Assembly: GCF_002563775.1 (NCBI RefSeq)
Contig: NZ_PDJO01000001.1
Span: 2,304,001-2,368,000 of the forward strand
Direction: 5' to 3'
Length of the DNA: 64,000 nt
Origin: Thioclava sp. ES.031
Lineage (GTDB): Bacteria > Pseudomonadota > Alphaproteobacteria > Rhodobacterales > Rhodobacteraceae
Shown here: positions 1-64,000 of the stretch, piece after piece
Layout: every line of letters starts with the position of its first letter
Position numbering within the stretch: the first letter of the stretch is position 1
The notes under the pieces: generated by a model
Database searches by the model: none
Told to the model about the DNA's origin: nothing
What the model saw: the letters and a program-made list of their open reading frames with translations, nothing else
Made by a program: the position numbers and the translations under genes

Positions 1-123
1 GGGTGGGAATTGCCGCGCAGGCGGGGCCGGCTCTGGCTCTCGCCCGATTTCGTGCGCGACCATTTCCGCAGGCAGGCGGTGAAGTTCGAATGCGTCGAGC
101 GCGGCTGGCGCGCCGTCGCGTGA
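1..123 (+). CDS. 3' end of an unidentified protein (partial)
   Basis: Frame 1 is open from the first base and ends with TGA at 121-123, giving a 40-residue C-terminus rich in Arg, Trp and Phe (it contains LWLSPDFVRDHF). The composition looks like real protein, and codon third positions are G/C-rich as in the neighbours. The 5' part lies outside the window, so I cannot name the family. It runs in the same direction as tig but is separated from it by about 500 bp, so co-transcription is not evident. Confidence 0.5.
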   Translation, partial: GWELPRRRGRLWLSPDFVRDHFRRQAVKFECVERGWRAVA

Positions 124-624
124 GGACGAGAGAGCGGTTTTCCGGGCGCAACACGGGGCGCAAAGACGCGATCTGTCCGAAAATGACCGCTGAGTTTCAA
201 ACACTTCCGGCTTAGAGTGGACCTTCAGGGAGGTCGTGACGTCTTCGCTTGGGCTCCGCAAACAAGGGGGCGGATCCGCCGAAGCGGTGAGAGATCACGA
301 CGACGCGCCCGCGCGGCGCAATCCCGGATTCGCGGCCGGGGCGACCATTGTGGGGTGGTGCGTCCCGGCTGCAACTTCCCGCCCGATCCACCGCAGCCGC
401 GCCCCGCACCTTGCGCCGCTTTGTCAGCGCCCGCCCTGCCCGCTCTCGATCCTGTGTTCCCGGCATCTCCTCGCACGCGCCCGCCCGCGCGCGTATTTCA
501 CCGCCCGGAGGCCGCCCCGCAGCCCCTTTTCGCCTTGCCACCATGGCTGAGGCTCAATAGAAGGACGCCTGAAATTCGAGAACCGGCCGCGATCCGCGCG
601 GCGCCCAGAGACAAAGGACAAACC
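124..624. other. 501-bp non-coding leader upstream of tig
   Basis: No frame here has convincing protein composition. The open frames that run into tig are Pro/Arg-rich artefacts of high GC. I see no clear terminator for the preceding gene and no confident promoter. The last 20 bases hold the tig ribosome binding site (AAAGGA around 613-618). The length is unusual for a leader and could hide a long 5' UTR or an unannotated RNA. Confidence 0.4.
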
Positions 625-1953
625 ATGCAGGTCACCGAGACCCAGAACGACGGCCTCAAGCGCGGCTACGAGATCACCATCACCGCCAAGGAACTCGACG
701 AGAAGGTCACCGCGAAGCTTTCCGAAGCGCAGCCCGAGATCGAGATGAAGGGCTTCCGCAAGGGTAAGGTTCCGATGGCGATGCTGCGCAAGCAATTCGG
801 CCCGCGCATCCTCGGCGAAGCGATGCAGGAATCGGTCGACGGCGCGATGAGCGAGCATTTCGAGAAGACCGGCGACCGCCCCGCGATGCAGCCGAAGATC
901 GAGATGAAGGACGGCGAGAACTGGAAAGAGGGTGACGACGTGATCGTGACCGTCGAGTACGAAGCGCTGCCGGACATCCCGGATGTCGATCTGTCGGGCG
1001 TCAAGCTCGAGCGTCTGGTCGTCAAGGCCAACGAGGGCGAAGTGAACGAAGCGCTGGAAAGCCTCGCCGCGACCGCCAAGAACTTCGAGACCAAAGAAGG
1101 CAAGGCCGAGAACGGCGATCAGGTCGTGATCGACTTCGAAGGCTTCGTCGACGGTGAAGCGTTCGAAGGCGGCAAGGGCGAAGGCTACCCGCTGGAAATC
1201 GGTTCGGGGTCGTTCATCCCGGGCTTCGAAGAGCAGCTGACCGGTGCGAGCGCAGGTGACGACGTCGAAGTGACCGTGACCTTCCCGACCGAATACGGTG
1301 CGGAGCATCTCGCGGGCAAGGAAGCGCTGTTCAAGTGCAAGGTCCACGAAGTGAAGGCGCCGAAGGCTGCCGAGATCGACGACGAGATGGCCAAGCAGTT
1401 CGGCGCCGAAGACCTCGCCGCGCTGAAAGCGCAGGTCGCAGAGCGTCTGGAAGCTGAATACCAGGGCGCAGCGCGTCAGGTGATGAAGCGCGGCCTGCTC
1501 GACCAGCTCGACGATCAGGTGAAGTTCGACCTGCCCCCCTCGCTCGTGGAAGCCGAGGCCAAGCAGATCGCGCACCAGCTCTATCACGAAGAGAACCCGG
1601 ACGATCACGGCCATGACCATGGCGAGATCGAGACCACCGACGAGCACAACACCCTCGCCGAGCGCCGCGTGCGTCTTGGCCTGCTGCTCGCCGAAATCGG
1701 CCGCAAGCAGGAGATCGAGGTCTCCGACGCCGAGATGACCCAGGCGATCATGAACCAGGCACGTCAGTACCCGGGTCAGGAGCGCGCCTTCTTCGAATTC
1801 GTGCAGCAGAACCCGCAGATGCAGCAGCAGCTGCGCGCGCCGCTCTTCGAAGACAAAGTCGTCGACTACATCGCTGGCGAAGCCAATGTGGACGACAAGG
1901 AAGTCTCCAAGGAAGAGCTGCAGAAAGAGATCGAGAAGCTCGACGAGCTGTGA
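625..1953 (+). CDS. tig: trigger factor (ribosome-associated chaperone/PPIase)
   Basis: A 442-residue protein of normal family length. It meets nascent chains at the ribosome exit tunnel and has an FKBP-type prolyl isomerase domain. The N-terminal domain carries the ribosome-docking loop GFRKGKVP at residues 43-50. The FKBP domain is about 160-245 ([15 protein letters not shown]). The C-terminal helical arms follow and contain a His-rich insertion (HDHG motifs, about 321-333). The ATG at 625 was chosen because AAAGGA lies 7-8 nt upstream and the family alignment starts here (MQVTETQ); the frame is open further upstream, but that part is low-complexity. It appears monocistronic, with a terminator just downstream. 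Confidence 0.97.
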
Positions 1954-1981
1954 TCTTCGGGCGCTCAGCCCAACAATAGCG

Positions 1982-2007
1982 AAGGCCGCCTCTCGGGGCG
2001 GCCTTTT
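1982..2007 (+). terminator. tig terminator
   Basis: The inverted repeat AAGGCCGCC / GGCGGCCTT with a 6-base loop is followed by TT, about 28 bp after the tig stop. The stem is GC-rich, as expected for a Rho-independent terminator. Confidence 0.8.
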
Positions 2008-2062
2008 GCGTTCGTGGATGGGAGGTGGCGCGGGTCGCGCCTACCGCTATTCTCTTTGCGCC

Positions 2063-2353
2063 TCACTCCGCGGTCGGCACTTTCAGGAATTTCGCGTTCG
2101 GGATTAGCGAGGGAAGATCGGTCGCGGTCGCGACCTCGCGCAGCTTCTGGGCCGCGCGATCCACATGCAGGGACGCGGTGCGATCCGCCGCGGGATTGCC
2201 GGGCTCGATCCGGTCGTAGATCGCCGTCCGCAGCACCTCGCCCGCCGATGCGAGCCGATCGCGCGCGCCTTCGGGATCGTGCAGATACAAAAGCCCGCCC
2301 GTCACGAGGATCGTGTGGGTCAGCGCGAAGTGCAGGATCGAAAACAGCCGCAT
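2063..2353 (-). CDS. small membrane-anchored hypothetical protein
   Basis: A 96-residue protein with one hydrophobic N-terminal segment (about residues 4-24, LFSILHFALTHTILVTGGLLYL) followed by a hydrophilic, mostly helical domain that probably lies in the periplasm or cytoplasm. GAGG sits about 8 nt upstream of the ATG. It is co-directional with and downstream of the YihY-family gene (gap about 90 bp), so the two may be co-transcribed. I do not recognise a family and assign no function. It is considered real because of the membrane segment, RBS and codon bias. Confidence 0.65.
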   Translation of the reverse strand: MRLFSILHFALTHTILVTGGLLYLHDPEGARDRLASAGEVLRTAIYDRIEPGNPAADRTASLHVDRAAQKLREVATATDLPSLIPNAKFLKVPTAE

Positions 2354-2440
2354 GGCAGGGCCTCGTCAGGGTTGCTTGCCCGGACAGGATTCCCTGTAAA
2401 AACGGCGATTTTGAGGCTCGTTTCGCGCGCCCCGCCGCGC

Positions 2441-3604
2441 TCAGCGCTTGCGCGCAGGTGCAGGCGCCACCGCATCGGCGGCCACTGCATTGCGTGCGCC
2501 CAAGGGACGCGGCGCGCCGACGGCGCTGTCCTGCGCGGTCTGATGTTCGGCCTCGGAATTGATCTCGGCCCCCAGAAGCACCGCCGTCGTCGAGAGCCAG
2601 ATCCACATCATCAGCACCACTACCGCGCCGATCGAGCCATAGGTGCTCGAGTAATTCGCGAAGTTCGAGGTGTAGAAAGAGAACCCCGCCGAGACGATCA
2701 GCAGCAGGATCGACGCCACGATCGCCCCCGGCACCACCCAGATCCAGCGCGGCGCGTTGCGTGCGGGCGCGAAGCGATAGAGCAGCATCAGCATCCCCAT
2801 CAGCACCAGCGCCATCACCGGCCAGCGCCCCCAGCGCAGCACCGCATCCAGCGCCCCGCCCATCGGGATGTAATCGAGCATCACGGGCAGCACCGCCGCC
2901 ACGAGGATCAGCGCGCAGACCATGACGATCCCGGTGATCGTCATGCCCAGCCCGAAGGCGTTGAGCCGTACGAAGCTGCGTCGCTCCTTCTCGCCATAGG
3001 CCACGTTGAGCGCACCGATCATCGCCTTCGCGCCGCCATTGGCCGACCAGAGCGCCAGAAGGACGCCGAAGATCGAAGCGAGGCCGAGCGCGTTGGAACT
3101 GGACCCGATCAGTTGCTCCAATTGGGTGCGGATCAGGCTCAGCGCCTCGGGCGGGATGACGTTCTTGAGCGCATCGAGGTCTTGCAGCATGGTCTGGCGG
3201 TCCGCGAAAATGCCGTAGATCGAGACGGTTGCGGTCAGCGCGGGGAAGAGCGCGAGCAATGCGTAGAAGGTGACGCCTGCGGCGACCGCCAGAACCCGGT
3301 CCTCGTCGATCTGGCCGTAAGCGCGCTTGGCGATGGCCTTCCAGCCCGCGCGGGGGATCTCGAACGGGCTTTCCGCCTGACGTCCCAGCGCGCGGTCGGC
3401 GGGCCGGTCGTAGCGGTCGGTGCGGGTCGCGGGCACATGGCGGGCGCTGCGGCCTTCGGTCGGGCCGTGGATCGCGGCCTGCCGATCGTCCTGATAGCGC
3501 CGCCACATGAGATAGACGCCGAAACCCAGAAGCCCCGCCTGCACAAGCCGGTCGCGTCGGCTCGATGCGTCGTCGCGTGGGCCCTGCCCCGATCGTTTCG
3601 TCAT
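2441..3604 (-). CDS. yihY: YihY/BrkB-family inner membrane protein
   Basis: A 387-residue protein. The first ~100 residues are charged and include one short hydrophobic stretch (AGLLGFGVYLMW). The conserved YihY domain then begins with [22 protein letters not shown], followed by about five more membrane helices and an Ala/Arg-rich tail. The family (once called ribonuclease BN or virulence factor BrkB) is widespread and of unproven function; links to serum resistance and envelope integrity have been proposed. The start ATG is at 3604. A 16-bp palindrome lies about 100 bp upstream. Confidence 0.88.
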   Translation of the reverse strand: MTKRSGQGPRDDASSRRDRLVQAGLLGFGVYLMWRRYQDDRQAAIHGPTEGRSARHVPATRTDRYDRPADRALGRQAESPFEIPRAGWKAIAKRAYGQIDEDRVLAVAAGVTFYALLALFPALTATVSIYGIFADRQTMLQDLDALKNVIPPEALSLIRTQLEQLIGSSSNALGLASIFGVLLALWSANGGAKAMIGALNVAYGEKERRSFVRLNAFGLGMTITGIVMVCALILVAAVLPVMLDYIPMGGALDAVLRWGRWPVMALVLMGMLMLLYRFAPARNAPRWIWVVPGAIVASILLLIVSAGFSFYTSNFANYSSTYGSIGAVVVLMMWIWLSTTAVLLGAEINSEAEHQTAQDSAVGAPRPLGARNAVAADAVAPAPARKR

Positions 3605-3702
3605 GCGTGTCCCCTGTTTTCAAAGCCCTGAGGGCCATTTAGGGGCCAACGCCGGATTGCGGCACGCGGTTCCGGGGTCTGCGCCGCGCGTCGGGCACCC
3701 AC

Positions 3703-3718
3703 TATGTCATTAGACATA
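3703..3718. promoter_or_regulatory. 16-bp perfect palindrome (candidate operator)
   Basis: TATGTCATTAGACATA has 6-bp arms (TATGTC/GACATA) around ATTA, in an AT-rich patch between the yihY-like start and the rplI terminator. MarR-type regulators often bind sites of this look, but no regulator gene is adjacent. The assignment is inference only. Confidence 0.3.
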
Positions 3719-3750
3719 TTTCGGCAGAACTGCCCCGACAGGCAAGCATG

Positions 3751-3778
3751 AAAAAACCGCGCCCCGAAAGGCGCGGTT
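3751..3778 (-). terminator. terminator of rpsF-rpsR-rplI
   Basis: The 9-bp stem AACCGCGCC / GGCGCGGTT with a 6-base loop is followed, on the minus strand, by a run of T (AAAAAA at 3751-3756 on the plus strand). It lies 36 bp after the rplI stop. Confidence 0.85.
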
Positions 3779-3813
3779 CTCTATCTTTTCGGCTGAAGAA
3801 CCGACGTGGCCGA

Positions 3814-4440
3814 TCAGGCCTTGTCTTCTTCTTCGGCTGCCGCCTCGGGGGTGGCAACGGGGCCGCCCTCGTCGTCGTCGGAGGTCGCGCCGCCGATATC
3901 GTCGAACAGTTCGGCGATCTCGAATTCGGCTGCAGCCTCTTCCTCGGCCGCCACGTCCTGGATCGACTTGCCCGACGCTTGCAGTTCGGCCTCTTCGGGC
4001 GAACGTGCGACGTTGAGCTGGATCTCGGCGACGACTTCGGGGTGCAGGTGCACTTCGACGTCATGCAGGCCGAGAACCTTGATCGGCTGGCGGATGATGA
4101 CCTGCTTGCGGTCGACCGTGAACCCCTGCTCGGAGGCGATGTTCGCCGCGTCGCGGGTGGTGACCGAACCGTAGAGGTTGCCGCCGTCCGAAGCCGAACG
4201 GATCACGACGAAGGTCTCGCCGTCGAGCTTCGACGCCAGAGCTTCGGCTTCTTTCTTGGTTTCGAGGTTGCGTGCCTCGAGCTGGGCCTTGCGCTCTTCG
4301 AAAGCTTTGATGTTGCCTTCGTTGGCGCGCAGCGCCTTGCCCTGCGGCAGCAGGTAGTTACGGCCGAAGCCGTCCTTGACGGTGACGACGTCACCCATCT
4401 GGCCGAGCTTGGCCACGCGTTCGAGAAGGATCACTTCCAT
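3814..4440 (-). CDS. rplI: 50S ribosomal protein L9 with acidic C-terminal extension
   Basis: The protein begins [17 protein letters not shown], the typical L9 N-terminal domain that binds 23S rRNA, followed by the long connecting helix (about 42-75) and the C-terminal domain ending near residue 148. Bacterial L9 is usually about 150 residues. This one has 208, because of a tail dominated by Glu, Asp and Ala (for example [19 protein letters not shown]). It is the last gene of a leftward rpsF-rpsR-rplI operon, 12 bp after rpsR, with a strong terminator downstream. Confidence 0.96.
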
Positions 4441-4452
4441 CGGTCGGTCTCC

Positions 4453-4677
4453 TTATTTCACGGCGTAGGGGAGCAGGGCGAGGAAACGGGCGCGCTTGAT
4501 CGCGCGGGCCAGTTCACGCTGCTTCTTCGCCGAAACGGCGGTGATGCGGGCGGGGACGATCTTGCCGCGCTCAGAGATGTAGCGCTGCAGAAGACGGGTG
4601 TCCTTGTAGTCGATCTTCGGCGCGTTCTCACCCGAGAACGGGCAGACCTTACGACGGCGGAAAAACGGTTTTGCCAT
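4453..4677 (-). CDS. rpsR: 30S ribosomal protein S18
   Basis: The 74-residue basic protein [23 protein letters not shown] matches S18, which binds S6 on the small-subunit platform. It has the usual length. The order rpsF-rpsR-rplI is the classic bacterial arrangement, with gaps of 22 bp to rpsF and 12 bp to rplI. The single Cys in VCPF is typical of many S18 proteins. Confidence 0.97.
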
Positions 4678-4699
4678 GGTGTCTACTCCTGTCTACCGA

Positions 4700-5053
4700 T
4701 CAACGGCGCTCGCGACGGTTGTCGCGTTCGTCACGTTTCTGCATCTGGACCGAGGGGCCCTCTTCGTGCGCGTCGACCTTGATGGTCAGGACGCGCATCA
4801 CGTCGTCATGCAGACGAGCCAGACGCTCCATTTCCTGCACGGCCGCCGACGGGGCGTCGGTGCGCAGGTAGGCGTAGTGGCCCTTGCGGTTCTTGTTGAT
4901 CTTGTAGGCCATGGTCTTCACGCCCCAGTATTCGGAATCGACGACTTTGCCGCCGTTGTCCGACAGGACCGTGGAGAAATGTTCGACAAGGCCTTCGGCC
5001 TGCGCGTTGGACAGATCCTGACGCGCGATGAGGACATGCTCGTAAAGCGGCAT
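4700..5053 (-). CDS. rpsF: 30S ribosomal protein S6
   Basis: A 117-residue protein starting MPLYEHVLIARQDLS, the S6 beta-strand that begins the ferredoxin-like fold. Conserved blocks are GGKVVDSEYWGVKTMAYKI and KGHYAYL. The C-terminus is a charged Arg/Glu tail (RDERDNRRERR). ATG at 5053 was preferred over an upstream start at 5116 because AGGAG sits 7 nt before it and S6 proteins begin at this point. It is the first gene of the rpsF-rpsR-rplI operon. Confidence 0.96.
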   Translation of the reverse strand: MPLYEHVLIARQDLSNAQAEGLVEHFSTVLSDNGGKVVDSEYWGVKTMAYKINKNRKGHYAYLRTDAPSAAVQEMERLARLHDDVMRVLTIKVDAHEEGPSVQMQKRDERDNRRERR

Positions 5054-5257
5054 GCGAACTCCTGTATTTCGAGGCGGCTTCAAAGTTGGGCGTCTGACAC
5101 TTCCGCAACCCAACACGAGAGGCTCCGCCGGTTCATAGCAAACGCGGAAGATGCGGCCTTATACGGGATGCGCGTCCGGATGCAAGGAAAAATCAGGGTG
5201 CCGAAGGGGCGATTGCGCCCTGCCCTCAAAGGCTCGGCCCAGCTCGACCCGACCCGG

Positions 5258-6124
5258 TCAGTCGAGCTGACCTGCGGCGAGGATCGGACCGGGCAGCGGG
5301 CCATGTTCGCTCGGGCGGGTCTCCTGCACGATCACCACGGCGGGCGCGTCCCCGTCGAGATCGACCGAGAGCGTCACCGGCGCGCGCCCGTCCCATTCGG
5401 CGATGCCGGTCAGGCTGGTGACGATGTTCTTGTAGGTCACCGTGCGCCCGGCATTCTCGCCGCGCAGGATGTCGACCGTGGCGGAGGGCTTGTAGCGCAC
5501 GAGCTGCACCATCGCGGGCGTCTCCAGCTTATCGACCGGGCTCAGCGCGATCTCGTAATGATCGCCCTTCCCCGTGACCTTCAGATCGACCTCGGGATGG
5601 GCGTCGCTCTCGCGTGCGATGGCGGCATCGAGCGCCGCTTCCTGCGGCCCGATCAGGGCCTCGCGGCCCGCGATGATCATCTGCGGGGTGTAGACCGTGC
5701 GCTCGCCCGCGGCGATCGCGTAGGATTTCTGGCGGGCGGAAAACTCAGGTTTTCCAAAGGGATCCTTCCAGCCGAGGTAGTCCCAGTAATCGACATGCAG
5801 CGCCAGCGCGATCACATCGTCCCGATCCGTGAGCTCCTTCAAGAGCGCATCCGCCGGCGGGCAGGACGAGCAGCCCTGCGAGGTATAAAGCTCGACCACG
5901 ACCGGGTCGTGTTCGCCTTCGGTGTCGGGATCGGGCGCCACGGGGTTCGGCTTCGCGGGGGTGTCGGATTTCTCGGAGGCCATCTGGTCGAGAAGCGCTT
6001 CGGACGCATTGAGACGCATCCCGGGCGGCGCGTCGGCTGCCCCTTGGGCAGACGCAAATTCCGCAAAGCTTACCAGCCCTGCGGCGAAAGCAGCTCCCAT
6101 CGCGGTCAAACGTCCTGCGCGCAC
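5258..6124 (-). CDS. DUF1223 thioredoxin-like secreted protein
   Basis: The DUF1223 core begins VVVELYTSQGCSSCPPADALL, with a redox-type CSSC motif, then LALHVDYWDYLGWKDPFG and RQKSYA, both hallmarks of the family. The N-terminus looks like a Sec signal peptide ending ASAQG, so the protein is probably periplasmic. The start is uncertain. I favour GTG at 6124, since AGGAG lies about 9 nt upstream; GTG at 6142 or an ATG as far as 6241 would add 6-39 residues that do not resemble the family. The function of DUF1223 is unknown; a thiol-redox role is inferred from the fold. Confidence 0.85.
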   Translation of the reverse strand: MRAGRLTAMGAAFAAGLVSFAEFASAQGAADAPPGMRLNASEALLDQMASEKSDTPAKPNPVAPDPDTEGEHDPVVVELYTSQGCSSCPPADALLKELTDRDDVIALALHVDYWDYLGWKDPFGKPEFSARQKSYAIAAGERTVYTPQMIIAGREALIGPQEAALDAAIARESDAHPEVDLKVTGKGDHYEIALSPVDKLETPAMVQLVRYKPSATVDILRGENAGRTVTYKNIVTSLTGIAEWDGRAPVTLSVDLDGDAPAVVIVQETRPSEHGPLPGPILAAGQLD

Positions 6125-6307
6125 TCGAAAAACACTCCTCACTTCGCCGTCTTTATACCTAGCGTTTCTGCTCTGACCATGCCTAATCAATGTTTTGAGA
6201 GATTTCTTTCTGTCCGGGCGCGCGAAACGATATATGTCCAACGTATAAGGCCCAAGCGCGGTTCAACATGACGCAGGGTCGCTCCAGTCGCGCGTTTTTG
6301 TGTGCAA

Positions 6308-6316
6308 TGGTATACT
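6308..6316 (+). promoter_or_regulatory. extended -10 element, probable acnA promoter
   Basis: TGGTATACT is an extended -10 (TGn plus TATACT) about 90 bp upstream of the acnA start, in an AT-richer patch. No good -35 hexamer lies 17 bp upstream, which fits an extended -10 promoter. Read by eye only. Confidence 0.35.
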
Positions 6317-6407
6317 AAAAATGTCCCGACCCTCTTGAACGGATCGCGCGCTTGGGGCAAACACACGCCAGCGACACCCTTAGGACCCTTGAAGGGAGGC
6401 CATTCTC

Positions 6408-9158
<2,751 letters not shown>

Positions 9159-9181
9159 GGCTGACGGTCACGAGATTGGAG

Positions 9182-9208
9182 AAGGCCCCGCGAGCGCGGG
9201 GCCTTTTT
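9182..9208 (+). terminator. acnA terminator
   Basis: The perfect 10-bp stem AAGGCCCCGC / GCGGGGCCTT with a GAGC loop is followed by TTT, 24 bp after the acnA stop. Confidence 0.9.
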
Positions 9209-9233
9209 CGTTGCGGGTCAGCCGATTGCGAGC

Positions 9234-9384
9234 CGCCCGGGCGGCCAGCCCGGGCCGCGCCCGACCTCCCCCCGGGAGGGCGCGACTGCACTGCACCACT
9301 GAGACTAGGCCGTCGGGGCGATGGAGAAATAAAGTTCCCTCGCCCACATCTCGCGAGCGCCCACCCGAGGTCGGGCGCGGCCCT
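9234..9384 (-). repeat. dyad intergenic repeat family 1, copy A
   Basis: A ~150-bp element in the acnA-soxW gap. It carries GGCCGCGCCCGACC at 9253-9266 and its exact reverse complement at 9369-9382, separated by about 100 bp. The outer 50 bp (9234-9283) is near identical, in opposite orientation, to copy B at 16 kb, with one indel over about 51 bp. The strand given is relative to copies B and C. Confidence 0.75.
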
Positions 9385-9452
9385 CAGCGCGCGATTCCCG
9401 CCATTCGCCCGGCCTGTGCTATACTCGGCCTCTCACAAGGGAGGACGACGCG

Positions 9453-10064
9453 ATGAACAGACGCGAGATGTTGGCCCTGACAGTCGGGGCGATGACAGTG
9501 GGAGGTGCGTTGGGAGGCGTGCGGCCCGTGCAGGCCGAGGCGGTGATGGGCGATGGCGGGCTCTATCAGCAGCCCTTCTTCCACGAAGGCTTTCTCGATC
9601 TGGGAGAGGATCTTCAGGAGGCCGCCGATCAGGGCAAGGGGCTTCTGGTGCTCTTCGAGCAGCGCGGCTGCCCCTATTGCCGCGAGATGCATCTGGTGAA
9701 TTTCGCCAAGCCCGAAATCACCGGGCTGATCGAGAAGAGCTACATGGTCGTGCAGCTCGATCTCTGGGGTGCGCGCGAGGTCACCGATTTCGACGGCGAG
9801 GCGCTGGAGGAACGCGCGCTGGCGCAGAAATGGGCGGTGAACTTCACGCCGACGCAGGTGCTGATCCCGGCCGCGAGCGCAGGGGCGCAATCCGTGCGCG
9901 AGGCCGAAGCCTTCAGAATGCCGGGCTATTTCAAGCCCTTCCACCATCTGTCAGGGCTCGAATACGTGGCCAGCGGCGCTTATGCCGATCAGCCATTCCA
10001 GCGCTTCTTGCAGGACAAGTTCTCGGAACTCAGCGCGAAGGGCATCGACCCGGACGTCTGGTAA
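9453..10064 (+). CDS. soxW: SoxW-like periplasmic thioredoxin
   Basis: A 203-residue protein with an N-terminal export signal (MNRREMLALTVGAMTVGG, Tat-like twin Arg) and a thioredoxin fold containing CPYC at Cys73/Cys76. The pattern GLLVLFEQRGCPYCREMH, then TPTQVLIP (cis-Pro loop), matches the SoxW group that keeps periplasmic thiols reduced for the Sox thiosulfate-oxidation system in Paracoccus and relatives. No other sox genes are in the window, so the Sox link is by similarity only. GGGAGG lies 9 nt before the ATG. A terminator follows. Confidence 0.75.
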   Translation: MNRREMLALTVGAMTVGGALGGVRPVQAEAVMGDGGLYQQPFFHEGFLDLGEDLQEAADQGKGLLVLFEQRGCPYCREMHLVNFAKPEITGLIEKSYMVVQLDLWGAREVTDFDGEALEERALAQKWAVNFTPTQVLIPAASAGAQSVREAEAFRMPGYFKPFHHLSGLEYVASGAYADQPFQRFLQDKFSELSAKGIDPDVW

Positions 10065-10075
10065 GGCCCAAATGA

Positions 10076-10105
10076 AAACGGCCCGCGCGATTGCACGGGC
10101 CGTCT
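10076..10105. terminator. bidirectional terminator between soxW-like and cspA
   Basis: The inverted repeat ACGGCCCG / CGGGCCGT around a 10-base loop lies between two convergent genes. A-rich sequence on its left gives a T tract for minus-strand transcripts. Confidence 0.7.
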
Positions 10106-10127
10106 CAAACCGTCACACGGGCTCAGC

Positions 10128-10334
10128 TTACGCGAGCGCGAGGTTACCTGCCGACTGGCGGCCGTCACGGCCGGTTTCCAGATCGTAGGTCACTTTCTGA
10201 CCGTCATCGAGACGCTGGATGCCAGCGCGCTCAACGGCGGAGATGTGAAGGAAGATGTCTTTGCCGCCATCGTTCGGTGCGATGAAGCCATAACCCTTGG
10301 TGCTATTGAACCATTTCACGGTGCCTTCGGCCAT
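10128..10334 (-). CDS. cspA: cold-shock domain protein
   Basis: A 68-residue single cold-shock domain, MAEGTVKWFNSTKGYGFI, with RNP1 (KGYGFI) and RNP2-like (DIFLHISAV) nucleic-acid binding motifs. Such proteins bind single-stranded RNA and DNA and act as RNA chaperones. AGGAG lies 8 nt upstream of the ATG. The AT-rich 5' region (about 10335-10440) is probably a long untranslated leader, as is usual for csp genes. The symbol is generic for the family; which paralogue this is cannot be told. Confidence 0.93.
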   Translation of the reverse strand: MAEGTVKWFNSTKGYGFIAPNDGGKDIFLHISAVERAGIQRLDDGQKVTYDLETGRDGRQSAGNLALA

Positions 10335-10662
10335 CGTGAGTCTCCTATTAAATTATGCTGCCTGCGAAATGCGTCAGCTCGGCGTAGTCAGTTCTTGAAA
10401 GCAAACTGAAGCCGTAAGGAGACAGTGCATCTGGGAATCAAACGTAGCGAGAGAAGACATAAGGCGAACGGGCCCTAATTGCAATGATCAAAGCATCTGA
10501 GGGGGTTGCACGGCGCCGCGATCGACGCAATTCGGCGCCCTCCCGCCGGGCTGTGAAAACATGCAAAAAATATACGAGATTTCGGACCTTTGCCCGCCTC
10601 GCCCGCGTTACCTCCAATGAACAGGCGAGATCTTCGACCACTGAAGACGCAGGAGGACCCTC
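10335..10662. other. divergent intergenic region between cspA and a hydrolase gene
   Basis: 328 bp without a credible gene. The left third is the probable cspA 5' leader on the minus strand (its RBS is at about 10342-10347). The right end has AGGAGG before the hydrolase ATG, and an A/T-rich stretch at 10560-10590 could hold its promoter. No operator was recognised. Confidence 0.4.
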
Positions 10663-11481
10663 ATGACAGCAGCCCCGCTCGGCCCCGGCCAGCTCAACGC
10701 AATCGACCATGGCGGCTCGGGTCGGCCCGTGGTCCTGATCCACGGCTGGCCGCTCTCGGGCAAGGCGTGGGAAAAGCAAGTCCCCGCCCTGATCGCTGCC
10801 GGTCACCGCGTCATCACCTATGATCGTCGCGGCTTCGGTCTCGCCGAAAAACCCACCGAAGGCTTCGATTACGACACGCTCGCCGCCGATCTCGATGCGA
10901 TCCTCACCGCGATGGATCTGCATGACGTGACGCTTGTGGGCTTCTCGATGGGCGGCGGCGAGGTCGCGCGCTACATCCGCAACCACGGCGAGGACCGGCT
11001 GCGCGCCGCCGTCTTCGCCTCCGCCGTGACGCCCTGCCTGATGCAGAGCGAGAACAATCCCGACGGCCCACTGACCAAGGAGGCCGCAGCCGAGATGGAA
11101 CAGGGGCTGCGCGACGGGCGCGATGCGTTCTTCCCGCAATTCGTCGAGAGTTTCTATAGCGTCGATGGCGATCTCAAGGCCTCTGCCGAGGACTGCGAAC
11201 AGGCGGTGACTCTGTGCCACCAGTCCGACCAGAGCGCAGCGCTTGGCTGCATGGAGGCGTTCGGCACCACCGATTTTCGCGAGGATCTGGAGGCGGTGCG
11301 CGTGCCCGTTCTGGTGATCCACGGCGACAGCGACGCGATCGTGCCGCTCGAAGGCTCCGGCGCGCTGACCTACAAGGCGATCCCCGACAGCCAGCTCTTC
11401 ATCATCAAGGGCGCGCCACATGGCTGCAACGTGACCCATTCGGATGAGTTCAACATCGCGCTGCTCGAGTTCCTGAAGTAA
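10663..11481 (+). CDS. alpha/beta hydrolase (non-heme haloperoxidase-like)
   Basis: A 272-residue cytoplasmic alpha/beta-hydrolase. It has the oxyanion-loop VVLIHGWPLSG, the nucleophile elbow GFSMGG (Ser95), an acid in HGDSDAIVP and a C-terminal His in APHG, so the catalytic triad is complete. ITYDRRGFGLAEKP resembles the cofactor-free chloroperoxidase/esterase subgroup, but the substrate cannot be told from sequence. AGGAGG precedes the ATG at a good distance. It appears monocistronic, with a weak terminator after the stop. Confidence 0.9.
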   Translation: MTAAPLGPGQLNAIDHGGSGRPVVLIHGWPLSGKAWEKQVPALIAAGHRVITYDRRGFGLAEKPTEGFDYDTLAADLDAILTAMDLHDVTLVGFSMGGGEVARYIRNHGEDRLRAAVFASAVTPCLMQSENNPDGPLTKEAAAEMEQGLRDGRDAFFPQFVESFYSVDGDLKASAEDCEQAVTLCHQSDQSAALGCMEAFGTTDFREDLEAVRVPVLVIHGDSDAIVPLEGSGALTYKAIPDSQLFIIKGAPHGCNVTHSDEFNIALLEFLK

Positions 11482-11495
11482 CGCCACCCGCTTTC

Positions 11496-11529
11496 CCGGC
11501 CTGCGATCCCTTGCGGGCCGGATTTCTCT
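11496..11529 (+). terminator. terminator after the hydrolase gene
   Basis: An imperfect stem CCGGCCTGC / GCGGGCCGG (8 of 9 paired) with an 8-base loop is followed by ATTTCTCTT, 15 bp past the stop. Confidence 0.55.
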
Positions 11530-11577
11530 TGCCTACTATGTTCATGCTTTGTTTCCACCTGACCCGCTGCCGAACCG

Positions 11578-12162
11578 ATGACCACGCCCCACCCGTTCCC
11601 CCTGCGCGAAGGCCGCACCCATGAGGTCTGCGGCATCGGCGCCACAAGCTTCGCCTGTGCGGTCTGCGCCAGCACCACGGGGCCGATCCTCTGGGTGAAC
11701 GAACGCCATCGCCGCGAGGGACTCAATCCGCGCGGGCTGGTGAGCTTCTTCGACCCGGCGCGGCTTCTGCTGGCGCGCGGCAAGGATCAGACCGACACGC
11801 TCGCGGTGATGGAAGAGGCGCTGCGCGACGGCTCGGTGCCGCTGGTGATCGGGGAATTGCCGCGCGAGATCGGGCTGACGGCCGGGCGGCGGCTGCAACT
11901 GGCCGCCAAGGAGGGCCGCGCGACGGGGCTGTGCCTGATCCTGCCCGATGGCGGCTCGAACGCGGCGGAGACGCGCTGGCACGCGATGCCCGTCTACGAC
12001 AAGCTGCTGCGCGAGGGGGTGGACTCGCCCCGGCTGCGCTGGCGGCAGCTGAAGAACAAATCCGGCCCCTGCCGCGCCTGGGAGGTGGAGTGGAACGCGA
12101 AGACCCGCGCGCCCGAGATCCTCTCGGTCAATGACTGCGCACCCTCGAGCGTGCCGGTGTAG
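11578..12162 (+). CDS. ImuA-like RecA-fold protein without P-loop (orphan)
   Basis: A 194-residue protein. The stretch ILWVNERHRREGLNPRGL, then PARLLLARGKDQTDTLAVMEEALRDG, IGELPREIGLTAGRRLQLAAKEG and a basic WRV-type end resemble ImuA, the SulA/RecA-like partner of the ImuB-DnaE2 error-prone polymerase. The N-terminal region that normally holds the Walker A loop reads HEVCGIGATSFACAV here, so no GxxxxGKT/S is present. Neither imuB nor dnaE2 is in the window, and the downstream gene is on the opposite strand. A role in DNA-damage tolerance is inference. The start ATG has no strong RBS. Confidence 0.65.
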   Translation: MTTPHPFPLREGRTHEVCGIGATSFACAVCASTTGPILWVNERHRREGLNPRGLVSFFDPARLLLARGKDQTDTLAVMEEALRDGSVPLVIGELPREIGLTAGRRLQLAAKEGRATGLCLILPDGGSNAAETRWHAMPVYDKLLREGVDSPRLRWRQLKNKSGPCRAWEVEWNAKTRAPEILSVNDCAPSSVPV

Positions 12163-12171
12163 ACCCGCGGC

Positions 12172-12963
12172 TCAGAGGTCGAGCTTATCCTCGATCGCGC
12201 CGATCTGAGCGACGGGATCGACGGGCCACTGGCTGATATTCTGCAAGCCGCGATCCTCAAGCACCTCGCTGCCCGGATGATCCGCCAGCCACGCCTCGAT
12301 CTGCGCATCCCGCGCGCGCAGAAGGGCCGCGAATTGCGGACGGTAGAGCGTGACCATTCCGCTCAGCCACAGGTTCACCGCCCAGTTCGGATGCGCCAGT
12401 TCGATCGCGAAATGATCGAGCAGCCGGATCATGTCCTCGGCGCGGTAGAGGCATTCATCCGTGACCCAGCGATTGGTGGTAAAAATGCGGATCGCCCGGC
12501 CCTTCGCATCCACGCTGATCGCGCCGATATGGACGAAGCGCGCAGCCGTATCCTCGGGGATCTTCGCACCGGGCAGGTCCCACGGCTCCAGCCCCGGAAT
12601 GATCCCTTCGGGGCGCATGAACAGGTGGAAATGCCCGTTCTCCCCCTCGGCCATCTCGCGCGCGTCATGGGCGTGGTAGAAATAGTGGCAATGCGTCTCG
12701 GTATCGAAGACATCGCCCTGCGGATAGCGCGACCAAACAAGGAAATCCCCCTGCCCGCGCAGCACTTCCGAGACGACGCTCATCCCCGATTTCGCCAGCA
12801 CCGTCTCGCATTCGAGCACGGTCTCGGCCGCGTCATGCATCTCTTCGAGGCGCGCACGCGGCAGCCCCTCGATCCCGGGATTGGCGATGCGCAGCGTGGG
12901 CGCGGGCGTCGCCGGGTTGGCGCTGTCGGGTGACATCTCGGAGGGCGTTTCGGGTCGGGTCAT
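12172..12963 (-). CDS. conserved hypothetical protein (DUF6969-like)
   Basis: A 263-residue soluble protein without signal or membrane segments. It has a conserved core with VWSRYPQGDVFD, THCHYFYHAHD and ENGHFHLFMRPEG, rich in His and aromatic residues, and WRV-free Trp/Asp-rich C-terminal blocks (WAVNLWLSGMVTLY). I recall this pattern from the DUF6969 family, but the name is tentative. The His clusters suggest metal binding, which is unproven. AGGAGA precedes the ATG at 12963, giving a clear start. Convergent with the ImuA-like gene. Confidence 0.75.
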   Translation of the reverse strand: MTRPETPSEMSPDSANPATPAPTLRIANPGIEGLPRARLEEMHDAAETVLECETVLAKSGMSVVSEVLRGQGDFLVWSRYPQGDVFDTETHCHYFYHAHDAREMAEGENGHFHLFMRPEGIIPGLEPWDLPGAKIPEDTAARFVHIGAISVDAKGRAIRIFTTNRWVTDECLYRAEDMIRLLDHFAIELAHPNWAVNLWLSGMVTLYRPQFAALLRARDAQIEAWLADHPGSEVLEDRGLQNISQWPVDPVAQIGAIEDKLDL

Positions 12964-13032
12964 CGGTCTCTCCTCATGCGAACGGGGCCAGCCTAGGCGC
13001 TGACCCCGTCCTTGTCATCGCGACATCTGCGC

Positions 13033-13785
13033 TCAGAGCGGCTCCATGCCGAGCATTTCACGCACAGCCGGTTCGCGCGAGGTCTTCAGACCGACCTGAC
13101 GGCCTTCCTCGATGGCGATCTCGTTCGGCACGCCTTTCGACGCGCGGTAGAGCGCCCACATCGCGCCCACCCGGTTCGAGCTCTCGCAATGCAGCAGGAT
13201 CGGGTAGTTCGCCGGGTCTTCGACGATCTTCGCGAATTCGGCGACCTGCGCCTCGGTCGGCGCCTTGGTCGGCACGGAGATCTGGATGTAATTCATCCCG
13301 GCCTTCTGCACGAGATCGCCCTCGTTCGGCGCACCTTCGTCCGGCTTGAGCAGGCTCACGACGGTCTTGAAGCCGAGCATCTTGAGCATCGGAATGCCCG
13401 TCGGGTCGATGAAGCCACCGGTGCCGACATAGGGCGTCGCGCGCAGGTAGTTGTCGACGATCGGGGGCATCTTGTCGCCATAGGGCGCCTGGGTGGCCTT
13501 GACGGTGGTGTCATAGGGCCCGCTGGCCATCGGTGCCGCGTCGCTGCCCGCATCCGCAGCCTTGGCCGCCGAGGGCGCGCAGGGGTTCGCCGCAGCCGGT
13601 GCGCAAGGGTTGGCGGCCGCCGGAGCGCAGGGGTTGGCCGGCGCACAGGGGTTCGTCACAGCCGGAGCGCAGGGGTTGGTCGCCTGCGCGCTGGAAGTGG
13701 CGGGAACGGCGGCGCTCATCGCGACCGCAGTCACCGGCACCATTGCGGCGCGCAGCAGGCTCTTGCGTTTCTTATGCAGTTTCAT
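13033..13785 (-). CDS. periplasmic DUF442/rhodanese-DSP-like protein with NPCAP repeats
   Basis: A 250-residue protein: a signal peptide (about 1-33, ending SSAQA), a linker with five NPCAP repeats (residues 37-72), and a domain of the dual-specificity phosphatase/DUF442 fold. The active-site loop HCESSNR is Cys200-x4-Arg205, one residue shorter than the canonical Cys-x5-Arg of phosphatases and equal in length to rhodanese loops. That favours a sulfurtransferase role. It is the last gene of a leftward cassette after two YeeE/YedE genes, 41 bp downstream, so it may handle sulfane sulfur in the periplasm. GGGAGG precedes the start. Confidence 0.8.
   Translation of the reverse strand: MKLHKKRKSLLRAAMVPVTAVAMSAAVPATSSAQATNPCAPAVTNPCAPANPCAPAAANPCAPAAANPCAPSAAKAADAGSDAAPMASGPYDTTVKATQAPYGDKMPPIVDNYLRATPYVGTGGFIDPTGIPMLKMLGFKTVVSLLKPDEGAPNEGDLVQKAGMNYIQISVPTKAPTEAQVAEFAKIVEDPANYPILLHCESSNRVGAMWALYRASKGVPNEIAIEEGRQVGLKTSREPAVREMLGMEPL
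13570..13677 (-). repeat. NPCAP-encoding tandem repeat
   Basis: This segment encodes five NPCAP units with variable Ala/Val/Thr spacers. At DNA level the unit is a degenerate 18-27 bp GC-rich repeat. Each unit adds one Cys to the periplasmic linker, which is unusual for an exported protein. Confidence 0.8.
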
Positions 13786-13826
13786 GGACTTTTTCCTCCC
13801 TAGAATTTCGTCCGTATTACAAACCG

Positions 13827-14477
13827 TTACCCGCGCGCATCTGCCGATGCGGACGTCAGGGCGAACTCGTCGGCCTCGTCATCCGGGGCGCAGACCTCTT
13901 CGGCGGTGAACGGACCGCCGCGCGACCGCTCGAGGATCGTGCCGAGGCGGAAGCCCACGGCGGCGATGATGATCAGCGCCAGCAGGATCACCCATTCCGG
14001 CAGCCCGAAGAGCTGCGGCAGGGTCTGTGCCGTCGGCCCCTGACCTGCGAGGTAGAAATCCTTGATCGGGTCGAAGACCCACGCGAAGACCGAGGTGCCG
14101 AGCACCATGCCGATCGCGAAGACCACCGCGTCGATCCGGCCCGAGGCCACGCCGACCACCGACGTGCCCGGGCAATAGCCGCCCACAGCAAAGCCCGCGC
14201 CGATGAAGACACCGCCCAGCAGGATCGCCCAGAAGAAGAGCGTGGGGATGAAGACCGCAGCCGGGCCCATCCAGCCCATCGTCCGCAGCACGTAAAGCCC
14301 CACGGCGCAGACGATCACGGCGGTGAACATCACCTTGAAGACCGAGAAGTCGCGCAGGGTGAACTGCCCCGTCAGCTTGCGCGGAGAGCCGAAGCCCGCC
14401 GCCTCCAGCGCGTAGCCGAAGAGAATGCCCGACAGGAGGCCCGAGGCTATGCCGCTATCGTAAAGAGGGATGCTCAT
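13827..14477 (-). CDS. YeeE/YedE-family sulfur transporter subunit (C-terminal-type half)
   Basis: A 216-residue integral membrane protein with about five helices. GGVFIGAGFAVGGYCPGTSVVG contains the conserved GYCPGT motif of YeeE/YedE and Pmp proteins, which move thiosulfate or other sulfur species through a Cys relay. The C-terminal 30 residues are acidic and cytosolic. It overlaps the upstream half-gene by 4 bp (ATGA), indicating translational coupling, and a two-subunit PmpA/PmpB-like channel is the natural reading. The substrate is not proven. Confidence 0.87.
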   Translation of the reverse strand: MSIPLYDSGIASGLLSGILFGYALEAAGFGSPRKLTGQFTLRDFSVFKVMFTAVIVCAVGLYVLRTMGWMGPAAVFIPTLFFWAILLGGVFIGAGFAVGGYCPGTSVVGVASGRIDAVVFAIGMVLGTSVFAWVFDPIKDFYLAGQGPTAQTLPQLFGLPEWVILLALIIIAAVGFRLGTILERSRGGPFTAEEVCAPDDEADEFALTSASADARG

Positions 14478-14989
14478 TGCCAGATCCTCCGCATCATCAT
14501 CGAGACGGCGAAGCCCGCCGCGAAGAAGCCGATCAGGAAGACGAAGCCCGCCACGGCGAGCGTAGCACTACCCGACAGGCCCAGACCCGAGGTGCAGCCG
14601 CGCGCCAGACGCGCGCCGAAGCCCACCAGCGCGCCGCCCAGCAGCGCATAAACGAGGCGATTGCCGCTCGTGGTGCGCGGGCCGCGCTCTACCTTGACCG
14701 AAATCCGGCCCGCGCCTTTCGCGCCGAGCCACGCCCCGATCAGGACACCGACCACTTCCCAGGTGATCCAGCTCAGAAGCGGGCTACCCGCCGCCATGAA
14801 GGGACCGAAATAGGAATTGTCTGCGGTCGCCTGCGGGGCGACCCAGTCATTGGCCTGTGCCGCGAAGCGGGTCACGAAGCCGGATGCGCCGAGCCCATGC
14901 CCGGTCACGACGAAGGTCAACAGCAGAGCCAGGCCGAGCGCGGTGCCGGCGGCGAGCGGTGACCAAAATGCTTTGGGTGCGTCTCTCAT
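14474..14989 (-). CDS. YeeE/YedE-family sulfur transporter subunit (N-terminal-type half)
   Basis: A 171-residue membrane protein with about four to five helices. LARGCTSGLGLSGSATLAVAG carries the family motif GCTSG with the relay Cys. ATG at 14989 was chosen because GGGAGG lies 6-7 nt upstream; an earlier in-frame ATG at 15055 would add 22 residues with no RBS. It is the first gene of a three-gene leftward cassette with the second half-transporter and the NPCAP-repeat rhodanese/DSP-like protein. The region upstream (15001-15040) is AT-rich and probably holds the promoter. Confidence 0.87.
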   Translation of the reverse strand: MRDAPKAFWSPLAAGTALGLALLLTFVVTGHGLGASGFVTRFAAQANDWVAPQATADNSYFGPFMAAGSPLLSWITWEVVGVLIGAWLGAKGAGRISVKVERGPRTTSGNRLVYALLGGALVGFGARLARGCTSGLGLSGSATLAVAGFVFLIGFFAAGFAVSMMMRRIWQ

Positions 14990-15143
14990 GAAAGCCTCCC
15001 TTCCTCCCATGATCATATTCATAGGTGATGATACAAATCGCCAAAGCCGTTTCAACTTTTTTCAGCGCCGCGATGCGGCAAATGACATAAACTCGGGAAG
15101 CGCCCTGCCCGATCCACCAGAAAAATTACGTAAAGACAAAGCC

Positions 15144-16034
15144 TTGCCCCAACCCGCCACCGTCTTCACCGCGACGATTGACCGCGACACTCGCTGCCAA
15201 ACGGCGCAGGAAGGCGCGCCACTCTTTCCCTATTGGAGCTTCACCAAGCCGGTCATCGCGGCGCTCGCGCTGATCCTCGAGGCCGAGGGGCGGCTCGAAT
15301 TGGACGCGCCGCTCGATCTGCCGGAGCTGCCCGAAGGCTGCACACTCGCCCATCTGCTCGATCACAGCGCGGGCCTGCCCGATTACGGCTCCCTGCCCGC
15401 CTATCACGCGGATGTCGCGGCGGGTCGGACGCCCTGGCCGCGCGATCTGCTAGTGACGCGGGTGCTGGCACAGCGTGCGGCTCCCCCACCGGGCGAAGGG
15501 TGGAGCTATTCCAACCTCGGCTACATGCTCGCCCGCGAGGTGATCGAAGGCGCGGCGGCGATGGGCCTCGCGGAACTGGTGCAAGAGCGGATCGCGGGGC
15601 CGCTGGGGCTGGAGAGTGTCCGGCTCGCCCAAACGCCCGCCGATTTCGCCCCGCTTCACTGGCCCGAGGCGCGCGATTATCACCCCGGCTGGGTCTATCA
15701 CCGCACGCTGATCGGCACGGCGGGCGATGCCGCGCGGCTGTTGCACGGGCTGGGCGGGCTGCTGCCAGAAGCCGCATTCGCCCGCATGACCGCCTGCCGC
15801 GAATTGGGCGGCGCGCTGCCCGACCGCCCCTGGACGCGGCATGGATACGGGCTTGGGCTGATGTGCGGCGACTGGAGCGATTTGCGCGTCTTCGGCCATT
15901 CCGGCGCGGGGCCGTTCAGCTCCAACGCCGTCTATCATTGCCCCGAGACAGGCCGCATCGCCGCCGCCTTCACGCATGGCCCCTTCGAGGGCCCGGCCGA
16001 ACAGGCCGTCTTCAAGCTCGTAGCGGGGCGGTGA
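15144..16034 (+). CDS. serine hydrolase, beta-lactamase/PBP-like fold
   Basis: About 296 residues of the class C beta-lactamase/AmpC-like serine hydrolase superfamily. It has SxxK as SFTK near residue 33, YxN as YSNLGY and the third box HSG as FGHSGAGPFSS. No signal peptide is visible, so a cytoplasmic esterase or peptidase is more likely than a lactamase. No ATG fits the family start. I chose TTG at 15144 (giving MPQPATVFTATIDRD), and the frame is open further upstream with no credible start. Transcribed divergently from the sulfur-transport cassette. Confidence 0.8.
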   Translation: MPQPATVFTATIDRDTRCQTAQEGAPLFPYWSFTKPVIAALALILEAEGRLELDAPLDLPELPEGCTLAHLLDHSAGLPDYGSLPAYHADVAAGRTPWPRDLLVTRVLAQRAAPPPGEGWSYSNLGYMLAREVIEGAAAMGLAELVQERIAGPLGLESVRLAQTPADFAPLHWPEARDYHPGWVYHRTLIGTAGDAARLLHGLGGLLPEAAFARMTACRELGGALPDRPWTRHGYGLGLMCGDWSDLRVFGHSGAGPFSSNAVYHCPETGRIAAAFTHGPFEGPAEQAVFKLVAGR

Positions 16035-16196
16035 GGGCTGCGCCCGACCCTGGGTGGGCGCATGCGCTCCCTAGGTGGATTTCGGTTTATCGCTCCACCT
16101 CTCCCTAACCTGCGTTCCCGCGGCTCCGGTGCAGATGCGCCCTCCCGGGGGGAGGGTCGGGCGCGGCCCGGGCTGGCCGCCCGGGCGAAGGCACGG
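16034..16196 (+). repeat. dyad intergenic repeat family 1, copy B
   Basis: A ~163-bp element starting at the stop codon of the serine hydrolase gene. The left end is GGCTGCGCCCGACC (16036-16049) and the right end is GGTCGGGCGCGGCC (16155-16168), inverted with one mismatch. The right 50 bp (about 16137-16196) matches copies A and C closely. It fills most of the gap to the next gene's terminator. Confidence 0.75.
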
Positions 16197-16253
16197 TTTC
16201 AGACGCGTTCCGAGACCTCGGGCGCTCCCCTCATCGCAAGCAAGAGACGCCGC

Positions 16254-16288
16254 CAAAAAGAAAGGCGGCAACCTCCGTCGCCGCCTTT
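16254..16288 (-). terminator. terminator of the glutamate synthase-like gene
   Basis: The 9-bp stem AAAGGCGGC / GCCGCCTTT is followed on the minus strand by CTTTTT. It lies 25 bp after the stop. Confidence 0.8.
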
Positions 16289-16312
16289 CCCAAGATACCG
16301 TGAAATCCGTTC

Positions 16313-17923
16313 TCACACGCCGCTGTCGAAGGGCTCGAACGCCTCGGCGCGGGCGCGCTTCCAGCGCTTGAGATAGCCGAAGCGGTCGTCATCCTCGCGC
16401 AGGAGGAACCCTTCGGGCATGTAGTGATAGATCTCGTCGCCCACTTTGAAATCGCGCTCGCGGTCGCGCACCAGCAGGTGATGCGGCAGGAACTGCCCCG
16501 GATGGGTGAGACCCGCGGCCCCCGTCATCTCGGCCAGCGCCTTCATCGTGTTGCGGTGGAAATTGGCCACGCGCTGCGATTTTTCGGGCACCACCAGCGC
16601 GCGCTGACGGATCGGGTCCTGCGTCGTCACCCCGGTCGGGCATTTATTCGTGTGGCACGACTGCGCCTGAATGCAGCCGATCGAGAACATGAAGCCGCGC
16701 GCCGAGTTCGCCCAATCCGCCCCGATCGCCAGAACCTTGGCGATATGGAAGGCAGTGACGACCTTGCCCGAGGCCCCGATCTTCACCTGATCGCGCAAGC
16801 CCGCCCCGCGCAGCGTGTTGTGCACGAAGCTCAAGCCTTCCACGAGCGGGAAGCCCATGTGGTTGGCGAATTCCAGAGGCGCGGCCCCGGTGCCGCCTTC
16901 CTTGCCGTCGACCACGATGAAATCGGGGGTGATGCCGGTCTCCAGCATCGCCTTGACGATGCACATGAACTCGCGGCGGTGACCGACGCAGAGCTTGAAG
17001 CCCACCGGCTTGCCGCCCGACAGCTCGCGCAGCTGGCCGATGAATTCCATCATCTCCAGCGGGGTCGAGAAGGCCGAATGCGAGGCGGGCGAGATGCAGT
17101 CGCGATCCATCGGAATGTCGCGTGCCTCGGCGATCTCGGGGGTGATCTTGGCCGCAGGCAGCATGCCGCCATGGCCCGGTTTCGCGCCCTGGCTCAGCTT
17201 CAGCTCGATCATCTTGACCTGAGGGTCCTGCGCGCGCTTGGCGAATTTCTCGGGGTTGAAGCTGCCATCATGGTTGCGGCAGCCGAAATAGCCCGAGCCG
17301 ACCTCGTAGATCAGATCGCCGCCCTCACGGTGATAGCGCGAAATCCCGCCCTCGCCCGTGTCATGCGCGAACCCGCCCATCTTCGCGCCCTTGTTGAGCG
17401 CCGTGATCGCATTGGCCGACAGCGCCCCGAAGGACATTGCCGAGATATTGTAGATCGACGCCTTGTAGGGCTGCTTGCACGCCTCCCCGCCGATCTCGAC
17501 GCGGAAATCGCTATCCTCGATATGGCGCGGCTTCACCGAATGGGTGATCCACTGATAGCCCGATTCCGAGACGCGGATACGGGTGCCGAAGGGCTTGGCG
17601 TCCTCGATATCCTTGGCGCGCTGATAGACGATCGTGCGGGTGGCGCGGGAGAACGGAATGTCTTCGTCGTCCCCCTCGATCAGATATTGGCGGATCTCGG
17701 GGCGGATTTCCTCGAAGAAGAACCGCAGATGGCCGAGGATCGGATAGTTCCGGGTGATCGCGTGTTTGGTCTGGATCAGATCGTGGATCCCGACCAGCGT
17801 CAGGAAACCGAAGAGGATCGCGGCGACCAGAAACCAATCCGTGAGGATCAAGCCGGAAAGCGCGCCGAGGGTCAGCAGCGCTGACAGGACGAGCGGAGAA
17901 AACCGAATAAAACGCGTGAACAT
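16313..17923 (-). CDS. FMN-binding glutamate synthase-family protein, membrane-anchored
   Basis: A 536-residue protein. Two N-terminal hydrophobic segments (about 8-50) anchor it, followed by the GltB FMN-barrel domain: YNISAMSFGALSANAI, DTGEGGISRYH, QGAKPGHGGMLP and VVDGKEGGTGAAP. The 3Fe-4S cysteines are in CIQAQSCHTNKCPTG. It lacks the glutaminase domain of true glutamate synthase. Stand-alone proteins of this type are common and of uncertain reaction; an archaeal-type GltB-like or other FMN oxidoreductase activity is possible. GGGAGGGGG precedes the ATG. It appears monocistronic. Confidence 0.9.
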   Translation of the reverse strand: MFTRFIRFSPLVLSALLTLGALSGLILTDWFLVAAILFGFLTLVGIHDLIQTKHAITRNYPILGHLRFFFEEIRPEIRQYLIEGDDEDIPFSRATRTIVYQRAKDIEDAKPFGTRIRVSESGYQWITHSVKPRHIEDSDFRVEIGGEACKQPYKASIYNISAMSFGALSANAITALNKGAKMGGFAHDTGEGGISRYHREGGDLIYEVGSGYFGCRNHDGSFNPEKFAKRAQDPQVKMIELKLSQGAKPGHGGMLPAAKITPEIAEARDIPMDRDCISPASHSAFSTPLEMMEFIGQLRELSGGKPVGFKLCVGHRREFMCIVKAMLETGITPDFIVVDGKEGGTGAAPLEFANHMGFPLVEGLSFVHNTLRGAGLRDQVKIGASGKVVTAFHIAKVLAIGADWANSARGFMFSIGCIQAQSCHTNKCPTGVTTQDPIRQRALVVPEKSQRVANFHRNTMKALAEMTGAAGLTHPGQFLPHHLLVRDRERDFKVGDEIYHYMPEGFLLREDDDRFGYLKRWKRARAEAFEPFDSGV

Positions 17924-17987
17924 GCCCCCTCCCGCGGGGTTTTTTATCGTGTGTTCTTATGCACGCCCACTCTAGCGCGCGCGGGTT

Positions 17988-18806
17988 CTATGTCGAAGAA
18001 CAATTACGCCCGCAACCCCGGATCGGGCCCGGATCGCACCAGATCGCGGCCTCCAGCGCGTCGAGCCCGTCCGTTAGCGCTGCAGGCCCGGGTTGGAGGA
18101 TCAGGGTCGATTTGACCTCGTGCAGCCGGTTTCGCGCAACAGCCGGAACATCCTGCCAGCCTTGCCTTGCGGAAACTTTCTCGGGGCGGAATTTCTTGCC
18201 GCACCATGACCCCACGATGACCTCGGGCGCGGCGTTGATCACTTGTTCGGGAGTGACGATGCGATGCTTGGCTTTGCCCTCTCTCGCCAGATCGGCGAAG
18301 ACGTCGCGCCCGCCCGCGATCTCGATCAGCTCCGACACCCAGCCCACGGCAGAGATCAGCGGTTCGTCCCATTCCTCGAACCAGACGCGCGGACGGTTGG
18401 GGCGCGGCTTCGCGGCGATCTCCGCCAGACGCGTCTCGTAACCCGCAGCCAGCAGTTCCGCGCGCTCGGTGCAACCCACCAGCGCGCCCACCGTGCAGAT
18501 CATGTCGAGGATACCCGCGACCGAGCGCTGGTTGAACGCATGCACGGCGACGCCCTCGCGCACCAGCCCCGCGACGATATCGGCCTGAAGGTCCGAGAAG
18601 GTCAGAACGAGGTCCGGCTTCAGCGCGAGGATCTTCGGCAGATCGGCGGAGATGAAGGCCGAGACGCGCGGCTTTTCCTGACGCACCCGTTTTGGCCGCA
18701 CCGCGTAGCCCGACACGCCGACGATGCGCGCGTCTTCGCCCAGTAGGTAGAGCGTCTCGACCGTTTCCTCGGTCAGGCAGACGATGCGCTCGGCCGGAAA
18801 TGCCAT
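17988..18806 (-). CDS. second cobalamin-type substrate-binding protein, no signal peptide
   Basis: A 272-residue protein with the BtuF/FecB-like periplasmic-binding fold: RIVCLTEETVETLYLLGEDARIVGVSGYA, LPKILALKPDLVLTF and a C-terminal PGPA block. Unlike the first SBP of the operon it starts directly with the mature domain (MAFPAERIVCL), with no signal peptide or lipobox, so it may be cytoplasmic or use an unseen route. Its ATG overlaps the btuD stop by one base (TGATG), so it is translationally coupled and belongs to the riboswitch-controlled B12 operon. Its exact role (corrinoid salvage, sensing or trafficking) is unknown. Confidence 0.85.
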   Translation of the reverse strand: MAFPAERIVCLTEETVETLYLLGEDARIVGVSGYAVRPKRVRQEKPRVSAFISADLPKILALKPDLVLTFSDLQADIVAGLVREGVAVHAFNQRSVAGILDMICTVGALVGCTERAELLAAGYETRLAEIAAKPRPNRPRVWFEEWDEPLISAVGWVSELIEIAGGRDVFADLAREGKAKHRIVTPEQVINAAPEVIVGSWCGKKFRPEKVSARQGWQDVPAVARNRLHEVKSTLILQPGPAALTDGLDALEAAIWCDPGPIRGCGRNCSST

Positions 18807-19552
18807 CAGACCCCCAAGGTGGAAAGTGGTTGAAAAACGGGGCCTTCCGGCGTGATCTTGAAGTGCGCACGGATGTGGAAGACCTCGGCCAGAAGCGTCT
18901 CGGTCAGCACCTCGCCGGGCGCACCGTCCGCGACCAGCCGCCCGCGATCCATCACCCAGAGCCGGGTGCAATGGCGCGCGGCCAGCCCCAGATCATGCAG
19001 CGAGGTGACCACCGCGCCGCCCGCCTGCGCATGGGCTGTGAAGACCTGCATCGTCGCGATCTGCGCCGCCGGATCGAGCCCTGCGATCGGCTCGTCGGCG
19101 AGGATCAGCGGGCTTTCCTGCGCGAGCGCCCGTGCGATCAGCACCCGCGCCTGCTCGCCGCCCGAGAGCTGCGTGGCGGCACGGTCGCGGTAGTTGTCGA
19201 GCCCCATCCGGCGCAGCGCCTCCTCCACTGCGGCCGCCCCGCGCGTCGCCTGATCGCGGCCATGCGGCAGCCGCCCCAGCGCCACCAGATCGGCGACCGA
19301 CAGCCCCCAGGCAATCTCGCGCGCCTGCGGCAGCCACGCCGCCGCCCGCGCCCGCGCCATCGGGTCGAGTGCGGAGAGCGAGCTGTCCCCGCGATGCGAC
19401 AAGAGCCCCATCGCGCCCCGCAGCAGCGAGGTCTTGCCCGCGCCATTGGGCCCGATCAGCCCGATCACCTCGCCCGGCCCGACCTGCGCCGAGACGCGAT
19501 CGACCACCGGACATTCGCCACGCAGAACGGTGAGGTTTTCCAGCTCCAGCAT
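18806..19552 (-). CDS. btuD: vitamin B12 ABC transporter ATP-binding protein
   Basis: A 248-residue ABC ATPase with Walker A GPNGAGKTS (near residue 35), signature LSGGEQARV and Walker B LILADEPIAGLD. It belongs to the BtuD/FecE/FhuC group. It powers corrinoid import through BtuC. The ATG overlaps the end of btuC by one base and its own stop overlaps the next gene. The cobalamin riboswitch ahead of the operon supports B12 rather than siderophore as the substrate. Confidence 0.9.
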   Translation of the reverse strand: MLELENLTVLRGECPVVDRVSAQVGPGEVIGLIGPNGAGKTSLLRGAMGLLSHRGDSSLSALDPMARARAAAWLPQAREIAWGLSVADLVALGRLPHGRDQATRGAAAVEEALRRMGLDNYRDRAATQLSGGEQARVLIARALAQESPLILADEPIAGLDPAAQIATMQVFTAHAQAGGAVVTSLHDLGLAARHCTRLWVMDRGRLVADGAPGEVLTETLLAEVFHIRAHFKITPEGPVFQPLSTLGV

Positions 19553-20535
19553 CAGCCCTCGCGCCCCATTTTGCGGATCATCGACAGGAAGAACGGCGCG
19601 CCGACCAGCGCGGTCAGCACACCCAGTTTCAGGTCGCGCTCGGGTGCGATCACCCGCGTCGCGATGTCTGCCAGCGTCAGCATCGCCGCCCCGCCAAGCG
19701 CCGAAGCCGGAAGCAGCCGCGAGGGCCGCGCGCCCACGGATTTGCGCAACAGATGCGGCACGACGAGGCCGACGAAGCCGATCGCCCCCGCGACAGCCGT
19801 GGCCGCACCGACCATCAGCGCCGTGCCGAAGACGATCTGAAGACGCAGACTTTTCAAGGAGATACCCATCGAAGCTGCAGCATCTTCGCCAAGGCTCAGC
19901 GCATCCAGCCCCGCGCCCGCGCGCAGCAGGATCAGCGCGCCGACGATCAGGAACGGCAGCGCCAGCGCGACATGGGTCATCGAGCGATCGGCGAGCGAGC
20001 CCATCATCCAGAACACGATCTCGGCCGCGGCATAGGGCGAGGGCGCGAGGTTCAGCACCAGCGCGGTCGCCGCCGCCGCCAGCGCGGAGACGGCGATGCC
20101 CGCAAGGATCAGCACCAGCGCTCGGCCCTCGCGCCCGGCGAGGATCAGGATCAGCGCGACGGCCACGCCCGCGCCTGCCAATGCGGCCAGCGGCAGGGCC
20201 AGAGCGAAGAGCGCGTAAAGCCCGGTCTGGATCGCGATCACCGCGCCAAGCGCCGCCCCCGCGGAGGTGCCAATCAGCCCCGGTTCGGCCAGCGGATTGC
20301 GCAGGAAGCCCTGCATCGCGGCGCCCGACAGCCCCAGCGCCGCGCCGACGCCGATCCCGAGGATCGCGCGCGGCAGGCGCAACTCGCGCATCACCAGCCC
20401 TGCCGCGCCATCGCCCGAGATCAGCGCGGAGAGGCCGTGAAGCGGCGAAATGCCCGACGGCCCGATCAGCAGCGAGGCTGCGAACAGCACCGCACAAAGG
20501 ATGGAGAGAAGGATGAGGATCGCACGGTAACTCAT
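19552..20535 (-). CDS. btuC: vitamin B12 ABC transporter permease
   Basis: A 327-residue FecCD-type permease with about ten membrane helices. Conserved blocks are RLPRAILGIGVGAALGLSGAAMQGFLRNPLAEPGLIGTSAGAALGA and GFVGLVVPHLLRK. It overlaps the upstream btuF by 4 bp (ATGA) and btuD downstream by 1 bp. It forms the inner-membrane channel for the BtuF-bound corrinoid. The N-terminus MSYRAILILLSILCAVLF starts with a helix, as usual. Confidence 0.92.
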   Translation of the reverse strand: MSYRAILILLSILCAVLFAASLLIGPSGISPLHGLSALISGDGAAGLVMRELRLPRAILGIGVGAALGLSGAAMQGFLRNPLAEPGLIGTSAGAALGAVIAIQTGLYALFALALPLAALAGAGVAVALILILAGREGRALVLILAGIAVSALAAAATALVLNLAPSPYAAAEIVFWMMGSLADRSMTHVALALPFLIVGALILLRAGAGLDALSLGEDAAASMGISLKSLRLQIVFGTALMVGAATAVAGAIGFVGLVVPHLLRKSVGARPSRLLPASALGGAAMLTLADIATRVIAPERDLKLGVLTALVGAPFFLSMIRKMGREG

Positions 20536-21395
20536 TGCGTCAGCTTCTCTTTCTCGATTTTACGCCCGAGCGTCGCCAGCGTCTCCACCGCGCCCAGCAT
20601 CGCGGGCGCGCCGCAGGTCCAGCTTGCATCGCGCAGGCCCCGCACGACCGGAAGATCGCGCAGCACCGGATGCGCCAGCACCTCTTGCGCGCGGCTCGTG
20701 CCGGTGCCGCCTTGCGAGCCGCCGACGACGACCAGATCGGGGCGATCCATCACCAGATCTTCCAGCGGCAACCGCCCGCCCCAGTCGAGCCCCGGCCCGC
20801 TGACGACATTCTCAAACCCTGCCATTTCAAGAATTTGCCCTTCAAGGGTCCGCGGCCCGTAGCCATAGCCCGAGGGCCCGATGATCGCAGCTTTCAGCCC
20901 CGGCGCGGGTGTCTGGATCGCCGCCAGCCGCGCATCGAAATCCGCGAGCATCTTCGCCGCGCGATCGGGATGGCCGAGCAGCTTGCCCATCGTCTCGATC
21001 CGGCCGCGGATCTCGGGCAGCGAGGTGCCGGGCGGCAGTTGCTCGACCCGGATTCCGAGCGTGCGCAACATGCGGATCGTGTCCGGGTTCGACCATGTAT
21101 CGGCCAGAACGAGATCGGGAAACAGAATCGAAATTTCCTCGGCACGACCGTAGTTTACGGGCAGTTCTTCAGCCTGTTTCCAATGCACAGACATCGACGG
21201 ATCGGTCGCGAAATGACTGACCGAGACGATCTGCGACGGATCGGCCAGCGCCAGCGCCAACTGATCCGTGCAGAGGTTCATGGACACGACCCGCGCAGGC
21301 TCCTCCGCCCATGCGGAGGAGGTCGCCGCCAGAGCGGCGAAAAGGGCGGCGCAAACCGCCCCTTTCAGATCAGAACCGCGCACGCAGCCCCACAT
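20532..21395 (-). CDS. btuF: vitamin B12 periplasmic binding protein
   Basis: About 287 residues with a signal peptide (GAVCAALFAALAATSSAWA) and the periplasmic-binding fold: RVVSMNLCTDQLALALA, ISILFPDLVLAD and PGLDWGGRLPLEDLV. It delivers corrinoid from the periplasm to BtuCD. The reading frame begins inside the last codons of btuB (overlap 14-26 bp). The start may be ATG at 21395 or GTG at 21383; the GTG has GGGG about 7 nt upstream and gives a cleaner signal peptide. Confidence 0.88.
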   Translation of the reverse strand: MWGCVRGSDLKGAVCAALFAALAATSSAWAEEPARVVSMNLCTDQLALALADPSQIVSVSHFATDPSMSVHWKQAEELPVNYGRAEEISILFPDLVLADTWSNPDTIRMLRTLGIRVEQLPPGTSLPEIRGRIETMGKLLGHPDRAAKMLADFDARLAAIQTPAPGLKAAIIGPSGYGYGPRTLEGQILEMAGFENVVSGPGLDWGGRLPLEDLVMDRPDLVVVGGSQGGTGTSRAQEVLAHPVLRDLPVVRGLRDASWTCGAPAMLGAVETLATLGRKIEKEKLTQ

Positions 21396-23193
21396 AGGCG
21401 GCGCGACCCGAGGTGCCGTAGCCCGGCCACAGCTGGTAATCGGTGTCGGTCAGGTTCTCGATGCGCAGATAGGCCTCTTTGTCATTGCCCAGATCGTAGG
21501 TCATCTGCGCGTTCAGCAAGCCGTAATCGGGCTGGCTCTGACGATCGGTGACCACGCGCATATCGGCGGCGAGCGTCAGCTTGTCAGTCACCTGCGCGTC
21601 GATCCCGGCGGTCAGGGTATGGCGCCCGAAGGCCGAGTTCCACGTCGAGCCGGCAGAGAGCCCGTCGGGGTTCTTCGAGTCCAGATAGGTATAGCCGAGG
21701 CTGTAGTTGACCTTGTTGGAGATCGGCCCCTTCAGACCCAGTTCCAGACCCTGCCGCTTGGCGGTGCCCGAGGTCTGGTAATAGCTGAAGGTCGTGTTGC
21801 TGTAGTCGATCAGGTCCTTCACCTCGATATGGAACAGCGTCGCGGTCAGCTTATGCGCACCGAAATCACGCTCGACGCCCAGATCGTAGCTCAGCGATTT
21901 CTCGGGCTTGAGATCGGGATTGCCCGCATAGCCGTCATAAAGCTCGTAGCCCGACGGCGCGCGGAACCCGTTGCCCACCGAGGCGCGGACGAGGGTCGCG
22001 GCATTGGCCTGCCAGGTGACGCCGAGACGGCCCGTGGTGTTGCCGCCGAAATCCGAGTGATCGTCGTGGCGCGCCGAGGCGATCACGTTCACGCCGTCCA
22101 TCGGCGAGAAGGCATATTCGCCGAAGACGCCCGTATCCGCGGTCAGGACATCGCCCGTGACATAGGTGCCGGTATAGGTTTCCAGCGTGCGATCCGCCCC
22201 GAAGGTCAGCCGCCCCGGCCCCAAATCGGTCGAGGCTTTCCAGTCGAGTTTGCGGCGCTTGCCCTCGTAGCCATAGTCATAGACCGGATACCAGCGCGAG
22301 GTCGTGTAATAGGTCAGGCCGAGCTCGTGATCGAGCGGACCGGTCGTGAATTCTGCGAAGAGACGCCCGCCCCGCTCCTTGTGGATCGTGTATTCGTTGC
22401 TGTCCGTGGGCGGCGAGCTGAAGCCGTTATCGAACTCGCCCCGGTCGTTCTGCGCGAAGCCGTTGAAGCCGATCAGCAGGTTGTCGGAGATGCGCTTCTG
22501 CGCGCGCAGGCTGACGCGGTCGGCGCGGTAGCCGTCTTTCTCGGTATTGCCGTTCTTCTTGTCGGCCGCCGAGAAGCCAGCGGTGTAGACTTTCGACAGC
22601 TGGATCGCGAGCTCGTCATCGCCCTTCTTCCAGCCGAAGTTATAGGCCGCATTCGCGGTCTGGTAGGAACCGAGCTCAACCTTGACGCTTTGGCTCACGC
22701 CATCTTCGGTCGGGCGCGGCGTGTCGAGGTTGATCACACCGGCGACCGCCTGCCCGCCATAGACCGCCGATTGCGAGCCGCGCATGATCTCGACCCGGTC
22801 GTAGTTGAACGTGTTGAACCGGCCCAGATCGGGAAGCACCTGCGTCGCGGACGGATCGGAGACGTCGATGCCGTCCACCAGAACCTTCACGTAGTTCTGC
22901 GACACGCCGCGAATGGTGAAGCCGGTCTGCGCGCCCATCGGCCCGCGCGACAGGATGCCGACGCCCGGCGATTGCGCGATCAGATTGGCAAGGCGCGTCT
23001 CGCCCGACCGCTCCATATCCTTGCGCGACAGCACAGTGACCGCCTGTCCGGTCTTGTCCGCAGAGTGCGGCTCGAGCGCGCCGTAATAGATCACGATCTC
23101 ATCGAGTTGGTAAGGTTGGCTGTCTTGCGCAAGCGCGGGGCCTGCCAGCGCGGTGGTGAGCATCAGGCCCATGGTCAAACGGGTGCGGATCAT
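21370..23193 (-). CDS. btuB: TonB-dependent vitamin B12 receptor
   Basis: A 607-residue outer-membrane receptor. It has a signal peptide ending ALAQD, a TonB-box-like DEIVIYYG, then a plug domain (SGETRLANLIAQSPGV, GFTIRGVSQNYVKVLVDGIDV, VEIMRGSQSAVYGGQAVAGVINL) and a 22-strand-type barrel ending in the terminal Phe (GLRARF). ATG at 23193 has GAGGG 8 nt upstream, while the earlier in-frame TTG at 23199 has none. A cobalamin riboswitch in the leader makes B12 the likely ligand. First gene of the btuB-F-C-D-SBP operon. Confidence 0.95.
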   Translation of the reverse strand: MIRTRLTMGLMLTTALAGPALAQDSQPYQLDEIVIYYGALEPHSADKTGQAVTVLSRKDMERSGETRLANLIAQSPGVGILSRGPMGAQTGFTIRGVSQNYVKVLVDGIDVSDPSATQVLPDLGRFNTFNYDRVEIMRGSQSAVYGGQAVAGVINLDTPRPTEDGVSQSVKVELGSYQTANAAYNFGWKKGDDELAIQLSKVYTAGFSAADKKNGNTEKDGYRADRVSLRAQKRISDNLLIGFNGFAQNDRGEFDNGFSSPPTDSNEYTIHKERGGRLFAEFTTGPLDHELGLTYYTTSRWYPVYDYGYEGKRRKLDWKASTDLGPGRLTFGADRTLETYTGTYVTGDVLTADTGVFGEYAFSPMDGVNVIASARHDDHSDFGGNTTGRLGVTWQANAATLVRASVGNGFRAPSGYELYDGYAGNPDLKPEKSLSYDLGVERDFGAHKLTATLFHIEVKDLIDYSNTTFSYYQTSGTAKRQGLELGLKGPISNKVNYSLGYTYLDSKNPDGLSAGSTWNSAFGRHTLTAGIDAQVTDKLTLAADMRVVTDRQSQPDYGLLNAQMTYDLGNDKEAYLRIENLTDTDYQLWPGYGTSGRAAYVGLRARF

Positions 23194-23336
23194 ATCCAAT
23201 TCCCTCGTATCGCGACTCTACGGTCGCGTGAACTTCGTATCGTAAGTCTTTGGAAATTTAGAATTTCCGCCGACGGTGAGAATGTCACCACTGACGGAAT
23301 ACCGCCTCCGCTGCGCGCCCCGCACAGGCAGAAAGG

Positions 23337-23527
23337 ATGAGCGCCTCGGCAGGTCTCCTGGCTCGCGGGTCTTGGTTTCGGCTGGCCTTCCCGGGTCGCC
23401 CCAGTGGCTCAGTCAGCCGTCACTCGCCGCTCACAGTTGCGGGGGCAGCCCCGGAATGAATGCACGCATCGCACCGGGTTCCCTTTTCATCCGCCAAGGC
23501 GGAACCGAAGTGCCCCTGCTGTGCCGC
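23337..23527 (-). promoter_or_regulatory. cobalamin riboswitch
   Basis: On the minus strand the leader reads the conserved core CCCCGCAACTGTGA, then GCCACTGG, and ends with the B12 box AGCCAGGAGACCTGCC (plus-strand 23348-23363), preceded by the 5' arms around GGTGC and GGGAA. These are the hallmarks of the adenosylcobalamin aptamer. It lies about 145 nt upstream of btuB, so high corrinoid should switch the btu operon off. The outer limits are approximate. Confidence 0.93.
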
Positions 23528-23553
23528 GCGCGCCGCAGTCTGTCAAGAAAATT

Positions 23554-24600
23554 TCAACTCTCGACGGCGGCTCTGCTGCGCCGGTTGAACCGGATCGAGG
23601 ACAGCAGCGCCAGCCCGATCAGCCCGGCCCCGATCAGCCCGGTAATTACCTCGGGCACTTCCACCAGCGTCTGCGCGAACATGACGACGGAAAGGATCAG
23701 GATCGACCAGAAGGCGCCGTTCTCGAGATAGCGGAATTCGCTCAGCGTGTTGCGCTCCACCAGCATCAGGGTCATCGAGCGCACATACATCGCGCCGATC
23801 CCCAGACCGATCGCGATCAGGAACAGGTTCTGGGTCAGCGCGAAGGCCCCGATCACCCCGTCGAAACTGAAAGACGCGTCGAGCACTTCGAGATAGAGGA
23901 ACGCGCCGAGGCCCGCCTTGGCCGTATCGGCGGCGATATTCGTCCGGTCGAGCACGTGGCTCAGGACTTCGACACCCAGGAAGGTCGCAAGCCCGCAAAT
24001 GGAGGCGAACATGAAATCGTCCTCGCGCCCTTCCGGCAAGATCCAGGTGAAGACCAGAATGACGAGCAGCACGAGGCCGATCTCGAGCCCGCGGATCGAG
24101 GCGAGCGATCGCAACCGGCATTCGAGCGTGCGGATCCAGTCGACCTCCTTGCCCTCGTCGATGAAATAGGTGAGCGCGACCATCATCAGGAAGGCCCCGC
24201 CGAAGCCCGCGATCGACAGATGCGCGTCCTCGATGATCTCGGCATATTCCGCCGGATGTTTCGCGGCGAGTTGAACCGCTTCCCACGGCCCGATGCCGGC
24301 TGCGACCACGACGATCAGCAGCGGGAACAGGATACGCATCCCGAAGACCGCGATCAGGATGCCCCAGGTCAGGAAGCGACGCTGCCATTTCGGCGTCATC
24401 TGGTGCAGCTTGTTGGCGTTGACGATGGCGTTGTCGAAGCTCAGCGAGATTTCCAGCACGGCAAGCACCGCCGTGATCATCAGGAAAGAGACCGCGCCGC
24501 CAAGCCCGCCGGTCTGGGTGAACCCCAGCGCGAATGACCCGACCAGCCCCGCAACGGTGACGGCGATGGCCCAGGAAAAATAACGATACATGGTGGTCAT
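23554..24600 (-). CDS. DUF475/TerC-like membrane protein
   Basis: A 348-residue protein with about nine membrane helices. Two repeats of the TerC-type motif appear: VLEISLSFDNAIVNANKL (near residue 50) and YLEVLDASFSFDGVIGAFALT (near 245), with acidic and Asn residues in the membrane that suggest cation handling. DUF475 proteins are TerC/YkoY relatives linked to tellurite resistance and Mn2+ export. The ATG at 24600 has GGAG 7 nt upstream; an earlier start at 24627 has none. Upstream of the btu leader and in the same direction, but probably a separate unit. Confidence 0.88.
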   Translation of the reverse strand: MTTMYRYFSWAIAVTVAGLVGSFALGFTQTGGLGGAVSFLMITAVLAVLEISLSFDNAIVNANKLHQMTPKWQRRFLTWGILIAVFGMRILFPLLIVVVAAGIGPWEAVQLAAKHPAEYAEIIEDAHLSIAGFGGAFLMMVALTYFIDEGKEVDWIRTLECRLRSLASIRGLEIGLVLLVILVFTWILPEGREDDFMFASICGLATFLGVEVLSHVLDRTNIAADTAKAGLGAFLYLEVLDASFSFDGVIGAFALTQNLFLIAIGLGIGAMYVRSMTLMLVERNTLSEFRYLENGAFWSILILSVVMFAQTLVEVPEVITGLIGAGLIGLALLSSIRFNRRSRAAVES

Positions 24601-24756
24601 GCTGGCTCCGGCTGCATGGGGCCTCACTTAGGCTCCGCCCCCTCTCTTCGCAAGGGAGCGCGCCGTCAGAGTTGATCGCTGTGACCCGGCGAGCGCGGAT
24701 CGAGGCGGCGGGATACGCGCCGCGAGACGCGGAAGCCGCGCCTCGGATCAGACCCG

Positions 24757-25182
24757 CTACAGCCCTGCCTCGTCGAGCCAGCCCATGATCCGGGCCTTGT
24801 TCACCCCGAGATCGGATCTGCCGTAGACGAGATGGCCACGGATTTGCAGCGTATTGCCCTCGACCCAAAGCGTGGTGACATCGGGAAAGCCCCAGAAGGC
24901 GGAGCGGGTGACATAGGCCGCATGCCCCTCATCGACGTTGCCCGCGACGCGCTTGGTGCGCGCGGTGGCGCGGATGATCTTGTCGAGCGCGGCCATCTGC
25001 GCCAGCGGGTCGGCCACCTCGCGCGCAGCCTGAAACCCGCCCGTCTCGGGGTGATCGCCGGGCGCTTTCGCCAGACCTTCGATCTTGTAGCGCGCAGGGT
25101 CGATCGGGGCGAAGCGCACCCAGCCATCGGCCACGGCCATCACGGCCAGCCCAAGCGCGAGGATCGTCACGGCTCGGCTCAT
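24757..25182 (-). CDS. DUF1499 domain protein
   Basis: A 141-residue protein with an N-terminal membrane anchor or uncleaved signal (VTILALGLAVMAVADGWV) and a DUF1499 domain: KTKR-type RTKRVAGNVDEGHAAYVTRSAFWGFPDVTTLWV. The function of DUF1499 is unknown; it is found in envelope and photosynthesis contexts. The start ATG at 25182 overlaps the speB stop (ATGA), so the two are translationally coupled. A longer frame to 25206 lacks an RBS. Confidence 0.82.
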   Translation of the reverse strand: MSRAVTILALGLAVMAVADGWVRFAPIDPARYKIEGLAKAPGDHPETGGFQAAREVADPLAQMAALDKIIRATARTKRVAGNVDEGHAAYVTRSAFWGFPDVTTLWVEGNTLQIRGHLVYGRSDLGVNKARIMGWLDEAGL

Positions 25183-26150
25183 TCCGCGCCCTCCCGCAGC
25201 CCCCAACCGGCCAGCGCGATCAGCTCGGTCGCGACATGCGCGCCCGCGATGGCCGTCACGCCGGTCGGATCGTAGGGCGGAGAGACCTCGACCACATCGC
25301 CGCCGATCAGGTTGATGCCCTTCAGCCCGCGCAACAACTCTGCCGCCTGCCAGCTGGCCAGACCGCCCCAGACCGGCGTACCGGTGCCAGGCGCGAAGGC
25401 CGGGTCCAGCCCGTCGATATCGAAGGTGATGTAGCAGGGCCGCTCGCCCACCACCGCGCGAATGCGTTCCAGCGTGGCCTCTACGCCCTCGCGATGCACC
25501 GAAGGCGCATCCACGATCGTCACGCCCAGCGTATCGGGATTGTCGGTGCGGATACCGACCGAGACGGTATTCTCGGCCGTCACGACGCCCGTTTTGATCG
25601 CCTTATACAGGAATGTGCCGTGGTCGATCCGGTCCATATCGTCATCGGCCCAGGTGTCGGAATGGGCGTCGAACTGAACGAGCGCGATCTCACCATGGGC
25701 AGCAGCGGCCGCACGCAGGATCGGCAGCGTGATGAAATGATCGCCGCCCAGCGTGATCGGCACGACGCCCGCCCCGAAGATCGCGCCCAGATGCGCCTCG
25801 ATCCGGCCGGGGACCTCCGGCACATTGGCATAGTCGAAGGGCATGTCACCGTAATCGACGATGGCGAGTTCAGAGAACGGGTCGTAGCCCCAGCCATAAG
25901 GGGCGTCGAACGCCTGCAGCGTCGAGGCTTCGCGGATCGCACGCGGCCCGAAGCGCGTGCCGGGGCGGTTCGTCACCGCCTGATCGAAGGGGATGCCGGT
26001 CACCGCGATCTGCGCACCCGCGAGGTCCTTCGTATAGCGCCGCCGCAGGAAACTGGTGGCCCCGCCGAAGGTGTTCTCGAAGCTCAGGCCACGTGCCTCT
26101 GCCCGCGTAAAAGCCTGATCCACTTGGGTTTTCGCATCTTCCAGAGCCAT
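25179..26150 (-). CDS. speB: agmatinase/ureohydrolase
   Basis: A 323-residue ureohydrolase of normal agmatinase size. The binuclear Mn2+ ligands are visible in GGDHFITLP, QFDAHSDTW and DIDGLDPAFAPGTGTP. It would hydrolyse agmatine to putrescine and urea in the cytoplasm, although some relatives act on guanidinobutyrate or other guanidino compounds. GGAGG precedes ATG 26150; the in-frame start at 26204 is not supported. Followed by the coupled DUF1499 gene. Repeat copy C lies just upstream. Confidence 0.92.
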   Translation of the reverse strand: MALEDAKTQVDQAFTRAEARGLSFENTFGGATSFLRRRYTKDLAGAQIAVTGIPFDQAVTNRPGTRFGPRAIREASTLQAFDAPYGWGYDPFSELAIVDYGDMPFDYANVPEVPGRIEAHLGAIFGAGVVPITLGGDHFITLPILRAAAAAHGEIALVQFDAHSDTWADDDMDRIDHGTFLYKAIKTGVVTAENTVSVGIRTDNPDTLGVTIVDAPSVHREGVEATLERIRAVVGERPCYITFDIDGLDPAFAPGTGTPVWGGLASWQAAELLRGLKGINLIGGDVVEVSPPYDPTGVTAIAGAHVATELIALAGWGLREGAE

Positions 26151-26225
26151 GATCGCCCCTCCTTTTCGCCCGCGAAATCTGCGCCAGCCCTCGCGGGAGG
26201 TCAAGCGGCGTGCATCTATGTGGAG

Positions 26226-26381
26226 AGGGCCGCGCCCGACCTCGGCTGGGCGCTGGACGCGCTCTGTGGCTTGTCGCTTTATCTCGCAAGCCCGAATGAC
26301 GCGTGGGCCCGCGCTGACATCGCCAACGCGCCCTCCCGGGGGGGAGGGTCGGGCGCGGCCCGGGGCTAGTCGCCCCGGGCG
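26226..26381 (+). repeat. dyad intergenic repeat family 1, copy C
   Basis: A ~156-bp element between the speB start and the 3' end of the transporter gene. The left end carries GGCCGCGCCCGACC (26228-26241) and the right end its exact reverse complement (26347-26360). The right end also holds CCCTCCC/GGGAGGG and CCCGGGGC-type hairpins like copies A and B. Same orientation as copy B. Confidence 0.75.
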
Positions 26382-26406
26382 ATCTCAGACCTGAACTCCG
26401 CCCCCC

Positions 26407-27417
26407 TCACTCCGGCTGGCAAATCTCTCCGCGCAGGATCGCAAGCCCCGTGCGCCAGACGAGCCCCACGATCACCACGGCAAGGATCGCGAGGAACGCC
26501 ACCGCCATGCGCAGATGCGGCTCGGAATGGGCGTATTCGGCATGCAGGAAGGTCGCGATGGTCAGCGCCGCGATGGGGAAGCTCAGCGCCCAGAAGCTCA
26601 TCGCGAAGGGCAGCCGCAGAATGCGCGGCAGTTGCACCGCGACGAGCGCGGCAAAGACATAGGCCAGCGACAGCAGGATATGCGCGAAAGGATCGACGCC
26701 CTGCCCGATCCCGGCCCCGGGCACGATCTGCTCGCCGGTCAGGCGCAGCCACGCGATGAAGGCCACCGCGGGCGGTGCGATCAGGATCACCAGTGTCGGC
26801 TGAAGCTTGCTCGGCAAGGGATCGTGGAAGATCAGACGGTTGAACACCAGCGTCAGCAGCACGAGCCAGAACAGCATCCCGGCCGAGAAGAACAGCCAGC
26901 TGATCTCGATGAAACCGAGCTGCGCGCCCGCCACCGGCACGATCACATTGCCCACCGCCGGGATGAACCATGCCGGGTTCAGCTGCCCGTGCTTGAAACT
27001 GCGCGTCCCGATCCAGTTGGTCACGACCGCGAGCGTCATGATCCCCTGCAGGGTCGTGCCCGCCAGCCACAGCAGGAGCGCAAGCGAGGTCGAGACCGTC
27101 AGCGCCCCGGTCGCCAGCAGCAACAGCGAAATCGCGACGGTCGGGAAGAAGGCGAGCCGGATCGGGTGATGCCATTCCGCGCTCACGCCCTGCGGGTGCT
27201 TCAGCGCCTTGGCGAGATAGAAGACCGAGATCAGCACGAAGACCACGACAGTCACCGCGAAACTCACCTGATAGGGCAACGGCCCGAGCCCGAGCGGCTT
27301 GGCTGCCGCGCGCAGGGCCAGCGTGAAGCCCCCGAGCCCCATCGTCGTCGCATAGAAGGTGATCGGAAAATGCTCGAGCCGGCTATGCGCGGCACTCGTT
27401 TCAGCCAGACTGCTCAT
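26407..27417 (-). CDS. SLAC1/TDT-family anion or tellurite-type transporter
   Basis: A 336-residue protein with ten membrane helices. LEHFPITFYATTMGLGGFTLALR at the N-terminus and FSAGMLFWLVLLTLVFNRLIFH are typical of the TehA/SLAC1 (voltage-dependent anion channel) family. Members conduct small anions, dicarboxylates, sulfite or malate. The substrate cannot be told. It stands alone, leftward, with a 332-bp gap to the divergent Rrf2 regulator gene, which could regulate it, although the recognisable operators sit nearer the regulator. Confidence 0.87.
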   Translation of the reverse strand: MSSLAETSAAHSRLEHFPITFYATTMGLGGFTLALRAAAKPLGLGPLPYQVSFAVTVVVFVLISVFYLAKALKHPQGVSAEWHHPIRLAFFPTVAISLLLLATGALTVSTSLALLLWLAGTTLQGIMTLAVVTNWIGTRSFKHGQLNPAWFIPAVGNVIVPVAGAQLGFIEISWLFFSAGMLFWLVLLTLVFNRLIFHDPLPSKLQPTLVILIAPPAVAFIAWLRLTGEQIVPGAGIGQGVDPFAHILLSLAYVFAALVAVQLPRILRLPFAMSFWALSFPIAALTIATFLHAEYAHSEPHLRMAVAFLAILAVVIVGLVWRTGLAILRGEICQPE

Positions 27418-27682
27418 CTTGCCCTCCCCGTGGGAATCGCCGCCCGCGCCCGAAATGGCCGCTCCGCGACGGATCAGATCGCCCGCGCAGCGCCGGATCG
27501 ACCGGACCGAATGACACGACGGGCAACATCTCTCATTTACTCACGCGCCCGTGTTTGAGGAGTCTGACAAATGGACGCATTCGCCGCGCCGGGTGCCGCG
27601 CAGGTCTCCGTCCAGCGGGTATTGATCCCGGCGGATCCCCGCTGGAGCCCGCCTCTCTGTGTGACGAAATTTTTCGAGGAAC
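27418..27682. other. non-coding region upstream of the Rrf2 regulator gene
   Basis: No credible gene is present; a 62-residue frame from 27571 has no RBS or recognisable composition. The left part must contain the transporter's promoter. The right part leads into the regulator promoter described separately. Confidence 0.4.
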
Positions 27683-27724
27683 GTGACATAGGTCAAACCT
27701 ACGAGGTAAACTTACCTATATCAC
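27683..27724 (+). promoter_or_regulatory. nsrR-like promoter: FNR/Nnr-type box, palindromic operators and -10
   Basis: GTGACATAGGTCAA (27683-27696) is one mismatch from TTGA-N6-TCAA. Its centre lies 41.5 bp before a predicted start at 27731, the class II position, with -10 TATCAC at 27719-27724. Between them are TAGGTCAAACCTA (27689-27701) and the perfect palindrome AGGTAAACTTACCT (27704-27717) just upstream of the -10, a good place for an Rrf2 autorepressor. The predicted leader is 19 nt with GGAGGAG. Confidence 0.55.
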
Positions 27725-27749
27725 CGCTTCGTGAGCTGGAGGAGTTACG

Positions 27750-28229
27750 ATGCGTCTGACCACACGAACCAATCTCGCGATGCGCGTGCTGATGTTCTGC
27801 GCGGTCAATCCGCATCGAACCGTGCGCAAACACGAGATCGCGGAGGCCTGTAACGCGTCCGAGAACCATCTCGCGCAGGTCATCAACACGCTCGCGCGCG
27901 AGAACTTCATCACCACCCTGCGCGGCCGCGCCGGTGGGATGCAGCTTGCCCGCCCGCCCGAAGAGATCGGCGTGGGCAAGGTGCTGCGCGCCTTCGAGGC
28001 CGCCCTGCCCTTCGCCGAATGTTTCGACACCGAGACGAACACCTGCCCGCTGCGCGACGCCTGCCTGTTCCGCGATGCGTTGAGCGACGCGCTCGACGCA
28101 TTCTACGGGACGCTCGACCGCAAGACCCTCGCCGATCTGGTCGACAACAACACCGCGCTGGAGGCGATGCTCAGCCTGCAGGGCCTGCAGTCGCTCTCGA
28201 TCTGCGCAACCGCACGCGCCGCGGAATAA
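27750..28229 (+). CDS. nsrR: Rrf2-family regulator, NsrR-like (nitric oxide sensor)
   Basis: A 159-residue winged-helix Rrf2 protein: MRLTTRTNLAMRVLMFCAV, recognition helix NASENHLAQVINTLAREN and wing RGRAGGMQLARP. Three cysteines (ECFDTETNTCPLRDAC, spacing Cys-x7-Cys-x5-Cys) match the Fe-S cluster ligands of NsrR, which is destroyed by NO. GGAGGAG precedes the start. The palindromes in its own promoter suggest autoregulation. NsrR targets usually include NO-detoxifying genes, and none is adjacent, so RirA- or IscR-like roles cannot be fully excluded. Confidence 0.85.
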   Translation: MRLTTRTNLAMRVLMFCAVNPHRTVRKHEIAEACNASENHLAQVINTLARENFITTLRGRAGGMQLARPPEEIGVGKVLRAFEAALPFAECFDTETNTCPLRDACLFRDALSDALDAFYGTLDRKTLADLVDNNTALEAMLSLQGLQSLSICATARAAE

Positions 28230-28453
28230 CCGCCGCATAGAGGCCGCGCCGATTGGTCCATATTTCTGACTCATTCCCGTGCACAGCGGTGTTTCCGTTG
28301 CGGCAACGTCACAGTTTTATGACACCCGATCACGGCAAAGCGACCAGAATTCAGTTTCGCTTGACCCCCCCTTTCGCCAGCGAGAGCCTGTGGCTACTTG
28401 TCGCAGTAACGGGACACTCCCGGCAAAACACGACTCATCACAAGGCTTAGGTC
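28230..28453. other. intergenic region with possible promoter of the small Gln-rich gene
   Basis: Contains TTGACC at 28361-28366 as a possible -35, but no convincing -10 follows. Apparent short frames have no family resemblance. The segment ends with AAGGCTTAGG ahead of the small gene. Confidence 0.3.
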
Positions 28454-28588
28454 ATGCAACAGCAATCGGGCACTCAATCCGGCCAGCAACAGCAAGGCGG
28501 CACGAACCGTCCTGGCCAGCAGCAAGGTCAAACGGGTAACACCACCCAACAGAACGGCACGATTTTCGACGATTGGGCGTCGATCTGA
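28454..28588 (+). CDS. 44-residue Gln/Gly-rich small protein (candidate)
   Basis: ATG at 28454 opens a 44-codon frame ending TGA at 28586-28588. The peptide is dominated by Gln, Gly, Thr and Asn (QQQSGTQSGQQQQGG, GQQQGQTGNTTQQNG) and ends in FDDWASI. AGG lies about 6 nt before the ATG. The composition is far from the random Arg/Pro/Ala-rich frames of this GC-rich DNA and uses CAA as well as CAG, which argues that it is real. There is no signal peptide. It could be a prion-like or stress-related small protein; the function is unknown. Confidence 0.5.
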   Translation: MQQQSGTQSGQQQQGGTNRPGQQQGQTGNTTQQNGTIFDDWASI

Positions 28589-28779
28589 CGCTCTTCCTCG
28601 CGCCGCGATAACAGCGGCGCGCGCAGGCCCCGCGGCCGCAACCCGGCGCGCGCACTGCCTGCAAACCGACATCTCCTTCGCGCTGCTCTTGCGTGGCGCG
28701 AAGTCCGCTCTCAAACTGCGATGATCCGCCAAGCCGTCGCGCTGCAAACGCGTCGCGCCCCGAAGGACCGTTCGGCACG

Positions 28780-29139
28780 ATGAGCAACTCTCTCACATCC
28801 ATCAAGGGGATCGGCCCCGCCACCGCCGAGGGCTTTATCCGCGCCGGGATCACCTCGGCCGAGGAGCTGCGCAAGATCGGCGCGGACGCCGCCTATGCCG
28901 CCTGGATCGAGGTCGGCAACCCCGCCCATTTCATCGGCTATTACGCGCTGCACATGGCGCTGCAGGGCCGCCCGTGGAACGACTGCCGCGGCGCTGAGAA
29001 AGCCGAATTCCGCAAGAAATTCGATGCACTTAAGGTGCGGATCGCGGCGGGCGACAGCAGCACCCAATCCGCAAAAGAGAAGGGCCGCGCCCGGCTGGAC
29101 GCGGCCCTCTCGGAAATTGGTCTGATCGCGAAACGCTAG
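28780..29139 (+). CDS. TfoX C-terminal-domain protein
   Basis: A 119-residue protein: SLTSIKGIGPATAEGFIRAGITSAEELRKIGADAAYAAW matches the TfoX/Sxy C-terminal domain, a helix-hairpin-helix-like fold, followed by GYYALHMALQGRPWND. The N-terminal TfoX domain is missing, as in many stand-alone proteins. Sxy/TfoX activates competence genes in gammaproteobacteria; no such role is shown for the short alphaproteobacterial form. ATG 28780 has AAGGA about 11 nt upstream. Convergent with ndk, with one base between stops. Confidence 0.85.
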   Translation: MSNSLTSIKGIGPATAEGFIRAGITSAEELRKIGADAAYAAWIEVGNPAHFIGYYALHMALQGRPWNDCRGAEKAEFRKKFDALKVRIAAGDSSTQSAKEKGRARLDAALSEIGLIAKR

Positions 29140-29140
29140 A

Positions 29141-29563
29141 TCAGCCGACGATCTCGAGACCCGAGAAGAAGAACGAGATTTCCTCCGCAGCGGTTTCCGG
29201 AGCGTCGGAGCCGTGCACCGAGTTCTCACCCACGGAGAGCGCGTATTCCTTGCGGATGGTGCCCTCGTCGGCTTCCGCCGGGTTGGTCGCGCCCATCACT
29301 TCGCGGTTCTTGGCGATCGCGCCTTCACCCTCGAGCACCTGAACGACGACCGGCTCGGATGCCATGAACTCGCACAGTTCGCCGTAGAAGGGGCGCTCTT
29401 TGTGGACTTCGTAGAACTTGCCGGCCTGATCCATGGTCAGCTGGATGCGCTTTTGCGCGACGATGCGCAGACCCGCTTCCTCGAACTTGGCGTTGATCTT
29501 GCCGGTGAGGTTGCGCTTGGTCGCGTCGGGTTTGATGATGCTCAGCGTGCGTTCGATGGCCAT
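29141..29563 (-). CDS. ndk: nucleoside diphosphate kinase
   Basis: A 140-residue protein of standard length. [18 protein letters not shown] and the active-site His in [13 protein letters not shown] are diagnostic. It transfers the gamma phosphate among NTPs and dNTPs through a phosphohistidine. Monocistronic on the minus strand, convergent with the TfoX-C gene. Confidence 0.98.
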
Positions 29564-29746
29564 GTGTGACCCTTTCCTTGTGGTTCGTGGCCGGTATCCG
29601 GTCCGAAATATCTGCCGCGCCTGCTACCATGCAGGGGAAGCCTTGAAAAGCCCTCATGGGCGGGCTTGCAGCGACTCTAGCGTGGTTTTGTGACCGTTTG
29701 GTCAAGGCCGATCGGCAGGCCGCCGCGCGGGTTTGCGCCCGCAGAT

Positions 29747-29779
29747 GCCTCCGGCGGGGATATTTTTGCCAAGGCGAAA
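29747..29779 (+). repeat. short intergenic repeat family 2 (CCTCCGGCGGGGATATTT), copy 1
   Basis: CCTCCGGCGGGGATATTT followed by TTGCCAAGGCGAAA lies about 60 bp upstream of the ABC-F gene. The same motif recurs near 31.7 and 45.7 kb. The function is unknown. My recollection is that Rhodobacteraceae intergenic regions often carry it. Confidence 0.65.
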
Positions 29780-29837
29780 GGGCCGCGACGCGCAGCAGCG
29801 ATTGACTGTTGCCCGCCCCTGCGCCAAGTCAGGCCCC

Positions 29838-31691
29838 ATGTTGCGCATCTCCGATATCTCCTTTTCGATCGAAGGCCGTCCGCTCTTTGCGAACGCCTCC
29901 GCCACCATCCCCGAAGGCCACAAGGTCGGCCTCGTCGGCCCCAACGGCGCGGGCAAGACGACACTGTTCCGGCTGATCCGGGGCGAGCTGACGCTGGATG
30001 GCGGCGAGATCGGCCTGCCCTCGCGCGCCCGCGTCGGCGGCGTGGCGCAGGAAGTGCCGTCCTCTTCGACCTCGCTGCTCGATACGGTGCTCGCCGCCGA
30101 CGAGGAACGCGCGAGCCTTCTGGCCGAGGCCGAGACGGCGACCGACGCGCATCGCATCGCCGACGTGCAGACGCGGCTGGTCGATATCGACGCATGGTCG
30201 GGCGAAGCGCGGGCGAGCGCCATCCTGAAAGGCCTCGGCTTCGACATGGAGGCGCAGAAGCGCCCCTGTTCGGATTTCTCCGGCGGCTGGCGGATGCGCG
30301 TGGCGCTCGCAGGCGTGCTGTTCGCGCAGCCCGATCTGCTGCTCTTGGACGAACCGACGAACTATCTCGACCTCGAAGGCGCGCTCTGGCTGGAAAGCTA
30401 TCTGATGCGCTACCCGCATACGGTGATCGTGATCTCCCACGACCGCGATCTGCTCAACCGCGCGGTGGGCTCGATCCTGCATCTCGAGGATCGGCAACTC
30501 ACGCTTTATCAAGGCGGTTACGACACGTTTGCGCGCACCCGCCGGCTGCGCCGCGAGGCGCAGGCCGCCCAAGCCAAGAAGCAGGAGGCGCGCCGCGCCC
30601 ATCTGCAAGGCTTCGTGGATCGCTTCCGCGCGCAGGCCACCAAGGCCAAGCAGGCGCAGGCGCGCGTCAAGATGCTCGAGAAGATGGAGCCGATCACCGC
30701 CCCGGAAGAAGCGGCGAAACAGGTCTTCACCTTCCCCGCGCCGGAACAGCTCTCCCCGCCGATCATCGCGATGGAAAACGCCGCCGTAGGCTATGGCGGG
30801 CCCGCGATCCTCAAGCAGCTCAACCTGCGTATCGATCAGGACGACCGGATCGCGCTGCTGGGCCGGAATGGTGAGGGGAAATCCACGCTTTCCAAGCTCT
30901 TGGCGGACAAACTTCAGGTGATGGACGGCAAGATCACGCGCTCGTCCAAGCTGCGGATCGGCTATTTCGCGCAGCATCAGGTCGACGAGCTGGACCTGAA
31001 AGAGACGCCGCTCACCCATCTCAAGCGCGAGCGCCCCGACGAGCATCCCGCCAAGCTGCGCGCCCGTCTTGCGGGCTTCGGCCTCGGTGCGGATCAGGCG
31101 GAGACGGCGGTGGGCAAGCTCTCGGGCGGGCAGAAGGCGCGGCTGTCGCTGTTGCTGGCGACGCTCGATGCGCCGCATCTCTTGATCCTCGACGAGCCGA
31201 CCAACCACCTCGATATCGAGAGCCGCGAGGCGCTGGTGACCGCGCTCACCGAATATTCCGGCGCGGTGATCCTTGTCAGCCACGACATGCACCTGCTGGG
31301 GCTGGTGGCCGACCGGCTCTGGCTGGTCAAAGGCGGCGCGGTCGCGCCCTATCAGGGCGATCTGGAAAGCTACCGCGCGGAGCTTCTGGCGCCGCCGCCC
31401 GAGGACAAGCCCGCGAAATCGGCCGCGCCGAAAGCCGCGAAGCCGTCGCGCTGTGCGATGACCACCATGAAGCGCGAGGTCCGCGACTGCGAGGCCCGGG
31501 TCGAGAAGCTGAGCGACATGCTCGAGAAACTCGACGCGAAACTCGCCGACCCCACGCTCTACGAGCCTGAAAAAGCCCGAGATCTCGCGATCTGGCAGGC
31601 GAAGCATACCGAGGCGACCAGGGCGATGGAGAAAGCCGAGGCGCTCTGGATGGCGGCGCTGGAAAAGCTGGAAACCGCCGAGCAGGACTGA
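29838..31691 (+). CDS. ABC-F family ATPase (YheS/Uup-like translation factor)
   Basis: A 617-residue protein with two ABC domains and no membrane segment. First-domain Walker A is GPNGAGKTT with signature FSGGWRMRVALA; second-domain Walker A is GRNGEGKST with signature LSGGQKARLSL; Walker B DEPTNYLD and DEPTNHLD. The inter-domain linker (RREAQAAQAKKQEARRAH) is a basic coiled coil, and the C-terminus (VEKLSDMLEKLDAKL) is another coiled coil. ABC-F proteins bind the ribosome E site to relieve stalled translation. The ATG at 29838 starts the family alignment. Confidence 0.92.
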   Translation: MLRISDISFSIEGRPLFANASATIPEGHKVGLVGPNGAGKTTLFRLIRGELTLDGGEIGLPSRARVGGVAQEVPSSSTSLLDTVLAADEERASLLAEAETATDAHRIADVQTRLVDIDAWSGEARASAILKGLGFDMEAQKRPCSDFSGGWRMRVALAGVLFAQPDLLLLDEPTNYLDLEGALWLESYLMRYPHTVIVISHDRDLLNRAVGSILHLEDRQLTLYQGGYDTFARTRRLRREAQAAQAKKQEARRAHLQGFVDRFRAQATKAKQAQARVKMLEKMEPITAPEEAAKQVFTFPAPEQLSPPIIAMENAAVGYGGPAILKQLNLRIDQDDRIALLGRNGEGKSTLSKLLADKLQVMDGKITRSSKLRIGYFAQHQVDELDLKETPLTHLKRERPDEHPAKLRARLAGFGLGADQAETAVGKLSGGQKARLSLLLATLDAPHLLILDEPTNHLDIESREALVTALTEYSGAVILVSHDMHLLGLVADRLWLVKGGAVAPYQGDLESYRAELLAPPPEDKPAKSAAPKAAKPSRCAMTTMKREVRDCEARVEKLSDMLEKLDAKLADPTLYEPEKARDLAIWQAKHTEATRAMEKAEALWMAALEKLETAEQD

Positions 31692-31699
31692 GATCGATG

Positions 31700-31724
31700 A
31701 AGGGGCCGCGCGCCCCTTCTTCTC
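31700..31724 (+). terminator. ABC-F gene terminator
   Basis: The 7-bp stem AAGGGGC / GCCCCTT with a GC loop is followed by CTTCTTCT, 9 bp after the stop. Confidence 0.6.
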
Positions 31725-31729
31725 GATCC

Positions 31730-31754
31730 AAATATCCCCGCCGGAGGCGCCTGC
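31730..31754 (-). repeat. short intergenic repeat family 2, copy 2
   Basis: AAATATCCCCGCCGGAGG is the reverse complement of the family 2 motif, directly after the ABC-F terminator and 20 bp before the M32 stop. Together with copy 1 it flanks the ABC-F gene in opposite orientations. Confidence 0.65.
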
Positions 31755-31775
31755 CCCCTCAACCAGCGCGGCGCA

Positions 31776-33242
31776 TCACAGCTTGTAGATGCCCTCGAAT
31801 TTCCGCGTCAGATAAGCCAGCAGCGGCGTCTCGGTCGGCTCGAACCCGCAGGCGTTCTGGATCGTCTCGCGCGGCGGACGCAACCCGCCGTGGACGCGCA
31901 GGTTCTCGTCGAGCCATTGCTTGGCAGGCGTCGCATCGCCCTCGGCCAATGCGGCGTCGATACCCGGCGTGACCGCGCGCATCGCCTCGTCGAGACAGCC
32001 CGCATAGACATTGCCCAGCGCATAGGTCGGGAAGTAGCCGAACAGCCCCACCGACCAATGCACATCCTGCAGGAAGCCCTGGCTGGGCTTGGTGACCTTC
32101 ACGCCGAAATCCTGTTCGAAACGGGTATTCCACGCTTCTTCGAGATCCGCGACCTCCAGCTTGCCCGAGATCAGATCGCGCTCCAGATCGAAGCGCAGCA
32201 TGATGTGGAGATTGTAGTTCAGCTCGTCCGATTCCGTGCGGATGAAGCCCATATCGACGCGGTTGACCAGCGCGTGGAAGGCTTCCGTATCCATGCCGAG
32301 ATCGCCGAACGCGTCGGTCATGCGCTGATGCAGCCAGCCGGTGAACGGGGCCGAGCGGCCGAGCTGGTTCTCATAGATCCGGCTCTGGCTTTCGTGCACG
32401 CCCATCGAGACGCCGTGGCCCAGCGGCGTGAAGCGATAGGCCGGGTTGATCGCCTGCTCGTAGGTGGCGTGCCCGACCTCGTGGATCGTCGAGTAGATAT
32501 TGCCGAACGGGTCGCTCTCGGAAATCCGGGTGGTGATGCGCGCATCGTCGCCGCCGCCCGAAGAGAACGGGTGGACCGACATATCGAGCCGCCCGCGCGT
32601 CCAGTCATAGCCAAAGGCGGAGGCGCATTTCCGCGCCAGCCGCAGCTGGGCGTTCTCGGGGAAGACCTTGTCGAAGGGCTCCGGCGAGACCTCCGAGCCC
32701 AGCACCCGGTCGCGCAGCTCCACCAGCGGGCCGCGCATCCGGTCGAAGACCGTGGCGATTTCCTTCGACGTCGCGCCCGGCTCGAAATCGTCGAGCAGCG
32801 CATCGTAGAGATTGCCCTCGGACAGGCATTCGGCCTCTTCGCGCTTGAGGCGCACGACCTCTTCCAGCGTCGGCAGGAAGGCGGAGGCATCCTCATTGGC
32901 GCGGGCCTCGGCCCAGATGCCTTGCGACAGCGAGGTCAGACGCGCCATCTCGGTCGCGAGGCGCGCGGGAATGCGGGTCGCACGGTTGTAGCTGCGCCCC
33001 ACCAGATCGAGCACGCGCGCGCTGACCGCATCATCGGCCTCGGCGCGGGCCAGCCAGTCCTCGATGCGCGGATCGGTGCGGCGCGCATGCAGCACCGATT
33101 CCAGCGCGGCGGATTCCTCGGCGCGCTGATCGGCGGCGCCGCGCGGCATCATCACCTCTTGGTCCCAGCTTAGCAGCCCGGCGATATTGCCCAGCGCTTC
33201 GGTTTCGCGCTGATGCGCGAGCAGGTCCTGATAGGCGCTCAT
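31776..33242 (-). CDS. M32-family carboxypeptidase
   Basis: A 488-residue cytoplasmic zinc carboxypeptidase of the TaqCP/M32 family. The zinc motif HEVGHATYEQ (HExxH) is followed by conserved VHESQSRIYEN, which supplies the third ligand Glu. Other family blocks are GLLSWDQEVMMPRGAADQRAEE near the start and HWSVGLFGYFPTYALGN near the end. It removes C-terminal residues with broad specificity. Its ATG overlaps the ctaA stop by 4 bp, so the two are translationally coupled, though no functional link is evident. Confidence 0.94.
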   Translation of the reverse strand: MSAYQDLLAHQRETEALGNIAGLLSWDQEVMMPRGAADQRAEESAALESVLHARRTDPRIEDWLARAEADDAVSARVLDLVGRSYNRATRIPARLATEMARLTSLSQGIWAEARANEDASAFLPTLEEVVRLKREEAECLSEGNLYDALLDDFEPGATSKEIATVFDRMRGPLVELRDRVLGSEVSPEPFDKVFPENAQLRLARKCASAFGYDWTRGRLDMSVHPFSSGGGDDARITTRISESDPFGNIYSTIHEVGHATYEQAINPAYRFTPLGHGVSMGVHESQSRIYENQLGRSAPFTGWLHQRMTDAFGDLGMDTEAFHALVNRVDMGFIRTESDELNYNLHIMLRFDLERDLISGKLEVADLEEAWNTRFEQDFGVKVTKPSQGFLQDVHWSVGLFGYFPTYALGNVYAGCLDEAMRAVTPGIDAALAEGDATPAKQWLDENLRVHGGLRPPRETIQNACGFEPTETPLLAYLTRKFEGIYKL

Positions 33243-34393
33243 ACGCGGCCCTCCCGGATGGAACGAACAAGGGGGAAGCGCGCCATGTGACGCGCGCGGA
33301 TCACGAGGACCCAGGTGATGATAGCACCGAATTGGTGGATGAGACCCAGCCACCAGTAATTCACCAGCTCAAGCGCGGTGGTGATACCCAACACCATCTG
33401 GAAGAAGATCATCGCCGCCATCAGCGCGAAGGCCTCCTTGGTGCGCGGATGAGCCGAGCTGCGCGCGCGCCATGCGGCGTAAAGGCCCGAGGCGAAGACG
33501 AGATAGCCGACCATGCGGTGCATGAATTGAACCAGCGCCGGGTTCTCGAAGAAATTGCGCCAGATCGGCGTGTAGTCGAAGCTCTCCGACGGCAGGAATT
33601 GCCCGTTCATCGACGGCCATGTCGGGAAGGCGAGGCCGGCATCGATCCCCGCGGTCAGCGCGCCGAGGATGATCTGCACGAACACCAGCCCGATCAGCAC
33701 CGAGCCGATCCGGCTCAGGCGCGGCTCGGCCAGACGGCGGGCCTGCAGAAGTGCCGATTCCGGGCGCGAGAGTTGCAGCGCGAACCAGGAGATCAGACCG
33801 AGGATGATGAAGGCGAGGCCCAGATGGGTCGCGAGCCGGTAGGAGGCGACCGAGGTCATCCGCCCCACGAGGCCCGAGGACACCATCCACCAGCCGATCG
33901 CGCCTTGCAGACCGCCCAAGACCCCGAGGCTGAACAGCCGCCCCGTCCAGCCGGTCGGGATTTTCTTGGTCAGCCAGAAGCCGAAGAAGCCGATGAACCA
34001 GACCATGCCGATCAGGCGGCCCAGCTGCCGGTGGCCCCATTCCCACCAGAAGATGCCCTTGAACTCGGACACGGTCATGTCGGGGTTCATGTATTTGAAC
34101 TGCGGGCTGGCCTTGTAATGGGTGAATTCCGCCTGCCAGTCGGCATCGCTCATCGGCGGGATCGCCCCCGAGATCGGATCCCAGCGCGTGATCGACAGCC
34201 CGCTATCGGTGAGGCGCGTGGCCCCGCCCACGGCGATCATCGCCACGACCAGCGTGAACAGCACGAAGAGCCACATCCGGATCGCCCGGCGCGCGCCGCG
34301 CGGCTTGGCGTCGATCATGCCGCCCTTGGGCTCGGCCCGTGTCGTGGCGCCGTCAGAGCCGACTTCCTCGAAGATGCTACGTTTCTCGCTCAT
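33239..34393 (-). CDS. ctaA: heme A synthase
   Basis: A 384-residue COX15/CtaA protein with eight membrane helices. GGATRLTDSGLSITRWDPISGAIPP holds the conserved TRL/SGLS region, and the heme ligand His residues appear in WEWGHRQLGRLIG, YRLATHLGLAF and MHRMVGYLVF. It oxidises heme O to heme A for aa3-type cytochrome oxidase. ATG at 34393 (MSEKRSIFEEV) was preferred over a long Arg/Pro-rich extension. It is followed by the coupled M32 gene. Confidence 0.95.
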   Translation of the reverse strand: MSEKRSIFEEVGSDGATTRAEPKGGMIDAKPRGARRAIRMWLFVLFTLVVAMIAVGGATRLTDSGLSITRWDPISGAIPPMSDADWQAEFTHYKASPQFKYMNPDMTVSEFKGIFWWEWGHRQLGRLIGMVWFIGFFGFWLTKKIPTGWTGRLFSLGVLGGLQGAIGWWMVSSGLVGRMTSVASYRLATHLGLAFIILGLISWFALQLSRPESALLQARRLAEPRLSRIGSVLIGLVFVQIILGALTAGIDAGLAFPTWPSMNGQFLPSESFDYTPIWRNFFENPALVQFMHRMVGYLVFASGLYAAWRARSSAHPRTKEAFALMAAMIFFQMVLGITTALELVNYWWLGLIHQFGAIITWVLVIRARHMARFPLVRSIREGRV

Positions 34394-34538
34394 GCGTGCG
34401 GGCCCCCGGCTTTGTCTGTCGCCTGTTCTTGGCAGAAATTTGCGCGAGGGCAAACTAGGCCGCCCCCTCACCGGGGGCAAGGGGGCGGGAAGGCGCAGGG
34501 CGCACGGCCTCAGGGCACTTAGACGTGATCGGACGGCG

Positions 34539-35219
34539 TCAGTCGAAATCCTCGCGGATGATGCGATCTTGCGCGACGCCAAGCTCCTTCAGCGTGGCCT
34601 CGATCTCATCGACCATCTTGTCGGGGCCGCAGATGTAGAACTTGCCGCTCTCCTTCTCGACGAAGGGCGCGAGGAAGCCGCGATCGACATGCATCGAAAT
34701 GACTCCCTTGCCGGGATCGCTCTGACCGGTGACGGTCCAGACGGTTTCCAGCCCCTCCATCGCCTCGAACTCGTCGCGCAGGATGATGTCGGCTTCCGTC
34801 TTGTTCGAGAAGATCAGGCGGCAGCCCTCCAGCGTACCTTCGCGGGCCAGACGCGCGCGCAGGATCGAGATGAAGGGCGTCACCCCTGCCCCGCCCGCGA
34901 TGAACGTGCCGGGGCCCTCGTCCTTGATCGCGCCCCACGGATCGGAGACCTCCACCGCCTCGCCGGGCGTGAGCGTCGCGATCTGCTCGGTGACGCCGTC
35001 ATGGTCGGGATAGGATTTGATGACGAATTCCAGCGTGTCGCCATCCACCGGGTTGGTGAAGGTGAAGGGGCGCTGCTCGTCAGCCCAGCCTTCGCGGGTC
35101 AGGTTCAGATCGACCGCCTGACCGGGGGCGAAGTCGAACCCCTCGGGGCGCGGGAAGACGAGGTGATGCGTGTCATGGGTGACGGGTGTGATGCTTTGCA
35201 ATTCGAGACGAGTGCTCAT
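34539..35219 (-). CDS. FAD-dependent ferredoxin/flavodoxin reductase-like oxidoreductase
   Basis: A 226-residue two-domain flavoprotein. FAD-binding motif RPFTFTNP (RxYS/T type), pyrophosphate-binding GAGVTPFISILRARL, and C-terminal YICGPDKMVDEIE for NAD(P). There is no 2Fe-2S domain, so electrons must go to a separate carrier such as flavodoxin or ferredoxin. AAAGGAG lies before ATG 35219; the longer frame upstream lacks an RBS. Monocistronic. Confidence 0.88.
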   Translation of the reverse strand: MSTRLELQSITPVTHDTHHLVFPRPEGFDFAPGQAVDLNLTREGWADEQRPFTFTNPVDGDTLEFVIKSYPDHDGVTEQIATLTPGEAVEVSDPWGAIKDEGPGTFIAGGAGVTPFISILRARLAREGTLEGCRLIFSNKTEADIILRDEFEAMEGLETVWTVTGQSDPGKGVISMHVDRGFLAPFVEKESGKFYICGPDKMVDEIEATLKELGVAQDRIIREDFD

Positions 35220-35290
35220 GGCGGGCTCCTTTCGTTGAAGAGCGAACGCGAGGCTTAGCGCAGACGTTCCCACCCCGCCCGCCGAATGGG

Positions 35291-35330
35291 TAAAGAAAAG
35301 GGCCGTGCGATGGGATGTCGCGCGGCCCTT
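35291..35330 (-). terminator. terminator of the Ala-rich protein gene
   Basis: The 8-bp stem AAGGGCCG / CGGCCCTT, extended by imperfect GCG/CGC pairing, is followed on the minus strand by CTTTTCTTTA. It lies 32 bp past the stop. Confidence 0.7.
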
Positions 35331-35361
35331 CGGTCTCGGCGAATGTGGCGGCGGGTGGCGC

Positions 35362-36345
35362 TTAGAAGCCCAGCGCCGCACGGACCTGATCGACCACGCC
35401 TTCGACGAGTTGCGGATTGTCGCGCGCGCTCTGCACCGCCGTGCGCAATTGCGCCTTCGTAGCCTCGGGCAGCTCGGACGTGTCGACGATATCCATCACC
35501 CGGTCCGCGTCGAACCCTTCCACGGTCAGCGCCTTCGCCGCAGCCATCACGCCCTGCGCGGGCACCGATGCCTGCGTGTCGCCAGTGCTCGCGGTAGCTG
35601 CCGGGGTAGCCGTCTGCGTCGCATTGGTCGCGGCGGCTGCGGCGTCGGCTGCGGCATTTGCGGCTTCACTGGCGGCCTCGGCTGCCGCTTTCGCCGCCGT
35701 GCTCGCACCCTCGACCGCGCTATCGGTGGCATCCTCTTGGGCGCCGGTGGCCGCCGAGGCGGCCGCATTCGCAGCCTTCGCGGCCGCTTCCGCCGCCGCC
35801 GTTGCGGCATCAGCGGCATCGGTGGCCGCCGCGCTGGCCGCATCGCTTGCAGAATCCATCGTGGCTGTCGCGGCCTCGCTCGCAGCCGAGGCGGCATCCT
35901 TGGCCGCATCGCTCGCATCGCCCGCCGCCTGCTGCGCGGTCTCGGTCGCTTTCGAGACGGCGTCGGCCGCACTTTGGGCGACATCGGAGGCGGCGCTTTG
36001 CGCCTGACCGGCTCCGCTCTGCGCGGCCTCTTTCGCGGCATCGGCAGCATCCGCCGCCGCGTTTGCGCCCGCATCCATCGCGCCCGAGGCTTTTTCCTTC
36101 ACGCTATCGGCCGCGTCGGACGCCGCCTGGCTTGCCTTGTCGGCGGCGGCCTTCACCGACTCGCCCGCGGACTTCACCGCATCGCTGGCCTTCTCGGCGA
36201 CGCTCTTGTCGGCGGCCTCAGAGCCCGCCGTCGCGTTCGTCGTCGCATCGGGCGTCTTGGGTCCGTCTGCGATATCGGTATTGAGGATGATCAGTCCGGC
36301 GGCCACCGCCAGCACCAAGATCGCCGCTGCCACAAGCTTGTTCAT
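35362..36345 (-). CDS. Ala-rich helical envelope protein, membrane-anchored
   Basis: 327 residues. An N-terminal hydrophobic segment ([18 protein letters not shown]) works as anchor or signal. Then about 230 residues of Ala, Ser, Asp, Lys and Glu form long amphipathic helices ([20 protein letters not shown]) resembling LEA or apolipoprotein-like proteins. The last ~55 residues form a distinct folded domain ([30 protein letters not shown]). AAGGGAA precedes the ATG. Function unknown; envelope stress, desiccation or phasin-like roles are possible. Low-complexity coding with no frameshift. Confidence 0.8.
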
Positions 36346-36577
36346 CGCGCTATTTCCCTTGATTGTCTCTCTTTGCGGGCACTCTACGCCCTGCCTCGAC
36401 CACTGGGCTCAACCGCCCGCGCGGCTTGCGATTGCACCGCGATCACCTTGGCCCGGCCCGGCAGAAGACAACGCGAATCCTCCCCGCCCGGTTCCCGCGC
36501 CTTTGCGGTTGAATACGGCGGCGCGCAGGACTATCTTTTCGGCCGAATTACTTAATGGCTACAGAAGGATTCCCACC

Positions 36578-37120
36578 ATAGCCCGCAGACCCCATAACGC
36601 CCCGCCGACCCGTGACACCGGCCCCCGAGTGAACGGCCGTATCCGCGCGAACGAGATTCGACTCATTGGCGCGGAAGGCGAGAATGTCGGCGTGGTTACC
36701 CCGCGCGAAGCGATGTCCATGGCCGAAGAGGCCGGGCTCGATCTCGTCGAGATCTCGCCCAACGCCAATCCGCCCGTCTGCAAGATCATGGATTTCGGCA
36801 AGTTCAAATACGAACAGCAAAAGCGCGAAGCCGAAGCCCGCAAGAAGCAGAAGACGATCGAAATCAAGGAAGTCAAATTCCGTCCGGGCACCGATGTGCA
36901 CGATTACGACGTCAAGATGCGCAACGTGGTGAAGTTCCTCGAGAACGGCGACAAGGTGAAGGTCACCCTGCGCTTCCGTGGTCGCGAGATGGCGCACCAG
37001 GATCTCGGTCTCGAGCTTCTCAACCGCGTCCGCACCGATGTGGGCGAACTGGGCAAGGTCGAGAACATGCCCAAGCTTGAAGGTCGCCAGATGGTGATGA
37101 TGATCGCCCCGGCGAAATAA
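36578..37120 (+). CDS. infC: translation initiation factor IF-3, ATA start codon
   Basis: A 180-residue protein of normal IF3 size. It has an N-terminal domain ([55 protein letters not shown]), a linker helix rich in Lys, and a C-terminal 30S-binding domain ([15 protein letters not shown]). The family start [10 protein letters not shown] aligns with ATA-GCC-CGC-AGA at 36578, preceded by AAGGA 8 nt upstream; no ATG, GTG or TTG fits. IF3 genes are known for non-canonical starts (AUU in E. coli) that allow autoregulation. Confidence 0.93.
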
Positions 37121-37146
37121 GCGCCCGAGCATCGCGAGATGGTTTG

Positions 37147-37174
37147 AACCCTCCCCTCACCGGGAGGGTTTTTT
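37147..37174 (+). terminator. infC terminator
   Basis: The perfect 9-bp stem AACCCTCCC / GGGAGGGTT with a 6-base loop is followed by TTTT, 27 bp after the infC stop. Confidence 0.9.
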
Positions 37175-37302
37175 CATGGCCCGTCGCGGGCGGTTCTCGC
37201 GTTTCGGGGGATGAAGAGATCAACCGATTGGCGTACTCGGCAGAACGCGCGACCCGGACCCGCGCCAATAGGCGGGTCCGGATCTTTGCGCATCAGGCGC
37301 GA

Positions 37303-38073
37303 TCAGCCATGGCCGGCGAGGATCGCGATCCGGACAGCCTCGGCATCGGCCGCAAGCGACTCGGCCGCAGCCCCCGTCACCGGCACCCCGAGGATTTGCG
37401 TGACCGCGATCACCGTATCGGTCGAGATCGGAACGGTCTTGTCCGACGCCGCGCCAAGGAAGATCGCGGCGAGCGTGTCAGCATCATTCGTCACGCCATC
37501 GCTCGAAAGCGGCGTCTTCCCATCGAGCGTCGCCTGCAGCAGCGCGAGGTTCTGCAGCGGCGAGTCGATGAAGGTCACGTTGTCCCAGTTCAGGGAGAGC
37601 TCCTCGATCGCGCTGTCGAGCGAGAGGTTGTAGAACGACACCATCTCGGGCGAGATCGACGCGAGCGCCTCTTCATAGGCCTGATCCAGCACATGTCCCG
37701 GCGACCGCGCGACGTTCAGACGCCCCAGCTCGACCTCCGGAATACCTTCCTGCGACCAGGTCGGCTTGCCGCCACCGGACGAAGAAGGCGCCCCGGCTTG
37801 CGGCCCCTTGCCCTCGGCATCGCCGCCGGGTCCGCCCTGACCTTGGCCTTGAGATTGCCCGCTCTGGGCGCCGCCGCTGCCCTGACCTTGACCGCCCTGG
37901 CTTCCGCTGCCGCTCCCTTGGCCGCCGCTCCCTTGGCCGCCGGTTCCTTGGGCATAGGCCGCGGAACTGAACGGACCGTTGATCGGTGCCTGCCATGCGA
38001 CGGCAAGCCCCAGTGCCGCTGCAATAGCGACGAGAGACGTGCGGGATTTACTCGTGAAAATTGAATTGCGCAT
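37303..38073 (-). CDS. secreted protein with Gly/Gln/Ser-rich linker
   Basis: 256 residues. A signal peptide ends near SSAAYAQG. A low-complexity region of GQGSGG-type repeats follows (about residues 44-100), then a soluble domain (VELGRLNVARSPGHVLDQAYEEAL, LSSDGVTNDADTLAAIFLGAASDKTVPIS). Of two ATGs, 38073 is preferred because AGGAGG is 8 nt upstream; the ATG at 38079 is only 2 nt from it. I do not recognise the family. The flexible linker suggests a surface or periplasmic protein. It stands alone on the minus strand. Confidence 0.78.
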   Translation of the reverse strand: MRNSIFTSKSRTSLVAIAAALGLAVAWQAPINGPFSSAAYAQGTGGQGSGGQGSGSGSQGGQGQGSGGAQSGQSQGQGQGGPGGDAEGKGPQAGAPSSSGGGKPTWSQEGIPEVELGRLNVARSPGHVLDQAYEEALASISPEMVSFYNLSLDSAIEELSLNWDNVTFIDSPLQNLALLQATLDGKTPLSSDGVTNDADTLAAIFLGAASDKTVPISTDTVIAVTQILGVPVTGAAAESLAADAEAVRIAILAGHG

Positions 38074-38302
38074 TTCCATTTCCTCCTAATTCATGACGCC
38101 TTGGCGTCGGCGCTAGGAGAACATGCGAGGCCGAAGCCTGCGTTGATTGTAGTCAATAAGATGTATGTTTTTGCAGGGCCCGCGCTCCGCCCGACAGGTC
38201 GCATCCTCGCCATCGGGACGCATTGGCACAGGGAACGGCACTCGCGCGAGCCGCGAGTTTCGCACAGCGCGCATAGCGGACCAAAACGCTTTGCGAACAC
38301 CC
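38074..38302. other. non-coding region, probable promoter of the secreted protein gene
   Basis: No credible gene in six frames. It includes an A/T-richer patch near 38140-38170 (TTGTAGTCAATAAGATGTATG) that may hold the promoter of the leftward secreted-protein gene. It ends at the U-tract side of the hairpin that terminates the candidate small RNA. Confidence 0.35.
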
Positions 38303-38429
38303 AAAAAAATTAAAGCGCCGCGGGAGGGAGACCCGCGGCGCATTTTGGGGAAAAGACGAGGGAGAACGTCTGTTCCTCTGGTCGGGTTCTGTGCGGTTTG
38401 GGCCGCGTCAGGGAGATCAAGAACCCGAT
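38303..38429 (-). ncRNA. candidate FnrL-dependent small RNA (~127 nt)
   Basis: Predicted start at 38429 from a class II FNR-type promoter, predicted end in the T tract of a strong hairpin. The 5' part can pair TCGGGTTCT with AGAACCCGA (perfect 9 bp, about 29-nt loop containing a GCGG/CCGC sub-hairpin). The 3' end is a perfect 10-bp stem GCGCCGCGGG / CCCGCGGCGC (38315-38324/38332-38341) with a UCUCCCU loop and a TTTAATTTTTTT tail. CU-rich loops (CUCCC) could pair with Shine-Dalgarno sequences. No conserved peptide is encoded. No RNA family was recognised; a computed prediction and expression data are missing. Confidence 0.45.
38311..38341 (-). terminator. strong hairpin terminator of the candidate small RNA
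   Basis: The perfect 10-bp GC stem with a 7-base loop is followed on the minus strand by TTTAATTTTTTT. On the plus strand the tail (ATTTTGGGG) is weaker, so the minus orientation is favoured. No protein gene on the minus strand ends near it. Confidence 0.8.
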
Positions 38430-38435
38430 GCACTT

Positions 38436-38477
38436 GTGATATGGGAGTATCCGTGTGCTGAACTTGACTTAGGTCAA
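38436..38477 (-). promoter_or_regulatory. FnrL-type box with matching -10 (class II promoter)
   Basis: TTGACTTAGGTCAA at 38464-38477 is a perfect TTGA-N6-TCAA dyad with TTGAC/GTCAA arms. Reading leftward, a class II start (box centre at -41.5) falls at 38429 (A) and puts TATCAC at the -10 (38436-38441). The rightward alternative would need ACAAAC as -10, which is poor. Confidence 0.55.
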
Positions 38478-38479
38478 AA

Positions 38480-38869
38480 CTCATCCGGTTTGAACTGCGA
38501 CAAACTGTTCCAATGGTCACGTTTCTGGCAGGGTCGGTGAGCCGCGTGTGAGGAAAACCTTACCAGAAGCCCGACGCCCCGCCTTCGGACCTGTCTTTTC
38601 GGGCTCTCAAGACACACGGCGCGATCACGCGAGCGAGTCGCCCCGACCGAACTTTCAGTGCCTTTTTCTTCCCGTCCCATCCGGTCTTGCACGCATGCCT
38701 CCGCGATTGCCCCGGTTTCGCCATTCCCACCGCGCGAAATCGCCCCGTTCGGAGGCGAAATCGGAACCCGGACAGGCACGGCCCGGAATCGGGTTACCGG
38801 CTATTGCGCGCTCTTTATTGCGCCGCCCCCTGCGTGCTAGTTGGAACGAGAGGCAGTTTCGAGATCGAC
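38480..38869. other. non-coding leader upstream of the glycosyltransferase gene
   Basis: About 390 bp with no credible gene. The open frame leading into the glycosyltransferase lacks family resemblance before residue MGKQRV. No confident promoter or operator for the downstream gene was seen. Confidence 0.35.
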
Positions 38870-41185
38870 ATGGGCAAGCAACGAGTGATCCGGCGCAGGA
38901 TGCAGGCGCAAACGGGCAAGCCCGCGCTGCTCGACGCGGTGGGCTGGACCGAGGACACCGATCTCGGGCCCCGCCACCATCTGCGCGCCTTCTTCGCCGC
39001 CCCCGCGCAGGCCGAGGATCTCAGCTTCGATGCCGTGCCCGGGGCTGCGCATCTGGCCGAGGGGCGCAATGTCGCGGGCGCGGTGATGGCGATCTACGAG
39101 CCGGCCGCGCCGGGACCGATCCAGGCCGCGATGAGCGGGCCGGACGGCCCCAGCCTGCGCGAGATCACCCCCGCCGCCCCCGATTGGGATATCTTCGAAG
39201 GCCGCAACTGCCTGTTCGGGCTGCGGCTGGAGGAAAGCGTCGAGACGGTGCTCGATTGGCTGAGCTGGCATCACGATCATCACGGCGCGACAGGCGCGGT
39301 GATCGTGAACCGCGCGCCAGAGGACAGCCCCGCAGGGTCCGGCGAGAGTTTCGCCGATGCGCTCGAGGCGGGCATGGCGCTGCGCGAGTTGGACCTGCCG
39401 GTCGCGATCCTTGAAAGCCCGCTGCCGCTCGGCAAGCCGGGGATGGGGCCGGAGAACCATGTCTTCCTCGCGCCCGACGCGCCCGGCAAGGACCGGATGG
39501 AGCCGCCTGCCCCCGATCCGCAGCGTAGCCCTCTGGGTCAGGCGCTGATCTTCGAGATCGCGAAATGGCGCTTCTTCGCGAAGGCGGCCTCGGTGCTGGT
39601 GCTCGACGTGACCGACCTTTTGGCCGAACGCGAGCCGGGCCAGCCCTCGGCTTTCGAGGCCACGCAAGAGGCCGAAAACGGCGTGATCCTTCTGGTGGGC
39701 CGCCGCATCTACCCTTGGCGCGTGCGCAACGATCAGCCTGCGCGCTTCCCCGACCATATCTGCCGCCAGTTCGACGCGCGGCGCGGTATCGCCCGCTGGG
39801 GCTGCGCGCCGCAAAAGGCCGGGCTGGAGAATACGTGGCGCCTCTTGCGCGTCAGCTATTGCCGCCCCGATCCGGGGCTGACCTACGGCTTCTGGCGCGC
39901 GATGGCGCTGAGGGTGCCGGGGACCTCGCCTGCGGAACTCGCGCCCAAGACCTCGCTGGTCGAGGACGAACGCCTGTTGCACCTGTCGCGTGACATCTGG
40001 GGGTTCAAGCCGGTGCGTCCGCCGGTCTCGAAGGTGAAGGACGCGCCCGCCCAAGCCGTCGAGGCAGGCCGCACCGCCATCGTCACCACGATGAAGAACG
40101 AAGGCCCCTTCATCCTCGAATGGATCGCCTATCACCGCGCGATCGGGGTGGATGATTTCCTCGTCTACACCAACGACTGCACCGACGGCACCGACACGAT
40201 GCTCGACCTGCTGCAGGCCAAGGGCTACGTCCAACACCGCGAGAACCCGTTCCGCACGATGGTCGACATGAAACCGCAGCACGCGGCGCTGGCGGCGGCG
40301 GAGACCGAGCCGGTGATCACCAAGGCGGGCTGGTCGATCTGCATGGATGTGGACGAGTTCATCAATGTGAAGATCGGCGACGGCACGCTGAAATCGCTGT
40401 ATCAGGCGATGGGCGAGGCGAACATGATCGCGCTCACCTGGCGGCTCTTCGGCAATGCGGATGTCCATGAATACGAGGACGGCTTCATCACCGGGCAATT
40501 CACCCGCTGCGCCCCCGAGATCGTGCGCAAGCCGCATCAGGCCTGGGGCTTCAAGACGCTGTTTCGCAATATCGCGCTCTACAAAAAGCTGGGCGTCCAT
40601 CGTCCCAAGGGGCTGAACCCGGACCTCTGGGATCAGGTGAACTGGCTCAACGGCTCGGGCCAGCCGATGCCGCGCGAGATGTTCCGCAATGGCTGGCGCT
40701 CGACGCTCGACACCTATGGCTATGACTGGGTGCAGCTTAACCATTACGCGGTGCGCTCGGCCGAGAGCTTCCTCGTGAAGCGCGACCGGGGCCGGGTGAA
40801 CCATGTCGATCGCGATCAGGGGCTGAATTACTGGTTCCGGATGAACCATAACGCGGTCGAGGATCGCTCGATCCAGCGGATGCTGCCCGCCGCCCGCGCC
40901 GAGTTCGACCGCATGATGGCCGATCCCGAGATCGCCGCCGCGCATCATCACTCCGTCGCCTGCCACCGCGCGAAGATCGAGGAACTGATGGCGCGCCCCG
41001 ATCAGTGCGAGTTCTACGAGACCCTGACCTCGGAGCGCTTCGAGGCGCTCTCGCGGATGCTGCATGTCTTCGGCTCGGCCGTGTTCAACACCGGCCCGCA
41101 TGTGATCCCCGAGGACCTTCACGCGCGCGATCTGCCCGACGACTTCTTCTTCACCGTCGAAGCGCCCGACGAGGCGACGCACTGA
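38870..41185 (+). CDS. glycosyltransferase with degenerate N-terminal and active C-terminal GT domains
   Basis: 771 residues. The C-terminal half (about 400-700) is a GT92/Glyco_tranf_2_4-like domain: VTTMKNEGPFILEWIAYHRAIG (from Lys409), ND-CTDGTD, DXD as DVDEF (493-497), and WRLFGNADVHEYEDG. The N-terminal half echoes the same fold: EESVETVLDWLSWHHDHHGATGAVIVNR and VLVLDVTDLL (246-251), with DVTD in place of DVDE, so it is probably inactive. Substrates are unknown; a surface glycan or EPS role is inferred. Start ATG 38870. The next genes encode an SDR-like protein and a paralogous GT. Confidence 0.85.
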   Translation: MGKQRVIRRRMQAQTGKPALLDAVGWTEDTDLGPRHHLRAFFAAPAQAEDLSFDAVPGAAHLAEGRNVAGAVMAIYEPAAPGPIQAAMSGPDGPSLREITPAAPDWDIFEGRNCLFGLRLEESVETVLDWLSWHHDHHGATGAVIVNRAPEDSPAGSGESFADALEAGMALRELDLPVAILESPLPLGKPGMGPENHVFLAPDAPGKDRMEPPAPDPQRSPLGQALIFEIAKWRFFAKAASVLVLDVTDLLAEREPGQPSAFEATQEAENGVILLVGRRIYPWRVRNDQPARFPDHICRQFDARRGIARWGCAPQKAGLENTWRLLRVSYCRPDPGLTYGFWRAMALRVPGTSPAELAPKTSLVEDERLLHLSRDIWGFKPVRPPVSKVKDAPAQAVEAGRTAIVTTMKNEGPFILEWIAYHRAIGVDDFLVYTNDCTDGTDTMLDLLQAKGYVQHRENPFRTMVDMKPQHAALAAAETEPVITKAGWSICMDVDEFINVKIGDGTLKSLYQAMGEANMIALTWRLFGNADVHEYEDGFITGQFTRCAPEIVRKPHQAWGFKTLFRNIALYKKLGVHRPKGLNPDLWDQVNWLNGSGQPMPREMFRNGWRSTLDTYGYDWVQLNHYAVRSAESFLVKRDRGRVNHVDRDQGLNYWFRMNHNAVEDRSIQRMLPAARAEFDRMMADPEIAAAHHHSVACHRAKIEELMARPDQCEFYETLTSERFEALSRMLHVFGSAVFNTGPHVIPEDLHARDLPDDFFFTVEAPDEATH

Positions 41186-41249
41186 GAGCGCCACCTTTAC
41201 CCAAGAAGGCCCTGACCTAGCTTTCCGGTCAAAGGAAAGGATGGATCAC

Positions 41250-41915
41250 ATGGCACGCATTTTCGTCATCGGCGCGACAGGCGGTGTCGGGCATCGGCTG
41301 GTCCCGCTTCTGATCGCGGCAGGGCACGAGGTCACCGCGCTGCACCGCAAACCCGAGCAGGCCGACAGCCTGCGTGCGATGGGCGCGACGCCCGTGCAAG
41401 GCGACCTGATGGAACTGACCGCGGGCGATTTCGAGCCGATGTTCGAGGGCCATGATGCGGTCGTCTTCTCAGCGGGGGCTGCGGGCTCCGGGCTCGAACG
41501 CACCACCCGGATCGATGGCGAGGCACCGCTCGACGTGATCGCCGCGATGAACCGGATGAGCGTGCCGCGGCTCTACCTCGTCTCCGCCTTCCCCGATGCG
41601 GGGCGCGGCAAGGAGATCAAGCCGGGTTTCGAGCATTACATGCTGGCGAAGAAGACCGCCGATGCCGCCGTGGTGGCGAGCGGGCTCGACTATGTCATCT
41701 TGCGCCCCGGCACGCTTCTCCATGAGGAGGGCGACGGGCGCGTGGCGCTGGCCCATGCGCTCAACTACGGCTCGGTCGCGCGCGGCCATGTCGCAGCGGT
41801 GCTGGCCGCGCTGATCGACGCGCCCGAGATCAGCCACGAAATTCTGGAGCTGACCGACGGCACCGAGGAAATCGCGGCAAGCGTGGCCGCCCTGCCGCGC
41901 CACGTCCCCGTGTGA
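41250..41915 (+). CDS. NAD(P)-binding SDR/NmrA-like protein
   Basis: A 221-residue Rossmann protein: RIFVIGATGGVGHRLVPLLIAAGHEVTALHR holds the GxxGxxG dinucleotide motif. YMLAKKTADAAVVASGLDYVILRPGTL is typical of the NAD(P)H-binding (PF13460) atypical SDR group. Enzymatic substrate unknown. ATG 41250 gives the family start; an ATG 9 bp upstream (41241) follows AAAGGAAAGG closely and is an alternative. It sits between two paralogous glycosyltransferase genes, which may be coincidence or a sugar-modifying link. Confidence 0.85.
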   Translation: MARIFVIGATGGVGHRLVPLLIAAGHEVTALHRKPEQADSLRAMGATPVQGDLMELTAGDFEPMFEGHDAVVFSAGAAGSGLERTTRIDGEAPLDVIAAMNRMSVPRLYLVSAFPDAGRGKEIKPGFEHYMLAKKTADAAVVASGLDYVILRPGTLLHEEGDGRVALAHALNYGSVARGHVAAVLAALIDAPEISHEILELTDGTEEIAASVAALPRHVPV

Positions 41916-41959
41916 TCCCAGACACTTGCGGGCGCGCGCGGCCTCACTACAGTGGCGTA

Positions 41960-43003
41960 ATGCGTGCGCTCGCGATCACATCCGTCAAGAACGAAGGCCC
42001 GTTTCTGCTGGAATGGCTGGCCCATCACCGCGCCATCGGCTTCACGGATTTCCTTGTCTTTTCAAATGACTGCGACGACGGCACCGATGCGATGCTGGAT
42101 CGGTTGCAAGACATCGGTTGGCTGACCCATGTGCCCAATCCCGGCCCGTGGAAGGAAGGCCCGCAATGGGCGGCGCTGAAACAGGCCGATGCGCATCCGC
42201 TGGTGGCTCAGGCCGACTGGATCGCGGTGATCGACGTTGACGAATTCGTCACCATAAAGACCGGCGACGGCACGCTTGGCGCGCTGATCGAGGCCGTCCC
42301 GCAGGCCACCGCCTTCGCGATGACGTGGCGGCTGTTCGGCAATTGTGGCGTGGTGGGCTTCGAGGATCGCCCCGTCACGCAGCAATTCCCCCGCTGCGCG
42401 CCGTCGGACATGCTCTGGCCGTGGCGCGCGTCGATGTTCAAGACGCTCTTCGCCAATACGGGCGCCTATGCCAAGCTCGGCGTCCACCGCCCCCGTGCGC
42501 CGCAGGACGACAAGCTGGCGGGCACGCTCTGGGTCGACGGATCGGGCCGCAAACTGCCGCCGCAATATCAGCGCCAGAAGCTGTTCACCCCGCCCGGCAG
42601 CGCGCCTTACGACCTTGTTCAGCTCAACCATTACCCGCTTGGGTCGATGGAGGGCTACCTCGTGAAATGTGACCGGGGCCGGTCGAACCGGCAGGCCGGG
42701 GCCTTCGACATGTCCTACTGGGTTGAGCGGAATTTCTCGGACGTGGAGGACGATTCGATCCGTCGCCACGATGCGGGCACGCAGGCGCGCCTCGCCGAGC
42801 TGAGCGCCGATCCCGACCTGCCCCGCCTGCACAATGCGGCGGTTACGTGGCGCAAGGCGAAAGCCCGCACGCTTCTGCGCGAGGAGCCTTACCGCGCGCT
42901 TTTCGGACGGCTCTTGCTCTGCCCGCCAAGCCGTCCGCTCTCGCCGCAAGCCGCTAAACTCATGGTCCGCCTTGCAAAAGCGGCGATTGCCGAGCAATCG
43001 TGA
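41960..43003 (+). CDS. glycosyltransferase family 92/2-like protein
   Basis: A 347-residue protein that starts directly with MRALAITSVKNEGPFLLEWLAHHRAIGF. Aligned by eye it is a paralogue of the C-terminal half of the GT at 38.9 kb. Shared blocks are FSNDCDDGTDAMLDRLQ, DXD motif DVDEF (92-96), AMTWRLFGNCG, and GVHRP. No membrane segment. A cytoplasmic GT that uses a nucleotide sugar is likely; acceptor unknown. The RBS before ATG 41960 is weak (GTGG). Confidence 0.87.
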   Translation: MRALAITSVKNEGPFLLEWLAHHRAIGFTDFLVFSNDCDDGTDAMLDRLQDIGWLTHVPNPGPWKEGPQWAALKQADAHPLVAQADWIAVIDVDEFVTIKTGDGTLGALIEAVPQATAFAMTWRLFGNCGVVGFEDRPVTQQFPRCAPSDMLWPWRASMFKTLFANTGAYAKLGVHRPRAPQDDKLAGTLWVDGSGRKLPPQYQRQKLFTPPGSAPYDLVQLNHYPLGSMEGYLVKCDRGRSNRQAGAFDMSYWVERNFSDVEDDSIRRHDAGTQARLAELSADPDLPRLHNAAVTWRKAKARTLLREEPYRALFGRLLLCPPSRPLSPQAAKLMVRLAKAAIAEQS

Positions 43004-43178
43004 ACAAACGCCACTAAATGCGCCAATTGTTGCCTGTTAAGAAATGTGGCGGCAGATTCCTCGCTTGGCTCCTATTTGTGCCCCTTTCTTGCGGTGATAC
43101 GTTGGGTGAGCAGAATTGGCGGCGACCCGCCCGCGCCCGCAGCATGCGAAGCGCGCACGAAAGCTGAAAGAGGCGAAG

Positions 43179-44117
43179 GTGAGCAAAGCAGACACGGAGT
43201 GGCACGCACGGCTGGAAAAGATCGCGGACGAGACCGGCTATCACGAGCCGCTCGGCCCCGATCACGAGGTGCTGTTCCACGACGACTCGCCCGTCCTGAT
43301 CGTCAGCTTCGAGACCCGGCCCCAGATCGAGGCCGATCGCGAGGAGGCCCTGCCCTTCGGCTACAAGATCGCCCGCGATGAGGGCTGGTCCGCGCTCAGC
43401 GTTATCGCCTCGGACGAAAGCTGGTTCCGGGATCCGGCCATCTATGCCTATTTCGACCGTCTCGTCGACGAAGCCTTCTTTGAAGATTTCGACCGTGTCG
43501 TGTTCTACGGCGCCGGTCCCTGCGGCTATGCGGCGGCCGCGTTTTCAGTCGCGGCACCCGGCGCCACGGTGATCGCTCTCGCACCGCAGGCGACACTCGA
43601 TCCGACACTCGCGGGCTGGGATGACCGGTTCCCGCAGACCCGCCGGATGTCCTTCACCGATCGCTACGGCTTCGCGCCCGAGATGCTCGACGGCGCGGAG
43701 CGGGCCTTCGTCTTCTATGACCCGTTCGAGCGGCTCGACGCGATGCACGCGGCGCTGTTTGCACGACCCTGCGTGTCGCTGATGCCGTGCCGGCATATCG
43801 GCCCGGACCCGGCGGCGGGGCTGCTCGACATGGATATTCTCGACGAGGTTCTGATCGCTGCGGGCGCAGGCAAGCTGACCCCGTCCCTGTTCTGGACCTT
43901 CTTCCGCGCCCGGCGGCTCTCGAAACGCTACGTGATCCGGCTGGTCGACCACCTGCGCCGAGCGCGCCGCCCGGTGCTGGAGGCGATCCTGTGCCGCGCA
44001 GTCGGGACGAGCCAGAACCGCCCGAAATTCCGCAACCGCTATGAGGCGCTCGCCCAGAAGCTCGCCGAGCAGGGAATCGAGTTGCCGGAGCCACAAGAAC
44101 GCGCTGGCGCGGCCTGA
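43179..44117 (+). CDS. conserved Rhodobacterales protein with alpha/beta-hydrolase-like core
   Basis: A 312-residue protein. SPVLIVSFE, then ARDEGWSALSVIASDESWFRDPAIYAYFDRLVDEAFFEDFDRVVFYGAGPCGYAAAAFSVAAPGATVIALAPQATLDP, has the strand-turn-helix of an alpha/beta hydrolase, but the elbow reads GAGPCGY with no Ser at the nucleophile position. Relatives in this order are, as I recall, often labelled PAPS reductase; I see no PAPS motif here and regard that label as doubtful. GTG 43179 follows GAGGCGAAG. Fourth gene of the glycosyltransferase cluster; function unknown. Confidence 0.78.
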   Translation: MSKADTEWHARLEKIADETGYHEPLGPDHEVLFHDDSPVLIVSFETRPQIEADREEALPFGYKIARDEGWSALSVIASDESWFRDPAIYAYFDRLVDEAFFEDFDRVVFYGAGPCGYAAAAFSVAAPGATVIALAPQATLDPTLAGWDDRFPQTRRMSFTDRYGFAPEMLDGAERAFVFYDPFERLDAMHAALFARPCVSLMPCRHIGPDPAAGLLDMDILDEVLIAAGAGKLTPSLFWTFFRARRLSKRYVIRLVDHLRRARRPVLEAILCRAVGTSQNRPKFRNRYEALAQKLAEQGIELPEPQERAGAA

Positions 44118-44140
44118 GCCCCGATTGAGAGACTGGAACG

Positions 44141-44177
44141 TAAAAAGGGCGCGCCCCGGCTGGGGGCACGCCCTTTT
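44141..44177. terminator. bidirectional terminator between the unknown gene and the DUF1127 gene
   Basis: The perfect 10-bp stem AAAAAGGGCG / CGCCCTTTTT encloses a GC-rich loop between two convergent genes. Confidence 0.88.
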
Positions 44178-44211
44178 TCAATGCGAGACGCCCGGGCGCC
44201 CCGGACCGCGA

Positions 44212-44424
44212 TCAGATGTAGAAGCGGTCGCGGAACACGTGGCGCACGATGCCGTCGCGGGTCAGACCCATCGCGGCCAGCTCGGCGTCGCTTTTCGCGT
44301 CGAGCGCACGGATCTGCTCCTGGCGCGACTGGCGCTCCATATAGGCGACGAGGCCTTGTGCGATTGCGTGGCCCATACGGGCGAAGATCGATTGTCCGCC
44401 ATGGGCGGTGGTAACGAATGCCAT
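44212..44424 (-). CDS. DUF1127 small protein
   Basis: A 70-residue basic protein with the DUF1127 motif ALDAKSDAELAAMGLTRDGIVRHVFRDRFYI. Small DUF1127 proteins in alphaproteobacteria act as RNA-binding regulators (for example CcaF1 in Rhodobacter sphaeroides and Agrobacterium homologues). AGGAGG lies 8 nt before the ATG. Monocistronic, convergent with the preceding cluster. Confidence 0.9.
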   Translation of the reverse strand: MAFVTTAHGGQSIFARMGHAIAQGLVAYMERQSRQEQIRALDAKSDAELAAMGLTRDGIVRHVFRDRFYI

Positions 44425-44597
44425 TGGAAACCTCCTGAGGTTCAGCGTTCAGGTCGTTTTCTCCCTTGACACTGAATTTAGGTCAGCCTTGCTGCCAGTA
44501 GTACCGCCATCTCCGCATCCCCGCCATGCAAATGCTGCAGCGCGGCATGCGCACTCCCTCTGGATTTGCACGCAGCCTCGGGCTAAGGACTTTTCTC

Positions 44598-45638
44598 ATG
44601 AGCACGATCACCCTTCCCCGCCCCGACGATTGGCACCTGCATCTGCGCGATGGCGCGATGCTGGAAGGTGTCGCCCCAGAAACCGCCCGTGATTTCGCCC
44701 GTGCGATCATCATGCCGAACCTCGTGCCCCCCGTGGTACGCGGAGACGATGCCGCCGCCTATCGCGAGCGCATCCTGAAGGCGCTGCCCGAGGGGAGCGA
44801 TTTCGAGCCGTTGATGACGCTCTACCTGACCGAGAAGACCGACCCGCAGGATGTGGCGCAGGCCGCCGCCTCCGGTCTGGTCAAGGCGGTGAAGCTCTAT
44901 CCGGCGGGCGCCACGACGAACTCGGACTCGGGCGTGCGCGATTTCGACAAGGTGCGCGGCGTTCTGGAGAAGATGGCCGAGATCGGCCTGCCGCTTTGCG
45001 TGCATGGCGAGGTGACCCGCCCCGAGGTCGACATCTTCGACCGCGAGGCCGTCTTCATCGAGACTGTGCTGGACCCGATCCGCCGCAAGACCCCCGGCCT
45101 ACGCGTGGTGATGGAGCATATCACCACGAAAGACGGTGTGGATTACGTGGCCGCGCAGGATGACGACATGGGCGGGACGATCACCACGCATCACCTGATC
45201 ATCAACCGCAACCATATCCTCGTGGGCGGGATCAAACCGCATTACTACTGCCTGCCGGTGGCCAAACGTGAGACGCATCGGCTGGCGCTGGTCGAGGCCG
45301 CAACCTCGGGCAATCCGCATTTCTTCCTCGGCACCGACTCTGCACCGCATGTGGACGCCGCCAAGGAAACCGCCTGCGGCTGCGCGGGCTGCTTCACCGC
45401 GACCCATACGATGCCGCTTCTGGCGCATGTGTTCGAAGCCGAAGGCGCGCTCGACAAGCTCGAAGGGTTTGCCTCACGCAATGGCCCCGCCTTCTACCGC
45501 CTGCCGGTCAACGAGGCGACGCTGACGCTCGAGAAGACCGACCAGCCCAACAGCTGGCCCGCCAAGATCGAGACCGGCGCGGGCCCCGTCACCCTCTTCG
45601 ATCCGGGTTTCCCGGTCCATTGGCATGTAAAACGCTGA
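44598..45638 (+). CDS. pyrC: dihydroorotase
   Basis: A 346-residue class II dihydroorotase. It closes carbamoyl aspartate to dihydroorotate in pyrimidine synthesis. Zn ligands and lysine are seen in [12 protein letters not shown] (HxH), [11 protein letters not shown] (bridging Lys), CVHGEV and MEHITT, with the final Asp in FLGTDSAPH. The start [13 protein letters not shown] fits the family. It is followed, 105 bp later, by pyrE on the same strand. Confidence 0.96.
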
Positions 45639-45652
45639 TTTCCAACTGCTCG

Positions 45653-45718
45653 AAATATCCCCGCCGGAGGCTCCCATGCCTGCCGACGGACGCTCCGCGG
45701 GGGATATTTAGACCAAGC
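45653..45718. repeat. short intergenic repeat family 2, inverted pair
   Basis: AAATATCCCCGCCGGAGG (45653-45670) and an inverted second copy, CTCCGCGGGGGATATTT (about 45693-45709) followed by AGACCAAGCC, face each other with a spacer. They can form an imperfect ~18-bp hairpin between pyrC and pyrE. Confidence 0.65.
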
Positions 45719-45743
45719 CGAAACCAGCCTTGATAAGGACGAG

Positions 45744-46424
45744 ATGATGATCCCCAGCTCCTTCCCCAGCAAAGAAGAAATCGCCCGCCTGACCGCGCAG
45801 ATGCTTCTGGAAATCGAAGCGGTGCATTTCAACGCCGACGAGCCCTTCACGCTCGCCTCCGGCCTGCCCTCGCCGACCTATATCGATTGCCGCAAGCTGA
45901 TCTCCTTCCCGCGTATCCGCTCGACCCTGATGGATTTCCTCGCCGTGACGGTGATGCGCGAGGCGGGCTTCGAGGCCTTCGACAATATCGCGGGCGGCGA
46001 GACGGCGGGCATTCCCTTCGCCGCGATGGTGGCCGAGCGTCTGGCCCTGCCGATGACCTATGTGCGCAAGAAGCCGAAGGGCTACGGGCGCAACGCGCGC
46101 ATCGAGGGCGCAATGACCGAAGGCCAGCGCGTGCTGCTGGTCGAGGACCTGACCACCGATGGCGGCTCGAAGCTGAGCTTCGTCGACGCGATCCGCGACA
46201 CCGGCGCGAGCTGCGGCCATACGGCGGTGATTTTCTACTACGGGATCTTCCCCGAGACCGTGCCGAACCTGCGCGAACATGGCGTCGAGCTGCATCACCT
46301 GTGCACCTGGTGGGACGTGCTGGCCGAGGCGCGCGCACAGGGCAGTTTCTCGAAGGAAACGCTCGACGAGGTCGAAGCCTTCCTGAGCGATCCGCGCCCG
46401 TGGCAGGACGCGCGCAAGGGCTGA
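45744..46424 (+). CDS. pyrE: orotate phosphoribosyltransferase
   Basis: A 226-residue protein. It joins orotate and PRPP to make OMP. The PRPP-binding motif [15 protein letters not shown] and the catalytic-loop [14 protein letters not shown] are clear. The pairing with pyrC, co-directional and separated only by the family 2 repeat, suggests one pyrimidine operon or two coregulated units. The N-terminus [16 protein letters not shown] has an adjacent second ATG, which leaves the start uncertain by one codon. Confidence 0.95.
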
Positions 46425-46441
46425 AACAGCCCGGAGATTCC

Positions 46442-46595
46442 TGTGGATGATCCTGTGGAAGCTCTGGGGAGCGTTTTGGCCCCGAATCTCGCGCTTCGAA
46501 AATAATCGCGAGATGTGGTAGGCTCCCCACGGGCAAACACCATAAATTCCGAAAACTCCGCTGAAACAGCGGGGTTTTCCCCAATCTTATCCAGA
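46442..46595. promoter_or_regulatory. possible DnaA-box-like sites upstream of dnaB
   Basis: TGTGGATGA (46442-46450) and TTATCCAGA (46587-46595) each differ from the DnaA box TTATCCACA (or its complement) at one base. They lie in the 235-bp gap before dnaB, with a small CCGCTG/CAGCGG hairpin between them (46558-46572). There is no full DnaA box. Confidence 0.25.
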
Positions 46596-46658
46596 TTCCC
46601 TTTTCCCCCGGCTGCGGCTAAAAGACCGGTGACGGGATGGGGACACCGAGGCAGGTAC

Positions 46659-48158
46659 ATGAACGATCAGGCACAACGACCCGATGAGGGGCAGCCCGGA
46701 AATTTGCCCGCAGAGGGCACCGCACTGCCCCATAATATCGAAGCGGAACAACAGCTTCTGGGTGCGATCCTCACCAATAACGACATCTTCGACCGGATCG
46801 CCTCCGTCATCAAACCGGAGCATTTCTACGAGCCGGTGCACCAGCGCATCTACGAGGTCGCGGCGGCGAAGATCCAGAAGAACGCGCTCGCCTCGCCGGT
46901 GACGCTGAAAGCCTATCTCGAAGACGATGAAGGGCTTCAGGAACTGGGCGGGCCGGCCTATCTGGCGCGTCTGGCGGGGGCGGCGATCTCGGCCTATGCG
47001 GCGCGCGACTATGCGCTGATGATCTACGAGATGGCAGTGCGGCGCGGGCTGATCGAGCTGGGTCAGGATATCTCGTCGCGTGCGGGCAAGCCGCAGATCG
47101 ACGACGATCCCAAGGAGCAGATCGCCTCCGCCGAGCAGCGGCTCTACAACCTCGCCGAAGAGGGGCAGGCGCAGAAGGGCTGGACCTCGTTCCTGTCGGC
47201 GGTGACCGAGGCCGTGCAATCGGCCAACGCCGCCTATCAGCGTGACGGGGGGCTGGCGGGCGTCTCGACCGGGCTCGTCGATCTCGACAAGAAGCTGGGC
47301 GGCTTCCACCCGTCGGATTTGCTGATCCTCGCAGGGCGTCCCTCGATGGGGAAAACCTCGCTTGCGACCAACATCGCCTTCAATATCGGCAAGGCCTACA
47401 AGAAGGGCATGCGCCATGACGGGGTCGAGGGCGCGATCGAAGGCGGCGTGGTCGGGTTCTTCTCGCTCGAGATGAGCGCCGAACAGCTGGCCGCGCGTAT
47501 TCTCTCGGAAGCCTCGGAAGTGCCCTCGGAGCGCATCCGCCGCGGCGACATGACGGAGAGCGAATTCCGCCGCTTCGTCGAGGCCGCGAAGGCGCTGGAG
47601 AAATGCCCGCTCTATATCGACGACACGCCCGCCCTGCCGATCGGTCAGGTCGCCGCGCGGTGTCGCCGTCTGAAGCGGACGCATGGGCTCGACGTGGTGA
47701 TCGTCGACTACCTGCAGCTGCTGCGCGGCTCGGGTCGCGGCGATAACCGCGTGCAGGAGATCGGCGAGATCTCGATGGGCCTGAAGGCGATCGCGAAGGA
47801 GTTGAACATCCCCGTGGTCGCGCTGTCGCAGCTGTCGCGGACGGTGGAAAGCCGCGAGGACAAGCGCCCGCAGCTCTCCGACCTTCGTGAATCCGGCTCG
47901 ATCGAACAGGATGCCGACGTGGTTATGTTCGTCTATCGCGACGAATATTATCACGAGCGTCTCAAGCCACCGGAAGACGATCCGAAATTCGCCGAATGGA
48001 TGCAGAAGGCCGAGCGCGTGCATGGCAAGGCCGAGGTGATCCTCGGTAAGCAGCGTCACGGGCCGATCGGCACGGTGGAATTGGCCTTCGAGAGCCAGTT
48101 CACGCGCTTCTCGGATCTGGCCAAGCCCTGGCAGGGCGACGGCAACGAAGGGTTCTGA
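46659..48158 (+). CDS. dnaB: replicative DNA helicase
   Basis: A 499-residue hexameric 5'-3' helicase at the replication fork. N-terminal DnaB domain (ALPHNIEAEQQLLGAILTNNDIFD), linker, then the RecA-like ATPase with Walker A GRPSMGKTS near residue 226, Walker B VVIVDYLQLL and motif LSQLSRTVESREDKRPQLSDLRESGSIEQDAD. No intein. ATG 46659 gives the family start; the open frame further upstream is unrelated. The next gene (mrcA) is convergent. Confidence 0.97.
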   Translation: MNDQAQRPDEGQPGNLPAEGTALPHNIEAEQQLLGAILTNNDIFDRIASVIKPEHFYEPVHQRIYEVAAAKIQKNALASPVTLKAYLEDDEGLQELGGPAYLARLAGAAISAYAARDYALMIYEMAVRRGLIELGQDISSRAGKPQIDDDPKEQIASAEQRLYNLAEEGQAQKGWTSFLSAVTEAVQSANAAYQRDGGLAGVSTGLVDLDKKLGGFHPSDLLILAGRPSMGKTSLATNIAFNIGKAYKKGMRHDGVEGAIEGGVVGFFSLEMSAEQLAARILSEASEVPSERIRRGDMTESEFRRFVEAAKALEKCPLYIDDTPALPIGQVAARCRRLKRTHGLDVVIVDYLQLLRGSGRGDNRVQEIGEISMGLKAIAKELNIPVVALSQLSRTVESREDKRPQLSDLRESGSIEQDADVVMFVYRDEYYHERLKPPEDDPKFAEWMQKAERVHGKAEVILGKQRHGPIGTVELAFESQFTRFSDLAKPWQGDGNEGF

Positions 48159-48227
48159 GCGGGGCTTGGGGGGGGGCGCTGCCCCCGCACCGCGAAGGCT
48201 CTGGCACGTATAATCGAGCAGAAACGG

Positions 48228-48257
48228 AAAAAGGGGGGCCCAGTGCCCCCCTTTTTT
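48228..48257. terminator. bidirectional terminator between dnaB and mrcA
   Basis: AAAAAGGGGGGC and GCCCCCCTTTTTT form a perfect ~12-bp stem with a 5-base loop between convergent genes. Confidence 0.92.
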
Positions 48258-48287
48258 AGTGTCGGTCGGTTATGACGCGCGGCGCGC

Positions 48288-50855
48288 TCAGTAGAGGCCG
48301 CCTGCCGAGAGCGAGCCGAAATCGGCCTTCTTCTTCGGGATGACCTTCTGCTGACCGGTCGAGGTGGTGACCGTCGTCGAGCCCGCATCGTCGCGTTCGC
48401 CCTGCGCAAACAGCGGCAGGTTCGAGCCCATCGCGAAGCCGCCATCGACGACCAGCGAGCCGAGGCCCGACATATCCTGACCGGGGCGCAGATATTCGGC
48501 TTGGACGAATTCGCCGGTGGCGCTGTCGTCCAGACGCTCGCCGGTATAGCGGTTGAACTTCGCCCAGGTGCCGCCCGGCGGAACCTTGAATTTCGAGCCG
48601 CCGAATTCCTTGATCGCTTCGCGCATGAACTCGTTGAACACGGGCACACAGAGCGTGCCGCCATAGGCGTGACGGCCCAAGCTACGCGGGTTGTCGTAGC
48701 CCATGTAGCACGAGGCCACGATGTTCGAGCTGAAGCCGGTGAACCACACGTCCTTCGCGTCGTTCGTCGTACCGGTCTTGCCCGCGATCGGAACCGGCAG
48801 ATCGACCCCGTAGCCGGAGCCGCGCTTCACCACGCCCTCCATCAGCGAGATCATCTGATAGGCGGTGATCGGGTCGATGATCTGGTCGCGGTGGCTGACG
48901 ATCTTCGGCCCCTGCCCCTCGGGCAGGTTCGGATCCTCGCAATTGGCGCAGCTGCGCTGATCGTGGCGGTAGATCGTGCGGCCATAGCGGTCCTGCACGC
49001 GGTCGACCAGCGTCGGCTCCACCCGCTCGCCGCCATTGGCGAACATCGCATAGGCCGAGATCAGGCGGAACATCGTGGTTTCCTGCGCGCCGAGCGCATT
49101 GGCGAGGAATTGGCGCATATGGTCGTAGACGCCGAATTTCTCGGCATAGGCCGCGACCGTCTCCATGCCGATTTCCTGCGCGATCCGGATCGTCATCAGG
49201 TTCCGTGAATGCTCGAGCCCGGTGCGCATCGGCGTCGGGCCGTAATATTTGTTCGACGCGTTCTTCGGGCGCCACATGCCTTGGGGCGTGTTGATCTCGA
49301 TCGGCGCGTCGACAACGATCGTCTCGGGCGAGAAGCCGGAATCCAGCGCCGCCGCATAGACGAAGGGTTTGAAGTTCGAGCCCGGCTGACGCATCGCCTG
49401 CGTGGCGCGGTTATAGACCGAGGACTGATACGAGAAGCCGCCCTGCATCGCCAGCACGCGGCCGGTATTCACGTCCATCGCCATGAAGGCGCCTTCGACC
49501 TTCGGCACCTGGCGCAGGGTCCAGCGGATGAAGGAGCCATCGCTATCCTTCGTCATCGCACGGACCTCGACCACGTCGCCGGTCTCCAGCAGGTCCTGCG
49601 CCTGTTTCGCGCGCGGACCGAGCTTGCCGTCGTCTTTCAGCTTGCGCGCCCAGGTCACATCCTCGGGCGGAATCCAGTGGCCGTCCTTGTCTTCCTCGAT
49701 CCCCTCGATGCCGATGCGGGCCGAGCCGCCCTCGAAGCCCAGCACTACAGCCGGGTGCCAGCCGTCGATGTCGCGCGGGGCTTTCGCGGTCGAGACATCG
49801 GAGAGCGCGGCGCGCCAGTCGGCTTCCTTGCCCAGCTTGTCCTCTGCGATCTTCGCCCCGGTGCCGCGCCAGACGCCCTGCTCGCGGTCGTATTTCTCCA
49901 GCGCATGTTGCAGCGCCTTCGTCGCATGGGATTGCAGATCGGGGTTCACGGTCGCGCGGATCGTGAGGCCGCCGCCGAAGAATTCCTCTTCGCCGAAGCT
50001 CTTCGACAGCTGGCGGCGGATTTCGTCGGTGAAATAGTCGCGCGGCGGAAGCTGCGCGCGGAACGGGGCGTAATCGCCGTTCTGCACCGATTTCAGCGGC
50101 TTGTTCTGTTCCGCCTCCATCGTGGCGCGGTCGATCCGGCCATCCTCATACATCCGGCGCAGCACGTAGTTGCGGCGATCCACGGCGGTCTTGTAGTCGC
50201 GCACGGGATGCAGATCGGCGGGTTTCTTCGGCAGCGCCGCGAGATAGGCGGCCTCGCCCACCGTGAGATCGGCGAGCGGCTTGTTGAAATAGGTCTGCGC
50301 GGCAGCGGCGACCCCGTAGGAGTTCTGCCCGAGATAGATCTCGTTGAGATAGAGCTCGAGAATACGGTCCTTGCTCAGCACATGTTCGATGCGCGAGGAC
50401 AGGATCAGTTCCTTGATTTTGCGCTCCACCGAGCGGTCCGAGGACAGAAGCAGGTTCTTCGTCACCTGCTGGGTGATCGTCGAGGCCCCGCGCACGTCGC
50501 GCCCGCCCGACTTCACGGCGGTGAACATCGCCGCCGCGATCCCGCGCGGGTCAAAACCGGGGTGGATGTAGAAATTCTTGTCCTCGGCCGAGACGAACGC
50601 GCCCTTCACCCGGTCGGGAATGTCGCGGATCGGCACGAAGAGGCGGCGCTGCTCGGCGAATTCGTCGATCAGACGTCCGTCGCCGTTATAGATGCGCGAG
50701 ATGGTCTTCGGGCGGTATTGTGCAAGCTGGTCATAGCTCGGCAGATCGCGCGAATAGATCCAGAAGATCGCCCCGATGGTGAGCGCGGCAAAGAACAGCC
50801 CGGTCACAACCCAGGAAAACACGCCGCCGATCGAGCCGAGAATGAAACGGATCAC
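48288..50855 (-). CDS. mrcA: penicillin-binding protein 1A (bifunctional transglycosylase/transpeptidase)
   Basis: 855 residues. One N-terminal membrane anchor (FILGSIGGVFSWVVTGLFFAALTIGAI), then a GT51 glycosyltransferase domain (EDKNFYIHPGFDP, RGASTITQQVTKNLLL, KILELYLNEIYLG-type KDRILELYLNEIYLG) and a transpeptidase domain with the SxxK Ser in GSNFKPF and the KTGTT motif. It polymerises and cross-links peptidoglycan. GTG at 50855 was chosen because AAGGGG lies 8 nt upstream; the frame's upstream ATG has no RBS. It follows amiC in the same direction (gap about 167 bp). Confidence 0.95.
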   Translation of the reverse strand: MIRFILGSIGGVFSWVVTGLFFAALTIGAIFWIYSRDLPSYDQLAQYRPKTISRIYNGDGRLIDEFAEQRRLFVPIRDIPDRVKGAFVSAEDKNFYIHPGFDPRGIAAAMFTAVKSGGRDVRGASTITQQVTKNLLLSSDRSVERKIKELILSSRIEHVLSKDRILELYLNEIYLGQNSYGVAAAAQTYFNKPLADLTVGEAAYLAALPKKPADLHPVRDYKTAVDRRNYVLRRMYEDGRIDRATMEAEQNKPLKSVQNGDYAPFRAQLPPRDYFTDEIRRQLSKSFGEEEFFGGGLTIRATVNPDLQSHATKALQHALEKYDREQGVWRGTGAKIAEDKLGKEADWRAALSDVSTAKAPRDIDGWHPAVVLGFEGGSARIGIEGIEEDKDGHWIPPEDVTWARKLKDDGKLGPRAKQAQDLLETGDVVEVRAMTKDSDGSFIRWTLRQVPKVEGAFMAMDVNTGRVLAMQGGFSYQSSVYNRATQAMRQPGSNFKPFVYAAALDSGFSPETIVVDAPIEINTPQGMWRPKNASNKYYGPTPMRTGLEHSRNLMTIRIAQEIGMETVAAYAEKFGVYDHMRQFLANALGAQETTMFRLISAYAMFANGGERVEPTLVDRVQDRYGRTIYRHDQRSCANCEDPNLPEGQGPKIVSHRDQIIDPITAYQMISLMEGVVKRGSGYGVDLPVPIAGKTGTTNDAKDVWFTGFSSNIVASCYMGYDNPRSLGRHAYGGTLCVPVFNEFMREAIKEFGGSKFKVPPGGTWAKFNRYTGERLDDSATGEFVQAEYLRPGQDMSGLGSLVVDGGFAMGSNLPLFAQGERDDAGSTTVTTSTGQQKVIPKKKADFGSLSAGGLY

Positions 50856-51022
50856 TGATACACCCCTTGCCTCGGGGCAGATTACCCCATCGCGCCAGCC
50901 TATACATCGCGCCTTCGTGACGGTCAAAGTAATGTGCGCTCACGCTTCCGAGAAGACTCCGCATGGTCACAATCCCGCCCAATGCGCGGATGACCGCGCG
51001 TCAGACCGGGAACAAAACGCGA

Positions 51023-52237
51023 TTATTGGCGCAAAAGCTTCGCCTCGGCCGCATCGCCCTGCGCCCAGGTCTCGACGCCCTTGGTGAGCGCCGCAGCCAT
51101 CCGTGCGCGCCAGTCGGGGTCCTTGAGCCGCGCGCGATCGGCGGGCGAGGACAGGAAGCCCAGCTCCACGAGGACCGAAGGGATATCGGGCGATTTCAGC
51201 ACCGAGAAATTCGCGCCCTGCACCGGGTGTTTGTGCATATGCAGCCCCGCCCCCTTGATCGCGCCCGCCAGCACCTGCGACAGCCGGACCGAGCGCGGCT
51301 GCGTATCGCGCCGCGCCAGATCGACGAGGATATGGGTGATCGCATCGCCCTGCCCGTTCAGATCGACACCTGCGAGGATATCGTCGCGGTCGTGGCGCTG
51401 CACCAGCTTGCGGGTCGCCTCGGTCTCGGCGTGATCGGCGAGCCGGTAGATCGTGGAGCCGGTCGCCCGACCTTCGGCGATGGAATCCGCGTGGAGCGAG
51501 ATGAAGAGATCCGCCCCCGCCGCGCGCGCCACCGTCACGCGGGTCTCGAGTGGCACGAACACGTCCTGATCGCGGGTCATCACCACCTGCATCCCCGCCC
51601 GGCGCATCGCGTCGCGCAGCTGGCGGGCGAAGCCCAGCACGATATCTGCCTCATGCGCGCCGCCATCCTCCGCCCCCGGATCGATGCCGCCATGACCGGG
51701 ATCGAGCACCACCTTCAGCGGCCGCGTCCCGTCCTGACGGCGATGCGGCGCGGCGGTCGGCGCGGGTTGCGGCAGATCCCACAGCGCGGAATCGGCGGCC
51801 CCCTTGCGCGGGGTGAACTTCGCCGCGGGCACCTGCGCCAGCGTCAGCGCGATCTCCGGGTCGCCCTTGGTGCGCTCTTCAGAGGTGACGAGGCGCATCG
51901 GATGGGCCAGCTCGGCCACCATCCGCGACCAGCCGGGCCGGAACTTGCCCCAGCGCAGACCTGTGATCGCATCGCTGCCCTTGAGCAGGGTCTCGGGCGG
52001 GTTGGCGCCGAAATTCACCTCGCGGAAGTCGATGACGAGCCGGTAGGGATCGGCCAGCAGAAAGGCGCGATACGGCACGGGCTGACTGATGCCGAGCGTG
52101 ATCGCGATCTTTTCGCCATTTTGCGCGATCTGGCTGCGGTCGGGCGCATATTGCGCCAAAGCCGACAGGTCCTGCGCCCGCGCAGGCAGAGCCAGCGCGA
52201 GAGACATCGCGAGAAGAAGAATGAACCGCCCGATCAT
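51023..52237 (-). CDS. amiC: N-acetylmuramoyl-L-alanine amidase
   Basis: 404 residues. Signal peptide ending LPARAQD, an AMIN domain (about 40-140) for septal or envelope targeting, and an Amidase_3 catalytic domain. The zinc ligands are His in VVLDPGHGGIDPG, Glu in GGAHEADIVLG and His in FISLHADS, with the catalytic Glu in SVLVELGFLSS. It splits daughter-cell septal peptidoglycan. ATG 52237 begins the signal peptide. It is directly upstream of mrcA in the same orientation, a common alphaproteobacterial pairing. Confidence 0.93.
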   Translation of the reverse strand: MIGRFILLLAMSLALALPARAQDLSALAQYAPDRSQIAQNGEKIAITLGISQPVPYRAFLLADPYRLVIDFREVNFGANPPETLLKGSDAITGLRWGKFRPGWSRMVAELAHPMRLVTSEERTKGDPEIALTLAQVPAAKFTPRKGAADSALWDLPQPAPTAAPHRRQDGTRPLKVVLDPGHGGIDPGAEDGGAHEADIVLGFARQLRDAMRRAGMQVVMTRDQDVFVPLETRVTVARAAGADLFISLHADSIAEGRATGSTIYRLADHAETEATRKLVQRHDRDDILAGVDLNGQGDAITHILVDLARRDTQPRSVRLSQVLAGAIKGAGLHMHKHPVQGANFSVLKSPDIPSVLVELGFLSSPADRARLKDPDWRARMAAALTKGVETWAQGDAAEAKLLRQ

Positions 52238-52326
52238 ACGCGCCCCGTTTTTATGCGCTTTCGTTTTGCGGGCACTATAGCGGCCGGGGTCGCGCGGAGC
52301 AAAGGGCGAATGGGGCTGGCTTGGCG

Positions 52327-52352
52327 CGGGCGACCAGCCCGGGCCGCGCCCG
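52327..52352 (-). repeat. dyad intergenic repeat family 1, fragment D
   Basis: About 26 bp close to the outer end of copies A-C (CCAGCCCGGGCCGCGCCCG) in the gap between amiC and the aminotransferase gene. The inverted partner arm is not found, so this is a partial or decayed copy. Confidence 0.5.
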
Positions 52353-52438
52353 TCCGGCCCTTCTCTTGCGCTACAGGCGTTCGCCGGACGTCCTTCCACA
52401 GGAAGGCCGCTTGATCCGGCCCCCCTCAGCGCAAATCT

Positions 52439-53578
52439 TCAGCGGTTCTCCATGAAGCTCCGCAGCCGCTTGATCCCCTCGGCGACCCGCTCGGGGCTTT
52501 GCGCATAGGAGAAGCGGATCGTCTGCGCGCCGCGATGGGGGTCGAAATCCATCCCCGGCGTGACCGCCACCCCGACGCTCTCGAGGATTTCCGCGGCGAA
52601 AGCGGCGCTATCCTCGGTCAGCTCCGACACGTCGGCATAGAGGTAGAACGCCCCATCGGGCGGCGCGATCCGGGTGAAGCCCATCTTCGGCAGCTCTTCG
52701 AGCAGCATCTGCCGGCTTTCGCCATAGCGCGCGACATTCTCGGCCATCTCGTCGAGGCTCTCCAGCGCGCCCAGAGCCGCCACCTGGCTCGCATGAGGGG
52801 CGCAGATGAACATATGCTGCGCGAGACGCTCCACCGTGCGCAGATGGCTTTCCGGCGCCACCATCCAGCCCACGCGCCAGCCCGTCATCGAGAAATATTT
52901 CGAGAAGGAATTGATCACGAAGACGTCGTCGGAAATCTCCAGCGCCGAGACCGCGCGGCCCTCATATTGCAGCCCGTGATAAATCTCATCCGAGATGAAG
53001 GCGATGTCGCGGGCCTGACAATGCTCGATCAGCGCCTGCAGCTCCGGCTTGCCCAGCATCGTGCCCGACGGGTTGCCCGGCGAGGCCACGATCAGCCCGG
53101 CAAGATCGTCCGGGATTTCCTCGGGCGTCGGCTGGTAGCGGTTCTGCGCCTCGGTCGGAATGCCCACCGGCTCGATCGAGAGCGCCTTGAGGATCTGGCG
53201 GTAGCTCGGATAGCCCGGCTCGCCCAGCCCCACCTTGTCGCCCACATCGAACAGCGCCGTAAAGGCCAGCTGGAACGCCCCGGAAGAGCCCGAAGTGATG
53301 ACCACGCGCGCCGGATCCAGATCGATGTCGTACCAGCGCTTGTAGAGCTTCGCGATCCCCTCGCGAAGATAGGGCAGCCCCAGCGCCACCGTGTAGCCCA
53401 TCGGCTGGCTCTCCAGCGCCTCGGCCAGACGGCGCTTGGCGGCCTTCGGCGCAGAGGTGCCCGGCTGGCCCACTTCCATATGCACGATGTCGCGGCCCGC
53501 AGCCTCCGCCTCTGCCGCCATGCGCAGCACATCCATCGCGATGAACGGTTCCACCTGCCCGCGTTTCGACTGCCGCAT
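52439..53578 (-). CDS. class I/II PLP-dependent aminotransferase
   Basis: A 379-residue fold-type I aminotransferase. The PLP-binding Lys is in NSFSKYFSMTGWRVGW, ASPGNPSGTML and FISDEIYHGLQYEG hold the PLP-contacting Asn, Asp and Tyr, and IRFSYAQS the substrate Arg. The subgroup resembles aspartate/aromatic aminotransferases of unclear specificity. AAGGAG precedes the ATG. Monocistronic, divergent from the DsbA-like gene. Confidence 0.92.
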   Translation of the reverse strand: MRQSKRGQVEPFIAMDVLRMAAEAEAAGRDIVHMEVGQPGTSAPKAAKRRLAEALESQPMGYTVALGLPYLREGIAKLYKRWYDIDLDPARVVITSGSSGAFQLAFTALFDVGDKVGLGEPGYPSYRQILKALSIEPVGIPTEAQNRYQPTPEEIPDDLAGLIVASPGNPSGTMLGKPELQALIEHCQARDIAFISDEIYHGLQYEGRAVSALEISDDVFVINSFSKYFSMTGWRVGWMVAPESHLRTVERLAQHMFICAPHASQVAALGALESLDEMAENVARYGESRQMLLEELPKMGFTRIAPPDGAFYLYADVSELTEDSAAFAAEILESVGVAVTPGMDFDPHRGAQTIRFSYAQSPERVAEGIKRLRSFMENR

Positions 53579-53781
53579 CCGCCTTCTCCTTGCCGCTTGA
53601 GATTTCGCCCAAGGGGTTAGGCCGAAGCCGCCCGAGCGTCAATGCGGCGTCACTGCACGCATCTGTCGGCGCGCGCCTCGCGATGAAGCCGCGCCCTGCG
53701 CGCTAACGCCCTCTTGATCCCGCGCGCCCGAGCGGTCAGGTTGCTTGCGAACCAACAGGACCCGATCCAAAGGATACGCCC

Positions 53782-54552
53782 ATGCTCCGCACGCTTCTGG
53801 CCGCGACCGCCTTCGCCGCGCTCGCCACGGCCGCCCCGCTCACCCCGGCAGCCGCGCAGGATTTCGACTTCGCCAACATGACCGACAGCCAGAAATCCGC
53901 ATTCGGCGACGCCGTGCGCGAGTACCTGATGGCCAATCCGCAGGTTCTGGTCGAGGCGATCAACGAGCTGGAAGCCAAGCAGCAGGCGCAGCAGGCCGAT
54001 AACGACAAGCAGCTGATCAAGACCAATGCGAAGGACATCTTCGAGGACGGTTACAGCTGGGTCGGCGGCAATCCCGATGGCGACATCACCGTCGTCGAGT
54101 TCATGGATTACAAATGCACCTACTGCAAAAAAGCCTATGACGAGGTCTCGGACCTGATCTCGAAGGACGGCAATATCCGCTTCATCGTCAAGGAGTTCCC
54201 GATCCTCGGCCAGCAATCGGAACTGGCGGCGCGCTTCGCGGTCGCGACGAAGCAGATCGACGGCGACGACGCCTATGCGAAGATGCACGACACGCTGATG
54301 AAGGCGCGCGGCAATCTCACCGTCGAAAGCCTGAGCCAGATCGCCAAGGATCAGGGCCTCGATCCCGCTCCGATCCTCAAGCAGATGAACGATGAAAAGG
54401 TGACCGAGGTGCTGCGTCAGAACTACCAGCTGGCACAGCGCATGGCGATTTCGGGCACCCCGGCCTTCGTGATCGGCGGACAGCTGCTGCGCGGCTACGC
54501 GCCGGAAGCGGCGATGGCGAAAATGGTCGCAGAAGAGCGGAACGCCGAGTAA
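53782..54552 (+). CDS. DsbA-family periplasmic thiol oxidoreductase/disulfide isomerase
   Basis: 256 residues. Signal peptide ending TPAAAQD. An N-terminal helical region (about 28-90) with SDKQLIKTNAKDIFEDGY-like content, then a DsbA/thioredoxin domain with the active site DYKCTYCKKAYDE (Cys113/Cys116 approx.) and cis-Pro loop SGTPAFVIGG. The layout matches Com1/BdbD-type DsbA proteins and relatives of the ScsC group. It introduces or shuffles disulfides in exported proteins. A terminator follows. ATG 53782. Confidence 0.9.
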   Translation: MLRTLLAATAFAALATAAPLTPAAAQDFDFANMTDSQKSAFGDAVREYLMANPQVLVEAINELEAKQQAQQADNDKQLIKTNAKDIFEDGYSWVGGNPDGDITVVEFMDYKCTYCKKAYDEVSDLISKDGNIRFIVKEFPILGQQSELAARFAVATKQIDGDDAYAKMHDTLMKARGNLTVESLSQIAKDQGLDPAPILKQMNDEKVTEVLRQNYQLAQRMAISGTPAFVIGGQLLRGYAPEAAMAKMVAEERNAE

Positions 54553-54609
54553 TCCGTGCCTGAAGAACGCCGCACAAGGCCTTCTTAGGATTGAGATTTT
54601 TAAGATAGA

Positions 54610-54648
54610 AAGCGCCGTCCGGGTCCATCGCGATCCGGGCGGCGTTTT
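54610..54648 (+). terminator. terminator after the DsbA-like gene
   Basis: CGCCG and CGGCG, extended by CCGG pairs with one mismatch, enclose GTCCATCGCGAT and are followed by TTTTC. About 60 bp past the stop. Confidence 0.6.
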
Positions 54649-54736
54649 CATGTCGTTTACCGTGAGAGTCCGAAGTTTTCACGTCTTAGGGGGCCGTTAA
54701 TGGATCGGGCGTAGCCTGCCCTCGAAAAGGACTGTG

Positions 54737-55033
54737 ATGCGACTCGAATTGCTGCTTATGACCCTCTCGGTGCTCTGCGCGCCGATCGCCGCCCTCGGCA
54801 TGCTGCCAGAAGACCGACCGGGGCTTTACCTCGTCGTGGTCCCGCCCTGGCGCGCCGCCGATCAGGTGATCGCCGCCGCAGGGGCGCATCCCGTGGGACC
54901 GGTGCGCGCGCCCTTGGGAGAATTCGCAGCAACAGATGCGCCGGGCACGCTCGCCCGGCTGCGGGCGGCGGGCGCATGGGTCGTTCTCGACGCCAAGAAA
55001 ATGGCCTGGCTCTGCGGGGCGGCCGAGATTTGA
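54737..55033 (+). CDS. small exported hypothetical protein upstream of a chemoreceptor
   Basis: 98 residues. An N-terminal hydrophobic segment ([21 protein letters not shown]) is a signal or anchor; the rest ([47 protein letters not shown]) is a short alpha/beta-like domain. AAGGA precedes ATG 54737. The chemoreceptor gene starts 10 bp after its stop, so the two are likely cotranscribed. It might be a periplasmic partner of the receptor. No family recognised. Confidence 0.7.
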
Positions 55034-55043
55034 GGAACCTCTG

Positions 55044-56789
55044 ATGATTGACGGGAACACCGCTGGGCCGACCACCGTGCAAGCGCCACAAAAAGACGCG
55101 CATATGCGTCAGGTGCGGAAATTGCTGGCCTTCGGGACAGTCGCCATGGCCGCGATCGTCACGGCAACCGCCTATTTGGTGGGCACGGCCTTCCTCGTAG
55201 CCAGCGTGACCGCCTGGGTCTTCGCCTCAGCCGCTCTGCTCGGGTGGCGGATGCGCGACCGGCGGCGCGGCAACACCATCCTCGCGCAAGGGGTGATCGG
55301 TCAGGCCGTGGCCCTCACCGCCGCGCTCTCCGGGCATCCGTGGCAAATCGATGCCCACCTCTCGTTTTTCGCACTGATGGCCGTGCTGATCGTGATGGTC
55401 GACACCCGCGCGATCTTCTTCGCGGCGGCGACCATCGTGGTCCATCACCTTGCGCTCTCGGTTCTGATGCCCAGCCTGATCTATCCCAGCGCGGATATCT
55501 GGGAAAATGTCACGCGCTCGCTTTTCCACGGCGCGACCGTCGCCATCGAAACTGCGGTGCTCGTCTATGCCGTGCTCAACCGCCGCCGTATGGAAAGCTC
55601 GATGGAAGAGCGTATGGCAGAGGCGATCGACGCCACCGCCCAAGCCGACGAAGCCCGTCGCCAAGCGGAGGGGGAGACCACGCGCGCCCAGCAGATGCAG
55701 GACGCCGCCAGCGAGGCCGCCCAAAAGGCAGAGGCGCTGCGCATCGATGCCGAACGCAACGCGCGTGAGGTCGAAGAAGCGACCCGCCTCGCCCGTCTGG
55801 CCGAAGAAGATCTCGCCCAGGAACGCGCCGAAACCACAGCACGCCAGACCCGCGTCGTCGAAGCGCTCGAAATCGCGCTGCAACAACTCTCACGCAAGGA
55901 CCTCAAGGCCCGGCTCGGCGGGGTCGATGCGGATTACGCGGGGCTGGCCGTCAATTTCAACACGGCGATCGAGCAGCTCGAAGGCGCCATCGCCCTCGTC
56001 ACCGGCCACAGCGTCGACATCCGCCAACAAATCGGCGAGATCAGCGCTGCCTCGGCCGCGCTCTCGACCCGAGCCGAGAAGCAATCGGGCACCCTTGCCG
56101 ATGCGGCCGCCTCGCTCAACGAATTGACCTCCTCGGTGCAATCGGGCGCGAAAATGGCAGCCGAGGCCGCGAGTGCCGCCAGCAATGCGGAAACCGTCGC
56201 CAAGGAAAGCGCTGCGGTGGTCAGCGAGTCGATCCGCGCGATGAACGAAATCGAAACCAGTTCGAAGCAGATCGAGCGCATCACCTCGGTGATCGACGAT
56301 ATCGCTTTCCAGACCAACCTGCTCGCTCTAAACGCCGGCGTGGAGGCTGCCCGCGCAGGTGAGGCCGGTCGCGGCTTCGCCGTCGTCGCCTCTGAAGTGC
56401 GCGACCTCGCACAGCGCTCCTCCGCCTCCGCAAAAGAGATCACCGCACTGATCGAAGCCTCGGGCCAACAGGTCAGCACCGGCGTCGAACTGGTCAGCAA
56501 AACCGTCGCCTCGCTCGAAGGCATCGTAAAATCGGTCGAAGAGATTTCGCAGCGCGTCGCCCAGATGGCCCGCTCGTCCGAGGAACAGTCCCGCACCCTC
56601 GCGGCGATCAACGGCTCGGTCGAACAGCTCGACCACGCCACCCGCCAGAATGTCGCGATGTTCGAAGAAACCACTGCCGCGAGCAGAATGCTCGACGACC
56701 TCGCCGAGGCCCTGCGTGAAGCCGTGACGCAATTCTCGACCTCTCCCGCTGTGATGGAGGACCGAGAAGCGCTTCCGCGGGCGAGCTGA
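55044..56789 (+). CDS. methyl-accepting chemotaxis protein with multi-helix membrane sensor
   Basis: 581 residues. Instead of a periplasmic domain it has about five closely spaced membrane helices (residues 26-180, with [22 protein letters not shown] and [22 protein letters not shown]), then a coiled coil (190-300) and a cytoplasmic signalling domain. The hairpin tip reads [40 protein letters not shown], the CheA/CheW contact. It signals to a chemotaxis kinase whose genes are not in the window. ATG 55044 has GAGGA upstream. Confidence 0.93.
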
Positions 56790-56930
56790 CGACTACCCCC
56801 GGCTCAATAGCCGGAGCGCCCGACCTGCCAGCGGCGAAGACCATGCCGCTTGCCGACGCCCGCGACGCGGCAAGTCGATCGCGTTGGGCAGCGAACCGGA
56901 TAGGACTGCGTGCGAAATGCCTACCGCGAT

Positions 56931-56965
56931 AAAAAAGCCGGCGCGGTGAGGCGCCGGCTTTCTTG
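56931..56965. terminator. bidirectional terminator between the chemoreceptor gene and the SH3/DUF1236 gene
   Basis: AAAGCCGGCGC and GCGCCGGCTTT form an 11-bp stem, with an A-run on the left that gives a T tract for the minus-strand gene. Confidence 0.88.
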
Positions 56966-56985
56966 GTGGTCTTTGTCATCGAGCC

Positions 56986-57684
56986 TTACGAGGCCGGCAC
57001 CACGTAGACGATCGCACGGCTATCAGGGTTCACGAAGACTGTGTTGTCATTGATGTTGCCATAGGCATAGGTGCTGTCCGGCACCGGCGTCAGCGTCACC
57101 ACGTCCGGAATGACCTTGCCGGTCTCGACGTCACCCTCGAGATAAACCGGCGCGACGGGGTGCTTCTCGACCCAGGTGATCGTAGTGGGCTCGGGCTTGG
57201 CCGCAGCGCCCACCCCGGCGGAACCGATCAGCGCGCCGACCACGGCGCCCACGGGACCACCCACGGCCGCACCGGCTGCGCCACCAGCAGCCGCACCGGT
57301 CAGCGCCGCAGCGCCCTGGCCATCCTTATTGGCGTTATCGCCCGGGACTTGGATCTGGTTCACGGTGACCGATTGCGGGCCGGTCGACAAAAGCGCCATC
57401 TGGCCGTCGACCATCACACCCAGCTGGCCTGCGGGCGCATAGCCATTCATGCCATCAAAAGTCACCTGACAGATCGTGCCATCGGGCAGACAGCCTTCCA
57501 CCGGGACGATGGTGCCGTCGGCGACAGTCGCGATCGTTTTCGACGAGGCCTCGACGCCGGCGTGGATATCGAACTCGCCTTGCGCGGTGGCCATCAGCGG
57601 CGGGCTGGTCTCGGCAAAAGCGGTACCGGCGATCATCGTGGTGCTGGCGGCAGCAGCGAGGATAGTTGCAAACTTGCGGGTCAT
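56986..57684 (-). CDS. secreted SH3 and DUF1236 protein with glycine zipper
   Basis: 232 residues. Signal peptide ending GTAFAET, an SH3-like region (EFDIHAGVEASSKTIATVADGTIVPVEGC), a glycine zipper (AALTGAAAGGAAGAAVGGPVGAVVGALIGS) that may insert into membrane, and a DUF1236-type end (VYLEGDVETGKVIPDVVTLTPV). Probably a periplasmic or outer-membrane-associated envelope protein; function unknown. AAGGAGG precedes ATG 57684. A palindrome lies about 100 bp upstream. Confidence 0.82.
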   Translation of the reverse strand: MTRKFATILAAAASTTMIAGTAFAETSPPLMATAQGEFDIHAGVEASSKTIATVADGTIVPVEGCLPDGTICQVTFDGMNGYAPAGQLGVMVDGQMALLSTGPQSVTVNQIQVPGDNANKDGQGAAALTGAAAGGAAGAAVGGPVGAVVGALIGSAGVGAAAKPEPTTITWVEKHPVAPVYLEGDVETGKVIPDVVTLTPVPDSTYAYGNINDNTVFVNPDSRAIVYVVPAS

Positions 57685-57785
57685 TGGACTTACCTCCTTC
57701 ATTACCCTGACCGCCACGAGGGACGGCCTCTCTCCGTTGTGGGGAGGGAAATGTGGAGGGGCGCCAATTCGTTCCCCCGAAATTC

Positions 57786-57803
57786 TATCACGGCAGCGTG
57801 ATA
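57786..57803. promoter_or_regulatory. 18-bp palindrome TATCACG-N4-CGTGATA
   Basis: Perfect 7-bp arms around GCAG between the SH3/DUF1236 gene start and the ispG 3' end. It could be an operator for the leftward SH3 gene or a short hairpin for ispG; no T tract follows. Confidence 0.3.
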
Positions 57804-57839
57804 AGGGCCGATTTCGGGGGCGCTGCGGCACTTTTCCGC

Positions 57840-58961
57840 TTATTCGGCGGCGGCTTTCTCCGCTTCGATCTCGGCCGATTTTTTCTCAACCAATTCAACG
57901 ATATGGTCGATCATATCCGCGTTGGACTGCTTGTGATCCTGCTTGCCGGCCATGTAAACCATGCCCGATCCGGCACCACCGCCGGTAAAGCCGATATCGG
58001 TCATCAGCGCCTCGCCGGGACCGTTCACGACGCAGCCGATGATCGACAGCGAGATCGGAGTTTTGATGTGTTCGAGCCGCTCTTCCAGCTCCGCCACGGT
58101 CGCGATCACGTCGAAGCCCTGCCGCGCGCAGGACGGGCAGGAGATGATCTGCACGCCGCGGGTGCGCAGCCCCAGAGATTTCAGAATCTCGAAACCGACC
58201 TTCACCTCTTCGACCGGATCGGCCGAGAGCGAGACGCGCAGCGTGTCGCCAATGCCCATCCACAGGAGGTTGCCCAGCCCGATCGCGGATTTCACCGTGC
58301 CGGAGGTCAGCCCCCCCGCCTCGGTGATGCCAAGGTGGATCGGCGCGTCGGTCGCCTCGGCGATGCCCTGATAGGCAGCGGCGGCGAGGAACACGTCCGA
58401 CGCCTTCACCGAAATCTTGTATTCGCGGAAATCGTGATCCTCGAGAATGCGGATATGGTCCATCGCGCTCTCGACCATCGCCTCGGGGCACGGCTCGCCG
58501 TATTTCTCCAGCAAGTGCCGCTCGAGCGAACCTGCGTTCACGCCGATCCGGATCGAACAGCCGTGATCCTTGGCGGCGCGCACGACCTCGGCCACGCGCT
58601 TCTCGTCGCCGATATTGCCGGGGTTGATGCGCAGGCAGGCCGCCCCCGCCTCCGCCGCCTCGATCGCGCGTTTGTAGTGGAAATGGATGTCCGCCACGAT
58701 CGGCACCGGGCTCTCTCGGCAAATCTCGCGCAGGGCGCGCGTGCTGGATTCGTCCGGGGTCGAGACGCGCACGATATCCGCGCCGACATCGGCCGCGCGG
58801 ATCACCTGATCGAGCGTCGCGCGCACGTCCGAGCTGTCGGTATTGGTCATCGTCTGCACCGAGATCGGCGCATCGCCCCCCACGGGGACTTTGCCGACCA
58901 TGATCTGGCGAGACTTGCGGCGGTAGATATTGCGCCACGGACGGACCGGGTTGAGAGACAT
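57840..58961 (-). CDS. ispG: 4-hydroxy-3-methylbut-2-en-1-yl diphosphate synthase
   Basis: A 373-residue IspG/GcpE of the MEP isoprenoid pathway. It converts MEcPP to HMBPP with a 4Fe-4S cluster. TIM-barrel blocks [14 protein letters not shown] and [17 protein letters not shown] lead to the cluster cysteines in [10 protein letters not shown] and [15 protein letters not shown] 58961 is the family start. It lies 84 bp after rodZ, the common alphaproteobacterial order rodZ-ispG. Confidence 0.97.
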
Positions 58962-59045
58962 GCAAACGCTCCTTCGAGACCTCGGCTCCTGATACGCCAA
59001 GGCCCGCTGCGGTGCAACGGGCCGGGGCGGATCGTGATCTGCGGT

Positions 59046-60317
59046 TTATTGCTGGTCGGTCTGGGTCGGCGCGGCGGCATCGCCCGCATCGGCCACCGCG
59101 ATCATCTTCGCGAGGTCCTTGTCCTGCGCGAGATTGGCGACCGGGTATTCCTCGTCTAGTGCGGCGGAGGACAGCTTGATGTTCTTCGTGACCTGACCGC
59201 GCTTGCCGACCGGGCCATGCGTCACGCCGTTGACCGCGAAATAGATCGCGCCGGATTCACCCGTGCGCATCGTCGGCGGCTCTTCGAGCTTGGGCAGCAC
59301 GTAACGCTCGCCCGCATCCATGACCTTCTCGAACAGCGTCGCGCCATCGGCGGATTTGATCCGAACCCAGGACGGGCGCACGGCAAGCACGACGACATCG
59401 GGCTGATCCGCTTCGAGCGCCTTGGCGACGGCGGATTGGATATTGTTCTCGGGGCCCGCCGCCGAGGCGAGCTGCGTCCCCTGCGGCGTGTTCGGGGAGG
59501 TGCTCGGCTGGGTCAGACCGATGAGATTGGGCGTCAGGCCCGGAGCGGCCGCGCCCACGCCCTGCCCGGCCAGCGCGCCGGTCGCATTGGGGTCGATCGA
59601 TGCGATCGGCCCGTCGCGCGACACCAGAACCGGCGCGTCGAGGGCCGCCGGACGGTAGATGCGCGCGGAACGCTCGGGTTGGTTGACCTCGGGCAGCGTG
59701 TCGTCGGCCTGCGCCATCTCCGGCCCGTCCTTGACCGAATCGAGCGGGTCGAGATCGGCCATCACGCCGGGCGCCTGATCCACGGGCGTCAGCTGCACGC
59801 GCTGCACTTCCTGCAGCACGGTCCAACCACCATAGCCGATACCGCCACCGATCAGCGCCAGCACGAAGAGCGCACCGACGGCACGGGGCTCGATCTTGGT
59901 CCAGAGCGATTCCTTGCGCGGAATGAAGGCGGGATTGGCGAGCGCCTCGGCCATGTCCTTCGGGTCGCGCTGCGGCTTCGGGCCGGAGGCGGCCTCGGAC
60001 ATGCCGTGGGCGGGCGAATAGCCAGCCTCGTTGCAGAAGCGCTGGAACGACCATTCCGGGTCGAGACCGAGATAGCGCGCGTAGGAGCGCACATAGCCCG
60101 CGATGAAAGAGGGTGTGTCGAAAGCTTCCACGTCGCAGGCTTCGATGGCCGCGATATAGGCTGCTTTGATCCGCAATTCGCGTTGGACATCTAGGAGCGA
60201 TTTGGCGAGCGTCGCCCGCTCGCCGCGCATCACATCGCCAAGACGAAGTTCGAAATCGTCGAACCCTTTAGGTTTGACTCCGTCCTCCGTCGAAGGTTTC
60301 GCCCTTCGCCCGATCAT
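59046..60317 (-). CDS. rodZ: RodZ-like cytoskeletal/HTH protein
   Basis: 423 residues. The N-terminal Cro-type HTH (LRLGDVMRGERATLAKSLLDVQRELRIKAAYIAAIE) is followed by a single membrane helix (VGALFVLALIGGGIGYGGWTVL), a long Pro/Ala-rich linker and a C-terminal DUF4115 periplasmic domain (VRIKSADGATLFEKVMDAGERYVLPKLEE). RodZ links MreB to the cell wall and keeps rod shape. The order rodZ-ispG supports the call. Confidence 0.9.
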   Translation of the reverse strand: MIGRRAKPSTEDGVKPKGFDDFELRLGDVMRGERATLAKSLLDVQRELRIKAAYIAAIEACDVEAFDTPSFIAGYVRSYARYLGLDPEWSFQRFCNEAGYSPAHGMSEAASGPKPQRDPKDMAEALANPAFIPRKESLWTKIEPRAVGALFVLALIGGGIGYGGWTVLQEVQRVQLTPVDQAPGVMADLDPLDSVKDGPEMAQADDTLPEVNQPERSARIYRPAALDAPVLVSRDGPIASIDPNATGALAGQGVGAAAPGLTPNLIGLTQPSTSPNTPQGTQLASAAGPENNIQSAVAKALEADQPDVVVLAVRPSWVRIKSADGATLFEKVMDAGERYVLPKLEEPPTMRTGESGAIYFAVNGVTHGPVGKRGQVTKNIKLSSAALDEEYPVANLAQDKDLAKMIAVADAGDAAAPTQTDQQ

Positions 60318-60425
60318 GCTGCCTGTCCCTGCCGTTTTCCCGCCTGCGTCGATTCGGAGCCAATAGCCCCTTCGATTAACAAAGGCTTATCACAAGCAAG
60401 CGAGCCGCGCACGCGCCTATGTGGC

Positions 60426-61655
60426 TTACGCGCTGGCTTCGGCGCGATTCAGCTCACAGCGCGCCCAAAGCGCATCCATGCCCTTGACCAGACCGTCGAT
60501 CATACCGGTGTCGTGCACCGGCGAGGGCGTGAAGCGCAGACGCTCGGTGCCGCGCGGCACGGTCGGGAAGTTGATCGGCTGGACATAGACCCCGAACTCG
60601 TCAAGCAGCATGTCCGACAAGGCCTTGGTATGTTTGGGATCTCCGATGATCACGGGCACGATATGCGAGCCGTGGTCGATGATCGGCATACCCATGCCCT
60701 TCAGACGCATCTTGAGAATCTTCGCGTGCAACTGCTGCTTGTCGCGCAGCTCCTGACCGCCCTCGCCTTTCAGGAAGGCGATCGACGCGGCAGCGCCAGC
60801 CGCCACCGCCGGCGGGATCGAGGTGGTGAAGATGAAGCCCGGCGCATAGGAGCGCACCGCATCGACCATCTTGGCGGAAGCCGCGATATAGCCGCCGAAC
60901 ACGCCGAAGGCTTTGCCCAGCGTGCCGTTGAAGATGTCGATCCGGTCCATCTCGCCCAGTTTCTCGGCGATACCGGCGCCGCGCGGGCCATACATGCCCA
61001 CCGCGTGCACCTCGTCGAGATAGGTCATCGCGCCGAATTCCTCGGCCAGATCGCAGATCTCGGAGATCGGGCCGAAATCGCCATCCATCGAATAGACCGA
61101 CTCGAAAGCGATCAGCTTCGGCGCGGCCGGATCGTCGGCGGCCAGCAGCTCGCGCAGATGCGCGACGTCATTGTGACGGAAGACGCGCTTGGCGCCGCCG
61201 TTGCGGCGGATGCCCTCGATCATCGAGGCGTGGTTCAGCTCGTCGGAATAGATGATGAGACCGGGGAACAGCTTGGGCAGCGTGCTCAGCGTCGCGTCAT
61301 TCGCGATATAGGCCGAGGAGAAGACCAGCGCGGCCTCTTTGCCGTGCAGATCGGCGATCTCATGCTCCAGTCGCTTGTGATAGACCGTCGTGCCCGAGAT
61401 GTTGCGCGTGCCGCCCGAACCTGCGCCGGTGGCGTCCAGCGCCTCGTGCATCGCGGCCAGCACGACCGGATGCTGGCCCATGCCCAGATAGTCGTTGCCG
61501 CACCAGATGGTGATGTCCTGCTTCGACCCGTCCGGCTTGGTCCAGACGGCATGGGGAAAATTACCCTTCTCGCGCTCGATGTCGATGAAGACGCGATAGC
61601 GGCCTTCCTCGTGCAGCTTGTCAATCGCCTGATCGAGTGCGCGGTCGTAATCCAT
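60426..61655 (-). CDS. hemA: 5-aminolevulinate synthase
   Basis: A 409-residue PLP enzyme of the alpha-oxoamine synthase family. It condenses glycine and succinyl-CoA, the alphaproteobacterial (Shemin) start of heme and chlorophyll synthesis. [46 protein letters not shown] and the PLP Lys in [13 protein letters not shown] are diagnostic. ATG 61655 begins MDYDRALDQ; an in-frame ATG 18 bp upstream is also possible. An FnrL box sits in the promoter. Confidence 0.97.
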
Positions 61656-61718
61656 CTCGTGCTTCCCTTGCATGACTGTTCGCTGGGTCTGCCCTACCGG
61701 GCACCACAAAGCGCGACA

Positions 61719-61732
61719 TTGATAAATGTCAA
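61719..61732 (-). promoter_or_regulatory. FnrL box upstream of hemA
   Basis: TTGATAAATGTCAA fits TTGA-N6-TCAA. It lies inside the longer palindrome GACATTGATAAATGTC and its centre is about 70 bp before hemA. The class II -10 here (TAGGGC) is poor, so another promoter geometry is possible. R. sphaeroides hemA is known to respond to FnrL. Confidence 0.6.
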
Positions 61733-61877
61733 ATTCCTCTCCCTGAAGGGCAAAAATGTCGCAAATAGTCATGAAAAGCAAACATTCAATTTTCGCAATT
61801 TGTCGCGCCCTCGCGTCACCCCCTCTGGACAGTGCCGCGCGCAGCCCTAGGCTGAGGCCAAAATAAAGGAGGCCTGC

Positions 61878-63254
61878 ATGGCACTGAACGAGGTTCTCAC
61901 CGAAATCGATAGCGGCCTGGATGCCGCGATGGACCGTCTTTTCGAGCTGCTGAAAATCCGCTCGATCTCGACCGATCCGGCCTATCGCGAAGAGACCCAC
62001 GAAGCTGCGGAATGGCTCGTCAAGGAATTGAAATCGCTGGGCTTCGACGCCGAACTGCGCCCGACCACGGGTCATCCGATGGTGGTTGCGCATTCCAAGG
62101 GCGACGGCCCGCGCCTGCTGTTCTACGGCCACTATGACGTGCAGCCGGTCGACCCGCTGGAGCTGTGGAACACGCCCCCGTTCGAGCCGCAAATCGAGGA
62201 CACCGAGAACGGTCGCGTCATCCGCGGTCGCGGCGCGTCCGACGACAAGGGCCAGCTGATGACCTTCATCGAGGCCTGCCGCGCCTATAAGGCCGTGAAC
62301 GGCGAGCTGCCTGGCAATCTTGTGATCTTTCTTGAAGGCGAGGAAGAATCGGGCTCGCCCTCGCTGGTGCCCTTCCTCGAGAACAACCGCGAGGAGCTGA
62401 CCTCCGATCTGGCGCTGATCTGCGACACCTCGATGGTCTCGCCCGGCGTGCCCTCGATCGCAGGCAGCCTGCGCGGGATGCTGAAGGAGGAATTCACCCT
62501 CCACGGGCCGCGCATCGATCTGCATTCGGGCCATTACGGCGGCCCCGCCCTGAACCCGCTGCGCGAGATTTCCAAGATCATCGCGAGCTTCCATGACGAT
62601 CAGGGCCGCGTTGCGGTAGACGGCTTCTACGAGGGCGTCCACGAAGTCCCGGCCGAGCAGCTCGAAGCGTGGAAGACCTGCGGCTTCGACGAAAAGGAAT
62701 ACCTTCAGCACGCGGGCATGACCGTGCCGCATGGCGAGGAAGGCTATTCGGCGCTGGAGCAGCAATGGGCACGCCCGACGCTGGAGATCAACGGTCTCTG
62801 GGGCGGCTATCAGGGCGCGGGCTCGAAGACCGTGATCCCGGCCGAGGCGCATTGCAAGATCACCTGCCGCCTCGTGGGCGACATGGATCCGGCCCACGTC
62901 CGCAAGGCGCTGCGCGCCCATGTCGAGGCACGCCTGCCGGTCGATGCGCGCATCACCTGGGACGGCGATCTCGATGGCGCACCGGCCTCCGTGATGGACA
63001 CGTCGCGCCCCGAATTCGAAGCCGCGCGTCAGGCGCTCTCGGACGAGTGGAACCGCGAGGCGGTGATCGTCGGCATGGGCGGTTCGATCCCGATCGGCTA
63101 TTACTTCAAGTCGATCCTCGGCATGGACGCGATGCTGATCGGCTTCGCCAACGATGACGACGCGATCCACTCGCCGAACGAGAAATACGACGTCAAAAGC
63201 TTCCACAAGGGCATCCGCTCCTGGGCGCGCATCCTCGACCGGATCGCGAAATAA
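61878..63254 (+). CDS. M20-family metallopeptidase (dipeptidase)
   Basis: A 458-residue M20 dipeptidase. Zinc-site blocks are [11 protein letters not shown] (first His and Asp), [11 protein letters not shown] (bridging Asp), [10 protein letters not shown] (catalytic Glu and ligand) and [11 protein letters not shown] (last His). The lid domain lies between about 190 and 330. Cytoplasmic, probably hydrolysing dipeptides or N-acyl amino acids. AAGGAGG precedes the ATG. Divergent from hemA and convergent with the cytochrome c gene. Confidence 0.94.
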
Positions 63255-63301
63255 GCACGCCGCCGGGGGCTTCGCGCCCCTCGCATAGCGACGCTCTTGT
63301 C

Positions 63302-63333
63302 ACCGGCCATTCGCATGCTCGCGAATGGCCGGT
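63302..63333. terminator. bidirectional terminator between the M20 and cytochrome c genes
   Basis: The perfect 13-bp stem ACCGGCCATTCGC / GCGAATGGCCGGT with a 6-base loop lies between the convergent genes. There is no long T tract, but the stem is strong. Confidence 0.75.
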
Positions 63334-63334
63334 C

Positions 63335-63775
63335 TCATTTCAGGCTTTCGTCGCGCGCCGCCTGCACCGCCTGCATCCGCTCGGGCCATGTCGAACGGAT
63401 GAAGCCGAGGATATCGAGGATTTGCGCGTCACTCAGCGCGCCACCGAAACCGGGCATCCCGCTCGGGAAGTCGGCAACCCCGCGCGCGGCCAGCGCCGCC
63501 GCCCCGCCCTGCTTGACGTAATCGAACAGCAAGGCGGTCTCGTGATGCCATGTGTGGCCGGTTTCGTCATGCGGCGGGGCGGGCAGGACGCCATCGGGTC
63601 CCGCCTCGCGCCAGTCCGGCTGACCTTCGAGATTGGCTCCGTGGCAGCTCGCGCAGTTCTGCGCATAAAGATCCTTGCCCGCCGCGATATCGCGCCCGTC
63701 GAGCAGACTGGAGGCGTGCGCGCCCCCTGCCCCGAGCGCGATCACGGCAGCCAAACCTATCGCCTCAATCCGCAT
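63335..63775 (-). CDS. periplasmic class I cytochrome c
   Basis: A 146-residue exported monoheme cytochrome. Signal peptide ending GAHA, heme motif CASCH and the Met ligand in DFPSGMPGFGG. GRDIAAGKDLYAQNCASCHG and LSDAQILDILGFIRSTWP are typical of small soluble electron carriers. It starts 6 bp after the stop of the upstream cytochrome c' gene, so the two are likely one operon. The partner is unknown; a role in sulfur or NO-related respiration is speculative. Confidence 0.9.
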   Translation of the reverse strand: MRIEAIGLAAVIALGAGGAHASSLLDGRDIAAGKDLYAQNCASCHGANLEGQPDWREAGPDGVLPAPPHDETGHTWHHETALLFDYVKQGGAAALAARGVADFPSGMPGFGGALSDAQILDILGFIRSTWPERMQAVQAARDESLK

Positions 63776-63781
63776 CGTCTC

Positions 63782-64000
63782 TCACTCCCGATACTCGTCG
63801 TGGCACTCCTTGCAGGTCACCCCGAGCTTGAAGAGAGCAGGTCCAAGCGCCTGCCGGGACTCGATCGGCTTCGAGAGCGAGTTGGCCGCTTCCTCCAGCG
63901 CCTGCGCCTGACCGCGGAAGTCATGGAATTCGTCCCAGATCGACGGATGGGCTTCGGATTTCGGGTCCTGCGCCTCGGGCTCGAAGAGCACCGGAATCTG
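63782..64000 (-). CDS. cytochrome c' C-terminal part (truncated by window end)
   Basis: The last 72 codons of a gene whose 5' end lies beyond the right edge. The frame ends TCKECHDEYRE, so the CXXCH heme motif sits at the extreme C-terminus, typical of cytochrome c'. The preceding helix (SIWDEFHDFRGQAQALEEAANSLS) fits the four-helix bundle. Cytochrome c' binds NO and CO. The first residues in the window are QIPVLFEPEA. It is transcribed with the class I cytochrome. Confidence 0.82.
   Translation of the reverse strand, partial: QIPVLFEPEAQDPKSEAHPSIWDEFHDFRGQAQALEEAANSLSKPIESRQALGPALFKLGVTCKECHDEYRE

Follow-up and report, generated by a model that had tools for sequence, protein, structure and literature searches.

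A predicted small RNA with an FNR-type promoter and anti-Shine-Dalgarno loops in Thioclava sp. ES.031 and related Rhodobacteraceae

The minus strand of the window (the whole stretch of 64,000 nucleotides analysed, corresponding to 2304001-2368000 of the 4.02-Mb single-contig genome of Thioclava sp. ES.031) appears to encode a real, conserved small RNA (sRNA), which is very probably driven by FnrL and whose function we infer. The box, its spacing, the structure, the C-rich loops, and the terminator are conserved. In our preferred reading, to which we assign a probability of roughly three in four, the RNA would be an FnrL-activated, independently transcribed, trans-acting sRNA that represses translation by pairing with Shine-Dalgarno (SD) sequences. 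The core of the original prediction, a terminator-ended sRNA with a class II FNR-type promoter and SD-complementary loops, is supported by conservation and covariation among relatives, the sRNA itself being predicted. The features are collected in Table 1.

Table 1 Features of the predicted sRNA and its promoter (window coordinates).
Feature	Position	Strand	Description
GTCGCA element	38496..38501	minus	24 bp before the FNR box; may be the half-site of a second activator
FNR/FnrL box	38464..38477	minus	TTGACCTAAGTCAA, perfect TTGA-N6-TCAA; centre at -41.5 from A38429; kept upstream of homologs
-10 element	38436..38441	minus	TATCAC, -12 to -7 from A38429
Predicted sRNA	38303..38429	minus	127 nt; start 38429, end within the T tract
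Hairpin 1	38382..38428	minus	9-bp outer stem UCGGGUUCU/AGAACCCGA, inner GCGG/CCGC stem; contains GATCTCCCTGA (38408-38418)
Hairpin 2	38347..38378	minus	upper stem AGACG/CGTCT with loop TTCTCCCT (38359-38366); weak support for the lower stem
Hairpin 3 (intrinsic terminator)	38315..38341	minus	10 pairs, all G-C; loop TCTCCCT (38325-38331)
Terminator tail	38303..38314	minus	TTTAATTTTTTT, read from sequence

A perfect FNR-type box centred 41.5 bp before the start, accompanied by a -10 element TATCAC, had been proposed, and both are in place (38477-38464 and 38441-38436). Such box spacing is the geometry of class II FNR promoters, and the sRNA promoter, as read from the sequence, is of this type. 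When promoters are aligned on the box, 18 of the 21 (two of the genus and 19 from other genera, 20 genera in all) have TA exactly at -12/-11, where 0.81 would be expected, and every other position has at most two. The dinucleotide is missing from -12/-11 in L055, L060, and L070. This set consists of the box-bearing loci after removal of the near-duplicates of the genus and of L059 and L028.

The window contains three perfect boxes, and dinucleotide shuffles give 0.36; the earlier estimate that a TTGA-N6-TCAA match would occur about once by chance in 64 kb was therefore overstated. Genome-wide, 48 perfect boxes are found versus 11 matches for the reversed pattern, and the box density of the genome is about 0.0013 per 110 bp. 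One of the three boxes in the window lies far from the sRNA, at 61719-61732 (TTGATAAATGTCAA, plus-strand reading). Upstream of the sRNA box is the GTCGCA element, which we take to be perhaps a RegA/PrrA-like half-site. It is found upstream of the box in most copies of the genus and in several other genera, and precedes the box in 16 of 27 promoters with a correct box (at -24 in 15 and at -23 in one), being missing there in the other 11.

The genome has a single match over the cut-off of the FnrL profile (461 bits, cut-off 300), which identifies the FnrL gene. A perfect FNR box 36 bp upstream of the profile-matched part of fnrL (G000:C1:3197753-3197766) suggests that fnrL may be autoregulated. 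Because the box, its spacing, and fnrL are all present, we read the sRNA promoter as probably activated by FnrL, which would be the factor acting on the sRNA box. An unlikely alternative is that the promoter and the sRNA are real and that another Crp/Fnr regulator (Dnr/NnrR, FixK-like, or CrpK-like) acts on them in response to nitric oxide or another cue. The half-sites TTGA and TCAA are FNR-type, the genome encodes one true FnrL, and the box is retained in 20 genera, all of which argue against such a regulator. On the other hand, eight of the nine places in the genome that match the FnrL profile fall below the cut-off, and CrpK is reported to share the FnrL motif in R. sphaeroides (PMC4263372).

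Homologs of the FnrL-type sRNA are detected by BLAST in 13 of 16 genomes of the same genus, its own included, with no BLAST match in the other three. The box is present in all 13 copies, in one of them at 7/8 positions. Across the family, BLAST matches at E<=0.01 occur in 18 of 295 genomes: two of the genus, seven with clear homologs from other genera (L009-L015), three whose loci were re-found by the covariance model (L016, L018, and L020, as L061, L053, and L058), and six that look like short chance matches. In each of the seven clear homologs, a perfect box lies no more than about 4 bp from where it is expected (query positions 24-37). The box is not what found them, because the search alignments start at query position 64 or later.

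A covariance model of the RNA body, R1, which includes no promoter sequence, matches the sRNA itself at 38306-38432 with 140.9 bits, this sequence being part of the model. At E<=1e-3, R1 matches 36 of 394 family genomes, which does not show the sRNA to be general in the order. Thirty of these matches were viewed as loci with their flanks. A perfect upstream box is present in 20 of them, where the box density of the genome would give about 0.0013 per 110 bp; these include all eight that lie in genomes already known. In 12 of the remaining 22, a perfect box lies at most 110 nt upstream. Two further loci have a 7/8 box, one of them sensibly spaced: in L070 it is at -45, adjoining the expected place, and in L059 it is at -70, poorly spaced and beside an apparent plain terminator. 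By eye, nine of the 30 loci, L059 among them, resemble CcsR-type loci or terminators, and none of the nine has a perfect box; weak R1 matches are therefore unspecific. Searching for box, spacer, and terminator as a single pattern gives 15 of the 394 genomes, all of them among the R1 matches, and the reversed pattern gives none. In a class-wide search of 337 genomes, R1 returned the sRNA's own genome and otherwise only four terminators lacking a box, and blastn of plasmid records with 211 bases gave zero matches.

By HMM search, the sRNA is flanked by a glycosyltransferase ORF upstream on the opposite strand and by a downstream ORF on the same strand (37303-38079) with no Pfam match, with infC (IF-3) farther on. 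In many relatives the sRNA is close to infC, and in several others OmpA- or VWA-type, XdhC-type, and MoeA-type genes are close by, as judged by eye and from shared ORF clusters; of these genes, infC of the window is the one named by HMM. By eye, the flanking genes vary between genera, and since the neighbours change while the promoter stays constant, a free-standing gene is favoured. The same-strand ORF downstream leaves room for the view that the RNA serves that gene as a 5' leader or attenuator under FNR regulation. We consider this very improbable: a strong terminator lies between the two, the ORF is preceded by its own perfect box (38143-38156), and the neighbourhood varies as described. 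Moreover, in five loci (two Thioclava records and three MAGs) R1 gives no match at E<=0.1 beside a relative of the ORF. The ORF is 81% identical to its relative in T. sediminum and 63% identical to that in T. atlantica over the best segments. Its box (TTGACTACAATCAA, minus strand) lies some 64 bp upstream of the ORF start and includes TACAAT, a possible -10 element, and FnrL might therefore repress there.

The minus-strand sequence 38303-38435 (133 nt) folds with -53 kcal/mol, compared with a mean of -33.5 for shuffled sequences (z -5.7; none of 200 shuffles as stable). The fold contains the 9-bp 5' stem-loop that had been predicted (UCGGGUUCU/AGAACCCGA), and the predicted RNA of about 127 nt indeed ends in a perfect 10-bp GC hairpin (38341-38315) followed by the tail TTTAATTTTTTT. 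Conservation of the region among relatives, with compensatory changes in the stems, had been named as a check on the prediction, and such changes are found. In an alignment of 15 homologs from which the promoter was excluded, both sides have changed at 10 of 30 pairs, and 91.3% of cells pair, versus at most 53.4% in slid alignments. The covariation score is 0.179; shuffles give 0.103, with none of 500 reaching the observed value, and slid alignments give no more than 0.095. Related sequences may beat shuffles even without structure, and the slid control answers part of that. Hairpin 1 holds most of the covariation, with both-sided changes in six of eight tested outer pairs. The terminator has both-sided changes in two of 10 pairs and zero broken cells. 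In hairpin 2, 79.2% of cells are paired and the lower stem is badly kept, pair 65-88 being formed in four of the 15 homologs.

The predicted sRNA is rich in CTCCC. Across 21 RNAs the motif occurs 75 times in the sense strand and never in the antisense strand; the downstream flanks have a single copy, and shuffles give 10.3. The sense count is partly built in because R1 includes the C-rich terminator loop. At least two copies are present in all 21 RNAs and at least three in 14; the copies in the RNA of the window are at positions 14, 65, 99, and 103. The strand bias agrees with the earlier proposal of UCUCCCU-type loops complementary to SD sequences, for which pairing is predicted.

The earlier view that the region lacks a fitting protein frame is largely correct, yet sense ORFs of at least 15 codons exist in 11 of the 15 homologs. 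In the window this is a TTG-started frame of about 36 codons. A TTG start at roughly the same position is shared by six of the 15 homologs, and all six belong to the same genus. This is what an mRNA for a small protein could look like. However, the other four homologs have no sense ORF of at least 15 codons, the six copies differ in their later frame and end, the length of 49 of the 61 internal gap runs is not divisible by three, and the substitutions preserve base pairs, which together make a coding role even more doubtful than a leader. Chance co-occurrence of a box and a terminator in a GC-rich genome can practically be dismissed: terminator-like patterns are as common as in shuffles (four in 5 kb versus 4.1 expected), but the stem of the sRNA pattern, with 10 pairs, is longer than those of the other three (5, 5, and 6), box and spacing are kept in 20 genera, and the stems covary, so that the comparative data already contradict it.

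If the RNA is the FnrL-activated, SD-pairing sRNA that we favour, low oxygen would cause FnrL to bind the box at -41.5 and turn on the class II promoter. The transcript would terminate near 38303 and present C-rich CUCCC stretches in its three hairpins, which could pair with the purine-rich SD sequences of selected mRNAs, as in ar14/NfeR1 and CcsR. Hfq would probably bind at the U-rich tail, and translation of genes that are dispensable without oxygen would be repressed. We infer transcription, the role of FnrL, the part of Hfq, repression, and all targets.

Genome-wide, AGGGAGA-N4-9-ATG occurs at 72 sites, versus one for the reversed pattern, and 68 of the sites lead to distinct ORFs of at least 25 codons. 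These 72 are SD sites and are not shown to be targets. The ORFs behind them include msrA, msrB, folD, and genes for an rpoH-type sigma factor and a DUF2282 protein, as well as for pyruvate-carboxylase-like, EtfB-like, and phosphoglycerate-kinase-like proteins. The DUF2282, msrA, msrB, rpoH-type, and folD genes may be candidate targets and are offered as leads only. DUF2282 is tied to copper-binding bufferins. Both terms occur in PMC12452194. Among the ribosome-binding sites of the DUF2282 genes (L169-L182), those of three genomes (G254, G303, and G296) have TCAGGGAGA(TCA), which is complementary to loop 1 over 12 uninterrupted bases; in the window genome and its closest relatives the stretch is nine bases long. 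In the clade with an altered loop 1 the DUF2282 site differs too, but inconsistently. When loops were swapped at DUF2282, the best of the leads, for four genomes of the altered type, two sites favoured their own loop and two the other type, and co-evolution of site and loop 1 is therefore unsupported.

Two other approaches to targets were discarded. The sequence CAGGGAGATCA lies shortly upstream of an ATG in nine of the 16 genus genomes, at varied genes: a Crp/Fnr regulator in two (the window genome and a near-identical one) and DUF2282 in three. Since it precedes the ATG of different genes, the Crp/Fnr regulator was dropped as a conserved target. Whole-length duplex energies computed without accessibility are meaningless because long forced duplexes dominate them.

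More broadly, and only tentatively, at less than even odds, the sRNA may represent a distinct branch of FNR-controlled anti-SD sRNAs in Rhodobacteraceae, in which the stems and body drift while the box, the -10 spacing, the CUCCC loops, and the terminator stay fixed. Such a branch might convert the oxygen signal, and perhaps a second redox signal received through GTCGCA, into repression of aerobic genes and of copper- and oxidant-defence genes such as those for the DUF2282 bufferin-type peptide, msrA/msrB, and the rpoH-type sigma factor. Should the sRNA function as we propose, it would add a post-transcriptional repressing arm to the FnrL response, and would illustrate how an anti-SD architecture known from general stress can be linked to oxygen through a promoter. 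In R. sphaeroides, FnrL ChIP-seq is reported to give 13 sites that do not lie upstream of an annotated gene; two of these 13 are at putative sRNA promoters (PMC4263372). For sites of this sort, a conserved FnrL-type sRNA offers a testable reading. The sRNA can be tested directly by means of the covariance model and the exact box spacing.

The original prediction suggested a counterpart of FnrS. This stands by analogy only, in that the window sRNA has an FNR-type promoter and would be expected to be induced anaerobically; FnrS is not among the eight Rfam matches at E<=5 in 37000-40000. Furthermore, the window sRNA has C-rich anti-SD hairpins, which FnrS is not known to have. FnrS is the FNR-activated sRNA of E. 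coli, whose role is described in PMC8139620 and PMC4263372.

The nearest architectures are instead ar14/NfeR1 and CcsR, which the original prediction did not mention. The best Rfam match in 37000-40000 is ar14 (RF02344), matched over its full length with 31.4 bits and E 0.0023, which misses the gathering cut-off of 58.8 bits. Among the relatives, 3 of 20 loci match ar14 at E<=1, the best with 31.7 bits. For ar14, three hairpins are reported whose unpaired regions hold anti-SD stretches (PMC10746234); the window sRNA likewise has three hairpins with the anti-SD motif unpaired. In contrast to ar14, it lacks the ultraconserved CCUCCUCCC motif and has only CUCCC(U), and it has an FNR-type promoter, whereas NfeR1 is reported to be regulated by LsrB and NtrC (PMC10746234). 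A search of the whole genome with ar14 gives five other places, the window sRNA not being among them. Four of the five make up a CcsR-type array (G000:C1:1345281-1346028, L002), which has CUCCUCCUCCCUGA-like loops and follows a DUF1127-type gene of 67 aa, named by eye, and the fifth is an orphan pair of anti-SD hairpins (G000:C1:3095978-3096073, L004). No perfect FNR box is present within the fetched loci around these five places.

The window sRNA shares stem-loops with C-rich anti-SD loops with CcsR1-4 (CIN1, 'cuckoo') of R. sphaeroides, and its loop 1, CUCCCUGA, is similar to the loops found in the CcsR-type array of its own genome, UCCUCCCUGA. CcsR RNAs are reported to share a transcript with a DUF1127 gene and to be processed from it (PMC10253847), whereas the window sRNA has its own FNR-type promoter and no DUF1127 neighbour; in place of the RpoHI/RpoHII promoter of CcsR, its sequence shows class II FNR-type spacing. 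R1 scores 16.9 bits on the CcsR-type array and gives no match at E<=0.1 on the orphan copy. The window sRNA thus appears ar14/CcsR-like in design and, by the tests made, not a member of either.

Several sRNAs of R. sphaeroides, tied to oxygen regulators in a related genus, can be set beside the window sRNA, by description only: PcrZ, reported to depend on PrrA and FnrL (PMC8139620), and RSs0019 and RSs2461, at which FnrL ChIP sites are reported (PMC4263372). On the same footing, a screen in P. denitrificans reports sRNAs conserved in Rhodobacteraceae (PMC5107571). A literature search covering titles and abstract openings, with most subscription papers outside it, found no FnrL-controlled ar14/CcsR-type sRNA described. 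The window sRNA joins two known kinds, the FNR-controlled sRNAs and the sRNAs with multiple anti-SD motifs, and is novel within the searchable literature.
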